Of a stretch of 39,634 bases of DNA, positions 1-39,634 are shown one piece after another. The stretch's first letter is position 1. Every line of letters begins with the position of its first letter. The stretch is from positions 1 to 39,634 of the IMG/VR virus record IMGVR_UViG_3300036770_007146, one strand, 5' to 3'. The DNA is from a virus. Below the pieces are notes generated by a model. It ran no database searches and was not told where the DNA came from. It worked only from the letters and a program-made list of their open reading frames with translations. The position numbers and the translations under genes were made by a program.

Positions 1-76
1 ACGCCCACAGTCGGGCAGGCTCAATGTCCCAGGGGTCCACGCCCACTCGGTCGGCTATCAGTCGTATCGTCCTCAT
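1..76 (-). CDS. Leaderless gene, N-terminus only (runs off left edge)
   Basis: Only the first 25 codons are inside the window; they begin MRTIRLIADRVGVDP and stay open to base 1. The start is supported by a near-consensus promoter: TTGACA (112-107), 17-bp spacer, TATGAT (89-84), then 7 nt to the ATG. Transcription would therefore begin at or next to the start codon, with no Shine-Dalgarno sequence, as is common for actinobacterial leaderless mRNAs. The fragment is too short to assign a family. Confidence 0.6.
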   Translation of the reverse strand, partial: MRTIRLIADRVGVDPWDIEPARLWA

Positions 77-83
77 GGGTGTA

Positions 84-112
84 ATCATACCACCCTGCTC
101 GTCGCTTGTCAA
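84..112 (-). promoter_or_regulatory. Sigma70-type promoter for the left-edge gene
   Basis: On the minus strand, TTGACA (107-112) and TATGAT (84-89) are separated by exactly 17 bp. The ATG at 76 lies 7 nt downstream of the -10 box, where transcription should start, so the transcript would be leaderless. Confidence 0.7.
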
Positions 113-123
113 CCCCGAACGCG

Positions 124-151
124 AAAAGGGCCGACCCTTTCGGGCCGACCC
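124..151 (-). terminator. Intrinsic terminator after the 95-aa gene
   Basis: On the minus strand two copies of GGGTCGGCCC are separated by a GAAA tetraloop. The copies pair with each other over 10 bp (two G-U pairs), and TTTT follows. This lies just downstream of the stop codon at 164. Confidence 0.75.
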
Positions 152-163
152 CTTCGGTCGCTC

Positions 164-451
164 TCAGGCCTCCTCGGCCAGTCGCTCCAGCATCCCCAGT
201 AGTTGGCCCTTTGCCATGATGCGGGAGGCGTAGGCGACTGCCTGCTCCCAGCAGGAGCCGATGGGGCCAGAGGCTCCAGCCGACAGACTCACCTTCTCGG
301 CCAGGGCCGCCAGGCCCTGTCCCTCGGCCACGGCCTCCAGGCTGGCGATGTACTTCTTGATGTCGGCCAGGGCCGAGAGGAGGAGCGACTCCTCCAGGGA
401 GACCTCCGCCTTCTTCATCTTCACCCACTCTGCTGTCGTGATGGTCGTCAT
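164..451 (-). CDS. Small helical phage protein, unknown function
   Basis: 95 aa, rich in Ala, Glu and Leu, and probably all alpha-helical (hydrophobic stretches at about residues 17-50 and 60-93). No family is recognised. The start is supported by a purine-rich Shine-Dalgarno stretch (AGAAAGGGCAAGG) directly upstream. A sigma70-type promoter lies about 50 bp upstream and an intrinsic terminator follows the stop, so it looks like a one-gene transcription unit. Its GC content is higher than most of the window. Confidence 0.7.
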   Translation of the reverse strand: MTTITTAEWVKMKKAEVSLEESLLLSALADIKKYIASLEAVAEGQGLAALAEKVSLSAGASGPIGSCWEQAVAYASRIMAKGQLLGMLERLAEEA

Positions 452-498
452 GGTCCTTGCCCTTTCTCTCGGGGAACCCTGCGTTCCCTCGTGACTCC

Positions 499-527
499 AT
501 TATGGGGCATGGGTGTAGCAATGTCAA
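499..527 (-). promoter_or_regulatory. Sigma70-type promoter for gene 164-451
   Basis: TTGACA (522-527) and CATAAT (499-504), read on the minus strand, are separated by 17 bp. This predicts a leader of about 40 nt before the ATG at 451. Confidence 0.65.
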
Positions 528-607
528 CTCATTGACGAAAATAGTGTAGATACTTGCGTGATACAAATGTCAGGCTGACATGACAGGCATGAGGCGAACA
601 GATGTTC

Positions 608-696
608 TGTGGATAGAGGTGTGGACAATGCCCTGTGGGCAAAGGCTGTGGACGGCGACGAGGTTATCAACAGGCTGTGGACAAGGCTGTGGATAA
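608..696. other. Cluster of DnaA-box-like 9-mers, candidate replication origin
   Basis: Seven 9-mers resembling TGTGGATAA (the DnaA box TTATCCACA reversed) lie in 89 bp: 608 TGTGGATAG, 620 TGTGGACAA, 634 TGTGGGCAA, 647 TGTGGACGG, 664 TTATCAACA (opposite strand), 676 TGTGGACAA and 688 TGTGGATAA (exact). Three are embedded in a repeated GGCTGTGGA context. There is no gene across 528-863. The spacing (10-14 bp between starts for most neighbouring copies) suggests ordered binding of DnaA or a phage initiator. Origin function is inferred. Confidence 0.5.
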
Positions 697-863
697 CTTT
701 TGAGAGCACGTGGAGGGGGAACGAGGCCGAGAGTGGGGGCAAATGAAGGTGCGGGGCTTTTTAGCGAGGCGTCCGGCATATGGGGGGCGTCCCCATACAA
801 CCTCTATTGCACGATTCTGATATAGATTTATCTAAACTGGCGACGGGCTATCTAGGAGGCGTT

Positions 864-1067
864 GTGAAGTTCTACGAGTCGTATCACCCTCCCGTGTATC
901 ACGTGCGGGAAGTTGTGCGTCAGGAGCGTCTTGCTGTGTGCGGTTCGTGTGAGTTGTTCAACGCCGAATTGCGTGTATGTGGTTCGTGTGGCTGTTTTGT
1001 ACCGATGATGGCCCTACAGGCACGGGAGTACTGCCCTGAGGGCAAGTGGAAAGCCGAGATGGAGTAA
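864..1067 (+). CDS. Small zinc-ribbon-like phage protein
   Basis: 67 aa from a GTG start. AGGAGG lies 4 nt upstream, and this chose the start over an in-frame ATG at 780 that has no good ribosome site. The protein has C26-x2-C29, C39-x2-C42-x-C44 and C57-P, ending in a CPEGKW-like motif. This is the pattern of a small zinc-binding family common in marine and actinobacterial phages (Cys pairs, then GCF, then CPxGKW). Function is unknown; a nucleic-acid or protein adaptor role is plausible. Confidence 0.65.
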   Translation: MKFYESYHPPVYHVREVVRQERLAVCGSCELFNAELRVCGSCGCFVPMMALQAREYCPEGKWKAEME

Positions 1068-1092
1068 GACCGTTTTTACCGGCGACGGGCTG

Positions 1093-1539
1093 TCACAGGC
1101 TGGCGTCGTGTGATTCTGGCATTTCTGTGAAGATGCCGTCATACGCCTCGTCTGCCTCAGTTGCCTCTCGGACGAAGGCCACCTTCAGTCGACTGCGGTC
1201 GTATCCCGTAGCGCGTGAAAAAGCGACTCCAGGCGTAGTGGTGGGCACGACGATGCCCCAGCACAGGTCGTCATGCCTTTTGATGTACTGCTCCAACTTG
1301 CTGTAGATGTTCGTCGCATGGGTGTATTCGTTGTAGTGCCACTCAATATCATCGGGCGTCCAGTCGTCAGGAGCGGTGATGGTGCACTGCACGGTGACAT
1401 CCACGACGACAGTCCTCTCTCGGCAGACACAACCCTCTTGGTGGGGTTCTCCCAGGTAGGACGGGCAGTAGAAGCACCGCTTGTCCTTTCGCTTTCGAGT
1501 GTCGTCCAGGTTGACGGGCAAATCTTTGCTAGGTCTCAT
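1093..1539 (-). CDS. Hypothetical phage protein with N-terminal Cys cluster
   Basis: 148 aa. Residues 22-39 hold four Cys (CFYC, then C-x-C) with a His between, possibly a small metal site. The rest is mixed alpha/beta with a WTPDDIEWHYNE segment and an acidic C-terminus. No family is recognised. AGAGG stands 5 nt before the ATG, and a TTGACA-17-TACACT promoter lies just upstream, so this is probably a single-gene unit reading away from the divergent gene at 1833. Confidence 0.7.
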   Translation of the reverse strand: MRPSKDLPVNLDDTRKRKDKRCFYCPSYLGEPHQEGCVCRERTVVVDVTVQCTITAPDDWTPDDIEWHYNEYTHATNIYSKLEQYIKRHDDLCWGIVVPTTTPGVAFSRATGYDRSRLKVAFVREATEADEAYDGIFTEMPESHDASL

Positions 1540-1568
1540 GATTACCTCTTTCTGTTGTAGGTGGCATG

Positions 1569-1597
1569 AGTGTATGGCCTCATTGCCTTCTTGTCAA
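1569..1597 (-). promoter_or_regulatory. Promoter for gene 1093-1539
   Basis: Read on the minus strand: TTGACA (1592-1597), 17-bp spacer, TACACT (1569-1574), about 30 bp before the start codon. Confidence 0.65.
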
Positions 1598-1735
1598 GGT
1601 ATTTGTGTACTGACAATGGGCACCTATCAAAATCTAGAGTTGCACCTCCCTCCGGATAAATTTAGGAGAAAACGGCGCGGGCTGTCAATTTCGTTGACGG
1701 TCTTTACCGGTGGCCCGGTACGGTCTTTCAAAGAT

Positions 1736-1819
1736 GTCCGGACACGCGTGTATGTTCTCGCCCCGGACAGTTTGTTCACACACTGTTGTACTGTCCGCAA
1801 CGCCGGAGATGGTCTCCGG
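1736..1819 (+). promoter_or_regulatory. Hairpin-rich leader upstream of gene 1833
   Basis: The 290-bp gap 1540-1832 holds several dyads. GTCCGGAC (1736-1743) is a perfect palindrome. CGGACAGT (1764-1771) pairs with ACTGTCCG (1790-1797). CCGGAGA (1803-1809) pairs with TCTCCGG (1813-1819) across a 3-nt loop, ending just before the GAAGGAG ribosome site (1821-1827). The recurring GTCCGG/CCGGAC core suggests operator sites or a regulatory 5' leader. The regulator is unknown. Confidence 0.45.
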
Positions 1820-1832
1820 AGAAGGAGAAAAC

Positions 1833-2468
1833 ATGACAAAGTATCCAGGCTTTCAGGGAGACGAACACGACTTCTGGGATGCGTCAATCGACAATTCCAA
1901 TGAGTGCCTCCCTCAACGAAAGATTTTCACTGAGCGAGACAACGCCGTGATTCAAGAGCAAATCAGTCGGCGTGCCGAGCGCCTTGGTCATTTCATGATT
2001 CGCATCTTGGGCGACTTGGCGAATAGCGGCAAAACGCTTCATGAGTTGTATCCCCGACTCGTGGAGGGGCCAGAGTCTTCCTACACCGGCTGGATGCTCG
2101 CTGAGTACAAAGAGTTTTGGAATGCCCTGTGCTACCTCACTGCGCCTGAGGACAAGCGGTATCACTACTGGGAAGAATCAGCATTCTTCTTGCAGTTGAG
2201 TGGCGTCTTCACATTGTTGGCTGAGGCTCATCAATCGTTGCTAGAAGAGGCTCCGATGTGCATGGGCGCAATTGTCGATGAAGTGACTGGCCAGACTGAT
2301 TATCCCGTAACCCTGATTGACGAGAACGGCGAGGAATATCGCAAGGTCTTCCGAAGCCAGGATGAGTGGCACAAGTTCTTCGTGATGGACAGGATTGACG
2401 CCGAGTACGACCGCATTGTTGCGTACAAGGAGTCACGGCAGAAGGAGTCAGCCAGTGAGCAAGAGTAA
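1833..2468 (+). CDS. Hypothetical phage protein (211 aa)
   Basis: Starts MTKYPGFQGDEHDFW. The ATG at 1833 follows GAAGGAG with a 5-nt spacer, so the longer in-frame extension to 1710, which overlaps the leader hairpins, is rejected. Soluble and helical, rich in aromatic and acidic residues (EYKEFWNALCYLT, YHYWEESAFFLQL), with a charged C-terminal tail. No known domain is recognised. Its end overlaps the next small gene by 14 nt, so the two are probably translated together. Confidence 0.75.
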   Translation: MTKYPGFQGDEHDFWDASIDNSNECLPQRKIFTERDNAVIQEQISRRAERLGHFMIRILGDLANSGKTLHELYPRLVEGPESSYTGWMLAEYKEFWNALCYLTAPEDKRYHYWEESAFFLQLSGVFTLLAEAHQSLLEEAPMCMGAIVDEVTGQTDYPVTLIDENGEEYRKVFRSQDEWHKFFVMDRIDAEYDRIVAYKESRQKESASEQE

Positions 2469-2589
2469 CTTCAACGCTTGTGGTTGTCGAAGGGCTCAGC
2501 AGTTCTGCCGTCATATGTCGTTCTGCGGGACGCGCCGACAGGTTCAGCGTCAGCGCAAGAAGGTCATTTGTGGGAGACGGAAGGTATAG
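2455..2589 (+). CDS. Tiny Cys/Arg-rich protein (44 aa)
   Basis: GTG start inside the end of the preceding gene, with AAGGAG 7 nt upstream. The product begins MSKSNFNACGC and has five Cys (positions 9, 11, 18, 24 and 39) and more than ten Arg/Lys, including RRQVQRQRKK. It could be a small zinc-stabilised nucleic-acid binder. No family is recognised. The strong ribosome site and coupled overlap are the main evidence that it is real. Confidence 0.5.
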   Translation: MSKSNFNACGCRRAQQFCRHMSFCGTRRQVQRQRKKVICGRRKV

Positions 2590-2652
2590 CCCGGGTCTTC
2601 TGGGCAGTAATCCAAACTCTGGCTCCGCAGGAGTATGGCTCGTCTGATTGCT

Positions 2653-3360
2653 TTACCGAGCGGCTGTTGTTTGAGTCCAGTAGTCAGGCCAAGCGTCAAG
2701 CACGATTTCCCGCAGGTACTCATAAAACTCATCAATAACTGATTGGACATCAGGTGACACATCAGTTGGCCAGTCCTCGGGGTGCGTCTGTGTCAGATAG
2801 TCAACTAATGCCTCCAGAATTGTTGAATCATTGCTTGGTTCTGGAGATGAGGTAGAAGGGGGCGTAGTTGACTCGGAAGAAGGATTGGTGACTGTTGGCG
2901 ATTCTGATGGTGCCTCAGTTGACGGAGGGGCAGGTTGGCTCGGAGGAGGAGAAGTGACTACTGGGCTATTGAGTGGCTCTCCGCCGACATGAGTCCAGGA
3001 GTTGCCATCTTCGTCAACACGAGAGAATGTGTTGTTATCGGAATTGTAAATGACATCGGGTCCGTGGACACCAGCGACATTGCCAGTTGAGTCGGCTGGT
3101 GACTGGAGTACTAGTGAGCATCCGGCTGGGCATCCCATGTAATCAATGGGCATGACGCCATTGAAACATCCCTGCTCGCAGACGATAACGCCATGCACTA
3201 CGCCTGAGTCATCAATTACCGCATAACCACAGACATCCGCACATGAAGCAGACGATGCTGATGCTTCATTTGACGCGCTAGATGTCCCCAGAAATGGAGG
3301 AATTGAAACAAGAGTTGAGCAAATAGTTACTACAACGACAAGGGATGCGAATTTCTTCAT
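2653..3360 (-). CDS. Secreted Cys-containing protein with Pro/Ser/Thr linker
   Basis: 235 aa. Residues 1-30 form a signal peptide (MKK, hydrophobic VVVVTICSTLV core, Ala/Ser-rich end). Residues 39-81 hold six Cys (ADVC, VCEQGC, GCPAGC) that may form disulfides. About residues 130-180 are a Pro/Ser/Thr/Glu linker (SPPPSQPAPPSTEAPSES), followed by an acidic helical C-terminal domain with several Trp and Tyr. GGAG lies 7 nt before the ATG. The layout suits an exported or wall-facing protein. Function is unknown; host-surface alteration is only a guess. Confidence 0.75.
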   Translation of the reverse strand: MKKFASLVVVVTICSTLVSIPPFLGTSSASNEASASSASCADVCGYAVIDDSGVVHGVIVCEQGCFNGVMPIDYMGCPAGCSLVLQSPADSTGNVAGVHGPDVIYNSDNNTFSRVDEDGNSWTHVGGEPLNSPVVTSPPPSQPAPPSTEAPSESPTVTNPSSESTTPPSTSSPEPSNDSTILEALVDYLTQTHPEDWPTDVSPDVQSVIDEFYEYLREIVLDAWPDYWTQTTAAR

Positions 3361-3436
3361 TGTTTCTCCAAAGTACTTTTTAAAAATTTTTTTGTGGCCT
3401 GTGGTGTTTGAATTTTTAAGGACGCTTCGTCGCTTC

Positions 3437-4783
3437 GGTGCTCTTCAACGGTCTGGCTCGTTCCTTTTTCATGGATGTCTCAGTAATTACGACTCGTTCG
3501 CGGTCTATTGGTTCTCTCCGATTGTGCGACTCACTTCAATCCCATGATGCTGTCGTCTATTTCGGTTCATTCACTGTGAATGGTGCTCTTACCTCTGTTG
3601 ATTCACTGTCTGTTCTTGGTGCTCTCGCCTCTGATGGTTCATTCAGGTGCATTGGGTACTCGGAGTCAATGATTCGTTCACTCAGGATGGTTCTCTCGTG
3701 GACCGCGACTCACTTCCGGTTCTTGGTTCTCTTTGGGCGAACGGTTCGTTCTCACTCATTGGAACTCTTTTATCTCATGACTCACTTGAATCTCACGGTT
3801 CTCTCATCACTGTTGGTTCACTTTGGTCTATTGACACTATCTCCATGTGCGGTTCATTCTAGTTACACGGAACTCTTTAACCATGTGATTCACTCCTGCA
3901 GCAGTCGGTGCTCTCTGATTTTCCGGTTCATTCCTGATTTTTGGTGCACTTAGTTCACGCGATTCACTTTCCTAGGCCGGTGCTCTCACTTCTGTTGGTT
4001 CAATCGGGAATTACGGTTGTCTCCTTGCACGCGCTTCGTTCTATGTGGTCTGGCTTTCTCGCTCGTTCTGACTCACTTGGAGATGGTGGTTCTCTTCCTT
4101 CGGACGGTTCATTTTCGTCTAGCGGTTATCTCGTGTCACACGATTCACTTAGCATTTACGGTGCTCTCATTTGACACGGTTCGATTTCCTCGTCTGGTTC
4201 TCTTACAGTGCGCGTCTCACTCTTAGCGGTCGGTTCTCTTTCTGACTCCTGGTTCGTTCCGGCATGCCGGTTCTCTTGACAACTATGACTCACTCAAGTC
4301 ACGCGGTGCTCTGTTCTCTGCGCGATTCATTCATTGACGATGGTACTCTCCGCATTCTTGATTCGCTCTTTTCACACGGTTCTCTACGGTCACACGGCTC
4401 ATTCGCCCCTCTAGGGTCTCTTAGTCAGCGTGATTCACTCCCGGTTCCAGGTTCTCTCATGGACATTGGTTCACTTCTCTGCCCTTGGTTCTCTCAAGAC
4501 CAGTGGTTCATTCCCGATGTACGGCACTCTAAAAGTCAATGATTCACTCAGGGATGTTGGTGCGCTTATGGCACGCGGTTCATTCAAGGGATGTGGTGCT
4601 CTTGTGCATCTTGATTCATTCAGCAAGGACGGTACGCTTGTTGGAAGTGATTCATTCTAGGGGTGCGGAACTCTTCTTCATTTTGATTCATTCGCGGTTT
4701 ATGGTACTCATAGGTCGCAGGATTCATTTGGATAACGCGGCACTCTCAAGGGCCATGATTCACTCTGCGGTGCTGGCGCTCTT
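3437..4783. repeat. Non-coding 18/36-bp periodic two-box array, about 75 units
   Basis: The whole 3361-4759 gap is filled by units of 18 bp: a conserved box of 9-10 bp, then about 8-9 variable bases. Two box types alternate without exception: A, consensus YGGTNCTCTY, and B, consensus YGRTTCAYTY, so the true repeat is 36 bp (A-N8-B-N8) copied about 37 times. Of 74 intervals about 67 are exactly 18 bp; most exceptions are 19 bp (one is 20; units 12-13 together span 35 bp). The variable bases look random and contain in-frame stops at about the chance rate, and no reading frame crosses the array on either strand. Conserved boxes are pyrimidine-rich on plus and purine-rich on minus. It lies between two minus-strand genes, so it may be transcribed as a purine-rich RNA. 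Role unknown. Confidence 0.9.
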
Positions 4784-4978
4784 TTCTTCCTCGGTTGAAG
4801 AAATATAAGCCTGACCATCCATGTCCATCAATGCCCAATAAGCATCTTTGTAACATGGAAAGTCAGACTCAAAGATGATTTCGTCCCCATCCTCCAGGGT
4901 GCCGATGACCCAACCGCCACGGTATGGCGTGATACGGATGGTGTACACCAGTCCCTGAAGGACAGGAACGTTATTCAT
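4760..4978 (-). CDS. Small hypothetical protein ending inside the array
   Basis: 72 aa from the ATG that overlaps the upstream gene's stop (TGATG). It has beta-rich segments (GLVYTIRITPYRGGWVIGTL, DEIIFESDFPCYKDAYWALMDM), like a small phage domain that predicts exposure of hydrophobic strands. The C-terminal residues (TEEEKSASTAE) are encoded by the last two array units, and the TGA stop is formed by the conserved TCA of a B box. It is probably co-expressed with the IS110-like gene. No family is recognised. Confidence 0.65.
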   Translation of the reverse strand: MNNVPVLQGLVYTIRITPYRGGWVIGTLEDGDEIIFESDFPCYKDAYWALMDMDGQAYISSTEEEKSASTAE

Positions 4979-5841
4979 CACGCCGCCTTGTATCCGGGCG
5001 GAGCGATGTAGTGAGCGTGACCGCCATGCTCAATGATGTAGGGCTTCGGCGGTGCGGTGTTGAAGTGGGCCTCGTAGGCAACGTGGTGCCAGTGGGCCAG
5101 GAACAACTTCGTAGCGTAGCGTGAAGCCTGCGAGAGAATTCGACCCTGGGGCAAACGGCCAGCCTCGTAAGCCTCACGAGTTGCCTTGTCCTTGATGTTC
5201 TTTTCACGCAAGGTCTGTGCGGCCAGTTCGGCATAGTCGCCAGCCTCGTTCTTGGCCATACGACGCTCCTTATCCTGCACGTACAACTTGCCGTAGAAGG
5301 CATCATCCTTGCCAGACACCTTGATGAATGACTGACCAATCTTCCAGCAGATTGTCTTCAGTTCGGCGTTCCACGGACGCTTCTCGCCCTTGTTCCACTT
5401 GCTGGTCGGGTCAAGACCGGCATAGCGCCAGATGTGACCGACCGTGGGGGCCTTTGTAATGTCAATATGGGCAAGGAGGCCAGCGGCAAGCACTGGGCCA
5501 ATGCCCATCTGCGAGAGCGACCAGCGCCCAACCTCGTGCGCTTCGGCGTAAGCCTGCAGAGCAGGAATAATGGACTTCTCAACGGTGTGAATCTGACCGT
5601 AGTAGTACTCAATCAGGACGCTGTCATCCTCGTCGTAGAGGATTGAGGAAACCTGGTTGCCAAGAGCAATACGGTGCTCCTGGATGCGGTAGTAATAATC
5701 AACAAGCGCACCGGCCTGGCGACGGTCGAGTGTTCCGGACTTACGGACCAGGTCCTTGTCCAGACGCTTGATGATTTCGGGTCCGGCGAACTCAACTGTA
5801 GTCGGGTCCTCCAGGTGGAACTTCTGCTTTTTGGTAGCCAT
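4978..5841 (-). CDS. IS110/IS116-like helix-hairpin-helix domain protein
   Basis: 287 aa. Residues 1-105 are helical and unlike a transposase catalytic domain. About residues 108-175 (MGIGPVLAAGLLAHIDI, HIWRYAGLDP, then a Lys/Arg-rich loop and a helix) match the C-terminal Transposase_20 helix-hairpin-helix region of IS110-family recombinases. The N-terminal DEDD RuvC-like domain of true IS110 transposases is absent, so this is likely a phage DNA-binding protein rather than a mobile element. GGGAGAG precedes the ATG, and a promoter lies at 5893-5921. Its stop overlaps the start of the next gene. Confidence 0.7.
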   Translation of the reverse strand: MATKKQKFHLEDPTTVEFAGPEIIKRLDKDLVRKSGTLDRRQAGALVDYYYRIQEHRIALGNQVSSILYDEDDSVLIEYYYGQIHTVEKSIIPALQAYAEAHEVGRWSLSQMGIGPVLAAGLLAHIDITKAPTVGHIWRYAGLDPTSKWNKGEKRPWNAELKTICWKIGQSFIKVSGKDDAFYGKLYVQDKERRMAKNEAGDYAELAAQTLREKNIKDKATREAYEAGRLPQGRILSQASRYATKLFLAHWHHVAYEAHFNTAPPKPYIIEHGGHAHYIAPPGYKAA

Positions 5842-5892
5842 GATGGGCTCTCCCTTTTGATAGTTGTTAGTTGTGGCTATATGCCGAAAGAG

Positions 5893-5921
5893 ATAGTACA
5901 GACACCTCAGGAAAGCGTCAA
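5893..5921 (-). promoter_or_regulatory. Promoter for the IS110-like gene
   Basis: Minus strand: TTGACG (5916-5921), 17-bp spacer, TACTAT (5893-5898), followed by a leader of about 45 nt with its own ribosome site. Readthrough from here could transcribe the repeat array at 3437-4783 and the secreted-protein gene. Confidence 0.6.
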
Positions 5922-5937
5922 CCTTTCAGCAAAAAAA

Positions 5938-6561
5938 TCAGGAAGAAATTTCGTCCCTGATTGACCTGATGATGTCCCCAGTCTGACGCTTGTAGTGGGT
6001 GCGCCAGTCCGGAGAGTTCTTGTAGACCTGGTTGTTGTTGTTCAAGAACAACATATGGCCTTGCTTCAGAGCGATATGGAACCAGGAGTTCTTGCTCTGT
6101 TCGCTCAAGGTGAAGGGATATTCAATGTCGCCTCGTGGGACGATGAGGGAACCGCCAGTCTCAATCCCTTGGGTGATGCGGTCAAACTGGTAGGCAGTCA
6201 GGTCAATATAGAACGACTCAGTGGCAACGACTAGGTGTCCATCGAATCCATTGGCATCTCTGGAGTCCTTGTTCGTGGCAACCATGTCGTTGCCAAATCC
6301 AACTCCGACACTCCAGGCATCAGCGTCCCACTCTTTGAAATAAAGACCGGCTTTTTGGTGGGCGAGCATTTTGTCATTCATGGCCATTACGGCCATCGGA
6401 ACGACTTCGTGTTTCACCCCAAAATATGAGAACACCTCGCTCGTAATTCGAGCCGAAAGAACGCAGGCGTTTACGGAGACATGGGGACGAACTTCAGAGT
6501 TCCAAAGTTTGACCAATGGATTGATAATCAATTGCTCGGACTCGGCAAGAATCGTCATCAC
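5938..6561 (-). CDS. Putative papain-like (Cys-His-Asp) protein
   Basis: 207 aa. Cys33 sits in NACVLSARITSEVF, His109 in FDGHLVV and Asp120 in FYIDLT. This order and spacing match papain-like/transglutaminase-like hydrolases, where Cys starts a helix and His and Asp lie on adjacent strands. About residues 30-150 would form the domain. It could be a peptidase, amidase or transglutaminase; substrate unknown. Its start overlaps the stop of the upstream gene (ATGA-type overlap), so they are coupled. The fold is inferred from motif order alone. Confidence 0.6.
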   Translation of the reverse strand: MMTILAESEQLIINPLVKLWNSEVRPHVSVNACVLSARITSEVFSYFGVKHEVVPMAVMAMNDKMLAHQKAGLYFKEWDADAWSVGVGFGNDMVATNKDSRDANGFDGHLVVATESFYIDLTAYQFDRITQGIETGGSLIVPRGDIEYPFTLSEQSKNSWFHIALKQGHMLFLNNNNQVYKNSPDWRTHYKRQTGDIIRSIRDEISS

Positions 6562-7016
6562 TTTTCCGCCTCTCGCTCGGCCTTCGGATTGCGGACCTCG
6601 TATGTTCCACGCTTTATTTTGCGGAAGTACTGAGGATTGTTATCAATGAACTTCAGAGTCGTCGGATACGACATCTCTGAAACATCGCACAACTCCTGGG
6701 TGGTCACCTGCGTTCCAGGGTTCTCGTCCAGCCACTTGTACACGCTGTCATACTTGTCGGCACGCTTGACCTTTGGCTCAAAGCCATCAAAATCCGGGTT
6801 CACCTTTCGAATAATGGACTCAGGGAACATCATCTGACTAAGAAGATGCCTAGTGACTTTGCCACCATTGACATTGATGGTCTGCCGAAGACGTAGAGTC
6901 TCGCTCGCCTCATTCCATTCATCGCGAGGGACTCTTGTGGAGGTTCCGTACTTTGCGATGAGTGCGTTGATGGTGGTCTTGTATTCGGTGTTGGCTTGTT
7001 CGTCAGTAAATCTCAT
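6558..7016 (-). CDS. Small protein with winged-helix-like C-terminus, leaderless
   Basis: 152 aa starting MRFTDEQANTEYK. The start at 7016 is chosen because a TTGTTT-17-TAAACT promoter ends 7 nt before it; the longer ORF start at 7052 lies inside the -35 box. About residues 95-140 (YKWLDENPGTQVTTQELCDVSEM, then PTTLKFIDNNPQYF) look like a winged-helix DNA-binding region. It may be a phage regulator. It overlaps the next gene by 4 nt. Confidence 0.65.
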   Translation of the reverse strand: MRFTDEQANTEYKTTINALIAKYGTSTRVPRDEWNEASETLRLRQTINVNGGKVTRHLLSQMMFPESIIRKVNPDFDGFEPKVKRADKYDSVYKWLDENPGTQVTTQELCDVSEMSYPTTLKFIDNNPQYFRKIKRGTYEVRNPKAEREAEK

Positions 7017-7023
7017 GCCGGTC

Positions 7024-7052
7024 AGTTTAGGTGATAGGTGTGCGGAAAACAA
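7024..7052 (-). promoter_or_regulatory. Promoter giving a leaderless mRNA for gene 6558-7016
   Basis: Minus strand: TTGTTT (7047-7052), 17-bp spacer, TAAACT (7024-7029), then 7 nt to the ATG at 7016. Confidence 0.6.
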
Positions 7053-7070
7053 CTATTTAATAAAAAAGCC

Positions 7071-7403
7071 TTATGACCTGGTGTTTTGTGGTTTTTTGTT
7101 TTTAGATGCTTGGTCTAGAACTCTCTCAATATCTTCATCAGTGGCGTTATTGATGACAAATAACTTGGCCGATGACTGACTATTGGGGGAGTGCAGAAAA
7201 GCGCTCTTGATGTAGTTGTATCGGTCGTCCTGGCGAGTGCGCTGGTTGTCCCAAAAGTATTCCGTATAGTCGTTCTCCGCCTCAATGACGATAACGGGAG
7301 CGATATTCCCATTCTCGTGCTCTACATAAATGACCCCAGGGAATGAAAACTTCTCCATTGGCGTCTTGAGGGCGCTTTTTGTGGGTTCAATGTCCTGTTC
7401 CAT
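7071..7403 (-). CDS. Hypothetical phage protein (110 aa)
   Basis: Mixed alpha/beta protein with a beta-rich centre (FPGVIYVEHENGNIAPVIVIEAE) and an NNATDEDIERVLDQ helix near the C-terminus; the tail is basic and Asn/Lys-rich. The start is 6 nt after the stop of the kinase-like gene, with GGGAAGG about 11 nt upstream, so it is the end of that operon. No family is recognised. Confidence 0.65.
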   Translation of the reverse strand: MEQDIEPTKSALKTPMEKFSFPGVIYVEHENGNIAPVIVIEAENDYTEYFWDNQRTRQDDRYNYIKSAFLHSPNSQSSAKLFVINNATDEDIERVLDQASKNKKPQNTRS

Positions 7404-7409
7404 AGTAAT

Positions 7410-9266
7410 TTACCTTCCCTGACGCATTCCAATAGCGTCGGATAGCATGTCTGGATAGGATTCTAGCATTTCAATACGCATGCTTGCAACTGTCTTTAGT
7501 GCATTTAAGTGTGCTTTTTCCGTAGCAGTAAGGGGAATACCTCTTTTTTCAAAGTTATCTGGGTCAAGTAGAGAGTCCAGATTTTCCTTGATTCGTTCAA
7601 GTGCTTGGTTTACACCTTCTGAAAACTGTTCGCCTTCTCCGTCAACATCACCAATTCGGTTATAGGCGTTCATGACCGCTTGGTCCAAAAGGAGGTAGTT
7701 CTCCTGTGAGTTTTTCAATACATCATCAATGGACATATTTGCCCTCTTCATAGCGAGGGCCCGAATTTGCTCGGGAGTGGCGTCGTCACCCCAGTCACCG
7801 AGGCCATCGTAAACGCGCCCGCCCATCAATAAGCCATTATCAATGATTCCCAGACGCTGTGAGCCATCATCGTCAATGGCAACCATAATGTTGCCTCCGT
7901 GCCGGTCTGTGTTGTCAAGAATAAAGTCCATAGCGAGGATTTGGCCTAGGTCTGTAAGGTTGACGGTTCGGGAGTCAATCCCCCCGGCGTTATGAGAGTC
8001 AAGCCAACTCAGATTCTTGCCCTTTCCATCGCCCCATGCATCAACATTGCGCATTGCAGTCCAGCGGATGTTTCTCTCCCCAACGCGCGTCACTTTGACA
8101 TTCGGGCTAATTCGAATATGTCTGGAGTCTGGTTGAGCCGCAAGGTCAAGAAGTTGACCAGCACGCATTCCGATATCTTCCATCATTGCGTCGTTCGCGC
8201 CATATGTGCTTGCCTTCAGATACCAAATAGCACCAGTTTCCTTGTCAGTGAATTTGTAGACGCGCCACAAACCACCTAATTCATCATCTTGGAGGGCATC
8301 TGACTTCATCTGCACAATTCGGAATCGTCGATTCTCAATTTGGATGCCGTCGCTCACCTTGTAGGTGCCGTCCATAATTGATTCAAATGTGACTGGCGAA
8401 CCATCAGGGAGCATGAGTTCGTCGCCACTGTACGACAAGTCCTCGTCAAACATTGCAGCGGCGAAAAGGTCATCGGAAAGGTCATCAATGCTTCCGTTGT
8501 TGTAGTGAATGTCAACAACCGCATCCCGGTACTTCAAGTCGTCAATGTCAATGTTGCGTGGACCGATGAGCCCAGCCTTGATGTCTCCCTGGTCGGTCTG
8601 TTCGGCTTTTGGACGCTGGTATGGCATCGCCGAAGCCAACTGACCAAGAATGTCAGAACCGCCCGCCGATGCTAGCAACGCGTTGTACGAGGCTTCATCA
8701 AGAATGGCAAACTCCCTCTCCGTTTCAACAACATAGAAAGAACCGCCCTGGGTCCATACGAGTTCTTTTGCTTTTTCATCGGCGCGCGCAAAGGCACGGT
8801 CGCGATTTCCTCTCTTAGGGACAACAAGGTCCCGAGGTAGACCACGGATTGCTTGTTCAAGAGATTCTTGGGCTTGTTCGACTGGAGAAGGAGTGGGCTC
8901 GGCTGGCGCAGGATTTACGATTTCCCCGACCGTTCGGTATCCCATCTCTCCAAGGGACCGATACCCCGAATCCGAAAGCGAGCGAAGTTTTTGAGCCGGT
9001 TGCTTGCGAGGCCGAGCGCCTCCCGAAGGCGCTGACGCTCCATACGAGGGCACGTAATCCACATTGCGACCGCGAGAGTCAACGACACGGAGATTGGGTC
9101 GCCCTTGAGAGGTGAGACCACTGGCAATTTCCTTTCCTGCTTCGTCAAGGAGGCGAGTTCCTAAAGGACGCTCCCATGCTGTTCCTTCTTGGACAATGCC
9201 GTCGCCATCGGCGTCTCTTGCGTTTGGGTCGTAGGGTTCAATGCGAAGACGGACTCGGGGTGCCAT
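7410..9266 (-). CDS. Kinase-like protein with N-terminal EF-hand-like motif
   Basis: 618 aa. Residues 13-30 (DPNARDADGDGIVQEGT) are a calcium-loop-like motif followed by AWERP, a combination I associate with structural and maturation proteins of actinobacterial phages. The middle is linker-like. The C-terminal half carries kinase signatures: IWYLKAS (possible ATP-binding Lys, about residue 347), DNTDRHGGNIMV (catalytic loop, about residues 450-462) and LGIIDNG (metal site, about residue 473), closest to PI3/4-kinase- or HipA-like folds. It could phosphorylate a host or virion protein. Its ATG overlaps the upstream stop (TGATG). Confidence 0.65.
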   Translation of the reverse strand: MAPRVRLRIEPYDPNARDADGDGIVQEGTAWERPLGTRLLDEAGKEIASGLTSQGRPNLRVVDSRGRNVDYVPSYGASAPSGGARPRKQPAQKLRSLSDSGYRSLGEMGYRTVGEIVNPAPAEPTPSPVEQAQESLEQAIRGLPRDLVVPKRGNRDRAFARADEKAKELVWTQGGSFYVVETEREFAILDEASYNALLASAGGSDILGQLASAMPYQRPKAEQTDQGDIKAGLIGPRNIDIDDLKYRDAVVDIHYNNGSIDDLSDDLFAAAMFDEDLSYSGDELMLPDGSPVTFESIMDGTYKVSDGIQIENRRFRIVQMKSDALQDDELGGLWRVYKFTDKETGAIWYLKASTYGANDAMMEDIGMRAGQLLDLAAQPDSRHIRISPNVKVTRVGERNIRWTAMRNVDAWGDGKGKNLSWLDSHNAGGIDSRTVNLTDLGQILAMDFILDNTDRHGGNIMVAIDDDGSQRLGIIDNGLLMGGRVYDGLGDWGDDATPEQIRALAMKRANMSIDDVLKNSQENYLLLDQAVMNAYNRIGDVDGEGEQFSEGVNQALERIKENLDSLLDPDNFEKRGIPLTATEKAHLNALKTVASMRIEMLESYPDMLSDAIGMRQGR

Positions 9267-9637
9267 CAGAATGACTCAACTTCCTGCCAACCCTCGTCTA
9301 CAAACGAAGAGTTAAGTGTCTTAAAAAGGCCGCCTTTTCTCATCAGACGACCTTGGTCCCCGGTTTTTTCGCAGATGGTTGTTGACTTTTTCTCGTAAAA
9401 ATCAACAATTTTTTGAATATTTGCGCTCAAAAGGGGGTTTGAAGCCGAAAAATAGAACCGAAGTGCCCCAAACTTCTCTTTTATTTGATAAATCCGGTAA
9501 TCAGGGTCAATTTCTAGTGCTTTTTGATGTAATTCCTCAATTAATGGCCACCAGCCAGAATCGCAGTCAATAAAACGTCCAAATGTCGGGTCAATCCTGT
9601 CCAGAATCGGCTGAAGTTCTTTCGGATAAATCGTCAT
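9266..9637 (-). CDS. Conserved hypothetical protein with C-terminal Cys region
   Basis: 123 aa starting MTIYPKELQPILDRI. It has the pattern DSGWWPLIEELHQK, QIKEKFGALRFYF, ICEKTGDQGRLMRKGGLFKTL, seen in a widespread uncharacterised bacterial and phage family (GDGWFDLI, VKEKFGTLRFY, CExCGxPG). Here one of the usual second Cys pair is replaced (CEKTG), so a zinc site is doubtful. The longer ORF start at 9706 overlaps the upstream gene more. It overlaps the kinase gene's start by 1 nt. Confidence 0.65.
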   Translation of the reverse strand: MTIYPKELQPILDRIDPTFGRFIDCDSGWWPLIEELHQKALEIDPDYRIYQIKEKFGALRFYFSASNPLLSANIQKIVDFYEKKSTTICEKTGDQGRLMRKGGLFKTLNSSFVDEGWQEVESF

Positions 9638-9869
9638 CGCTCTGCTGTTCCCATGCTTGAGTTTCGTCTGTGCCTGAATCATTGTAGTCGCACAACCACC
9701 ACTCATTTGCCTGCTTATTTTGAACCATACGAACCTGGAAGGACAAAAGGCCCAAAAGGTGCCATGGGTTCCAAAGATGAACCTTAGACAGGCAAGCCAT
9801 GTCGTCGGCTATCGGCTTTACAACGCGCAATGAACCCTCAATAAATGTTATTTTCGCGCCAAGCCACAT
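9591..9869 (-). CDS. Small hypothetical protein in the methylase operon
   Basis: 92 aa from the ATG directly after the upstream stop (TAA, C, ATG). It contains MWLGAKITFIEGSLRVV, a Trp-rich patch (LWNPWHLLGLLSFQVRMV) and an acidic disordered tail (EQQSDDDLSERTS) that overlaps the next gene by 47 nt. There is no Shine-Dalgarno; translation would depend on coupling. No family is recognised. Confidence 0.5.
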   Translation of the reverse strand: MWLGAKITFIEGSLRVVKPIADDMACLSKVHLWNPWHLLGLLSFQVRMVQNKQANEWWLCDYNDSGTDETQAWEQQSDDDLSERTSADSGQD

Positions 9870-9870
9870 G

Positions 9871-10050
9871 TTAGGAGTTTTGTTCGGCGTGCTGAATGGC
9901 GTAATCAACCGTACGACCATAATAAGTATACGGTTTAGTGCATGAATATCGAGCGAGGGTTTTGGCGATAGTCGCCCACTTGTCTCGCTCGGTCGTTATT
10001 TGCTTCAAGCGCTTCTCTAATTCAGAAATGATGGCATCTTTGTCATTCAT
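9871..10050 (-). CDS. Small coiled-coil protein
   Basis: 59 aa from the ATG preceded by AGGAGG at 7 nt. Residues 5-30 (IISELEKRLKQITTERDKW) form a short coiled coil, followed by a basic Tyr-rich stretch. Its start overlaps the upstream gene's end by 8 nt. It is probably a small structural or adaptor protein of the operon. No family is recognised. Confidence 0.6.
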   Translation of the reverse strand: MNDKDAIISELEKRLKQITTERDKWATIAKTLARYSCTKPYTYYGRTVDYAIQHAEQNS

Positions 10051-10324
10051 CAGTTTCCTCCTTGTCACTTGACGCAATAAAACTTACGATGGAGTCAATT
10101 TTTTCCCACAAAAATGGCCATTCCGTGCGGTGTCGCACCAAAACTTTCATGTGGTGAGATTTGTTGGGTCCGAAATCAAGAACCGCCTGAGTTAGGTCCG
10201 TCAAAAGCCGATGCATTGCTTGGGCTTCAAATTGACTGTCGGGGTTGACGCTAGTAGTGCCAGGATGAGGCCAAGATGTTATTACTTCATTATTTGAAAA
10301 GTCTTTGTATTTGAAATGGTCCAT
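10043..10324 (-). CDS. Hypothetical phage protein (93 aa)
   Basis: Begins MDHFKYKDFSNNEV; the ATG overlaps the methylase stop (TGATG). The core LLTDLTQAVLDFG and WPFLWEKIDSIVSFI segments are helical. There is no known motif. Its position directly after the methyltransferase suggests the two are made together. Confidence 0.6.
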   Translation of the reverse strand: MDHFKYKDFSNNEVITSWPHPGTTSVNPDSQFEAQAMHRLLTDLTQAVLDFGPNKSHHMKVLVRHRTEWPFLWEKIDSIVSFIASSDKEETDE

Positions 10325-11238
10325 CACGTTTCCAAAAAGAGTTGCAGTTGTTCTGTTTCTGAATCTCTTGCTTCTATCGTTTCGTCAATTCGTTTTTGAA
10401 TGAGAGGCAAATATTCCTGGTTGAGTTCAATTGCGACACCAGTTCGGCGTTCTTCCAATGACACGGCAACTGTTGTGCCAGAGCCACCGAAGGGGTCAAG
10501 AACAACACCGCCAGGTGGCGACCCAGCCAAAATACACGGCCTTATCAGTTCAGTAGGGAAAGTAGCGAAATGACTGCCCTTGTAGGGTCGCACAGGGACG
10601 CTCCAGACAGAGCGCTTATTCTTCAAGCCATCGTCAGTTGAACCAACGGCTGGTTCACGAATTGCTTGGTAATCAAAGTAATACGAGGGACTCTTTGTGA
10701 GCAAGAACAGGTATTCGTGAGATTTTGTGCACCTATCTTTGACACTTTCGGGCAAAGGATTTGGTTTGTGCCAGATAATGTCTTGGCGTAGGTACCAGCC
10801 GTCATCTCTTAACGCCAGAGCAACCATCCACGGGATGCCTACGAGGTCTTTTGGCTTGAGCCCTTCACCCGTTCGCGAAAAGACACCCTCTCGGGGTGCC
10901 CCAAATCCCGCGCGTCCATTGTTAGATGCTCGTGAATTGTTTCCAGCGTAACTATCACCAAGGTTGAGCCATAGGACACCATCGTCGCGCAAAACGCGGT
11001 GCACTTCCCGAAAAACGCTGACGAGTTCGTCCACAAATTTTTTGGGGTCATCCTCTAGTCCAATCTGCGAATCGGCTCCATAGTCACGAAGTCCCCAGTA
11101 GGGCGGAGATGTCACGCAACAGTTAATAGAACCATCCTGGAAGGTTGAAAGAACATCACGGCAATCGCCTGAGTAAATTTCGTACTCGGGGGAAGAAAGT
11201 GATGGGACAAGTGAGCGCGAAATGAAGCCATCGGTCAT
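10324..11238 (-). CDS. Site-specific DNA methyltransferase (beta-class)
   Basis: 304 aa. Motif IV SPPYWG (residues 44-49) comes before motif I/X DPFGGSGTT (residues 248-256), the beta-class order. SPPY is usual for N4-cytosine enzymes, but some N6-adenine enzymes have it too. The variable region between is the probable target-recognition part. It would methylate phage DNA, most simply to escape host restriction. No partner nuclease is seen, so it is an orphan. It overlaps both neighbours by 1-4 nt in a tight operon. Confidence 0.85.
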   Translation of the reverse strand: MTDGFISRSLVPSLSSPEYEIYSGDCRDVLSTFQDGSINCCVTSPPYWGLRDYGADSQIGLEDDPKKFVDELVSVFREVHRVLRDDGVLWLNLGDSYAGNNSRASNNGRAGFGAPREGVFSRTGEGLKPKDLVGIPWMVALALRDDGWYLRQDIIWHKPNPLPESVKDRCTKSHEYLFLLTKSPSYYFDYQAIREPAVGSTDDGLKNKRSVWSVPVRPYKGSHFATFPTELIRPCILAGSPPGGVVLDPFGGSGTTVAVSLEERRTGVAIELNQEYLPLIQKRIDETIEARDSETEQLQLFLET

Positions 11239-11459
11239 TCTGGAAGAACCTCAATCAAACGAGATGTTTCATAAAAGACTAATGCTTCCTCAATGATTGA
11301 GTTTTTGCCAATTACTGACTCCGTTTTTACACTGAGAAGCAGTGCTCGATAAAGTTTGTCAGAAATTAGTTGCTCCAATGTAAGAGCATCGCTTGCGTCG
11401 CGTATTAAGAGATTTCCGGACTGCTCAAAAAAGGCATCAAGTTTGTCAATTAGTTTCAC
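11235..11459 (-). CDS. Small helical protein upstream of methylase
   Basis: 74 aa, GTG start overlapping the upstream stop (GTGA) and ATGA overlap with the methylase. It is helical, with LTLEQLISDKLYRALLLSV and NSIIEEALVFYETSRLIEVL. No family is recognised. The tight coupling suggests joint expression with the methylase. Confidence 0.6.
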   Translation of the reverse strand: MKLIDKLDAFFEQSGNLLIRDASDALTLEQLISDKLYRALLLSVKTESVIGKNSIIEEALVFYETSRLIEVLPE

Positions 11460-11836
11460 AGGTCCCCGCCAGAGAAGTAAGGGATGTCAGAAACATCCGG
11501 CCCTTCTTCGCGATATGACCTGAATGAACTCAGTGCTGAGATGTCAAAGTCTTCAATGTCAATAATGCCGGACAGAAGAAGGTTGTCATAAAGATTTGAG
11601 GAGAGATTGGCCAGAGCATCCGCATGTTTTCCCTCAACTGTGAACAACATATGTCCACTTACGGCCATAGCGAGCAAAACTCGCATTGAGCGTGATGCCT
11701 GTTTGAGTATTTGTGAGTCAGGTTCTGCCAGGTGGGGCCTGTTGGCAATCAAGGTCAAGGACGCGCTCAGGTTGAGCATGTACTCAATCATTGAGTCATC
11801 TGGCGGTCGAAACTCACTGTAAAGCCCGTCTTCCAC
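11456..11836 (-). CDS. Hypothetical helical phage protein
   Basis: 126 aa from a GTG at 11836, chosen because GGAGAGG lies 9 nt upstream; a TTG at 11860 is the longer option. It is rich in helices with several hydrophobic runs (NLSASLTLIANR, MRVLLAMAVSGHML) and has an acidic C-terminus. The next gene (11235-11459) starts within its stop. No family is recognised. Confidence 0.6.
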   Translation of the reverse strand: MEDGLYSEFRPPDDSMIEYMLNLSASLTLIANRPHLAEPDSQILKQASRSMRVLLAMAVSGHMLFTVEGKHADALANLSSNLYDNLLLSGIIDIEDFDISALSSFRSYREEGPDVSDIPYFSGGDL

Positions 11837-11837
11837 G

Positions 11838-12095
11838 TCAATCCACCTCTCCGGCAACAAGAGAGACCAACTTTAGGGCATGCTGAACCTCTGGAATGAC
11901 TTTCAGGCTGGGTTCGGCTTGAACGCACAAACGCAATGCCTTGCCTAGGCTATTGACGGTGCGTGTTTCTATGCTTAGATTTTCTCTTATGGACGAAAAA
12001 GCATTACACAGATGGTTGATTTCGTTGTGTAATTGCGACACATAGTTGTTTAATTCACTAATTTGTGTTGAGTAGTGCTCTTCAAAATTGCCCAT
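11838..12095 (-). CDS. Leaderless small coiled-coil protein, first gene of operon
   Basis: 85 aa starting MGNFEEHYSTQISELNNYVSQ. Heptad-like residues at about 10-45 suggest a coiled coil. The start is set by the promoter TTGACA-17-TTTACT, whose -10 box ends 6 nt before the ATG, so the mRNA would be leaderless; the longer ORF start at 12149 is upstream of the promoter. It probably heads the methylase and kinase operon down to 7071. Confidence 0.65.
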   Translation of the reverse strand: MGNFEEHYSTQISELNNYVSQLHNEINHLCNAFSSIRENLSIETRTVNSLGKALRLCVQAEPSLKVIPEVQHALKLVSLVAGEVD

Positions 12096-12101
12096 TCCCG
12101 C

Positions 12102-12130
12102 AGTAAAGCAATTTTTGTGGCAAATGTCAA
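12102..12130 (-). promoter_or_regulatory. Promoter of the methylase/kinase operon
   Basis: Minus strand: TTGACA (12125-12130), 17 bp, TTTACT (12102-12107), then 6 nt to the ATG at 12095. Confidence 0.65.
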
Positions 12131-12233
12131 CTATTAAAAATCCTTGCAAAAAGTTGCGCTAAAGATTGACGGGCAGTATTCTTCTCTCACTGGCAATAGC
12201 CGAATAACTAATCACAACAAGGAGAAACCTAAT

Positions 12234-12485
12234 ATGCCCACCGAGTTTGAAAAACTTGCTTCCAGCCCAACTGGAATCCGACGAGGACGGGTCAGCCGTC
12301 TTACGCCAGAGCAGAAAGCAAAGAAGGCCGAGGAAACTAAGGCCAAGAACCGTCTGCGCAATGAAGCCCGTCGTCGGGCTCACATCGTCCTCCAGTACCG
12401 CTATCCCAATGAGTTTCAGCAACTTCTGGACACGGAAATGGAAAATCTCCTCAAGACGGATTCGCGATACACGATTTCGTCCTGA
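12234..12485 (+). CDS. Small basic protein (83 aa)
   Basis: Starts MPTEFEKLASSPTGIRRGR; AAGGAG lies 9 nt upstream. Residues 15-50 are very basic (RRGRVSRLTPEQKAKKAEETKAKNRLRNEARRR, seen in parts), followed by a helical QYRYPNEFQQLLDTEMENLL segment. It is likely to bind nucleic acid. An intrinsic terminator lies 22 bp after the stop, so it is a single-gene unit. The longer ORF start at 12144 is rejected for lack of a ribosome site. Confidence 0.7.
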   Translation: MPTEFEKLASSPTGIRRGRVSRLTPEQKAKKAEETKAKNRLRNEARRRAHIVLQYRYPNEFQQLLDTEMENLLKTDSRYTISS

Positions 12486-12507
12486 GCAACTTTTACAAGT
12501 TGGTGAC

Positions 12508-12541
12508 AAAGGCACCCTACGGGGTGCCTTTTCATTTTCTT
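12508..12541 (+). terminator. Intrinsic terminator
   Basis: GGCACCC (12511-12517) pairs with GGGTGCC (12522-12528) across a 4-nt loop, followed by TTTTCATTTTCTT. It ends the 12234-12485 gene. Confidence 0.85.
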
Positions 12542-12579
12542 AACAACTGCGCTTTTAAATCGTGAGGTACCATCTTTAG

Positions 12580-12888
12580 ATGAGTCACGGATACGACGAC
12601 GAACGTAAACAGTTTATATTCGGCGATATCCAAATTATACGACAAGGCCAAGGGCCATGCATTGTGTGTGGCCATCCAACGGGTGATTGCGCAACGGAGC
12701 ACTCGGCACCCCATCACATCTGGGGCGTAACTGAAGTTCCATCGCTTGAGGATACGACGATGATTTTGGTTGAAGAAGATGTCATTCAATATCGACAAAT
12801 CACGCCGTTCACAAAAAGCAAAGTTTTAGTCGCCCGGGCCGGGCAAAAAATCTCAGTAACGCGAGCGCGTGAACTGGGAATCGTTTAG
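12580..12888 (+). CDS. Conserved actinophage-type protein with Cys motif, leaderless
   Basis: 102 aa starting MSHGYDDERKQFIFG. It contains CIVCGHPTGDC (Cys27, Cys30, Cys37) plus a nearby HSAPHH, a possible zinc site, and then a beta-rich C-terminus ending TRARELGIV. Proteins with CxxCGHPTGDC are common and uncharacterised in actinobacteriophages. A TACCAT -10-like box ends 6 nt before the ATG and there is no Shine-Dalgarno, so the mRNA is probably leaderless. It stands upstream of the ribonucleotide reductase. Confidence 0.7.
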   Translation: MSHGYDDERKQFIFGDIQIIRQGQGPCIVCGHPTGDCATEHSAPHHIWGVTEVPSLEDTTMILVEEDVIQYRQITPFTKSKVLVARAGQKISVTRARELGIV

Positions 12889-12977
12889 TCTCATCGCACG
12901 CTCTCTTCAGCGGGCGGTGGGGGACACCTCTTCTGTCTGCTGAACTATTGACCAACCAGCACAGAAAGAAAAGAACA

Positions 12978-14906
12978 GTGGCATACATCAGTGATGAATT
13001 CGTAGCAGAGTACGCAACAAAACAAGCACCTTGGGGTTTCGGTGGGCTCGGAGAAATTGTTTATCTCCGCACCTATAGTCGCCCCATTGAGGGTGCTGGG
13101 CGAAATGAGATGTGGCCCGAAACAATTCAGCGCGTTATCAACGGTGCAATTGAAATTGGCGTTCCATACACGCAAGAAGAAGCCGAGCGTCTCTTTGACC
13201 ACATGTTCAATCTGCGCTGTTCATTTTCTGGACGAGCCCTGTGGCAGTTGGGCACTCCGCTGGTCAAGAAGTTCAATGCGGCATCGCTGAACAATTGCTA
13301 TTTCGTCAATATTGAAACGCTTGAGGATTTTGAGTTTCTGTTTGACCATCTGATGCTCGGCGGTGGCGTTGGATTCTCTGTTGAGCGTTCAAAGATTCAC
13401 GAACTGCCAAAAGTCAAGACTGGCGTGAAGATTTCGCACGAGCGTTCAAACGACGCTGATGTCATTGTCCCGGACTCTCGGCAGGGTTGGAGTCGCCTGC
13501 TTCACTCGGTGCTCAAGTCGTACTTCCACACCGGAAAGTCCTTCACCTACTCCACGATTCTGATTCGTGAATTTGGCGCTCCGCTCAAGACCTTCGGTGG
13601 AACTGCTTCTGGGCCAGGTGCATTGATTGACGGCGTGACTGACATCTGCAAGGTGTTGGAGAATCGCTCGGGTAAGAAGTTGCGTTCAATTGACGTTCTT
13701 GATATTGCCAACATCATTGGACGTATCGTCGTGTCAGGTTCATCGCGTCGTTCAGCGCAAATCGCAATTGGCGACCCTGATGACGTTCTATTCCTGCGAG
13801 CCAAGAACTGGTCAACGGGAACGATTCCAGCATGGCGAGCAAATAGCAACAACAGCATCTATGCCGACGCGTGGGACGAAATCATGCCCGAGGTTTGGAA
13901 GGGCTACGACGGCTCCGGAGAGCCGTACGGTCTCGTCAACCGCAAGTTGGCTCGTCAGTATGGTCGACTGGGCGACAAGCGTCCCGACCCAACAATTGAG
14001 GGTTACAACCCCTGTGCGGAAATCGCCCTCGGCGATGGCGAGTCGTGCAACTTGGCAACAGTGTTCCTTCCGAACATTGAAACCCTTGAACAGTTCAAGG
14101 ATGTCTCGCGACTTCTGTACATGTGCCAGAAGGCCATTACGGGACTTAACTACCCCTACGAAAAGACCAACAAGATTGTTCAGAAGAACCGTCGCCTCGG
14201 TCAGTCAATCACTGGTGTTCTCCAGGCAGACGACGAGCAGTTGTCATGGTTGGCTCCTGTCTATTGCTACCTCTCGGACCTAGATGAGGAGCACTCAAAG
14301 GCGCTCGGAATCTCCACCTCCGTTCGACTCACCACCGTTCAGCCATCTGGCACGCTTAGTTTGCTCCCGGGCGTAACCCCCGGTATCCACCCGGCTTACG
14401 CCCGGTACTACATCCGCCGTGTTCGTTTCGGCGCAGCCGACCCACTGGTTGATGCCTGTCGTCGGCGAGGATACAAAGTTGTTTGGGATGTCGGCCTTGA
14501 CGGACGAGAAGACCATACGCGCTACGTCGTTGAATTCCCATGCAAGTCCCCAGACAATGCTGTTCTGGCTAAAGACATGACTGCAGTTGAGCAACTCGAA
14601 TGGGTCAAGAAAATGCAGACTGACTGGGCGGATAATGCCGTATCGGTGACGGTGTATTACCGTAAAGAAGAACTGTCTTCAATCAAGGAATGGCTAAGTC
14701 AAAATTACAACGACTCTGTGAAGTCGGTTTCCTTCCTCCTGCACAGCGACCACAATTTCCCACTCCCCCCTTATGAGGAAATTGACGAAGATGCTTACCA
14801 GAAGATGTTGGCAAAAGTTGATTACTCAGCGCCGCTGGTCATGGATGCGTCAGGTACAGAACTTGACCCTGCTGATTGCGTAGGCGGAGCGTGTCCAATC
14901 CGCTGA
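12978..14906 (+). CDS. nrdJ: Class II adenosylcobalamin-dependent ribonucleotide reductase
   Basis: About 642 aa from the GTG at 12978, behind a purine-rich AGAAAGAAAAG stretch (a TTG at 12948 is the alternative). It makes deoxynucleotides from ribonucleotides using a B12-generated thiyl radical. Visible residues, counted from the GTG: Cys107 in NNCYFVN, the NPCAEIAL motif with radical Cys346 and Glu348, Cys357 in ESCNLA (redox partner), and the C-terminal CVGGACPIR pair that passes electrons. GSSRRSAQIAIGD and QPSGTLSLLPGVTPGIHPAY are family hallmarks. The length fits the monomeric class II type (like the Lactobacillus RTPR). Phages carry it to supply dNTPs. Confidence 0.93.
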   Translation: MAYISDEFVAEYATKQAPWGFGGLGEIVYLRTYSRPIEGAGRNEMWPETIQRVINGAIEIGVPYTQEEAERLFDHMFNLRCSFSGRALWQLGTPLVKKFNAASLNNCYFVNIETLEDFEFLFDHLMLGGGVGFSVERSKIHELPKVKTGVKISHERSNDADVIVPDSRQGWSRLLHSVLKSYFHTGKSFTYSTILIREFGAPLKTFGGTASGPGALIDGVTDICKVLENRSGKKLRSIDVLDIANIIGRIVVSGSSRRSAQIAIGDPDDVLFLRAKNWSTGTIPAWRANSNNSIYADAWDEIMPEVWKGYDGSGEPYGLVNRKLARQYGRLGDKRPDPTIEGYNPCAEIALGDGESCNLATVFLPNIETLEQFKDVSRLLYMCQKAITGLNYPYEKTNKIVQKNRRLGQSITGVLQADDEQLSWLAPVYCYLSDLDEEHSKALGISTSVRLTTVQPSGTLSLLPGVTPGIHPAYARYYIRRVRFGAADPLVDACRRRGYKVVWDVGLDGREDHTRYVVEFPCKSPDNAVLAKDMTAVEQLEWVKKMQTDWADNAVSVTVYYRKEELSSIKEWLSQNYNDSVKSVSFLLHSDHNFPLPPYEEIDEDAYQKMLAKVDYSAPLVMDASGTELDPADCVGGACPIR

Positions 14907-14910
14907 TGTG

Positions 14911-15726
14911 TTAAAAGCGTGTCGTTACGACTCTGAAACGACCATCACGAATTTCCATTTGGTCCCAATCGGGCATCCTTGTGGAAACCATGACCCGCTT
15001 GAGCCATCTATCGTTTCCGTCGTAGCGCGCCTTGAATGGCGTTCGGCCATGTACTGCCGTGCGATTGTTCAAGACGAGAATTTCGCCGGTTTTGAGAAAA
15101 ATCGTGGTTTTAACCTTTTCAATAGCATCAGAAAATAAGCGCAGCGCAGTGTCGGCCTCGCTAGTAAGACCCGTCATTAAAGCCCTGTCATAGGTCATGC
15201 TGGTTGCGCCGTCAAAGAGAACTGGAGTTTGGATTTGCGCATCTGATTGTTCAGGTGATTTAAAACTCTCGTCAATGCGGGTGACAAAAACTGGCTGGTG
15301 GAGTATTCGTATCGTTTGAGTGTCAAGATGCTCAATAATGTCCGGCAGACATGCAATGTTTGTTCCCGCCTTATCGTCTTCTCGGACGCAAAGCAAGAGA
15401 ACTACATCGGCACGCCAGGGATGAAAAGCAGTTTCAGTGTGCATTTCAAGAACGGTTTTGGATGATGAAGAAATTTGACGCCCCTCATCGGTTTTAATAG
15501 GAAATAGGTTCTGGACAGTTGCTCCATTTTGTTCCTGAGCAAACCCATAAACGGACCCATATCTCATAGCGCTTACGCGAAAATATGAGTCAACCTCATT
15601 AATGGTTAACAAATCCTTCTCATTGGAGGTCATAGACTCAAGAGATGATGGAGTCGGGATATTTTGAAAATCCCGCTTGAACTCCTCCGAGAACATTAGG
15701 CATTTTTCAACTCGATAAGGGACCAT
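14911..15726 (-). CDS. AsnO/clavaminate-synthase-like Fe(II)/2OG dioxygenase, leaderless
   Basis: 271 aa. HTE (96-98) in LEMHTETAFHPWRADVVLL and a distal His226 in TAVHGRTPFKARYDG form the iron triad; Arg244 (WLKRVMVSTR) would bind 2-oxoglutarate. The pattern is closest to L-asparagine/arginine oxygenases of the TauD/AsnO group, which hydroxylate free amino acids or residues. A TAATAT box ends 6 nt before the ATG at 15726, suggesting a leaderless mRNA. It is convergent with the ribonucleotide reductase, 4 bp apart. Substrate unknown. Confidence 0.75.
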   Translation of the reverse strand: MVPYRVEKCLMFSEEFKRDFQNIPTPSSLESMTSNEKDLLTINEVDSYFRVSAMRYGSVYGFAQEQNGATVQNLFPIKTDEGRQISSSSKTVLEMHTETAFHPWRADVVLLLCVREDDKAGTNIACLPDIIEHLDTQTIRILHQPVFVTRIDESFKSPEQSDAQIQTPVLFDGATSMTYDRALMTGLTSEADTALRLFSDAIEKVKTTIFLKTGEILVLNNRTAVHGRTPFKARYDGNDRWLKRVMVSTRMPDWDQMEIRDGRFRVVTTRF

Positions 15727-15808
15727 GAGCAAATATTACACACATATTAAATGCGATGGGGTGGACAATCGTTGACAAGTAACGCCACAAATTTGCTAAG
15801 GTGCAAGC

Positions 15809-16327
15809 ATGGAACCCATACAAAGTTCTGGCTATGACCCCTATGCGGATATTAGAGGCAACAACAAGGGTCAATTCTCATCAGACCTCGCCTTCGGTCT
15901 TGTTGGCGAAGGTCACGCCAAGGCCATAGTTCAGGCCTTACTTGATGGTTGGGTTGAAGTAAAAACAGATGGTTTTGAAAATGGCAATCTATTCATTGAG
16001 GTTGCCCACTGCCCAGGAAGAGCAAAAAAGGATGACGGAGATTTCCAATGGACAAAATCCGGCCTAAACGTCACTCAAGCCAAGTACTACATGTATCTCA
16101 AGCAAGCCAAAAATGGGGAATTGCGTAGCGCATTAATTATTCCAACAGAAAGATTGCGACGCTTCCATGCATGGGTAAAGGCCGAAAAAGGAAGCCAGAT
16201 TCAGGCACCCGGTTTTAAGGGTACGGGCTACATGTACGGAAACATTGATGGTCAAGTCCCGACTATTGGCCTTCGAATCTGTGCCGAAGATGTTGAAATG
16301 CTGAGGAATACCAGCCAATTGGACTAG
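15809..16327 (+). CDS. PD-(D/E)XK-like nuclease, leaderless
   Basis: 172 aa. About residues 30-100: EGHAKAIVQALLDGWVEVKTD, FENGNLFIEV and a Gln/Tyr-rich helix (TQAKYYMYL) resemble the PD-(D/E)XK core, in which E-x-K (EVK) follows a beta hairpin. It could be a small phage endonuclease for recombination or host DNA breakdown. TTGACA (15772-15777) and TAAGGT (15797-15802) precede the ATG by 6 nt (spacer 19 bp, longer than usual), so the message is probably leaderless. Confidence 0.6.
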   Translation: MEPIQSSGYDPYADIRGNNKGQFSSDLAFGLVGEGHAKAIVQALLDGWVEVKTDGFENGNLFIEVAHCPGRAKKDDGDFQWTKSGLNVTQAKYYMYLKQAKNGELRSALIIPTERLRRFHAWVKAEKGSQIQAPGFKGTGYMYGNIDGQVPTIGLRICAEDVEMLRNTSQLD

Positions 16328-16342
16328 TGCTCCTCAGCATTA

Positions 16343-16432
16343 TCAATCTTTATCTTTGAAGATGTATTTAGTGAGCCAATGGACGACCCAATAGGTTCCA
16401 CCGATGTAAAGAAGCAGAACCAGCCAGTCCAT
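16343..16432 (-). CDS. 29-aa single-span membrane peptide coupled to SSB
   Basis: Begins MDWLVLLLYIGGTYWVVHW and ends in a basic KYIFKDKD tail. Residues 3-20 form one membrane helix; the charged tail would sit in the cytoplasm. Its ATG overlaps the SSB stop codon (TGATG), so it should be translated together with SSB. Too short for a family. A tiny membrane protein fixed to an early DNA gene could act at the host membrane, but that is inference. Confidence 0.55.
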   Translation of the reverse strand: MDWLVLLLYIGGTYWVVHWLTKYIFKDKD

Positions 16433-16887
16433 CAGAACGGTTCGTCTTCTTCGGTGATTCGCGATTGAGCGGTGCGCTGGCTAGCGGATGCCGGACGAGC
16501 AGAACGCTGGGGGGCATTGCCTCCACCGTTGCCCTGACGCCGATTGAATGACTCAACTGACTTGCAAGCAAGGGCAACCTCGTCCGCAATGAGTTCAACC
16601 TTGCTCCGCTTGCTTCCGGTCTTCTCGTCTTCCCAGGAACGCTGCTCAAGGCGACCAGTCACGATGACTCGCACGCCCTTTTCAAGGACCCGGGCTACAT
16701 CGTCGGCAAGGTAGCGCCATGCCACGACATCAAAGAACGATGTCTTTTCTTGCTTTTCGCCAGAAGCGTCAGTCCAGTAATGGCTCACAGCAACTGAAAA
16801 TTCTGCCTTTGGCGTGCCATTACCCAAAAACTTCAATTCTGGGTTGGCAGTTAGGTTCCCAACAATAGTTGTAGGTGATGCTGACAT
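16432..16887 (-). CDS. ssb: Single-stranded DNA-binding protein
   Basis: 151 aa. Residues 5-110 are a bacterial-type OB fold (TTIVGNLTANPELKFLGNG, TSFFDVVAWRYLADDVARVLEKG, VIVTGRLEQRSWED), then a Gly/Gln/Arg/Ser-rich linker and the acidic tip EEDEPF that recruits replication proteins. It coats single-stranded DNA during replication and recombination. GAGGAG lies about 10 nt before the ATG, and its leader contains a GCCC-AAAT-GGGC dyad (16909-16920) that might be a control site. Confidence 0.95.
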   Translation of the reverse strand: MSASPTTIVGNLTANPELKFLGNGTPKAEFSVAVSHYWTDASGEKQEKTSFFDVVAWRYLADDVARVLEKGVRVIVTGRLEQRSWEDEKTGSKRSKVELIADEVALACKSVESFNRRQGNGGGNAPQRSARPASASQRTAQSRITEEDEPF

Positions 16888-16926
16888 TCTTCGTATTCTC
16901 CTCTGTTAGCCCAAATGGGCAAAAGG

Positions 16927-16955
16927 AGAATAGCACCACCTTGCGCCGAACTCAA
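16927..16955 (-). promoter_or_regulatory. Promoter for ssb
   Basis: Minus strand: TTGAGT (16950-16955), 17 bp, TATTCT (16927-16932). It overlaps the upstream region of the divergent gene at 16979. Confidence 0.5.
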
Positions 16956-16978
16956 TAGATATTTGCTAGTTTTTTGGA

Positions 16979-17203
16979 ATGGAAATGACCGTGTCTGAAG
17001 CGCAACTTAAAGTTGTAAAGATTATACGAGACGTTTTGGTTGATTTGGCCACCGATGGTGATATGGCCGAAGACCTTGAAGAAATGAATGACCACTTTGG
17101 TCGTGTTGCCGAATTCGTTATTGAGCAATTGGGTCTAGAAGTCATTGAGGGAGAAGACGGAACTGTGATGGCAAAGATTTCTCCAGCCTCGGGATGGGTT
17201 TAA
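16979..17203 (+). CDS. Small acidic protein, leaderless
   Basis: 74 aa starting MEMTVSEAQLKVVKI. It is acidic and helical (VLVDLATDGDMAEDLEEMNDHFGRVAEFVIEQLG). The extended -10 box TGCTAGTTT ends 6 nt before the ATG, with no ribosome site, giving a leaderless message. It is convergent with and overlaps the end of the next gene by 4 nt. No family is recognised. Confidence 0.6.
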   Translation: MEMTVSEAQLKVVKIIRDVLVDLATDGDMAEDLEEMNDHFGRVAEFVIEQLGLEVIEGEDGTVMAKISPASGWV

Positions 17204-17571
17204 TTTTTTTCGTCTTCAATGACCTTGTCAATAATGTCAGCAATTCTTTGGCTTGACCATTCAAGCAATTCGCCCATAAAGTCCTCCCAATCTTGGGACA
17301 ACTGCATTTTTTCAAACATGTCAGGGTCAAAAATTCCGTACTTCTCAAAAACATAGTTTTCAATCTCATTACGGTCAGACACGACCACTGATGTCATGCT
17401 TCCGATGTTGTCAACTCCGGTCAAGATGTCGTAAAGGCCCTCCATGCCAAATTGGTTGTAGGTCTGGCGAACGAGCCTGAAACAAATTTCCCGTCGATAC
17501 GCAACGACAGGGTTGGCCGCAGAATTGATGAGCCGTTCCAATTTCTTTGGAGTTAGTCCATCTTCTTCCAT
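17200..17571 (-). CDS. Hypothetical phage protein (123 aa)
   Basis: Helical, begins MEEDGLTPKKLERLINSAANPV. It contains CFRLVRQTYNQFG and an acidic Met/Phe/Trp-rich C-terminal half (FEKMQLSQDWEDFMGELLEWS). AGGAGAG lies about 4 nt before the ATG; the ribosome site overlaps the T-run of the hairpin at 17581-17618, so termination of the upstream transcript may affect its expression. No family is recognised. Confidence 0.65.
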   Translation of the reverse strand: MEEDGLTPKKLERLINSAANPVVAYRREICFRLVRQTYNQFGMEGLYDILTGVDNIGSMTSVVVSDRNEIENYVFEKYGIFDPDMFEKMQLSQDWEDFMGELLEWSSQRIADIIDKVIEDEKN

Positions 17572-17580
17572 GGCTCTCCT

Positions 17581-17618
17581 AAAAGCACAATGGGGCAGGC
17601 TTTTGGGCCCACCCCATT
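17581..17618 (-). terminator. Terminator-like hairpin after DUF932 gene
   Basis: Minus strand: AATGGGGTGGGC pairs with GCCTGCCCCATT (12 bp, two G-U pairs, 6-nt loop), followed by GTGCTTTT. The T-run runs straight into the AGGAGAG ribosome site of gene 17200-17571, so this hairpin may act as an attenuator. Confidence 0.65.
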
Positions 17619-17640
17619 ATGCCAGGAATCTTGAAGAATG

Positions 17641-18669
17641 TCAGACCAAAGAAAGAACAGCCTCCTGGGCCGCAATCTTCGTTCGCGTAACCCATGAGTT
17701 GTCGTCAAGAGAAGCAAATGCCCGCTCGTCAATGTCTGCATCGCGATGGTGGTCAAGATATTCGCCGATTGCATTGAAGATTGACCACCCATTGTGACCG
17801 AATCCGCCTGCGTTCTTATCGCTTTCGTAAATGGCGCGAATAATCATGTTCTGACGCTCTCGATTATTCTTTTGGCGTTCGGTTTCGTCTTTTTTGACTG
17901 GGAAAACAGAATCAAGAACTTTATCAATGCGAGCCGATGAAGACGGCACGGGGATTGCAAGCATTCTTTCAGCCATTTCCTTAAAGTTGGAGGCCCAGTC
18001 AACCGAGATTCGCAATACCTCGCGAGCATCATCAAAAGCAGAATCAATGTTCTTGGTGTGGCGAGCAACAAAGATTCGCTCAGCCTTTTGGATTCCGAGA
18101 CGTACAGTGTTGTTGCAAACCGCCCGAATCTCAGTATTGGCGTAGCGAACTGGCCAGACACCATCATGCCCAGTGGACACAACGAGGTATCGTGCAATCT
18201 TGTCATTGACGCCCATCGGGTCAATAATCAAACTGCCAAGGTCAAGCGTCATGAAAAAGCGCTTGCCTCCCTGGAGCACGCCAGCAGTGTCAACAATTGC
18301 CTCGCCATCAGATGCGCCAACAACAGCCAAAGCACGTTCGGCTACTTCCTTGTTTTGCTTGACGACATATCGCGTTCCGACTGTTGCCAGACCATCAAAT
18401 GTTCCGTCACCGTTGTCGCGAATAGTGGCGCGTGAGTCATCAACGATTACTGGTCGGCCATCGGCCCCAACGATAAAGTTGCCTTCTTCGTCAACAGCGG
18501 CTACTCGGGTCAAGCGGACGGTGTAGTCGGCTCCAGCGGCCTCCAGCATGGTTTCTACGGTCTGAAGGCCATGCATTGGCGTACCGAGGCGATGCCAGGG
18601 GATACCTCCGCCTACGGCATACGCAAATCGAGCCACCCTGTCAGCGTTAATTTCAAGTTCATGAGCCAT
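17641..18669 (-). CDS. DUF932 family phage/plasmid protein
   Basis: 342 aa. It has the DUF932 layout (TIGR03299-like): PWHRLGTPM near the start, VGTRYVVKQNKEV, a central YLVVSTGHDG and an AVCNNTVRLGIQKA signature (CxNTxxxA), and a C-terminal NNRERQNMIIRAI helix. These proteins are common on phages and plasmids; some are linked to recombination or DNA protection, but the role is not settled. AAGGAGA lies 5 nt before the ATG, with a promoter upstream and a hairpin after it. Confidence 0.85.
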   Translation of the reverse strand: MAHELEINADRVARFAYAVGGGIPWHRLGTPMHGLQTVETMLEAAGADYTVRLTRVAAVDEEGNFIVGADGRPVIVDDSRATIRDNGDGTFDGLATVGTRYVVKQNKEVAERALAVVGASDGEAIVDTAGVLQGGKRFFMTLDLGSLIIDPMGVNDKIARYLVVSTGHDGVWPVRYANTEIRAVCNNTVRLGIQKAERIFVARHTKNIDSAFDDAREVLRISVDWASNFKEMAERMLAIPVPSSSARIDKVLDSVFPVKKDETERQKNNRERQNMIIRAIYESDKNAGGFGHNGWSIFNAIGEYLDHHRDADIDERAFASLDDNSWVTRTKIAAQEAVLSLV

Positions 18670-18700
18670 TCGTATCTCCTTGTCTTGTAGATTTATCCGA

Positions 18701-18729
18701 ATAATAACTCAGTGGAACCCCAAAAACAA
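18701..18729 (-). promoter_or_regulatory. Promoter for DUF932 gene
   Basis: Minus strand: TTGTTT (18724-18729), 17 bp, TATTAT (18701-18706), leader about 25 nt. Confidence 0.55.
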
Positions 18730-18770
18730 CATTCTGGCCAGATTTATCTAAAATCTTTTGTTCACAAACG

Positions 18771-18799
18771 TTGACCTCTGGTTTGGGCGCCCCTATGAT
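18771..18799 (+). promoter_or_regulatory. Promoter for whiB-like gene
   Basis: TTGACC (18771-18776), 17 bp, TATGAT (18794-18799). The start codon is 27 bp downstream of the -10 box, behind AGGGAGGG. Confidence 0.7.
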
Positions 18800-18825
18800 G
18801 CGCCAACTAAATCAAGGGAGGGCAA

Positions 18826-19110
18826 ATGGAACAAATATTTACTAACCAGGAAAAAAACTCCTTGGACGACCCACGAACCTGGGGCCAAGACGCATCATGC
18901 AAAGGAAAGCCGTCTGAATGGTGGTTCCCGGACCGGTTTAGCACGCGCCAAGCCATGGAAAACACAAGGCTTGCAAAAGAAATTTGCTCAACATGTAAAG
19001 TGAGAATTAAGTGCCTTCAACTTGCCAATAGCACACAAGAGGCTTTTGGCATTTGGGGCGGGCTTACGCCGAAAGAGCGAGGTTTTCGGCGGATGACGCG
19101 ACCATATTAA
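18826..19110 (+). CDS. whiB: WhiB-like iron-sulfur regulator
   Basis: 94 aa. Four Cys in the WhiB order: ASC at about 24, then CSTC (about 52 and 55) and KC (about 61), which hold a [4Fe-4S] cluster; then GIWGG and a basic KERGFRR segment that would contact DNA. WhiB proteins are restricted to actinobacteria and their phages and act with the host sigma factor. AGGGAGGG and a TTGACC-17-TATGAT promoter lie upstream. It probably controls phage or host transcription. Confidence 0.9.
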   Translation: MEQIFTNQEKNSLDDPRTWGQDASCKGKPSEWWFPDRFSTRQAMENTRLAKEICSTCKVRIKCLQLANSTQEAFGIWGGLTPKERGFRRMTRPY

Positions 19111-19161
19111 AGTCAAAGGTCCTTTACTACTATCAATCGGTGTGCTAGACAAGGGGGCTTC

Positions 19162-21861
19162 ATGGCGCGTGACTGGGTTTCTCCTGAAGTTCAAAATTTT
19201 TTAGGCAAGTTAGATGGAGTGCGTGCCAATGGCAGTAATTGGTCAGCGCGTTGCCCATGCCGACCCGATGACCACAACCCATCTCTTTCGGTTGGCCAAG
19301 GCGACGACGGACGCGTTCTCGTTACCTGTCACCGAGGCGTTCCATGCGACGTCGACCAAATTTGCCAGTCGGTCGGGATAAGCGTGTCTGACTTAATGCC
19401 CAAAAAGCAAGATAAGAAACGAAAACTAACGCTTGTTGAGACTTACGATTTTCGTGACGCGCTTGGCAATCTTGTTTTTCAGAAGCAACGATTCGTTGAT
19501 GAAGACGGCAAGAAGACATTCATACAGCGTCGGGTGGATGCTGAAACTGGTGAATGGGTAAGAAATCTTGACGGTGTTGAAAAGATTCTTTACAACTTGC
19601 CAAAGGTGTGTGCTGCTCGTGACGCTGGCGAAAGTATTTGGGTCGTAGAGGGCGAAAAAGATGTTGACACCCTTTCTGGCATGGGAATCACTGCCACGAC
19701 CATGCCTGGGGGTGCTGGCAAGTGGCTTGATATTCACACGGAAACTCTCGCTGGAGCAAATATTGTCCTTGTTGCGGACAACGACGACTCTGGCAAAAAG
19801 CACGCTGCTGAAGTCGCCGAAAAACTGCAGAATGCCGGGTGCTCGGTTCAGTTAAAAATCTCCAAAGTCAAAAACAAAGCAGATGTTACTGACCATCTTG
19901 AGGCAGGCCTTTCACTTGACCAGTTAGAAGATTTTGACCCAACAACCGAAATTGCTACGGAAGACATCTTCGGTCCGCTTTTGAAGAAGTTGGCTGAGGT
20001 ATTTGCCAAAGAAAATGTTTCTGACCAAACAAAACTTTCTCGTGCTGAACTCATCCTTGCTGAAATAAATCCCGGTAATCAAGGGGTAAAAAACGAGGGT
20101 CGTTTGGTTGAATGGTCGGCTTTCGTAAATGAAGCAGAAGACGATTCTTATGACTGGGTTATCCCCAATTTACTTGAAAGGGGTGAGCGCGTCATTGTGG
20201 TGGCCTCGGAGGGCGTCGGAAAGCGTGCTACAATAACTAGCATGATACCAACACCCTCTGGATGGACTCGCTTGGGGGACATTAAGGTTGGGGATAAAGT
20301 CTTTGACCGTTTTGGTAATCCTGCCAACGTCACTTATGTAAGCCCAGTAGAGAAAAATCCCGATGCTTACCGTGTGAGGTTTTCCGATGGGAATTTTATT
20401 GACGCCGATGCCGAGCATCAGTGGTATACCGAAACAATTAAAGAACGAGAGAAGCGAGAAACAGGTTGCGTCCGGACAACCAAAGAGATTCTTGAAACAT
20501 TAGTTTCAAATCGTCAAACCAAAGCACTTAACCACGCGATACCTACGACCAAGCCACTGAACCTACCCACAGTTGAACTTCCAATCCCCCCATACACGCT
20601 AGGCGCTTGGCTCGGGGATGGTTCAACTTTAGATGGGTGCATTTGCTCAGAGGACCCAGAAGTTCTTGAAAACATACGGAAAGATGGGTACGAAGTTCGA
20701 CTGAGACCTTCTACAACGAATATCTATGGGATTTTAGGACTTAAAGCCCAACTAAGAAAATCATTGCTCCTTGGCGATAAAAACATTCCGCAAATTTATT
20801 CTCGGGCTTCTTTTGAGCAGCGTTTAGCCTTAGTTCAGGGATTAATGGACACGGACGGCTATATTCAAAAAAATGGCACATGCGAGTTTTCCGTGACGCG
20901 TAAAGTCCTTGCAGAAAATTTCCTAGACATTCTGCTTACACTCGGCATAAAGGCGACCATGCGAGAGTCGGCGGCGAAATTGTATGGAAAAGTTACTGGC
21001 ACGCGCTACCGCATTGCTTTTAAAACGGACTTGCCAGTTTTTAATATTTCTCGAAAAGCATCTCGCTTGCCCTCTAAACTCCCAACTAATCGTTCTCTCT
21101 ACAGGTACATCACTAGCGTTGAAAAAATTGAGCCAACCCCGATGCTCTGTATCTCAGTTGATGGACCCGACAATACATATCTAATCGGAGAGGCCTATAT
21201 TCCAACCCATAACACCATGCTCGCTAGGCAGGTTGCTTTGTGCTCTGCCGCTGGCCTTCATCCCTTCAAAATGACGAATATGAAGCCCGTGCGGACACTA
21301 ATGGTTGACCTTGAGAATCCGGAAAGGATTATCCGGCGTACATCAAAGAGCATTTATGGAGCAACATTGCATTATGGGCATAAAGAAACTCCTGACGCTC
21401 ACCTTTTGATTAAGCCTGACGGAATTGACCTACTGAAAGCCTCAGACCGATTGATGCTTGAGGATAAATTGGAGCAGGTTCGCCCGGAAATCGTTTTCTT
21501 GGGCCCCGTCTACAAGTCCTTCATTGACCCGGGTGGGCGCACAAGCGAAGCCATCGCAATTGAAATTGCTAAGTACTTTGACACAATTCGTGAATACTTC
21601 AAGTGCGCCATGTGGTTTGAGCACCACGCCCCACTGGGTTCTGCACTGGCCTCACGGGACCTCAGGCCATTTGGTTCGGCAGTTTGGTCTAGATGGCCAG
21701 AATTTGGTCTTAGCCTTCAGCCAGACCCTACGGCACCAGAGGGTTATGTTTATGAGGTTAAGCATTTCCGAGGTGCACGAGACCGTCGTGAATGGCCCAC
21801 TAGAATGAAGAGGGGTAAAATATTCCCATTCGAAGTTCTTGATTATCTTGAGGCGGACTAA
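19162..21861 (+). CDS. Primase-helicase (Toprim + RecA-like ATPase) interrupted by an intein
   Basis: 899 aa, 569 after splicing. N-terminal zinc-binding region with CPC (31, 33), C56-H57 and C62 resembles phage primase zinc ribbons. Toprim domain: EGEKDVD at 163 and DNDDSG at 206. The RecA/RepA-like ATPase follows; its Walker A SEGVGK (349-354) is split by the intein, and the T of GKT is residue 685, the first residue after it. Walker B-type strands TLMVDLEN and IVFLGPVYK and an EHHAPLG motif follow. It would prime and unwind phage DNA. The ribosome site AAGGGGG lies 7 nt upstream. Confidence 0.85.
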   Translation: MARDWVSPEVQNFLGKLDGVRANGSNWSARCPCRPDDHNPSLSVGQGDDGRVLVTCHRGVPCDVDQICQSVGISVSDLMPKKQDKKRKLTLVETYDFRDALGNLVFQKQRFVDEDGKKTFIQRRVDAETGEWVRNLDGVEKILYNLPKVCAARDAGESIWVVEGEKDVDTLSGMGITATTMPGGAGKWLDIHTETLAGANIVLVADNDDSGKKHAAEVAEKLQNAGCSVQLKISKVKNKADVTDHLEAGLSLDQLEDFDPTTEIATEDIFGPLLKKLAEVFAKENVSDQTKLSRAELILAEINPGNQGVKNEGRLVEWSAFVNEAEDDSYDWVIPNLLERGERVIVVASEGVGKRATITSMIPTPSGWTRLGDIKVGDKVFDRFGNPANVTYVSPVEKNPDAYRVRFSDGNFIDADAEHQWYTETIKEREKRETGCVRTTKEILETLVSNRQTKALNHAIPTTKPLNLPTVELPIPPYTLGAWLGDGSTLDGCICSEDPEVLENIRKDGYEVRLRPSTTNIYGILGLKAQLRKSLLLGDKNIPQIYSRASFEQRLALVQGLMDTDGYIQKNGTCEFSVTRKVLAENFLDILLTLGIKATMRESAAKLYGKVTGTRYRIAFKTDLPVFNISRKASRLPSKLPTNRSLYRYITSVEKIEPTPMLCISVDGPDNTYLIGEAYIPTHNTMLARQVALCSAAGLHPFKMTNMKPVRTLMVDLENPERIIRRTSKSIYGATLHYGHKETPDAHLLIKPDGIDLLKASDRLMLEDKLEQVRPEIVFLGPVYKSFIDPGGRTSEAIAIEIAKYFDTIREYFKCAMWFEHHAPLGSALASRDLRPFGSAVWSRWPEFGLSLQPDPTAPEGYVYEVKHFRGARDRREWPTRMKRGKIFPFEVLDYLEAD
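20224..21213 (+). mobile_element. Class 3-like intein with LAGLIDADG homing endonuclease
   Basis: Residues 355-684 of the primase-helicase, inserted in the Walker A loop between K354 and T685. Splicing blocks: TPSGWTRLGDIKVGDKVFD near the start, AEHQWYT (W421), LCISVDGPDNTYLI (Cys663) and YIPTHN at the end, then Thr685. The W-C-T trio with a non-Cys/Ser first residue (Arg355) is the mark of class 3 inteins. Two LAGLIDADG motifs (LGAWLGDG about 480, LVQGLMDTDG about 560) form a homing endonuclease, so it may still be able to move. Confidence 0.85.
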
Positions 21862-22511
21862 TGTCCAGTCAATCCGGTCTTTCAAAAGAGTTTCTGGCAG
21901 AGCGTGACTTGCGTATTTTCAAAATGCGTCAAGCGGGTGTGGCAATTTCAGAAATTGCCCGGCGTTTCAACATGTCAACTAAAAGTGTTACCGCTGCCAT
22001 TAATCGCCAATTGCAGAAACTCAACCAGGAAGCCCTTATGGGCTACCCCGAAGTTCTCAGAATGGAACTAGAGCGACTTGACGCTCTTCAGCAAGCGATT
22101 TGGCCCCTCACTCAGCACCGGAAGGTGCGCCTTGATGACGGTTCTGAAGTTTCCGTAGAGCCTGATATCAAAGCAATCCAGCAGGTTCTATCAATCATGG
22201 ACAGGCGCGCCCGTTTGTTGGGCATGGAACAGCAGACGGTCAATTTGCAGGTTGAGCAGGTCGGCCAGGCTGATACTGCCCGAGCAGTTTTGGCAGGGGC
22301 AGGAAATCAGGGACCTGCGGCAGTTAATCAATTCAATCCAGAGAGCGAAGCCCGTCAACTTCTTGAGTTGATGGGAGCCTCTGGTGTTCTACCCTCTGAT
22401 ACAGTGCGGGAACTTCTGGGGCAACAAAAAGAATTGCCTTCATTGGTTGAAATTGAAGCACAAACAGCAGACATTATTGATGCGGATGACGAGGAATCAA
22501 CTTATGGCTGA
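21861..22511 (+). CDS. Helix-turn-helix DNA-binding protein (possible terminase small subunit)
   Basis: 216 aa. Residues 15-50 (ERDLRIFKMRQAGVAISEIARRFNMSTKSVTAAINR, read in parts) are a classic helix-turn-helix. A helical central part with LRMELERLDALQQAIWP and a PDIKAIQQVLSIMDRRARLLGM segment resembles small terminase or phage regulator proteins. C-terminus acidic. Its ATG overlaps the primase stop (TAATG). Either a packaging or a regulatory role is possible; no large terminase is in view. Confidence 0.65.
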   Translation: MSSQSGLSKEFLAERDLRIFKMRQAGVAISEIARRFNMSTKSVTAAINRQLQKLNQEALMGYPEVLRMELERLDALQQAIWPLTQHRKVRLDDGSEVSVEPDIKAIQQVLSIMDRRARLLGMEQQTVNLQVEQVGQADTARAVLAGAGNQGPAAVNQFNPESEARQLLELMGASGVLPSDTVRELLGQQKELPSLVEIEAQTADIIDADDEESTYG

Positions 22512-22833
22512 AGAAGAAATTTTTGGACCTCAAGACAACATTGAGGTTGCCATGGCGAAAGTTGCCGAAACGATTAAGCCAACACGCAAGGCCAATACCG
22601 GCGCAGAAGATGGGGCTACAGCAACGAAGCAGGTCCTCATCCGAACGACAGATGAAGACCATGCTCGCTGGAAGGAAGCCGCCGACAAGGAGGGCACTAC
22701 GCTAAGCGAATTCCTTCGCAAAGCGGCCAATAACTTCGCTTCCGAGATTTTAGATTGCAAGCACCCTGCGGAGTTTTTGAAGTGGTACCCGTGGGGGACT
22801 CGATGCACTAAATGTGGTTTGCGCTGGAAGTAA
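22504..22833 (+). CDS. Ribbon-helix-helix-like protein with C-terminal Cys motif
   Basis: 109 aa starting MAEEEIFGPQDNIEV, overlapping the previous stop by 8 nt. Residues 45-80 (QVLIRTTDEDHARWKEAADKEGTTLSEFLRKAAN, read in parts) fit a ribbon-helix-helix DNA-binding fold. The tail C-x-H ... YPWGTRCTKCGLRW (Cys pair near the end) may bind zinc. Probably a DNA-binding partner of the preceding gene. Confidence 0.65.
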   Translation: MAEEEIFGPQDNIEVAMAKVAETIKPTRKANTGAEDGATATKQVLIRTTDEDHARWKEAADKEGTTLSEFLRKAANNFASEILDCKHPAEFLKWYPWGTRCTKCGLRWK

Positions 22834-23115
22834 TTACTTAAACCACTTCAGCATACGCTTACGCAGAGAAGGCTTCTTGACCTCGTCTGCATGAATTACG
22901 ACATTGCTTTCCGGCAATTTCTCCTCTTCAGCAACAATGCGCTCAAGTTCATCAAGGAACTCTTCAACATCCTTGGAAATGACTTTAGGTTGTGGGTCAA
23001 CAACCTTCTTGGGGCGCCCAGGCTTGCCTGTTCCTTTCGGAGCGGCTGTTTTCTTCTGAGCCTGCTTCTTTGCGGGAGTTGACTTTGCTGGCTTTTTCTT
23101 GGGTGTTTCACTCAT
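22834..23115 (-). CDS. Lys/Ala-rich AT-hook protein, leaderless
   Basis: 93 aa starting MSETPKKKPAKSTPAKK. The N-terminal 38 residues are histone-H1-like (Lys, Ala, Pro, Thr) and contain an AT-hook core (KPGRPKK); the rest is an acidic helix with a basic end (SLRKRMLKWFK). It would bind the minor groove of AT-rich DNA, acting like a nucleoid protein. A TAGGAT -10-like box ends 7 nt before the ATG, so the mRNA is probably leaderless; the longer ORF start at 23223 is rejected. Confidence 0.65.
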   Translation of the reverse strand: MSETPKKKPAKSTPAKKQAQKKTAAPKGTGKPGRPKKVVDPQPKVISKDVEEFLDELERIVAEEEKLPESNVVIHADEVKKPSLRKRMLKWFK

Positions 23116-23192
23116 GGGGCTTATCCTATCTTCTCTGCGGCCCCCGTGGTGAACATTCCCTGGGGTGCAAACTTTTAGATTAGCGTAATTGC

Positions 23193-23813
23193 GTGCTCGG
23201 AAAATACCCAGACCCGGTGTCAAAGATTAGTTTGACTCTTTCAGTTGGACAATCAGCGAAAAGTCAGATTGTCAGCGAGTTTGGAGTGGGCGAGGAACTT
23301 GCTATGAATGTTTTGGGCTGGAAGGGCGACAAACTTGTTTGCGTGGCCCAGATGGACACCTCGTGGCCCTCTAGCGACGATGAGAGGATTCAACGAACCG
23401 GTGACGCCTACATGATTATGAGGCGTGGCTGGCTCTGTGACTCATTCACTGTGATGGCCGAGGGTTTCATGTCAAGAGACCGAGATAAAACCCGTGAACT
23501 GGACCTTGTTGAAGCCTTCGTGGGGGGCAAAAACGGTGTAAATGAATGCTTGACTATTAATTATGTTGACCTCAACCACATTGAACTATGCGCAATTCCT
23601 TTTAGGGTCGCTTTAGGTCGAAAGGTTGAATGGGGTCCGCTAGTCCACTCTGATGACATAGAAGTTTTAAGGAATAGCGAGTATGTGACAATGGCGCAGG
23701 AATTACTTTCCCAGGAAACTGCAGAAATCCCCGAAGATACCGAAACTTTTCACCTGGCTCTGGCCGTGGGTCTGCACGACAGTGCAGGTTTTTTCATGCA
23801 ATATGATTTTTAG
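23193..23813 (+). CDS. Hypothetical phage protein, leaderless (206 aa)
   Basis: GTG start 6 nt after a TAGCGT -10-like box, with no ribosome site. It is mostly beta-rich with segments MNVLGWKGDKLVCVAQMDTSWPS, GWLCDSFTVMAEGF and LHLALAVGLHDSAGFF (approximate). No family is recognised. It diverges from the AT-hook gene, and the two leaderless promoters lie within 80 bp. Confidence 0.65.
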   Translation: MLGKYPDPVSKISLTLSVGQSAKSQIVSEFGVGEELAMNVLGWKGDKLVCVAQMDTSWPSSDDERIQRTGDAYMIMRRGWLCDSFTVMAEGFMSRDRDKTRELDLVEAFVGGKNGVNECLTINYVDLNHIELCAIPFRVALGRKVEWGPLVHSDDIEVLRNSEYVTMAQELLSQETAEIPEDTETFHLALAVGLHDSAGFFMQYDF

Positions 23814-23842
23814 TTGACAAAATTTAACGGATAGCGTAAACT
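23814..23842 (+). promoter_or_regulatory. Promoter for the lipoprotein gene
   Basis: TTGACA (23814-23819), 17 bp, TAAACT (23837-23842), followed by an AGGAGG ribosome site and the ATG at 23859. Confidence 0.65.
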
Positions 23843-23858
23843 AACATTAGGAGGAGTT

Positions 23859-24326
23859 ATGAAAAAGTTACTATTTTTATCAGGTTTATTAATTTTTGCC
23901 TCGTGCGGTGGGACGGAGGTTATTTACGTAACCGAAACATCCAAGGTTGAAAATGCAGTGTCTTCGCGCGCGTCTACTACGCTAGCCACTACACCGCCAC
24001 TTGCTACGCGCCCACCAGCATACGTCCCGGAGCAGGGATACCAGGAAGTCCCTAACTATTACGACCCAGACGCCTATGATAATTTTTTGTGGGAAAATGT
24101 GAATTCCTTTTGGTGGCTATTTTCCCAAGATGAATTGCTCCAGATGGGTCTTCTTGTTTGCGAAGAATTTGACCGCGGGTCAACACTTGACCAGGTAACA
24201 ATGGCCCTCATCGGGGTTATGTCTGACACCAATACCATCTATTTGATGGAAGGCCTTGCCGCCGTAACGGCCGCATCGCTAACATTCCTTTGCCCTGAGC
24301 ACGGTTGGTGGCTTGACACAATCTGA
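23859..24326 (+). CDS. Lipoprotein, DUF732-like
   Basis: 155 aa. Lipobox FAS-C16 after a hydrophobic run (LLFLSGLLIF) predicts a membrane-anchored surface lipoprotein. A Thr/Pro/Ser-rich linker (about 35-70) leads to a C-terminal domain with QMGLLVCEEFDRGSTLDQV and LTFLCPEHG, like DUF732 of actinobacteria, with two Cys that may pair. AGGAGG lies 4 nt before the ATG. Phage lipoproteins can block superinfection, but no function is proven here. Confidence 0.75.
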   Translation: MKKLLFLSGLLIFASCGGTEVIYVTETSKVENAVSSRASTTLATTPPLATRPPAYVPEQGYQEVPNYYDPDAYDNFLWENVNSFWWLFSQDELLQMGLLVCEEFDRGSTLDQVTMALIGVMSDTNTIYLMEGLAAVTAASLTFLCPEHGWWLDTI

Positions 24327-24331
24327 AAGCC

Positions 24332-24464
24332 TCCCGCTGGCTAAGGTCGGTTAATCCTTTCTCCGACCTAAGGGGAACCTGCCCTACGGGGTTAATGGCT
24401 TGCAGTTGAGCCCCTCCCCCTGTGCTCAACTTGCGCCCAAGGTTCCCCGCCAGCGGGATTTTTT
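24332..24464 (+). ncRNA. Compact multi-helix RNA ending in a U-run
   Basis: P1: 24332-24341 pairs with 24449-24458 (10 bp). P2 hairpin: AGGTCGG (24344-24350) with CCGACCT (24363-24369). P3: GGGGAACC (24372-24379) with GGTTCCCC (24441-24448), stacking on P1. P4 hairpin: GTTGAGC (24405-24411) with GCTCAAC (24424-24430). A GGGG at 24388-24391 could pair with the C-rich P4 loop as a pseudoknot. It ends in TTTTTT (24459-24464). It follows the lipoprotein stop, so it may be the terminator, a regulatory RNA or both. Confidence 0.55.
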
Positions 24465-24466
24465 CG

Positions 24467-24545
24467 TACCCGGCCAAGGAATCGAACCTTCGCAGAGCGG
24501 ACCATGTTATAAGCATGGCTAGGGCAACCAGCCCTACGACCGGGC
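24467..24545 (-). tRNA. tRNA, probable Ile (anticodon UAU)
   Basis: Acceptor GCCCGGT pairs with GCCGGGT (two G-U), D-arm TAGG/CCTA, anticodon stem CCATG/CATGG with loop CTTATAA (anticodon UAU, reading AUA), T-loop GGTTCGATTCC, discriminator A, no encoded CCA. Oddities: C at position 8 instead of T, one mismatch in the T-stem, and a long variable region (about 10-11 nt) with a 3-bp stem (CGC/GCG), as in Leu/Ser/Tyr tRNAs. It starts 6 nt after the end of the methyltransferase gene, so it is probably transcribed with it. Confidence 0.75.
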
Positions 24546-24550
24546 AAGAT

Positions 24551-25126
24551 TTATGCTCGGCAGTGTATGGCAAATTGCCAGAACCACTTTGCCACTACTG
24601 GCCAATTTATTTTGGTTTCTGGGTCTTTCCACCAGTGGGCATGAGTGTCATTTGGAATACGCTCGTAGTAGTCCTGTAATTCCGTAAAACCGCAATTCAG
24701 CAAAATATCCCACACTCGTTGATGATGGCAGTTCCAATGATGGGTGGCCCCATCCCAAAACTCAGATTCACGGTCAGGCTGGTAATTATGCTCCTGATGC
24801 TCCATGGTAGATAGGACCATTTCCCATGGTTCTTTGTCCTCGCGCCACCGTTGAATTGTCTTGAGGACATCTGGGCCAACTACCAGTATCGGCGCACCAG
24901 GCTTAGCAATGCGACGCATATCCCGAAGAAAATCAGGAACAGCCCGCCAGTCAATATGTTCGATGACATGCCCGAGATAAATGGCGTCAAAATAATCGTC
25001 AGGAAAAGGATACGGTTGATTCGGTTCAATGAGGACATCGGGCCGAGTCGTTTCGCTTTCCCAAACATCACAATTTACCCAGCCTTTGGCATAGTGCGTT
25101 CCGCACCCAGCATTCAATAAGTTCAT
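24551..25126 (-). CDS. Class I SAM-dependent methyltransferase
   Basis: 191 aa, minimal Methyltransf_11-type domain. LNAGCGTHYAKGWVNCDV is motif I (SAM-binding GxGxG type), FDAIYLGHVIEHI is motif IV, and PGAPILVVGPD follows. Such enzymes in sugar or secondary-metabolite clusters methylate hydroxyl groups. Its start overlaps the PhyH-like gene by 4 nt. It is the last gene of the island that starts near 30 kb and is followed by the tRNA. Confidence 0.8.
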   Translation of the reverse strand: MNLLNAGCGTHYAKGWVNCDVWESETTRPDVLIEPNQPYPFPDDYFDAIYLGHVIEHIDWRAVPDFLRDMRRIAKPGAPILVVGPDVLKTIQRWREDKEPWEMVLSTMEHQEHNYQPDRESEFWDGATHHWNCHHQRVWDILLNCGFTELQDYYERIPNDTHAHWWKDPETKINWPVVAKWFWQFAIHCRA

Positions 25127-25932
25127 TTCTTCTCGCCAACTCCGTAGTACATGTCAACATTTGTTGCAAGAGGGAAGTAGCATCCTCCCTGTCCATTCTG
25201 AACTGCCTTTGGCATATCACCACGATGTTTGATACCAGAATAATGAGCGATAAGACTCCGCCTCTCCATCCCCGGTACGTTTGGCCGAGACCCACGGTGC
25301 ATGAGCCGTCCGTGCCAGACGAGAACGTCACCCCTGGAGGGCAGGTGGCTGACGACATTGTTTCCGCGCTCCACGATTTCCTTCTCGAACAGTGGCGTCA
25401 AGATTCGCTCTGAGAACTTGGGCCAGCGATGGTCTCGTTCTTCAGGCTCTAGAGCGTTCAGAATCTTTTCGTTTGACACCTGGGGCCAACGGTGAGACCC
25501 AGGGACATACTGGAATGGACCCGAATCGGGGTGAATGTCAGCGAACGCAATCCAGACAGCGGCGTAATAATCCCCCACGTGAGGTGGGTTCAGATATGAA
25601 TCCTGATGCCAGTCTCGTTCCGTTGACACCCAGCCAGTGAGGTTCAGGTGAAGACCCGCTGGTTCGCCGATAAGTTCTTCCAATAAAGACGCAAGGGGGG
25701 CATACGTCAAAATATCGAGAAGTTCCCGGTGTCTCATGTAGGGAATCGGGTCGGGCCATCCCATAGGGCGACTCTGGCCTTCTGGGCCATTTACAGCCAT
25801 CCAGAGTTCCTCGTAGGACTCCATGAGGTCATGAGGCAGGAAGTTTCTGAGAATAACGACACCGTCGTCATTCCAATCTCGTGGGCCTATCGGGGGAGCC
25901 GGTTCTGTCAAGTCTTCGTATGTCAAACTCAT
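25123..25932 (-). CDS. PhyH-like Fe(II)/2-oxoglutarate dioxygenase
   Basis: 269 aa. H109-x-D111 in TERDWHQDSYLNP and the distal His212 in VWHGRLMHRGSRPN form the iron triad; Arg224/225 (GMERRS) binds 2-oxoglutarate. SGPFQYVPGSHRWP is a phytanoyl-CoA dioxygenase-family signature. It would hydroxylate an organic substrate such as a sugar, lipid or residue. Its start overlaps the next methyltransferase gene (ATGA). Confidence 0.8.
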   Translation of the reverse strand: MSLTYEDLTEPAPPIGPRDWNDDGVVILRNFLPHDLMESYEELWMAVNGPEGQSRPMGWPDPIPYMRHRELLDILTYAPLASLLEELIGEPAGLHLNLTGWVSTERDWHQDSYLNPPHVGDYYAAVWIAFADIHPDSGPFQYVPGSHRWPQVSNEKILNALEPEERDHRWPKFSERILTPLFEKEIVERGNNVVSHLPSRGDVLVWHGRLMHRGSRPNVPGMERRSLIAHYSGIKHRGDMPKAVQNGQGGCYFPLATNVDMYYGVGEKK

Positions 25933-26429
25933 TTAATTCCTCTTCCGCGAGTGTCCTGCCCGAGAACATCAGTCTCAAATTTAGAAAATATCATCATTTG
26001 ACGGTCTAATTCAGGGCCACTTACATTCCTATAGTACTCCCAATCACGTTTGGGATTTTCATCAAGAGCGGAGTGGGGAGGTCTACCCTCGCCTGCCATA
26101 GTGCAAATAAATAGACCACCTTGCATTAAATTAGCGTGAGCGTTTGCAACAATCATCGGCCATTTCTCGCTATGTTCAAAAACCTCACAACAAACAACTA
26201 GGTCAAAAAGTCCCGAATCGCGAAATATGGAGGCATCAGCAACAACGTCAACGCCTTTTCCATAATTAGCGTCAATTCCCATGTAGGCGTCTGCAAGGGG
26301 CGTCAATACCGAACGGACAGAACCGTTGATGTCCAAACTGCCGAATTCAAGGATTCTTAGGCTTCGTGGCGAAGGCCTTCCCCACCATGTGATTGAATCC
26401 TCAACCCAGTCAAGTACTTCCTTATGCAT
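25929..26429 (-). CDS. SAM-dependent methyltransferase
   Basis: 166 aa starting MHKEVLDWVEDS, overlapping the glycosyltransferase stop by 8 nt; a longer ORF start at 26600 lies inside that gene. LRILEFGSLDINGSV is motif I, MGIDANYG motif II and FDLVVCCEVFEHSEKW motif IV. It probably acts on the glycan made by its neighbour. Confidence 0.75.
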   Translation of the reverse strand: MHKEVLDWVEDSITWWGRPSPRSLRILEFGSLDINGSVRSVLTPLADAYMGIDANYGKGVDVVADASIFRDSGLFDLVVCCEVFEHSEKWPMIVANAHANLMQGGLFICTMAGEGRPPHSALDENPKRDWEYYRNVSGPELDRQMMIFSKFETDVLGQDTRGRGIK

Positions 26430-28146
26430 CCTCGCCCCACTTGGAGCAGAATACTTTTCTATCCATTTCAACCAACTGGGCAAAGTTCTTCGGTGGGTCG
26501 TTCGTGACAGTCCAGGATGAATTTGAGGAGCAGTTGGCTCGTGCTGAAATGACAGTTCGCTTTCCGGACACCTCGGAAACCCAACGAACAAGGTCATCAT
26601 CTCCGTACCACCACTTCATGCGTTCGTCAAATCGCCACCTTCTGCGTAAATCAGACCTTAAAGTCATACAGAAGCCAGCAATTCCACCAGTGCCGTCGTA
26701 TCGTCCACGGCAGGTTCCGTAGGTGTCTTGAGTTTCGCCAGAAATCGCTCGACCATCATAGTTGGGGCAAATCAGGCCGATTGTCTCATCGTCATTTAGT
26801 TGCGAGCAAAGCGTACCAATAGTATTTTGCTCAAGCGCAACATCATCATTCAAAAACATAATATGGTTGTGCTCTGAACCACTTCGCATTCCGAGGTTCC
26901 ACATTACTTGAATCCCAGAGCCTTCTTCAACTTGAAGTAAAGTCTCCTTTGGGCCAGTAACTACTAAAAGTGCGGAATCGTAAGCGCTCTGCCCGTCTGC
27001 TACAACAATGATGGAACCAACACTCTTGGAGCCACGTATGACTTCAAGCGCTTGCCGCAAACCGTTAATATTTGATTTAGTTGGGATGACAACATCAACG
27101 GCTGTCTTGCGCAAAAGACCCGACATCAACTCATAATTTCCCTTGAGGCGCGCATCAAGGGGACTGAGTTTCAGGGCTTTTTCCGAATGCGAAATGGCTC
27201 GCTCCTTGAGCCCCATGTTCCAGCACGCTATAGAGGACAAGTCGTCAGGCAAAGAGCCCCAAGCCTCAGCCTCGCACAAATACTCAAGTGGCTTGACAGT
27301 GATTGCGATTGCTTTTTCGCAACTTGCTAGACAGGAGGACCATTCTTTGCGTTCGTAATAGAAGCGAGCCAAATCAACCCATGGTTCTCGTCGGTCTGGA
27401 GCCTCTGCGCATGCCCTGAGGAGCCAATGCTCCTTGTTGCCCGTCACGCGTGCTAGGTACCGCATCGCCGTAGAACGTTCTGGGCGCCAGGTAGATAGTT
27501 CCAGGGCCTTCAATAGATAGGTTTCGGCATCTTTATTCCGCCCTGCATACATGTACTCACGACCGAGGTAGAAAGTATTGCGGTCATCGTTTGGTTTTTC
27601 CCTGACGGCAAGTTCAAGCAATGGAAGATACTGCGAACGCGACTTTGAATGGTCTGGGTAATGGTGGATTTCTAATCCACAGAACCCTTGAACCTCTTCG
27701 GCGGTACATTGCAGGACCTCATGAACAGGATGGGTCCATCGATAGTTGCGGCGAGCGTGGATTTTGTCGCCGTGATAGACGAGACCTTCTGAGCCGTCTT
27801 CCCGCCATGACCATACATACTTATAGCGGGGGCGAGTGATGTTTGGACCTACGCGTTCCAGGTGTTCACGCCAACCTGGTTGCAGAATTTCGTCGGCGTC
27901 AAGAGCAATGCAGAAGTCAATATCTTGGGGCAACAGAGCCATAGACGCATTGCGTGCATCATCAAAGCGCCATGGGCTGACAGATATGGATGCAACATGG
28001 CATCCGGCCCCTATGGCTTCATTGATTGTGTTATCCGTAGAGCCAGTGTCAACGATGAGTCGGTAATCGGCTTCCTTGCACGACTCAGCCCAACGAGCAA
28101 TGAACTGCTCTTCGTTTTTCGTAATTGTATAAACGGCGATACGCAT
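26422..28146 (-). CDS. Bifunctional glycosyltransferase with central TPR-like repeats
   Basis: 574 aa. Residues 1-130: GT2-type domain (ITKNEEQFIARW, VDTGSTDNT, ALDADEIL with a DxD metal site). About 170-345: helical repeats (AVREKPNDDRNTFYLGREYMYAGR, ALKLSPLDARLKG) like TPRs. About 350-574: second GT2-like domain (DVVIPTKSNINGLRQAL, HIMFLNDDVAL, MKWWYGDDDL). The layout matches large multi-domain glycosyltransferases that act on proteins or glycans. It sits among hydroxylases and methyltransferases next to fibre genes. Confidence 0.8.
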   Translation of the reverse strand: MRIAVYTITKNEEQFIARWAESCKEADYRLIVDTGSTDNTINEAIGAGCHVASISVSPWRFDDARNASMALLPQDIDFCIALDADEILQPGWREHLERVGPNITRPRYKYVWSWREDGSEGLVYHGDKIHARRNYRWTHPVHEVLQCTAEEVQGFCGLEIHHYPDHSKSRSQYLPLLELAVREKPNDDRNTFYLGREYMYAGRNKDAETYLLKALELSTWRPERSTAMRYLARVTGNKEHWLLRACAEAPDRREPWVDLARFYYERKEWSSCLASCEKAIAITVKPLEYLCEAEAWGSLPDDLSSIACWNMGLKERAISHSEKALKLSPLDARLKGNYELMSGLLRKTAVDVVIPTKSNINGLRQALEVIRGSKSVGSIIVVADGQSAYDSALLVVTGPKETLLQVEEGSGIQVMWNLGMRSGSEHNHIMFLNDDVALEQNTIGTLCSQLNDDETIGLICPNYDGRAISGETQDTYGTCRGRYDGTGGIAGFCMTLRSDLRRRWRFDERMKWWYGDDDLVRWVSEVSGKRTVISARANCSSNSSWTVTNDPPKNFAQLVEMDRKVFCSKWGEDA

Positions 28147-28775
28147 TACTTAAAAGGAGGCCCACTTACCCAGCAAACCAATGAATACCTCGTCCCTTGT
28201 GTCACGGGACGCACACGGTGAAGAACATAAGAAGGGAAGAAAGTAACAAACCCACGCTCCCGCTTGACGCTTGTAGGTTGACGTCCGAACAATAGTTGCA
28301 AATCGCCACCCTTGTAATCATCGGGGTCAGAAAGTTGCACAGACACTGAAAGTTTTCTGGTAGGAGTCATGTATCCCTTGTCAATGTGCCAATCGTAATG
28401 CTCTCCTGGCGCCGTATACCTTGTGAACTGCAAACCTTGTTCCATGCCAGTTAAATCAAAACCAAAAAACTCATTATTAATATGATTTATAGATTCTGCC
28501 ATTTTTGCAAAAATCCATGAGGTTATTTCGTTTGGATAAATGAAGGAAACGAAAGAATTTCTGTTTTTATCAGACTGAGAACCATAAGTGCTCGCCTTAA
28601 ACAATTCAGCACGTTTGCCAATTTCAACAATTGCATCAAGTTGTTCGGGCGAAAAAACATTACTATTCCATGCCCAGTTTTCGGTGTGGTCCAGATGCAA
28701 AGGCCACGCACCACCCGCCTTTTCAATGTTTGGATTATCAGGCAAAGATGTTTTAATTGATAACTTATTTTTCAT
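28146..28775 (-). CDS. Prolyl-4-hydroxylase-like Fe(II)/2OG dioxygenase
   Basis: 209 aa. In the P4H pattern, H130-x-D132 (WHIDKG) lies in YTAPGEHYDWHID, and the distal H186 (VLHRVRP) and R196 (QGTRYSLVCW) bind iron and 2-oxoglutarate. Fe(II)-dependent P4H enzymes hydroxylate proline or other residues in proteins. The ATG at 28775 follows the upstream stop by 1 nt, with AGGGGAG upstream. It is next to the glycosyltransferase gene. Confidence 0.8.
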   Translation of the reverse strand: MKNKLSIKTSLPDNPNIEKAGGAWPLHLDHTENWAWNSNVFSPEQLDAIVEIGKRAELFKASTYGSQSDKNRNSFVSFIYPNEITSWIFAKMAESINHINNEFFGFDLTGMEQGLQFTRYTAPGEHYDWHIDKGYMTPTRKLSVSVQLSDPDDYKGGDLQLLFGRQPTSVKRERGFVTFFPSYVLHRVRPVTQGTRYSLVCWVSGPPFK

Positions 28776-28776
28776 T

Positions 28777-29400
28777 TCAGTCAAGGCTCCCCTTGAAGGA
28801 AGAAGGAACGAAGTGGAAAAACGCTAAATCAGCACAGCCTTTGCTTTTTGTTGGTCTGTAATGCCAAGCATTTGTTCCCGAATAGCAAACGGCATCATTT
28901 GGCATCAACTCACACGATGTCCAATCAACAGAACTGATAACCGAATCACGTTGTTCGCCATACTCGGGGTGGCCATTTGAAATTTTAGCCCGTTCAGAAT
29001 CGGTCATCTCGGGTCCAATGTGGATAGGCCATGGTGCCTTGTCATCTTGCCTAATTAAATAGTCAATCGTGTATCGACACTGAGGTCTGTCAATATGTAA
29101 GGGACACTGACCGCCATCTTTATACATTGACAAGAATACATATGATGGTTTTACTTTGCGTCCGAATATCTCGCTAGCGTAATCGGATAGTTGATGATGA
29201 ATGTCAACAAAAAATGGAAGATTATGAGCATACTTGCGCCCAAACTTATTAGGCGAATCTTCTTCGCGCAAGTCGCTGTCCAGCGGGAACAAAGGAACGA
29301 AATTATCAAGGTAATTGATTATTTCAGCGTAGGTTTCCGAGTCAAAGAGTTCCCTAATAACCAAAGGCTGTGACTCATAGGTTGAGGAATTTTTTGCCAT
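28777..29400 (-). CDS. Second 2OG dioxygenase-like protein, leaderless
   Basis: 207 aa. CPLHIDRPQCRYTIDYLI holds H102-x-D104, and NAWHYRP holds H180 and R182, the expected triad plus 2-oxoglutarate Arg of double-stranded beta-helix oxygenases. It is divergent from the P4H gene next to it. The start at 29400 is set by a TGCTAATGT extended -10 box ending 7 nt upstream, so it is probably leaderless and heads the island. Confidence 0.7.
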   Translation of the reverse strand: MAKNSSTYESQPLVIRELFDSETYAEIINYLDNFVPLFPLDSDLREEDSPNKFGRKYAHNLPFFVDIHHQLSDYASEIFGRKVKPSYVFLSMYKDGGQCPLHIDRPQCRYTIDYLIRQDDKAPWPIHIGPEMTDSERAKISNGHPEYGEQRDSVISSVDWTSCELMPNDAVCYSGTNAWHYRPTKSKGCADLAFFHFVPSSFKGSLD

Positions 29401-29468
29401 AAACCGCACATTAGCACAACTCAGGACTTCGGGGCAATGAGCGACTTATCTATTCAACTCCGATTTAT

Positions 29469-29945
29469 TCAAAGGCCAGAACGAGTAATTTTTTCCCAAT
29501 AATCAGGCGGAGCAGCGCTAGCGAAATGAGGTTCATTTTGGCTGGGCAAGTTCGGCAAATTGTCTTCCTGGAAGACATCGTTCATATTGCCATCAATATC
29601 TTGTAGGGCAAATAAGCAATAATAAACGGTGTCATCCTCAAGTGCCGTGAAGCGGTGGGAATACTGCTTTTTCACAACTATGAATGTTGGGGCTTGAAAT
29701 GTCTTAGGTGGTTCATTTTCCACCTGAACTTCAACTGAACCCTTGACTAGAAGGCTCACATGGTCATGATAATGAAGGTGGCCTCCTCCAGTGTCACCTT
29801 TTTTGAGGAGCCAGTTTTGTCGTATCCATATATTTCCGACAAAACCATGTTCTTCAATAATGTTCATCATTTTCCTTAGTGCAGGTGTTATTTCATGTTC
29901 ATAATGTCGAAATTTATCGGCTGTACTAAATATAGGTTGTTCCAT
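29469..29945 (-). CDS. Cupin-domain protein
   Basis: 158 aa starting MEQPIFSTADKFRHYEHEI. GGGHLHYHDHVSLLVKGSVEVQVE (His56, 58, 60) is cupin motif 1; motif 2-like residues (FIVVKKQYSHRFTAL) follow about 30 residues on. It could be a metal-binding enzyme or sugar-isomerase-like fold. GGAAAG lies 6-7 nt upstream of the ATG. It overlaps the end of the tail-like gene (29926-30606) by 20 nt. Confidence 0.75.
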   Translation of the reverse strand: MEQPIFSTADKFRHYEHEITPALRKMMNIIEEHGFVGNIWIRQNWLLKKGDTGGGHLHYHDHVSLLVKGSVEVQVENEPPKTFQAPTFIVVKKQYSHRFTALEDDTVYYCLFALQDIDGNMNDVFQEDNLPNLPSQNEPHFASAAPPDYWEKITRSGL

Positions 29946-30606
29946 TCCATTCTTTCCGAATGAGTCGAATGCTAGAGAATCCGCTTGTTGAGTTGACACT
30001 ATAAAAAGCCATATCAAGAAAGACCGTAAACCCTATTCCCCACAAGACTGAATACTTTTGCGTACCCCCATTGAAGTGCTTGATGTAACCATCTTTAGTG
30101 TATGTGATTCGGTTAATTGTTGAGCCAGAACCAGTCCAGGCTCCTTGGTTTCCAATAAGACTTCCATTATTGTAAACTTCCCAGGTATTAAGAGCAAATG
30201 GGTAGGCGGCGTAGTCTATATCAGAATAACTAACTGTTGAATCGGACTGATTGAATCCAATCATAGAATTAGCAGTTGAGTCATTTGTTGCGGGAGCAAC
30301 TTTTGTGAACTCAACAGTTATTGGAGCAACAAATTTGTCAACAGTAAATGCCGAGGTATCCCACGAAGCGGAACCTGCCGTTTTGTGCACTGAAGCAGAT
30401 GTACTTCCATTGTTGGCAAAAGTTAAATTCGCAGAAACTGAAGAGAGTCGAACTGGCAAGTACGACTGTTCTATTGCGCTAAAAGAAGAACGGCTACTGT
30501 TGCTGGGTAAGTTTTGATTTGATACGAGAGTCCCAGGTTTGAAAAATTGACCCAGTCGATGCACAGAAGACATCTGCGATGACGACTCGTACCTCAGCCA
30601 AGTCAT
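29926..30606 (-). CDS. Putative tail or virion-surface protein
   Basis: 226 aa, Ser/Thr/Asn-rich and beta-rich, with DTSAFTVDKFVAPITVEFTK and YAAYPFALNTWEVYNNGSLIG segments, like lectin-fold (jellyroll) ends of phage fibres. The start follows the upstream stop by 2 nt. It is the last gene of the tail run before the modification island. It could be a receptor-binding head domain; no family is certain. Confidence 0.65.
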   Translation of the reverse strand: MTWLRYESSSQMSSVHRLGQFFKPGTLVSNQNLPSNSSRSSFSAIEQSYLPVRLSSVSANLTFANNGSTSASVHKTAGSASWDTSAFTVDKFVAPITVEFTKVAPATNDSTANSMIGFNQSDSTVSYSDIDYAAYPFALNTWEVYNNGSLIGNQGAWTGSGSTINRITYTKDGYIKHFNGGTQKYSVLWGIGFTVFLDMAFYSVNSTSGFSSIRLIRKEWNGTTYI

Positions 30607-30608
30607 TA

Positions 30609-30971
30609 TTAGGAAATCCGGTTTACGTATCCAGTAATATTAATGACATTTGCACTTGAAGCAAAGGCCCTAACTGTTCTTGCAGAGGTTCCATCGCCAG
30701 ATAATGTCAGTCCAGGCAAGACAAGCGCTAGTCCCGACTGGGCCGGAATGCTGATGATTATTAGATGGTCAGGGCTAGTAGTCCCACCGTACTCAATAGT
30801 CAATGTAACAGCAGAGCCAGAGGTATTTGCTGCATAAACCCATACCTCATCAATAATTGAGGAGGAAGTGCCGGTCGCGTGAACTGTAGTTCCTGCAGTT
30901 GCTGTTTGGGTAACTTTAATTGGCAGCCCACCGGTTGACCCAGATAGATGAAGTTTAGAAAATGTAGCCAT
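30609..30971 (-). CDS. Small beta-sandwich tail protein, copy 1
   Basis: 120 aa, closely related to 36048-36413: both begin M-[AS]-T-F-S-K, with LSGSTGG, GTTVHATGTSS, a repeated VW-[VL]-YA, LPGL or IPGL and end NVINI-[TG]-GYVNRI. The shared core looks like a small beta protein decorating the tail. The start directly follows the stop of the Mtd-N-like gene. The sequence is otherwise unlike known families. Confidence 0.7.
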   Translation of the reverse strand: MATFSKLHLSGSTGGLPIKVTQTATAGTTVHATGTSSSIIDEVWVYAANTSGSAVTLTIEYGGTTSPDHLIIISIPAQSGLALVLPGLTLSGDGTSARTVRAFASSANVINITGYVNRIS

Positions 30972-31345
30972 TATGAAAAAATCCTCATTCCCAGAACTGC
31001 CTGGTCGGCGTCACCCGCTCCTGTGGGGGTAACATCGGCCCATTTTACCCCTGTTGCGGTTGATGAATCGGCAACTAATGCCTGCCCGCTTGAACCCACT
31101 CCGAGTCTGGCCAGGGTGCTTGCACCTGTAGCCACCAAAATGTCACCTTTGGTCGTTGCCGTTGAAGCATCTACTGAAGTAGAGGGAAGGGAGGAGTACG
31201 AAAGAGATGACCAAGTAGAAGAGCCGTTTCCAATTTTAAATTTCAGCGTGTCAGTTTCAAGTCCAAGTTCTCCGTCTGCTAAAACTGGATTTGCTGACGC
31301 CCACTGAGAAGCGGTCCCACGTCGAAATTGAATGCGCATCGCCAT
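30971..31345 (-). CDS. Mtd-N-like tail protein (124 aa)
   Basis: Residues 4-55 (RIQFRRGTASQWASANPVLADGELGLETDTLKFKIGNG, read in parts) match the N-terminal domain of phage major tropism determinants and hyaluronidase-like tail proteins. A C-terminal TTKGDILVATGASTLARLGVG segment also occurs in 33708-34766. It probably anchors tail fibres to the baseplate. Confidence 0.75.
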   Translation of the reverse strand: MAMRIQFRRGTASQWASANPVLADGELGLETDTLKFKIGNGSSTWSSLSYSSLPSTSVDASTATTKGDILVATGASTLARLGVGSSGQALVADSSTATGVKWADVTPTGAGDADQAVLGMRIFS

Positions 31346-31346
31346 G

Positions 31347-31547
31347 TTACTTGGCTCCCATAAAGAGGAAAGGGCTTAGGACATGCGGAGGAGACCAATA
31401 CTTTAACTGGCTCCATGTTGAGGAACCGTCTCCGATTTTGAAAAGACGCGTATCAGTCTCAACGCCCATTTCGCCTTCGGCCAAAACTGGATTGGCACTC
31501 GCCCACTGAGACTTAGTGCCGTTGCGAACTTTTATCTGAACAGCCAT
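31347..31547 (-). CDS. Mtd-N-like tail protein, short copy
   Basis: 66 aa. MAVQIKVRNGTKSQWASANPVLAEGEMGVETDTRLF shows the same Mtd-N fold as the neighbour; only the anchor domain remains. The stop lies 1 nt before the ATG of the next gene on the minus strand. It may be a free copy used for fibre assembly. Confidence 0.7.
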   Translation of the reverse strand: MAVQIKVRNGTKSQWASANPVLAEGEMGVETDTRLFKIGDGSSTWSQLKYWSPPHVLSPFLFMGAK

Positions 31548-31551
31548 AAGT

Positions 31552-31743
31552 TCACTTTACAAAAAAGGCTACAAAGTCAGGGAATGGGGCTAAGTAGTTT
31601 AATTCCTCCCACGGAGTTTCACCGTCGCCGACTTTAATTTTCCTATTGTCGCTTTCGCATCCAATTTCGCCAATAGCAAGTACCGGGTTTTCCTCAAGCC
31701 AGGAACCCTTATCGCCATGACGCAACTGAATTTGAGTTGGCAT
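31552..31743 (-). CDS. Mtd-N-like tail protein, short copy
   Basis: 63 aa: MPTQIQLRHGDKGSWLEENPVLAIGEIGCESDNRKIKV, the third tandem copy of the domain, more diverged (Cys and Asp/Asn changes). Its start overlaps the stop of the upstream gene. Together, 30971-31743 holds three paralogous copies. Confidence 0.7.
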   Translation of the reverse strand: MPTQIQLRHGDKGSWLEENPVLAIGEIGCESDNRKIKVGDGETPWEELNYLAPFPDFVAFFVK

Positions 31744-31937
31744 TAGGGGCCACCCCCGTCAACCGAAGAAATTCCGCCAGCATAAGTTGAACTCGGTATA
31801 CCGCCGTCAATATTTACCGCAAAAGCATTGGCAACAGGGTTGACCACCCACACGCCACCCGTGTACTTCCAACTTCTATCGCCAGAAGTGAAAATGTCAC
31901 CCTCAGATGGGGAATCCGGAAAATTCAAGGCGACCAT
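31743..31937 (-). CDS. Small tail protein with fibre N-terminal module
   Basis: 64 aa. MVALNFPDSPSEGDIFTSGDRSWKYTGGVWVV is a short form of the MAALNFPDNPS...GRRWVWNGTAW module that opens the two long fibres at 33708 and 38098. Probably a minor tail or fibre-adaptor protein. Confidence 0.65.
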   Translation of the reverse strand: MVALNFPDSPSEGDIFTSGDRSWKYTGGVWVVNPVANAFAVNIDGGIPSSTYAGGISSVDGGGP

Positions 31938-31985
31938 ACTTGAATTTTACCCCAAAATCCCAGGCAAGTAGTGACGGTAGTTTTC

Positions 31986-32408
31986 TTATGGCTGAAGATT
32001 TTGGGGAACAACTAAACTTTCGGCACCAGTAACGTAGTGAGTATTTATATTACCTCTATCATTTTCGTAATTTGTCACAAACGAATTACCGGAGCGGAAA
32101 ACTTCCATTAGTCTCGTTGATACGCCGTTCAAAACCCTTTTTTCCTTGAGGTCAGCCGTGATTACGTCAGTTGGGAGACCTCCTGACTCTGCGTGACCGT
32201 GCTCTTGGATGAGTTGGAACCACTGCCCATCTCTAAAAGCGGGTTCAATGTAAAGTGTCATAAAATAGGTCGTGTCTTCAGTGTTGTAAAAGTCAAGGTA
32301 TCCAAACTGTTGACCATCAAACTGCACAACTCGCCTGACGACGGCAATTTCAGGGTTTTCGGGAAAGTACTGGTGAGGACATTCCTCGTCTGCAAAGGAA
32401 AATAGCAT
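31986..32408 (-). CDS. Hypothetical tail-region protein (140 aa)
   Basis: Begins MLFSFADEECPHQYFPENPE and is beta-rich (FGYLDFYNTEDTTYFMTLYIEP). It lies between fibre-module genes and is preceded by a 1-nt gap after the next gene's stop. No family is recognised. Confidence 0.6.
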   Translation of the reverse strand: MLFSFADEECPHQYFPENPEIAVVRRVVQFDGQQFGYLDFYNTEDTTYFMTLYIEPAFRDGQWFQLIQEHGHAESGGLPTDVITADLKEKRVLNGVSTRLMEVFRSGNSFVTNYENDRGNINTHYVTGAESLVVPQNLQP

Positions 32409-32409
32409 T

Positions 32410-32871
32410 TTAAATCCTTACGTCTGGGTTGATAACTGCTGTTGGTTGACTAAAAACAACCTCTAAAAACTCCCATTGTTCTGAGGTTAAAGGTTGTCCC
32501 GTGTCAGGGTCTAATCCTACTGGACATGACCAGTATCCGTCAAGATTTAATTCAAACCATTCCGGCACATCAAATGGTTTTTCAGAGGGTGCAAAAATAT
32601 CAAGTTCGGCGTAATACTTATACCCAATCTCTGCAAAATTTGCTCGGAGTGGAGTTCCTCCGTCCGGTTGAAATGTATCGGGGTCCAGATGTACGCCAAA
32701 GCGACTATTTCGGGATGTCTGGACCCAGGGGCCTGGTCCGATAACACGTTCGCAGAAGAGGACGCCAGCGGACTCACTTTCCTCGCCGTTCTCGTCAATA
32801 ATTTCCTCATTGGCGACAACGACGATATTTTGAACAATTCCATGCTCATCAAGTAGTGCAAAATGCGCCAT
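32410..32871 (-). CDS. Marine-phage-type fibre accessory protein, copy 1
   Basis: 153 aa: MAHFALLDEHGIVQNIVVVANEEI, PWVQTSRNSRFGVH and LRANFAEIGYKYYAE. It matches a family of small proteins next to tail fibres of cyanophages and other marine phages (MAHFALLD... GIGYxYD). The family's usual NYAGIGYTYD is here NFAEIGYKYY. Related copies are at 34776 and 39102. Function not known; likely a fibre chaperone or tip. Confidence 0.7.
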   Translation of the reverse strand: MAHFALLDEHGIVQNIVVVANEEIIDENGEESESAGVLFCERVIGPGPWVQTSRNSRFGVHLDPDTFQPDGGTPLRANFAEIGYKYYAELDIFAPSEKPFDVPEWFELNLDGYWSCPVGLDPDTGQPLTSEQWEFLEVVFSQPTAVINPDVRI

Positions 32872-32880
32872 AGTAAAATT

Positions 32881-33693
32881 TTACTCGAATCTGTCTTTAG
32901 GGAACCTCACCACTATGACCCCACTGCCCCCGGCTCCGCCAGGGGAAGTCACTGGATATGGTGTTCCACCTTTTGCTCCTGGACTCCCAGTATATGGGCC
33001 GTGACCCCCTCCCCCACCACCAGTGTTAGCAGTTCCCGGGACTCCCGAACTACTGCTGCCGCCAGCACCGCCACCACCGAGCCCTCCGGGGGTGGGCCCA
33101 CCTCCCCCTGGGTACTGGCCTCCTCCGCCTCCTCCTCCATAGTATTCAACCGAGCCGCTTCTCAATGAGTTTGAGGCACCATTACCTCCGCCACCTGCCC
33201 CATAGACACCAAAGCCGTAAGCGGCGGAGATGGCACTTCCAGCGCCTCCTCCTCCTCCGAATACCGAACCCGAAGAGGAACTAAATGCGCCAATTGATGA
33301 GTTTCCCCCTGCGCCTGCAATGACTACAGGAACTGGTGAGGCGGCGAGGTTAATCGTCTGGACGCTGATTTTCCCTCCTGGTCCACCTCCGCCTGCATAA
33401 TAGTATGTGTAGGAATACGCTGGGTTTGGGTGCGGATAGTTTACGGGTGCTGGGCCATTGCCTCCGTTTGACCCGCCACCCACAAGTATAACATCCGCAG
33501 AAGCAGGCGAGACGCCTGCTCCTGAAAGTTGAAGAGTGGCGCTTGAAGTGAATCTTAAACTAAAATAATTACCATAATCTGTCCGTGTAGCGGCTCCTGA
33601 AGGATTAACAGATACCGAAATTGGGCCCTGCGGTGTTAGGTTGAACCCAATACCACGAGCGGATAGATTTCCGTTTGATGCAAAAATGGGCAT
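32881..33693 (-). CDS. Glycine-rich tail adhesin-like protein, copy 1
   Basis: 270 aa. About residues 70-260 are mainly runs of Gly broken by single residues ([21 protein letters not shown] at the end), in the layout of the Gly_rich_2 tail-protein family, whose members can form polyglycine-II sandwiches in phage adhesins. The end VIVVRFPKDRF is a typical last strand. It is probably a receptor-binding or tip protein. Confidence 0.75.
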   Translation of the reverse strand: MPIFASNGNLSARGIGFNLTPQGPISVSVNPSGAATRTDYGNYFSLRFTSSATLQLSGAGVSPASADVILVGGGSNGGNGPAPVNYPHPNPAYSYTYYYAGGGGPGGKISVQTINLAASPVPVVIAGAGGNSSIGAFSSSSGSVFGGGGGAGSAISAAYGFGVYGAGGGGNGASNSLRSGSVEYYGGGGGGGQYPGGGGPTPGGLGGGGAGGSSSSGVPGTANTGGGGGGHGPYTGSPGAKGGTPYPVTSPGGAGGSGVIVVRFPKDRFE

Positions 33694-33707
33694 TTATTGT
33701 TCTCCAT

Positions 33708-34766
33708 TTATGCGTAAAGGGTTTGCGAGGCTATTACCGTATAAGTAGGCGTGGCGCTCGTTTTTACGACAGTAACTATATACGAGTCAATGCTATTCGC
33801 ATTTCCTGCTGTCGGAGCGGCACCACCCTGCCACTTCGGGGTAACATTAGCGCCATCAACTTGGAAAACGGTTGGCCGGTATGGTGTTGAACCATTTGTC
33901 ACAATAAGGCCTGCTGTTATTGATTCGCCGATGTCCAGCAAGGAGTCCAAAGTGGTCGTTGAGTCTCCACGAACATTGAGCGTGATGTTCGCTGAAGTAT
34001 TACTGGTGTAGTAAAGAATTGACGATGTAATGATGTCAATATTTGTCGTCGTCGGGGGGGCAGTTGCGACAATGCTCCACTTTTCTAGTGGAGCAACGAA
34101 TGTTGCTCGATTGACAACCGGGTCGGTCAAGGTTGAATCGGTAATTGTCCCCCCGGATACCGATGGTCCCGTGATTGTTGCTGACGACAGAGTAAGTCCA
34201 GAAATTGAACTACCCCATTTGACTCCATTTGACGCGTTGCTGTCAGCAATCAAAAGTTGGTCGTCTGTCCCAACCCCAAGGCGAGCCAGCGAGGCTGAAC
34301 CAGAAGCAACAATCAGGTCGCCTTTTGATGTAACAGTTGAAGAAACATTATTGATTGTGGTCGGACCGACTTCCACCCAAAATGAGTCATAGTAAATGAA
34401 AGTTTGACCCGAATCCGAGTCGTACCACATATCCCCCTCGGAGGGGCTTTCGGGGGCTGTAGTAGCGACGGTGACGCTGGCCCCTCCACCTCCACTCATG
34501 ACCGTCCAGTCATCGTTGTGGTAGATGTAGGTGACGCTTTCGTCGGTATTGAAGAAAAGGTCACCAGCGGAAGGGGTGGCTGGAGGGGTAGCCCCCAGGG
34601 CGACATTGCCCACCGGACCCTGTGGGCCAGCCGGGCCAGTTGCACCGACATTAAGAGCACCGAAACCGAGCATCCAAGCGGTGCCGTTCCAGACCCAGCG
34701 TCGCCCATTGGCTGCTATGAATTCATCATTTACTGATGGGTTATCGGGGAAATTTAGAGCAGCCAT
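33708..34766 (-). CDS. Tail fibre with short collagen-like stretch
   Basis: 352 aa. Residues 1-40 (MAALNFPDNPSVND, GRRWVWNGTAWMLGFG) are the shared N-terminal fibre module. GATGPAGPQGPVG at about 41 is a short collagen-like run. Two APxSPSEGDxWxDxxxxxxYxY repeats (about 60-85 and 104-130), a TSKGDLIVASGSASLARLG module and a beta-rich C-terminus follow. It is a trimeric fibre candidate. Confidence 0.75.
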   Translation of the reverse strand: MAALNFPDNPSVNDEFIAANGRRWVWNGTAWMLGFGALNVGATGPAGPQGPVGNVALGATPPATPSAGDLFFNTDESVTYIYHNDDWTVMSGGGGASVTVATTAPESPSEGDMWYDSDSGQTFIYYDSFWVEVGPTTINNVSSTVTSKGDLIVASGSASLARLGVGTDDQLLIADSNASNGVKWGSSISGLTLSSATITGPSVSGGTITDSTLTDPVVNRATFVAPLEKWSIVATAPPTTTNIDIITSSILYYTSNTSANITLNVRGDSTTTLDSLLDIGESITAGLIVTNGSTPYRPTVFQVDGANVTPKWQGGAAPTAGNANSIDSYIVTVVKTSATPTYTVIASQTLYA

Positions 34767-34775
34767 AGCAGTTAA

Positions 34776-35156
34776 TTATACACCTGGGTCGTCAGCCGTC
34801 ATTTCGTCCCAGGTCTTCGTTTCCTCGTTCCATTCGTAGTGTCCCCCTTCAGACGGCACTTCAACAGGTGCTTGCCAATAATAGAACTCGTTAAGAACCC
34901 ACGAAGGATACGGTTTCTCAAACAGAAACACATCAAGAGTCTCGTCGTATGTCATTCCGATACCAGCGTACCGACAACGAAACTCGTTGGCTTTACTTGT
35001 CATTAGATAGTGACCGGGACCGAACTCGCTATTACAAAAAGATTCGCCGCTGGCTTCTTTCTCTGCGAAGGTTTCGCCAGGACAGTTATCGTCAGTAACG
35101 ATAAAGACTGCCGTTACGACGTTATGGTCGGTCAGTTTAGCGAAATAGTTATTCAT
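34776..35156 (-). CDS. Marine-phage-type fibre accessory protein, copy 2
   Basis: 126 aa. MNNYFAKLTDHNVVTAVFIV, CRYAGIGMTYDETLDVF and PYPSWVLNEFYYWQAPVEVP match the family of 32410 and 39102 closely in the C-terminal half. Next to a Gly-rich gene, and the two overlap by 4 nt. Confidence 0.7.
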   Translation of the reverse strand: MNNYFAKLTDHNVVTAVFIVTDDNCPGETFAEKEASGESFCNSEFGPGHYLMTSKANEFRCRYAGIGMTYDETLDVFLFEKPYPSWVLNEFYYWQAPVEVPSEGGHYEWNEETKTWDEMTADDPGV

Positions 35157-36037
35157 GTTCCGACCCAGTATCGCACGACAACTCGCCCGTCGCCACCCGT
35201 TCCTCCTGGCCTGGTTGGAACTGGTTGGTAGCCACCGCCACCACCGCCACCAGTTCCGTTAATACCGTTACCGGCAACGGCATCTCCTGCGCCAACGCCA
35301 CCGCCTCCAGGTCCTGCCGGACCAGTTCCACCGCCTCCACCGCCACCGCCGTAACCTGTTCCCCATAATGTGACGCCAGCACCACCAGCACCACCAAGTG
35401 GGACTACTGGATTTGCCCCAACAGCACCTGCGCCACCACCGCCTCCACCGAGACCCGAGAGGGACGGTGGTAAACCTTGACCGCCATCATTACCGAACTG
35501 GCCCGTTGAGTTAGTAATCGCGAGTCCTCCACTAACTGTTGTCGATGCCGAAGAACCTCCACCACCGGAGCCACCAGGCGCACCTGGAGAGGTTGGGCTA
35601 GCCGAACCTGGATTGTTGCCAATACCTCCTCGTCCTCCACCATCTACGGTGAAACCGAAGGCCGTAGTAGGGTTTCCATTCGTATTGACTGCCCCACCTG
35701 CGCCGACCGTAATCGGGTAAGACCCAGGCGAAGGAGAAACAGGAACAGGCATAGTTCTCAAACCACCTGCCCCACCGCCTCCACCGATGTAGAAGTTCGT
35801 CGGGGCGGCATTCCCACCGCCTCCACCGCCAGCGACCATGACGACACCGACATCACCGGAACCTCCCGTTACCGTGAATGTGCCAGGTGCGTCAAAGGTG
35901 TGGTACTGGAAACCGTCGCCAGGTGTCGCAACAGTTCCACCTGTCGCCGTAATACCGCCAGCGCCAGCAGTAGGGCGACGACCCGAACCAGAAACCGCCT
36001 CACCACTACGGGTGCGCGAACCGTATCGTGCGCTCAT
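35153..36037 (-). CDS. Glycine-rich tail adhesin-like protein, copy 2
   Basis: 294 aa. A short basic start (MSARYGSRTRSG) leads to FQYHTFDAPGTFTVTGGSGDVGVVMVAGGGGGG, then Gly-rich runs, ending GDGRVVVRYWVGT. This is the full Gly_rich_2-type layout with an N-terminal beta strand. Paralogous with 32881 and 36778. Confidence 0.75.
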   Translation of the reverse strand: MSARYGSRTRSGEAVSGSGRRPTAGAGGITATGGTVATPGDGFQYHTFDAPGTFTVTGGSGDVGVVMVAGGGGGGNAAPTNFYIGGGGGAGGLRTMPVPVSPSPGSYPITVGAGGAVNTNGNPTTAFGFTVDGGGRGGIGNNPGSASPTSPGAPGGSGGGGSSASTTVSGGLAITNSTGQFGNDGGQGLPPSLSGLGGGGGGAGAVGANPVVPLGGAGGAGVTLWGTGYGGGGGGGGTGPAGPGGGGVGAGDAVAGNGINGTGGGGGGGYQPVPTRPGGTGGDGRVVVRYWVGT

Positions 36038-36047
36038 CTAATCAACC

Positions 36048-36413
36048 TCACGGGGTAATACGATTGACGTAACCGCCAATGTTGATTACGTTCGTTGCCG
36101 CGGCGAACGCTGTAATCGTGCGTGCTGATGAACCGTCACCAGTCAGAACAAGCCCAGGAATAATCAGATACAGTCCTGATTCTGCGGTTACGGTGAACTC
36201 AATCAGGTCGTCCGGCGCAGAAGTGCCACCGAACTCAATTGTCAGTTTCCGGTCAGTCGAATCACTATTGACCGCATACAACCATACTTCGTCAACAATG
36301 GTACTTGAGGTCCCAGTTGCATGAACCGTTGTGCCAGGGGTTGAGGTGGCGGCAACCTTTATGAGTCGACCGCCCGTTGAACCACTCAGAAGTTCTTTGC
36401 TAAATGTTGACAC
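36048..36413 (-). CDS. Small beta-sandwich tail protein, copy 2
   Basis: 121 aa, clear paralogue of 30609-30971 (about half of the residues are the same): MSTFSKELLSGSTGGRLIKV, GTTVHATGTSSTIVDEVW, LIIPGLVLTGDGSSART and NVINIGGYVNRI. The region is a duplicated tail module. Confidence 0.7.
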   Translation of the reverse strand: MSTFSKELLSGSTGGRLIKVAATSTPGTTVHATGTSSTIVDEVWLYAVNSDSTDRKLTIEFGGTSAPDDLIEFTVTAESGLYLIIPGLVLTGDGSSARTITAFAAATNVINIGGYVNRITP

Positions 36414-36421
36414 GAGGTCTC

Positions 36422-36781
36422 CTAAGAAAAAGTACTAAAGGCAATAATAGCGTCACCATCAACACCGGTAATGCCAGCACCCGTAGGGCCAGTAGGTCCG
36501 GTAGGGCCCGTTGAACCAGTAGGACCTGTCGGGCCAGTAGGGCCCGGAGCACCGGATATATCCACCCAGTACCCATCGTAGTAGGCCATCAACTGGCCTT
36601 CTTCAGAGTTGAACCACAGGTCCCCCTCGGAAGCGGGAGTAGGGCTTGTGGTTGAGACTTCAATTTCGTAGTCGGGCCCAGTGGGCCCTGTGGCTCCAGT
36701 TGGGCCTGTAGGGCCATCGCTTCCCGTGAGAATGATGTCCCACTGGGAAGTACTTGGGTTGTATTGCCGTAAAACAGTCAT
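36422..36781 (-). CDS. Short collagen-like fibre protein
   Basis: 119 aa. [14 protein letters not shown] at about 22-36 and [19 protein letters not shown] at about 78-98 form two Gly-X-Y collagen-like runs with Pro/Thr. Between them [24 protein letters not shown] is the fibre repeat seen in 33708. It overlaps the upstream Gly-rich gene by 4 nt. It would trimerise into a thin collagen-like fibre. Confidence 0.75.
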
Positions 36782-37776
36782 GAGAATGTCACCGTATCAC
36801 TTGGTCCAGCAGCCGTCACAATACTTACCTTGAATCCCCCGGACGTATTTGTGGTCTGAGTGACTCCGCCTGAGAATGTTGCCGAGCGAGTGTCTGGGTA
36901 TTTAAGAATGACAATACCGGAGCCTCCACTTCCTCCCGTTACGGTTCCGGTTGATGAAAAGGCTGCGCCCCCACCTCCTCCACCGCCAGTGTTAGCACTT
37001 CCGCTGCTGCCGTTAGTGGCGCCACCAGTGCCCTCCGGATGGCGACCACCGCTTCCTCCGCCACCCGAGCCTCCGTTGCCTGCACCATAGGAAGATGCCG
37101 ATGTGCCATACTGTGCGCCACCTCCACCCCCACCTCCGCGTACAACAGATGTTCCCGTTATTGATGAAGCAATACCGGCGCCTCCATCTCCGGCCCGCCC
37201 GGAAGTTGATGCGCTGGCATTGCCACCGATTGCTCCGGCACCGCCACCCCCACCAGCGCCGAATTGAGTTAGTGTATTACCACTATCATACCCATTTCCA
37301 CCAGAGTATCCCTGGCCAGATGTGCCATTTGAGCCAGTAGTACTATGTCTTCCCCCACCACCACTTCCCCCGGTTGAAGATGCCCCAGATGAAGACCCCC
37401 CTTTTCCGCCTCCCGTAGAAGTAATCGTCGAAAAAATCGAATTGTTGCCAGATGAATTCGAAGACCCACCTGCACCAATAGTTACCTGATAGGAAAGTCC
37501 TATGGATGCAATAAAACTTGATTCCGCAGAATCACCACCGCCTGATGACTCGCCAGAGATATTCGCCCTATATCCGCCTGCGCCTCCTCCGCCAGAAGTT
37601 CTGTCGGTCCCGGAACCGCCACCGCCACCGCCAGCAATAACCAGATACTGGATTGGTGCGGTTGAGGATGGCCAAACATTTTTTGACATGTATTCAAATA
37701 CCTCGTCTATCCCCCAGACGCCACTGGCGGATGAACTTGAAATCGTAGGAAGAGGCCCAACAAAAGGCTTGCCCAT
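36778..37776 (-). CDS. Glycine-rich tail adhesin-like protein, copy 3
   Basis: 332 aa. An N-terminal non-Gly segment ([27 protein letters not shown]) leads to [15 protein letters not shown], then long Gly/Ser/Ala-rich runs, [15 protein letters not shown] and a C-terminal beta tail. It is the longest of the three related genes and overlaps its neighbours. Confidence 0.75.
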
Positions 37777-38096
37777 CAGGAAATCTCCAAGATAGAAAGC
37801 GTCAGTTCAACCTTATTTGAAGCATCGCTATTGGCCTTAAATGTGTCCCCCGCTTCTAGAACGAGTTTTCCAGAAAGCAGGTTGACAGCGGCTTTTGATG
37901 GGATGTCGACTGCTTTGGCCAGGTGGGTGTCAACTGAGCCGTTATTCCACAAAGCGGTTACCGGTACTGCCCCTGTGTTGTCAACATTTGCAGCCTGAGC
38001 CATGAGAACAATCGCTGTTGTTGCTGAAGGGCACGTATAAATCGTGGATGCTGAACCGGTCAGGGCGGCGCGTTCATTTTTGAATACGTTCGACAT
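37776..38096 (-). CDS. Small tail-associated protein (106 aa)
   Basis: Starts MSNVFKNERAALTGSASTIY; GGGAGA lies 5 nt before the ATG. A beta-sandwich-like protein (VLMAQAANVDNTGAVPVTALW), similar in style to small tail components that are placed after fibres. It overlaps the next gene by 1 nt. No family is certain. Confidence 0.65.
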   Translation of the reverse strand: MSNVFKNERAALTGSASTIYTCPSATTAIVLMAQAANVDNTGAVPVTALWNNGSVDTHLAKAVDIPSKAAVNLLSGKLVLEAGDTFKANSDASNKVELTLSILEIS

Positions 38097-38097
38097 C

Positions 38098-39073
<976 letters not shown>

Positions 39074-39101
39074 TAAGTGCTTATCTGTCAAATATCAACG
39101 C

Positions 39102-39488
39102 TTATTCAACTGGCGGGGTTACTTCCAACCCGGTTAGGGAATTCTCATCCCAAGTGTAGAACTCACCATCTGTCGGGTACGGCACGGGGGCTTCCCATAA
39201 ACATGTCTCTTCGTTTAATATCCATGACGCAAACGGCTGAGGCGGAATAAACGCATCGCGCTCCTCGTCGTACGTGTAGCCAATGCCTGCATAGTTCTTT
39301 CGGAATGGCGTGCCACCGCCCGTGTGGACGCCACCTGCTGTGTTGTACGAGGTGCGCTTGCAAGTAAAGCCCTCGGGCGCGTAATAGATTTCCCAGTCAG
39401 TCACGCCTGGAGCAAGGTCGTCTTCGTCTCGACCGACAAATACCTGGGTAACGATGTTGTTGCTGTCAAGTAATGCGTAATGTGCCAT
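39102..39488 (-). CDS. Marine-phage-type fibre accessory protein, copy 3
   Basis: 128 aa starting MAHYALLDSNNIVTQVFVG. TSYNTAGGVH, FRKNYAGIGYTYDEERDAFI and QPFASWILNEETCLWEAP are the closest of the three to the cyanophage-like form. The ATG at 39488 lies 10 nt after the stop of the next gene. The longer ORF start at 39557 overlaps that gene and is rejected. Confidence 0.75.
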   Translation of the reverse strand: MAHYALLDSNNIVTQVFVGRDEDDLAPGVTDWEIYYAPEGFTCKRTSYNTAGGVHTGGGTPFRKNYAGIGYTYDEERDAFIPPQPFASWILNEETCLWEAPVPYPTDGEFYTWDENSLTGLEVTPPVE

Positions 39489-39498
39489 TTGATGGTTT

Positions 39499-39634
39499 TC
39501 ACAGTCCGAATGCGGCTGACACTTCGTCGGGCATCGGCGCGCCGATACGACCGTCATTTGTCAGAAACGCCTCGGGATTCAACGCCCGGGCAAACGCCAA
39601 CGCTTCGGACTGGGGCAATTCGGCAACCTCCCAA
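39499..39634 (-). CDS. C-terminal part of a tail-region protein (runs off right edge)
   Basis: The reading frame is open to the window's right edge and ends at a TGA. Visible residues include WEVAELPQSEALAFARALNP and ADEV-like DGRIGAPMPDEVSAAFGL. The end (DGRI.APMPDEV.AAFGL) is conserved-looking, but the function cannot be read from this fragment. Confidence 0.6.
   Translation of the reverse strand, partial: WEVAELPQSEALAFARALNPEAFLTNDGRIGAPMPDEVSAAFGL

What the first reader, a model, noticed from the sequence alone, without database searches (positions are those of the whole stretch)
3437..4783. A 1.35-kb non-coding array with strict 18/36-bp periodicity and two alternating boxes
About 75 units of 18 bp fill the whole gap. 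Box A (YGGTNCTCTY) and box B (YGRTTCAYTY) alternate in every one of the 75 units, giving a 36-bp dimer unit, while the 8-9 bases between boxes look random. About 67 of 74 intervals are exactly 18 bp. Stops appear at about chance rate in the variable bases and several single-base shifts break the frame, so selection seems to act on DNA or RNA and not on protein. It is not a CRISPR array (no long repeats, 9-bp spacers), not a simple tandem repeat (half the bases vary), and not an iteron set I know. Possible roles: a platform for a repeat or filament protein (18 bp is close to one turn of a RecA-type filament), a purine-rich RNA sponge from the minus strand, or a packaging or segregation site.
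Basis: partly seen in the sequence, partly recalled or inferred. Interest (0 to 1): 0.93.

Follow-up and report, generated by a model that had tools for sequence, protein, structure and literature searches.

The report
Phage TIGR guide-RNA array beside TasA
The repeated 1.4-kb stretch is a list of 38 two-part guide RNAs next to the gene for the protein that uses them (a TIGR-TasA system, a CRISPR-like RNA-guided DNA-binding system first described in 2025), and comparing it with sister phages shows that the list is rewritten one whole two-part guide at a time.

Summary
In detail: 18/36-bp periodicity, two alternating boxes, variable spacers (z 9.7 and 15 against shuffles). It is a dual-repeat TIGR array read from the minus strand, just 3' of a 287-aa solo-Nop Tas protein (4978-5841). 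That protein matches the curated TIGR-Tas family (191.7 bits, cut-off 100) and solved TasR/TasH structures by sequence and fold. The array holds 38 units: 10-nt edge repeat RARYGARYCR, 8-nt spacer A, 10-nt loop repeat RAGAGHACCR, 8-nt spacer B; it spans 3423-4797. All nine closest relatives carry such an array, and a DNA-only search for the repeat grammar leads back to Tas genes. No nuclease domain is present, so it is a TasA. Family membership is settled. New here: the two spacers either side of the loop repeat are kept or replaced together (92% against 56% across the edge repeat), so arrays turn over by whole guide units. The natural targets were not found. New member of a known kind.

The parts
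3423..4797 (-). Dual-repeat TIGR array: 38 tigRNA units (spacer A, loop repeat, spacer B) separated by edge repeats, transcribed on the minus strand from 4797 to 3423
   Evidence: Periodicity and logos; same architecture beside the homologous gene in all nine closest relatives
4978..5841 (-). tasA: 287-aa Nop-domain Tas protein with no nuclease domain
   Evidence: NCBIfam NF052498 E 1.6e-56, above cut-off; PDB TasR 9e-18 and TasH 3.5e-10 by sequence; AF2 model against TasH Z 18.8, TasR Z 17.4, IS621 Z 13.0
4760..4978 (-). 72-aa ORF of unknown function between tasA and the array; its start overlaps the tasA stop (ATGA) and its 3' end overlaps the first tigRNA unit
   Evidence: Translation; 89% and 55% identical in the two closest lineages only; no NCBIfam hit
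4792..4797 (-). 5'-truncated edge repeat (CAACCG) that opens the array
   Evidence: Read from sequence; arrays opening this way are described in PMC12045711
3423..3427 (-). 3'-truncated edge repeat (AAGCG) that closes the array after spacer B AAGCGACG
   Evidence: Read from sequence
4584..4620 (-). tigRNA unit AGATGCAC-[AAGAGCACCA]-CATCCCTT, kept in three phage lineages
3571..3607 (-). tigRNA unit ACAGAGGT-[AAGAGCACCA]-TTCACAGT, kept in three phage lineages

Best explanation
The array is the guide-RNA store of a phage-borne TIGR-TasA system. tasA, a small ORF and the array lie in that order on the minus strand and are probably co-transcribed. The precursor would be cut in the middle of each edge repeat into about 36-nt tigRNAs (half edge, spacer A, loop, spacer B, half edge). 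A TasA dimer holds one tigRNA by its pseudo-symmetric repeats, and the two 8-nt spacers together bind opposite strands of one DNA target of about 16-18 bp. With no nuclease domain, the complex most likely acts by binding and bending DNA, for example blocking transcription or replication of a rival element or a host gene. Shown here: family membership, architecture, strand, extent, edge/loop assignment, and co-inheritance of the two spacers of a unit. Inferred from the published biochemistry of TasA/TasR/TasH: processing and DNA binding. Inferred only: the role in conflict with other elements or hosts (about 40% likely).
For: Curated model NF052498 TIGR_Tas at 191.7 bits against cut-off 100, matched by 20 of 20 relatives. 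Sequence and fold matches to TasR and TasH, then IS621, Nop5 and Prp31. A 36-nt dual-repeat array with 10+8 grammar in all nine closest relatives. The reverse test: searching viral contigs for the repeat grammar alone gave 31 stretches, 22 of them encoding a Tas relative on the DNA held. 51 of 76 further relatives have such an array directly 3' of tas, and about 11 more show the period 5' of it. The published SpTIGR array of Salicola phage CGphi29 has the same grammar. Spacers flanking the AGAG repeat are co-replaced (Fisher 4e-6 in the sister pair) and those flanking the other repeat are not (P = 1). Targeting rules are from PMC12045711.
Against: No transcript or RNP data exist for this phage. 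No intrinsic terminator was detected after the array, though published arrays typically have one. No natural target was found for any spacer pair. The repeats show more variation than a single fixed consensus.
Confidence: 0.93

Rival explanations
1. Protein-binding DNA platform (iterons, centromere-like or packaging site): a protein reads the two boxes on DNA and the spacers are filler.
For: Conserved boxes with free spacers; the TIGR paper reports occasional operons of TasA with ParB-like genes.
Against: Spacer sequences are inherited and replaced as pairs across one repeat type, and some pairs are kept across lineages, which filler would not do. The array accompanies a Tas gene both ways round. 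No ParB-like domain was detected in the neighbouring ORFs tested.
Confidence: 0.03
2. Decayed or cryptic gene for a GSLxxxDSFxxx repeat protein on the plus strand.
Against: 7-19 stops in every plus frame and about 30 in every minus frame; also many stops in the sister array. 19-bp steps break the frame. Point changes in spacers show no codon phase: 18 of 48 congruent against 1/3 expected.
Confidence: 0.01
3. The adjacent gene is an IS110-type transposase and the repeats are bridge-RNA or insertion debris.
For: Weak Pfam Transposase_20 hit; PHROG 4285 is named transposase.
Against: No N-terminal DEDD/RuvC domain; IS110 model at 23.3 bits against cut-off 140 while the TIGR_Tas model passes; a long ordered array is not a bridge RNA.
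Confidence: 0.02

Closest known systems
TIGR-TasA dual-repeat systems (Faure et al. 2025, PMC12045711)
   Same: Solo Nop protein next to a dual-repeat array; 36-nt unit; truncated edge repeats at both ends; box C/D-like ends shared by the two repeats
   Different: 38 units (most often 5-15 in the paper); 8-nt spacers; degenerate repeats; a small ORF between tasA and array; no terminator detected
SpTIGR-TasH of Salicola phage CGphi29
   Same: Same 10+8 grammar, AAGCGAGCCA / AAGACAACCA; 16 nt of spacer per guide
   Different: TasH carries an N-terminal HNH nuclease; the window protein does not
TaTIGR-TasR (PDB 9mty)
   Same: Nop core aligns over 193 residues, rmsd 2.9, Z 17.4
   Different: TasR has an N-terminal RuvC nuclease (the alignment starts at TasR residue 112); 9-nt spacers
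IS110/IS621 bridge-RNA recombinases
   Same: Nop-like RNA-binding core, Z 13.0
   Different: DEDD/RuvC recombinase, single bridge RNA, no array
CRISPR arrays
   Same: Repeats with variable spacers serving as guides
   Different: Two alternating 10-nt repeats, 8-nt paired spacers, no Cas genes seen beside the array

Membership tests
TIGR-Tas | Nop-domain Tas protein | tested here: met
   NF052498 191.7 bits, cut-off 100; fold match to TasH/TasR and weaker to Nop5/Prp31
TIGR-Tas | Adjacent array of two alternating 8-12-nt repeats | tested here: met
   10-nt repeats alternating through the array
TIGR-Tas | Spacers of about 9 nt, 36-nt unit | tested here: met
   8-nt spacers in ten arrays, as in SpTIGR (16 nt per guide)
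[quoted passage not shown]
   CAACCG at 4797-4792 and AAGCG at 3427-3423
TIGR-Tas | Edge and loop repeats share box D / box C ends | tested here: met
   Both begin RA and end CR in the window; GA...CA or GA...CG in most relatives
TIGR-Tas | Predicted rho-independent terminator after the array (typical, not defining) | tested here: not met
   None found by scan; fold z -0.12
TIGR-Tas | Processing to 36-nt tigRNAs bound by Tas | not testable with these tools
   Needs RNA-seq
TIGR-Tas | Tandem-spacer RNA-guided DNA binding | not testable with these tools
   Pairwise co-inheritance of spacers agrees with it but is not a binding test
TasR / TasH subtypes | N-terminal RuvC or HNH nuclease | tested here: not met
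   Residues 1-19 have low confidence and no structure, first helix from residue 20, alignment to TasR starts at its residue 112
IS110 transposase | DEDD/RuvC domain plus IS110 family model at its cut-off | tested here: not met
   NF033542 23.3 bits, cut-off 140; no N-terminal domain in the model
CRISPR array | One repeat of about 25-36 nt with spacers of similar size | tested here: not met

The most novel reading that the evidence does not exclude
TIGR arrays are rewritten by exchange or duplication of whole guide units (spacer A, loop, spacer B) with junctions in the edge repeats, without dedicated adaptation genes; nuclease-less TasA phages thereby carry fast-changing sets of binding guides against unknown targets. 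Some guide units persist across lineages and may hit a conserved target.
Probability: 0.5. Interest if true: 0.65.

Novelty: new member of a known kind. Interest (0 to 1): 0.45.

Why it matters
The TIGR-Tas paper lists the origin, maintenance and expansion of its arrays, and their natural targets, as open. This phage and its sister (TasA 99% identical, array diverged) give a natural experiment: spacers on the two sides of one repeat are kept or lost together. That supports paired targeting in nature, shows which repeat is the loop, and shows that the unit of turnover is the whole guide. About 510 relatives in viral contigs and some cultured phages make this testable.

Tried and rejected
Codon-tracking targets: early point differences between sister spacers looked third-position-like; with 122 unit pairs and 193 changes the signal vanished (18/48 against 1/3), leaving only extra change at spacer position 8. 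Self targets: spacer pairs in the phage's own sequence do not exceed shuffled pairs. Targets in nine relatives and in up to about 1.2 Mb of unmasked viral DNA: no excess. An apparent excess at rc(A)+2+B was one unit against a repeated motif, and I take the 13 exact hits at gap 0 to be the 13 loci fetched with that very pattern. Whole-collection scans with conserved units gave unrelated hits or conserved phage genes. The join order B+rc(A) was my derivation from the paper's 8-nt 3' overhang; because the paper words the cut site in two ways, I also tested rc(A)+B. DNA search of the locus against sequenced phages: no match. Fold search was not used to exclude families. Not run: the complete host chromosome of a TasA-bearing isolate such as Halomonas sp. 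NO4.

Full report
The stretch has autocorrelation 0.396 at 18 bp and 0.460 at 36 bp against 0.27 in dinucleotide shuffles, z 9.7 and 15.0. Read on the minus strand it alternates two 10-nt repeats, RAGAGHACCR and RARYGARYCR, with 8-nt spacers that carry about 0.1 bit per column; 66 of 74 spacings are exactly 18. It has many stops in all six frames, as does the sister array. The true extent is 3423-4797. It opens with a 5'-truncated and closes with a 3'-truncated copy of the RARYGARYCR repeat, which leaves 38 complete spacer-AGAG-spacer units.

The neighbour explains it. On the same strand, 5' of the array, 4978-5841 encodes a 287-aa protein with a weak IS110-type Pfam hit. Sequence search of solved structures finds TasR (9e-18) and TasH (3.5e-10), and a profile of 20 relatives finds TasR, TasH, IS621 and ISCro4. 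The NCBIfam model TIGR_Tas_endo matches at 191.7 bits against a cut-off of 100, and all 20 relatives match it at E <= 0.01. An AlphaFold2 model (pLDDT 83, pTM 0.81) aligns with TasH (Z 18.8), TasR (Z 17.4), IS621 (Z 13.0) and, more weakly, Nop5 (7.7) and Prp31 (7.2). No N-terminal nuclease is present, so despite the model's name it is a TasA. The published description of TIGR arrays (two alternating 8-12-nt repeats, about 9-nt spacers, 36-nt processed guides, truncated edge repeats at the ends) fits in every tested point except the terminator (PMC12045711).

The association was tested both ways. All nine viral contigs found by TasA similarity carry a 36-bp dual-repeat array. A scan of viral contigs for the repeat grammar alone found 31 stretches, 22 of which encode a Tas relative on the DNA held. 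A profile scan counted 512 viral relatives. Of 76 further loci parsed, 51 have such an array directly 3' of tas, about 11 more show the period 5' of it, and several of the rest are cut short. The published Salicola phage array has the same grammar, and its last repeat before the terminator is of the [CT]GA type.

Which repeat is edge and which is loop follows from inheritance. The sister phage L002 has a 99% identical TasA and a diverged array. Spacers replaced between the two phages come in pairs around RAGAGHACCR (9 double, 3 single of 37; Fisher 4e-6) and not around RARYGARYCR (3 double, 15 single; P = 1); leaving out a stretch misaligned by one unit gives 5e-4 and 0.3. The AGAG repeat inside a replaced pair also differs more (3.0 against 0.88 changes). 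Over 15 chosen array pairs with shared spacers, the neighbour of an identical spacer is kept across the AGAG repeat in 285 of 311 cases and across the other repeat in 171 of 306; 14 of the 15 pairs go this way. Counting all pairs, which are not independent, gives 761/830 against 403/815. Units shared between distinct lineages are joined by the AGAG repeat. So AGAG is the loop repeat, RARYGARYCR the edge repeat, and the guide unit is what is kept, lost or moved. Near-identical units occur within 24 of 91 arrays parsed, and an 82-bp stretch matches the sister array at 74% two units away, so duplication of unit blocks is one way arrays grow.

How it works: transcription through tasA, the 72-aa ORF and the array, cutting in the edge repeats, loading of TasA dimers, and DNA recognition by two spacers on opposite strands are inferred from the published TasA/TasR/TasH work, not shown here. 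Without a nuclease, binding and bending of DNA is the likely output. The role (blocking rival elements, host genes, or aiding integration) is open; rivalry with other elements is my first guess at about 40%.

Targets were sought and not found. Spacer pairs in either join order and several gaps do not exceed shuffled pairs in the phage itself, its relatives or further viral DNA. Two pattern scans of the whole viral collection with conserved window units, and one with a mycobacteriophage unit, returned unrelated or merely conserved phage genes. A first hint that spacer changes follow codon positions failed with more data.

Verdict: a real and well-formed feature, already explained in kind by the 2025 TIGR-Tas work. 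The family evidence is strong, the biochemical steps are inherited from the family, and the new part is the comparative evidence for unit-wise turnover.

Noticed in passing
L168:3616-3940 (Mycobacterium phage CactusRose KX683876.1): Gene 72, annotated transposase, matches TIGR_Tas (230.9 bits). Just upstream lie five tandem stem-loops with 30-39-nt loops, four of them holding CGAA-rich ...CCCA motifs, like the published stem-loop TIGR arrays. 74 mycobacteriophage records hit the window TasA, so the system can be tested in M. smegmatis.
   Followed up: partly
L169:4600-5000 (Microcystis phage Mvi-JY20 PP438412.1): Dual-repeat TIGR array (ATGCGAGCC / ACGAAACCC) ending in a terminator-like hairpin, 3' of a Tas gene annotated as hypothetical (193.3 bits).
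   Followed up: partly
L009 and L010: The detected arrays lie about 8-9.5 kb from the tas gene instead of next to it, and the Tas proteins of L008-L010 carry an insertion of roughly 60-100 aa inside the Nop region.
   Followed up: no
L155-L167: 13 TasA relatives in bacterial or archaeal assemblies (Acidobacteria, Halomonas, Propionivibrio, Gemmatimonadetes, a Woesearchaeota MAG and others); eight have arrays by the same test.
   Followed up: partly
window 19162-21861: Toprim primase / AAA helicase-like ORF with an in-frame LAGLIDADG domain, so probably an intein; terminase PHROG hits on it are likely intein cross-matches.
   Followed up: no
window 4760-4978: 72-aa ORF between tasA and array, conserved (89%, 55%) only in the nearest phages; it could be a TasA partner or a leader peptide.
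   Followed up: partly
window about 38136-38937: A second, weak 36-bp periodicity inside the tail-fibre ORF, probably collagen-like coding repeats and not a TIGR array.
   Followed up: no
arrays of the window, L011 and L044-L154: The last base of the 8-nt spacers (position 8) changes most often between sister units, 42 of 193 changes, perhaps because pairing there matters less.
   Followed up: partly
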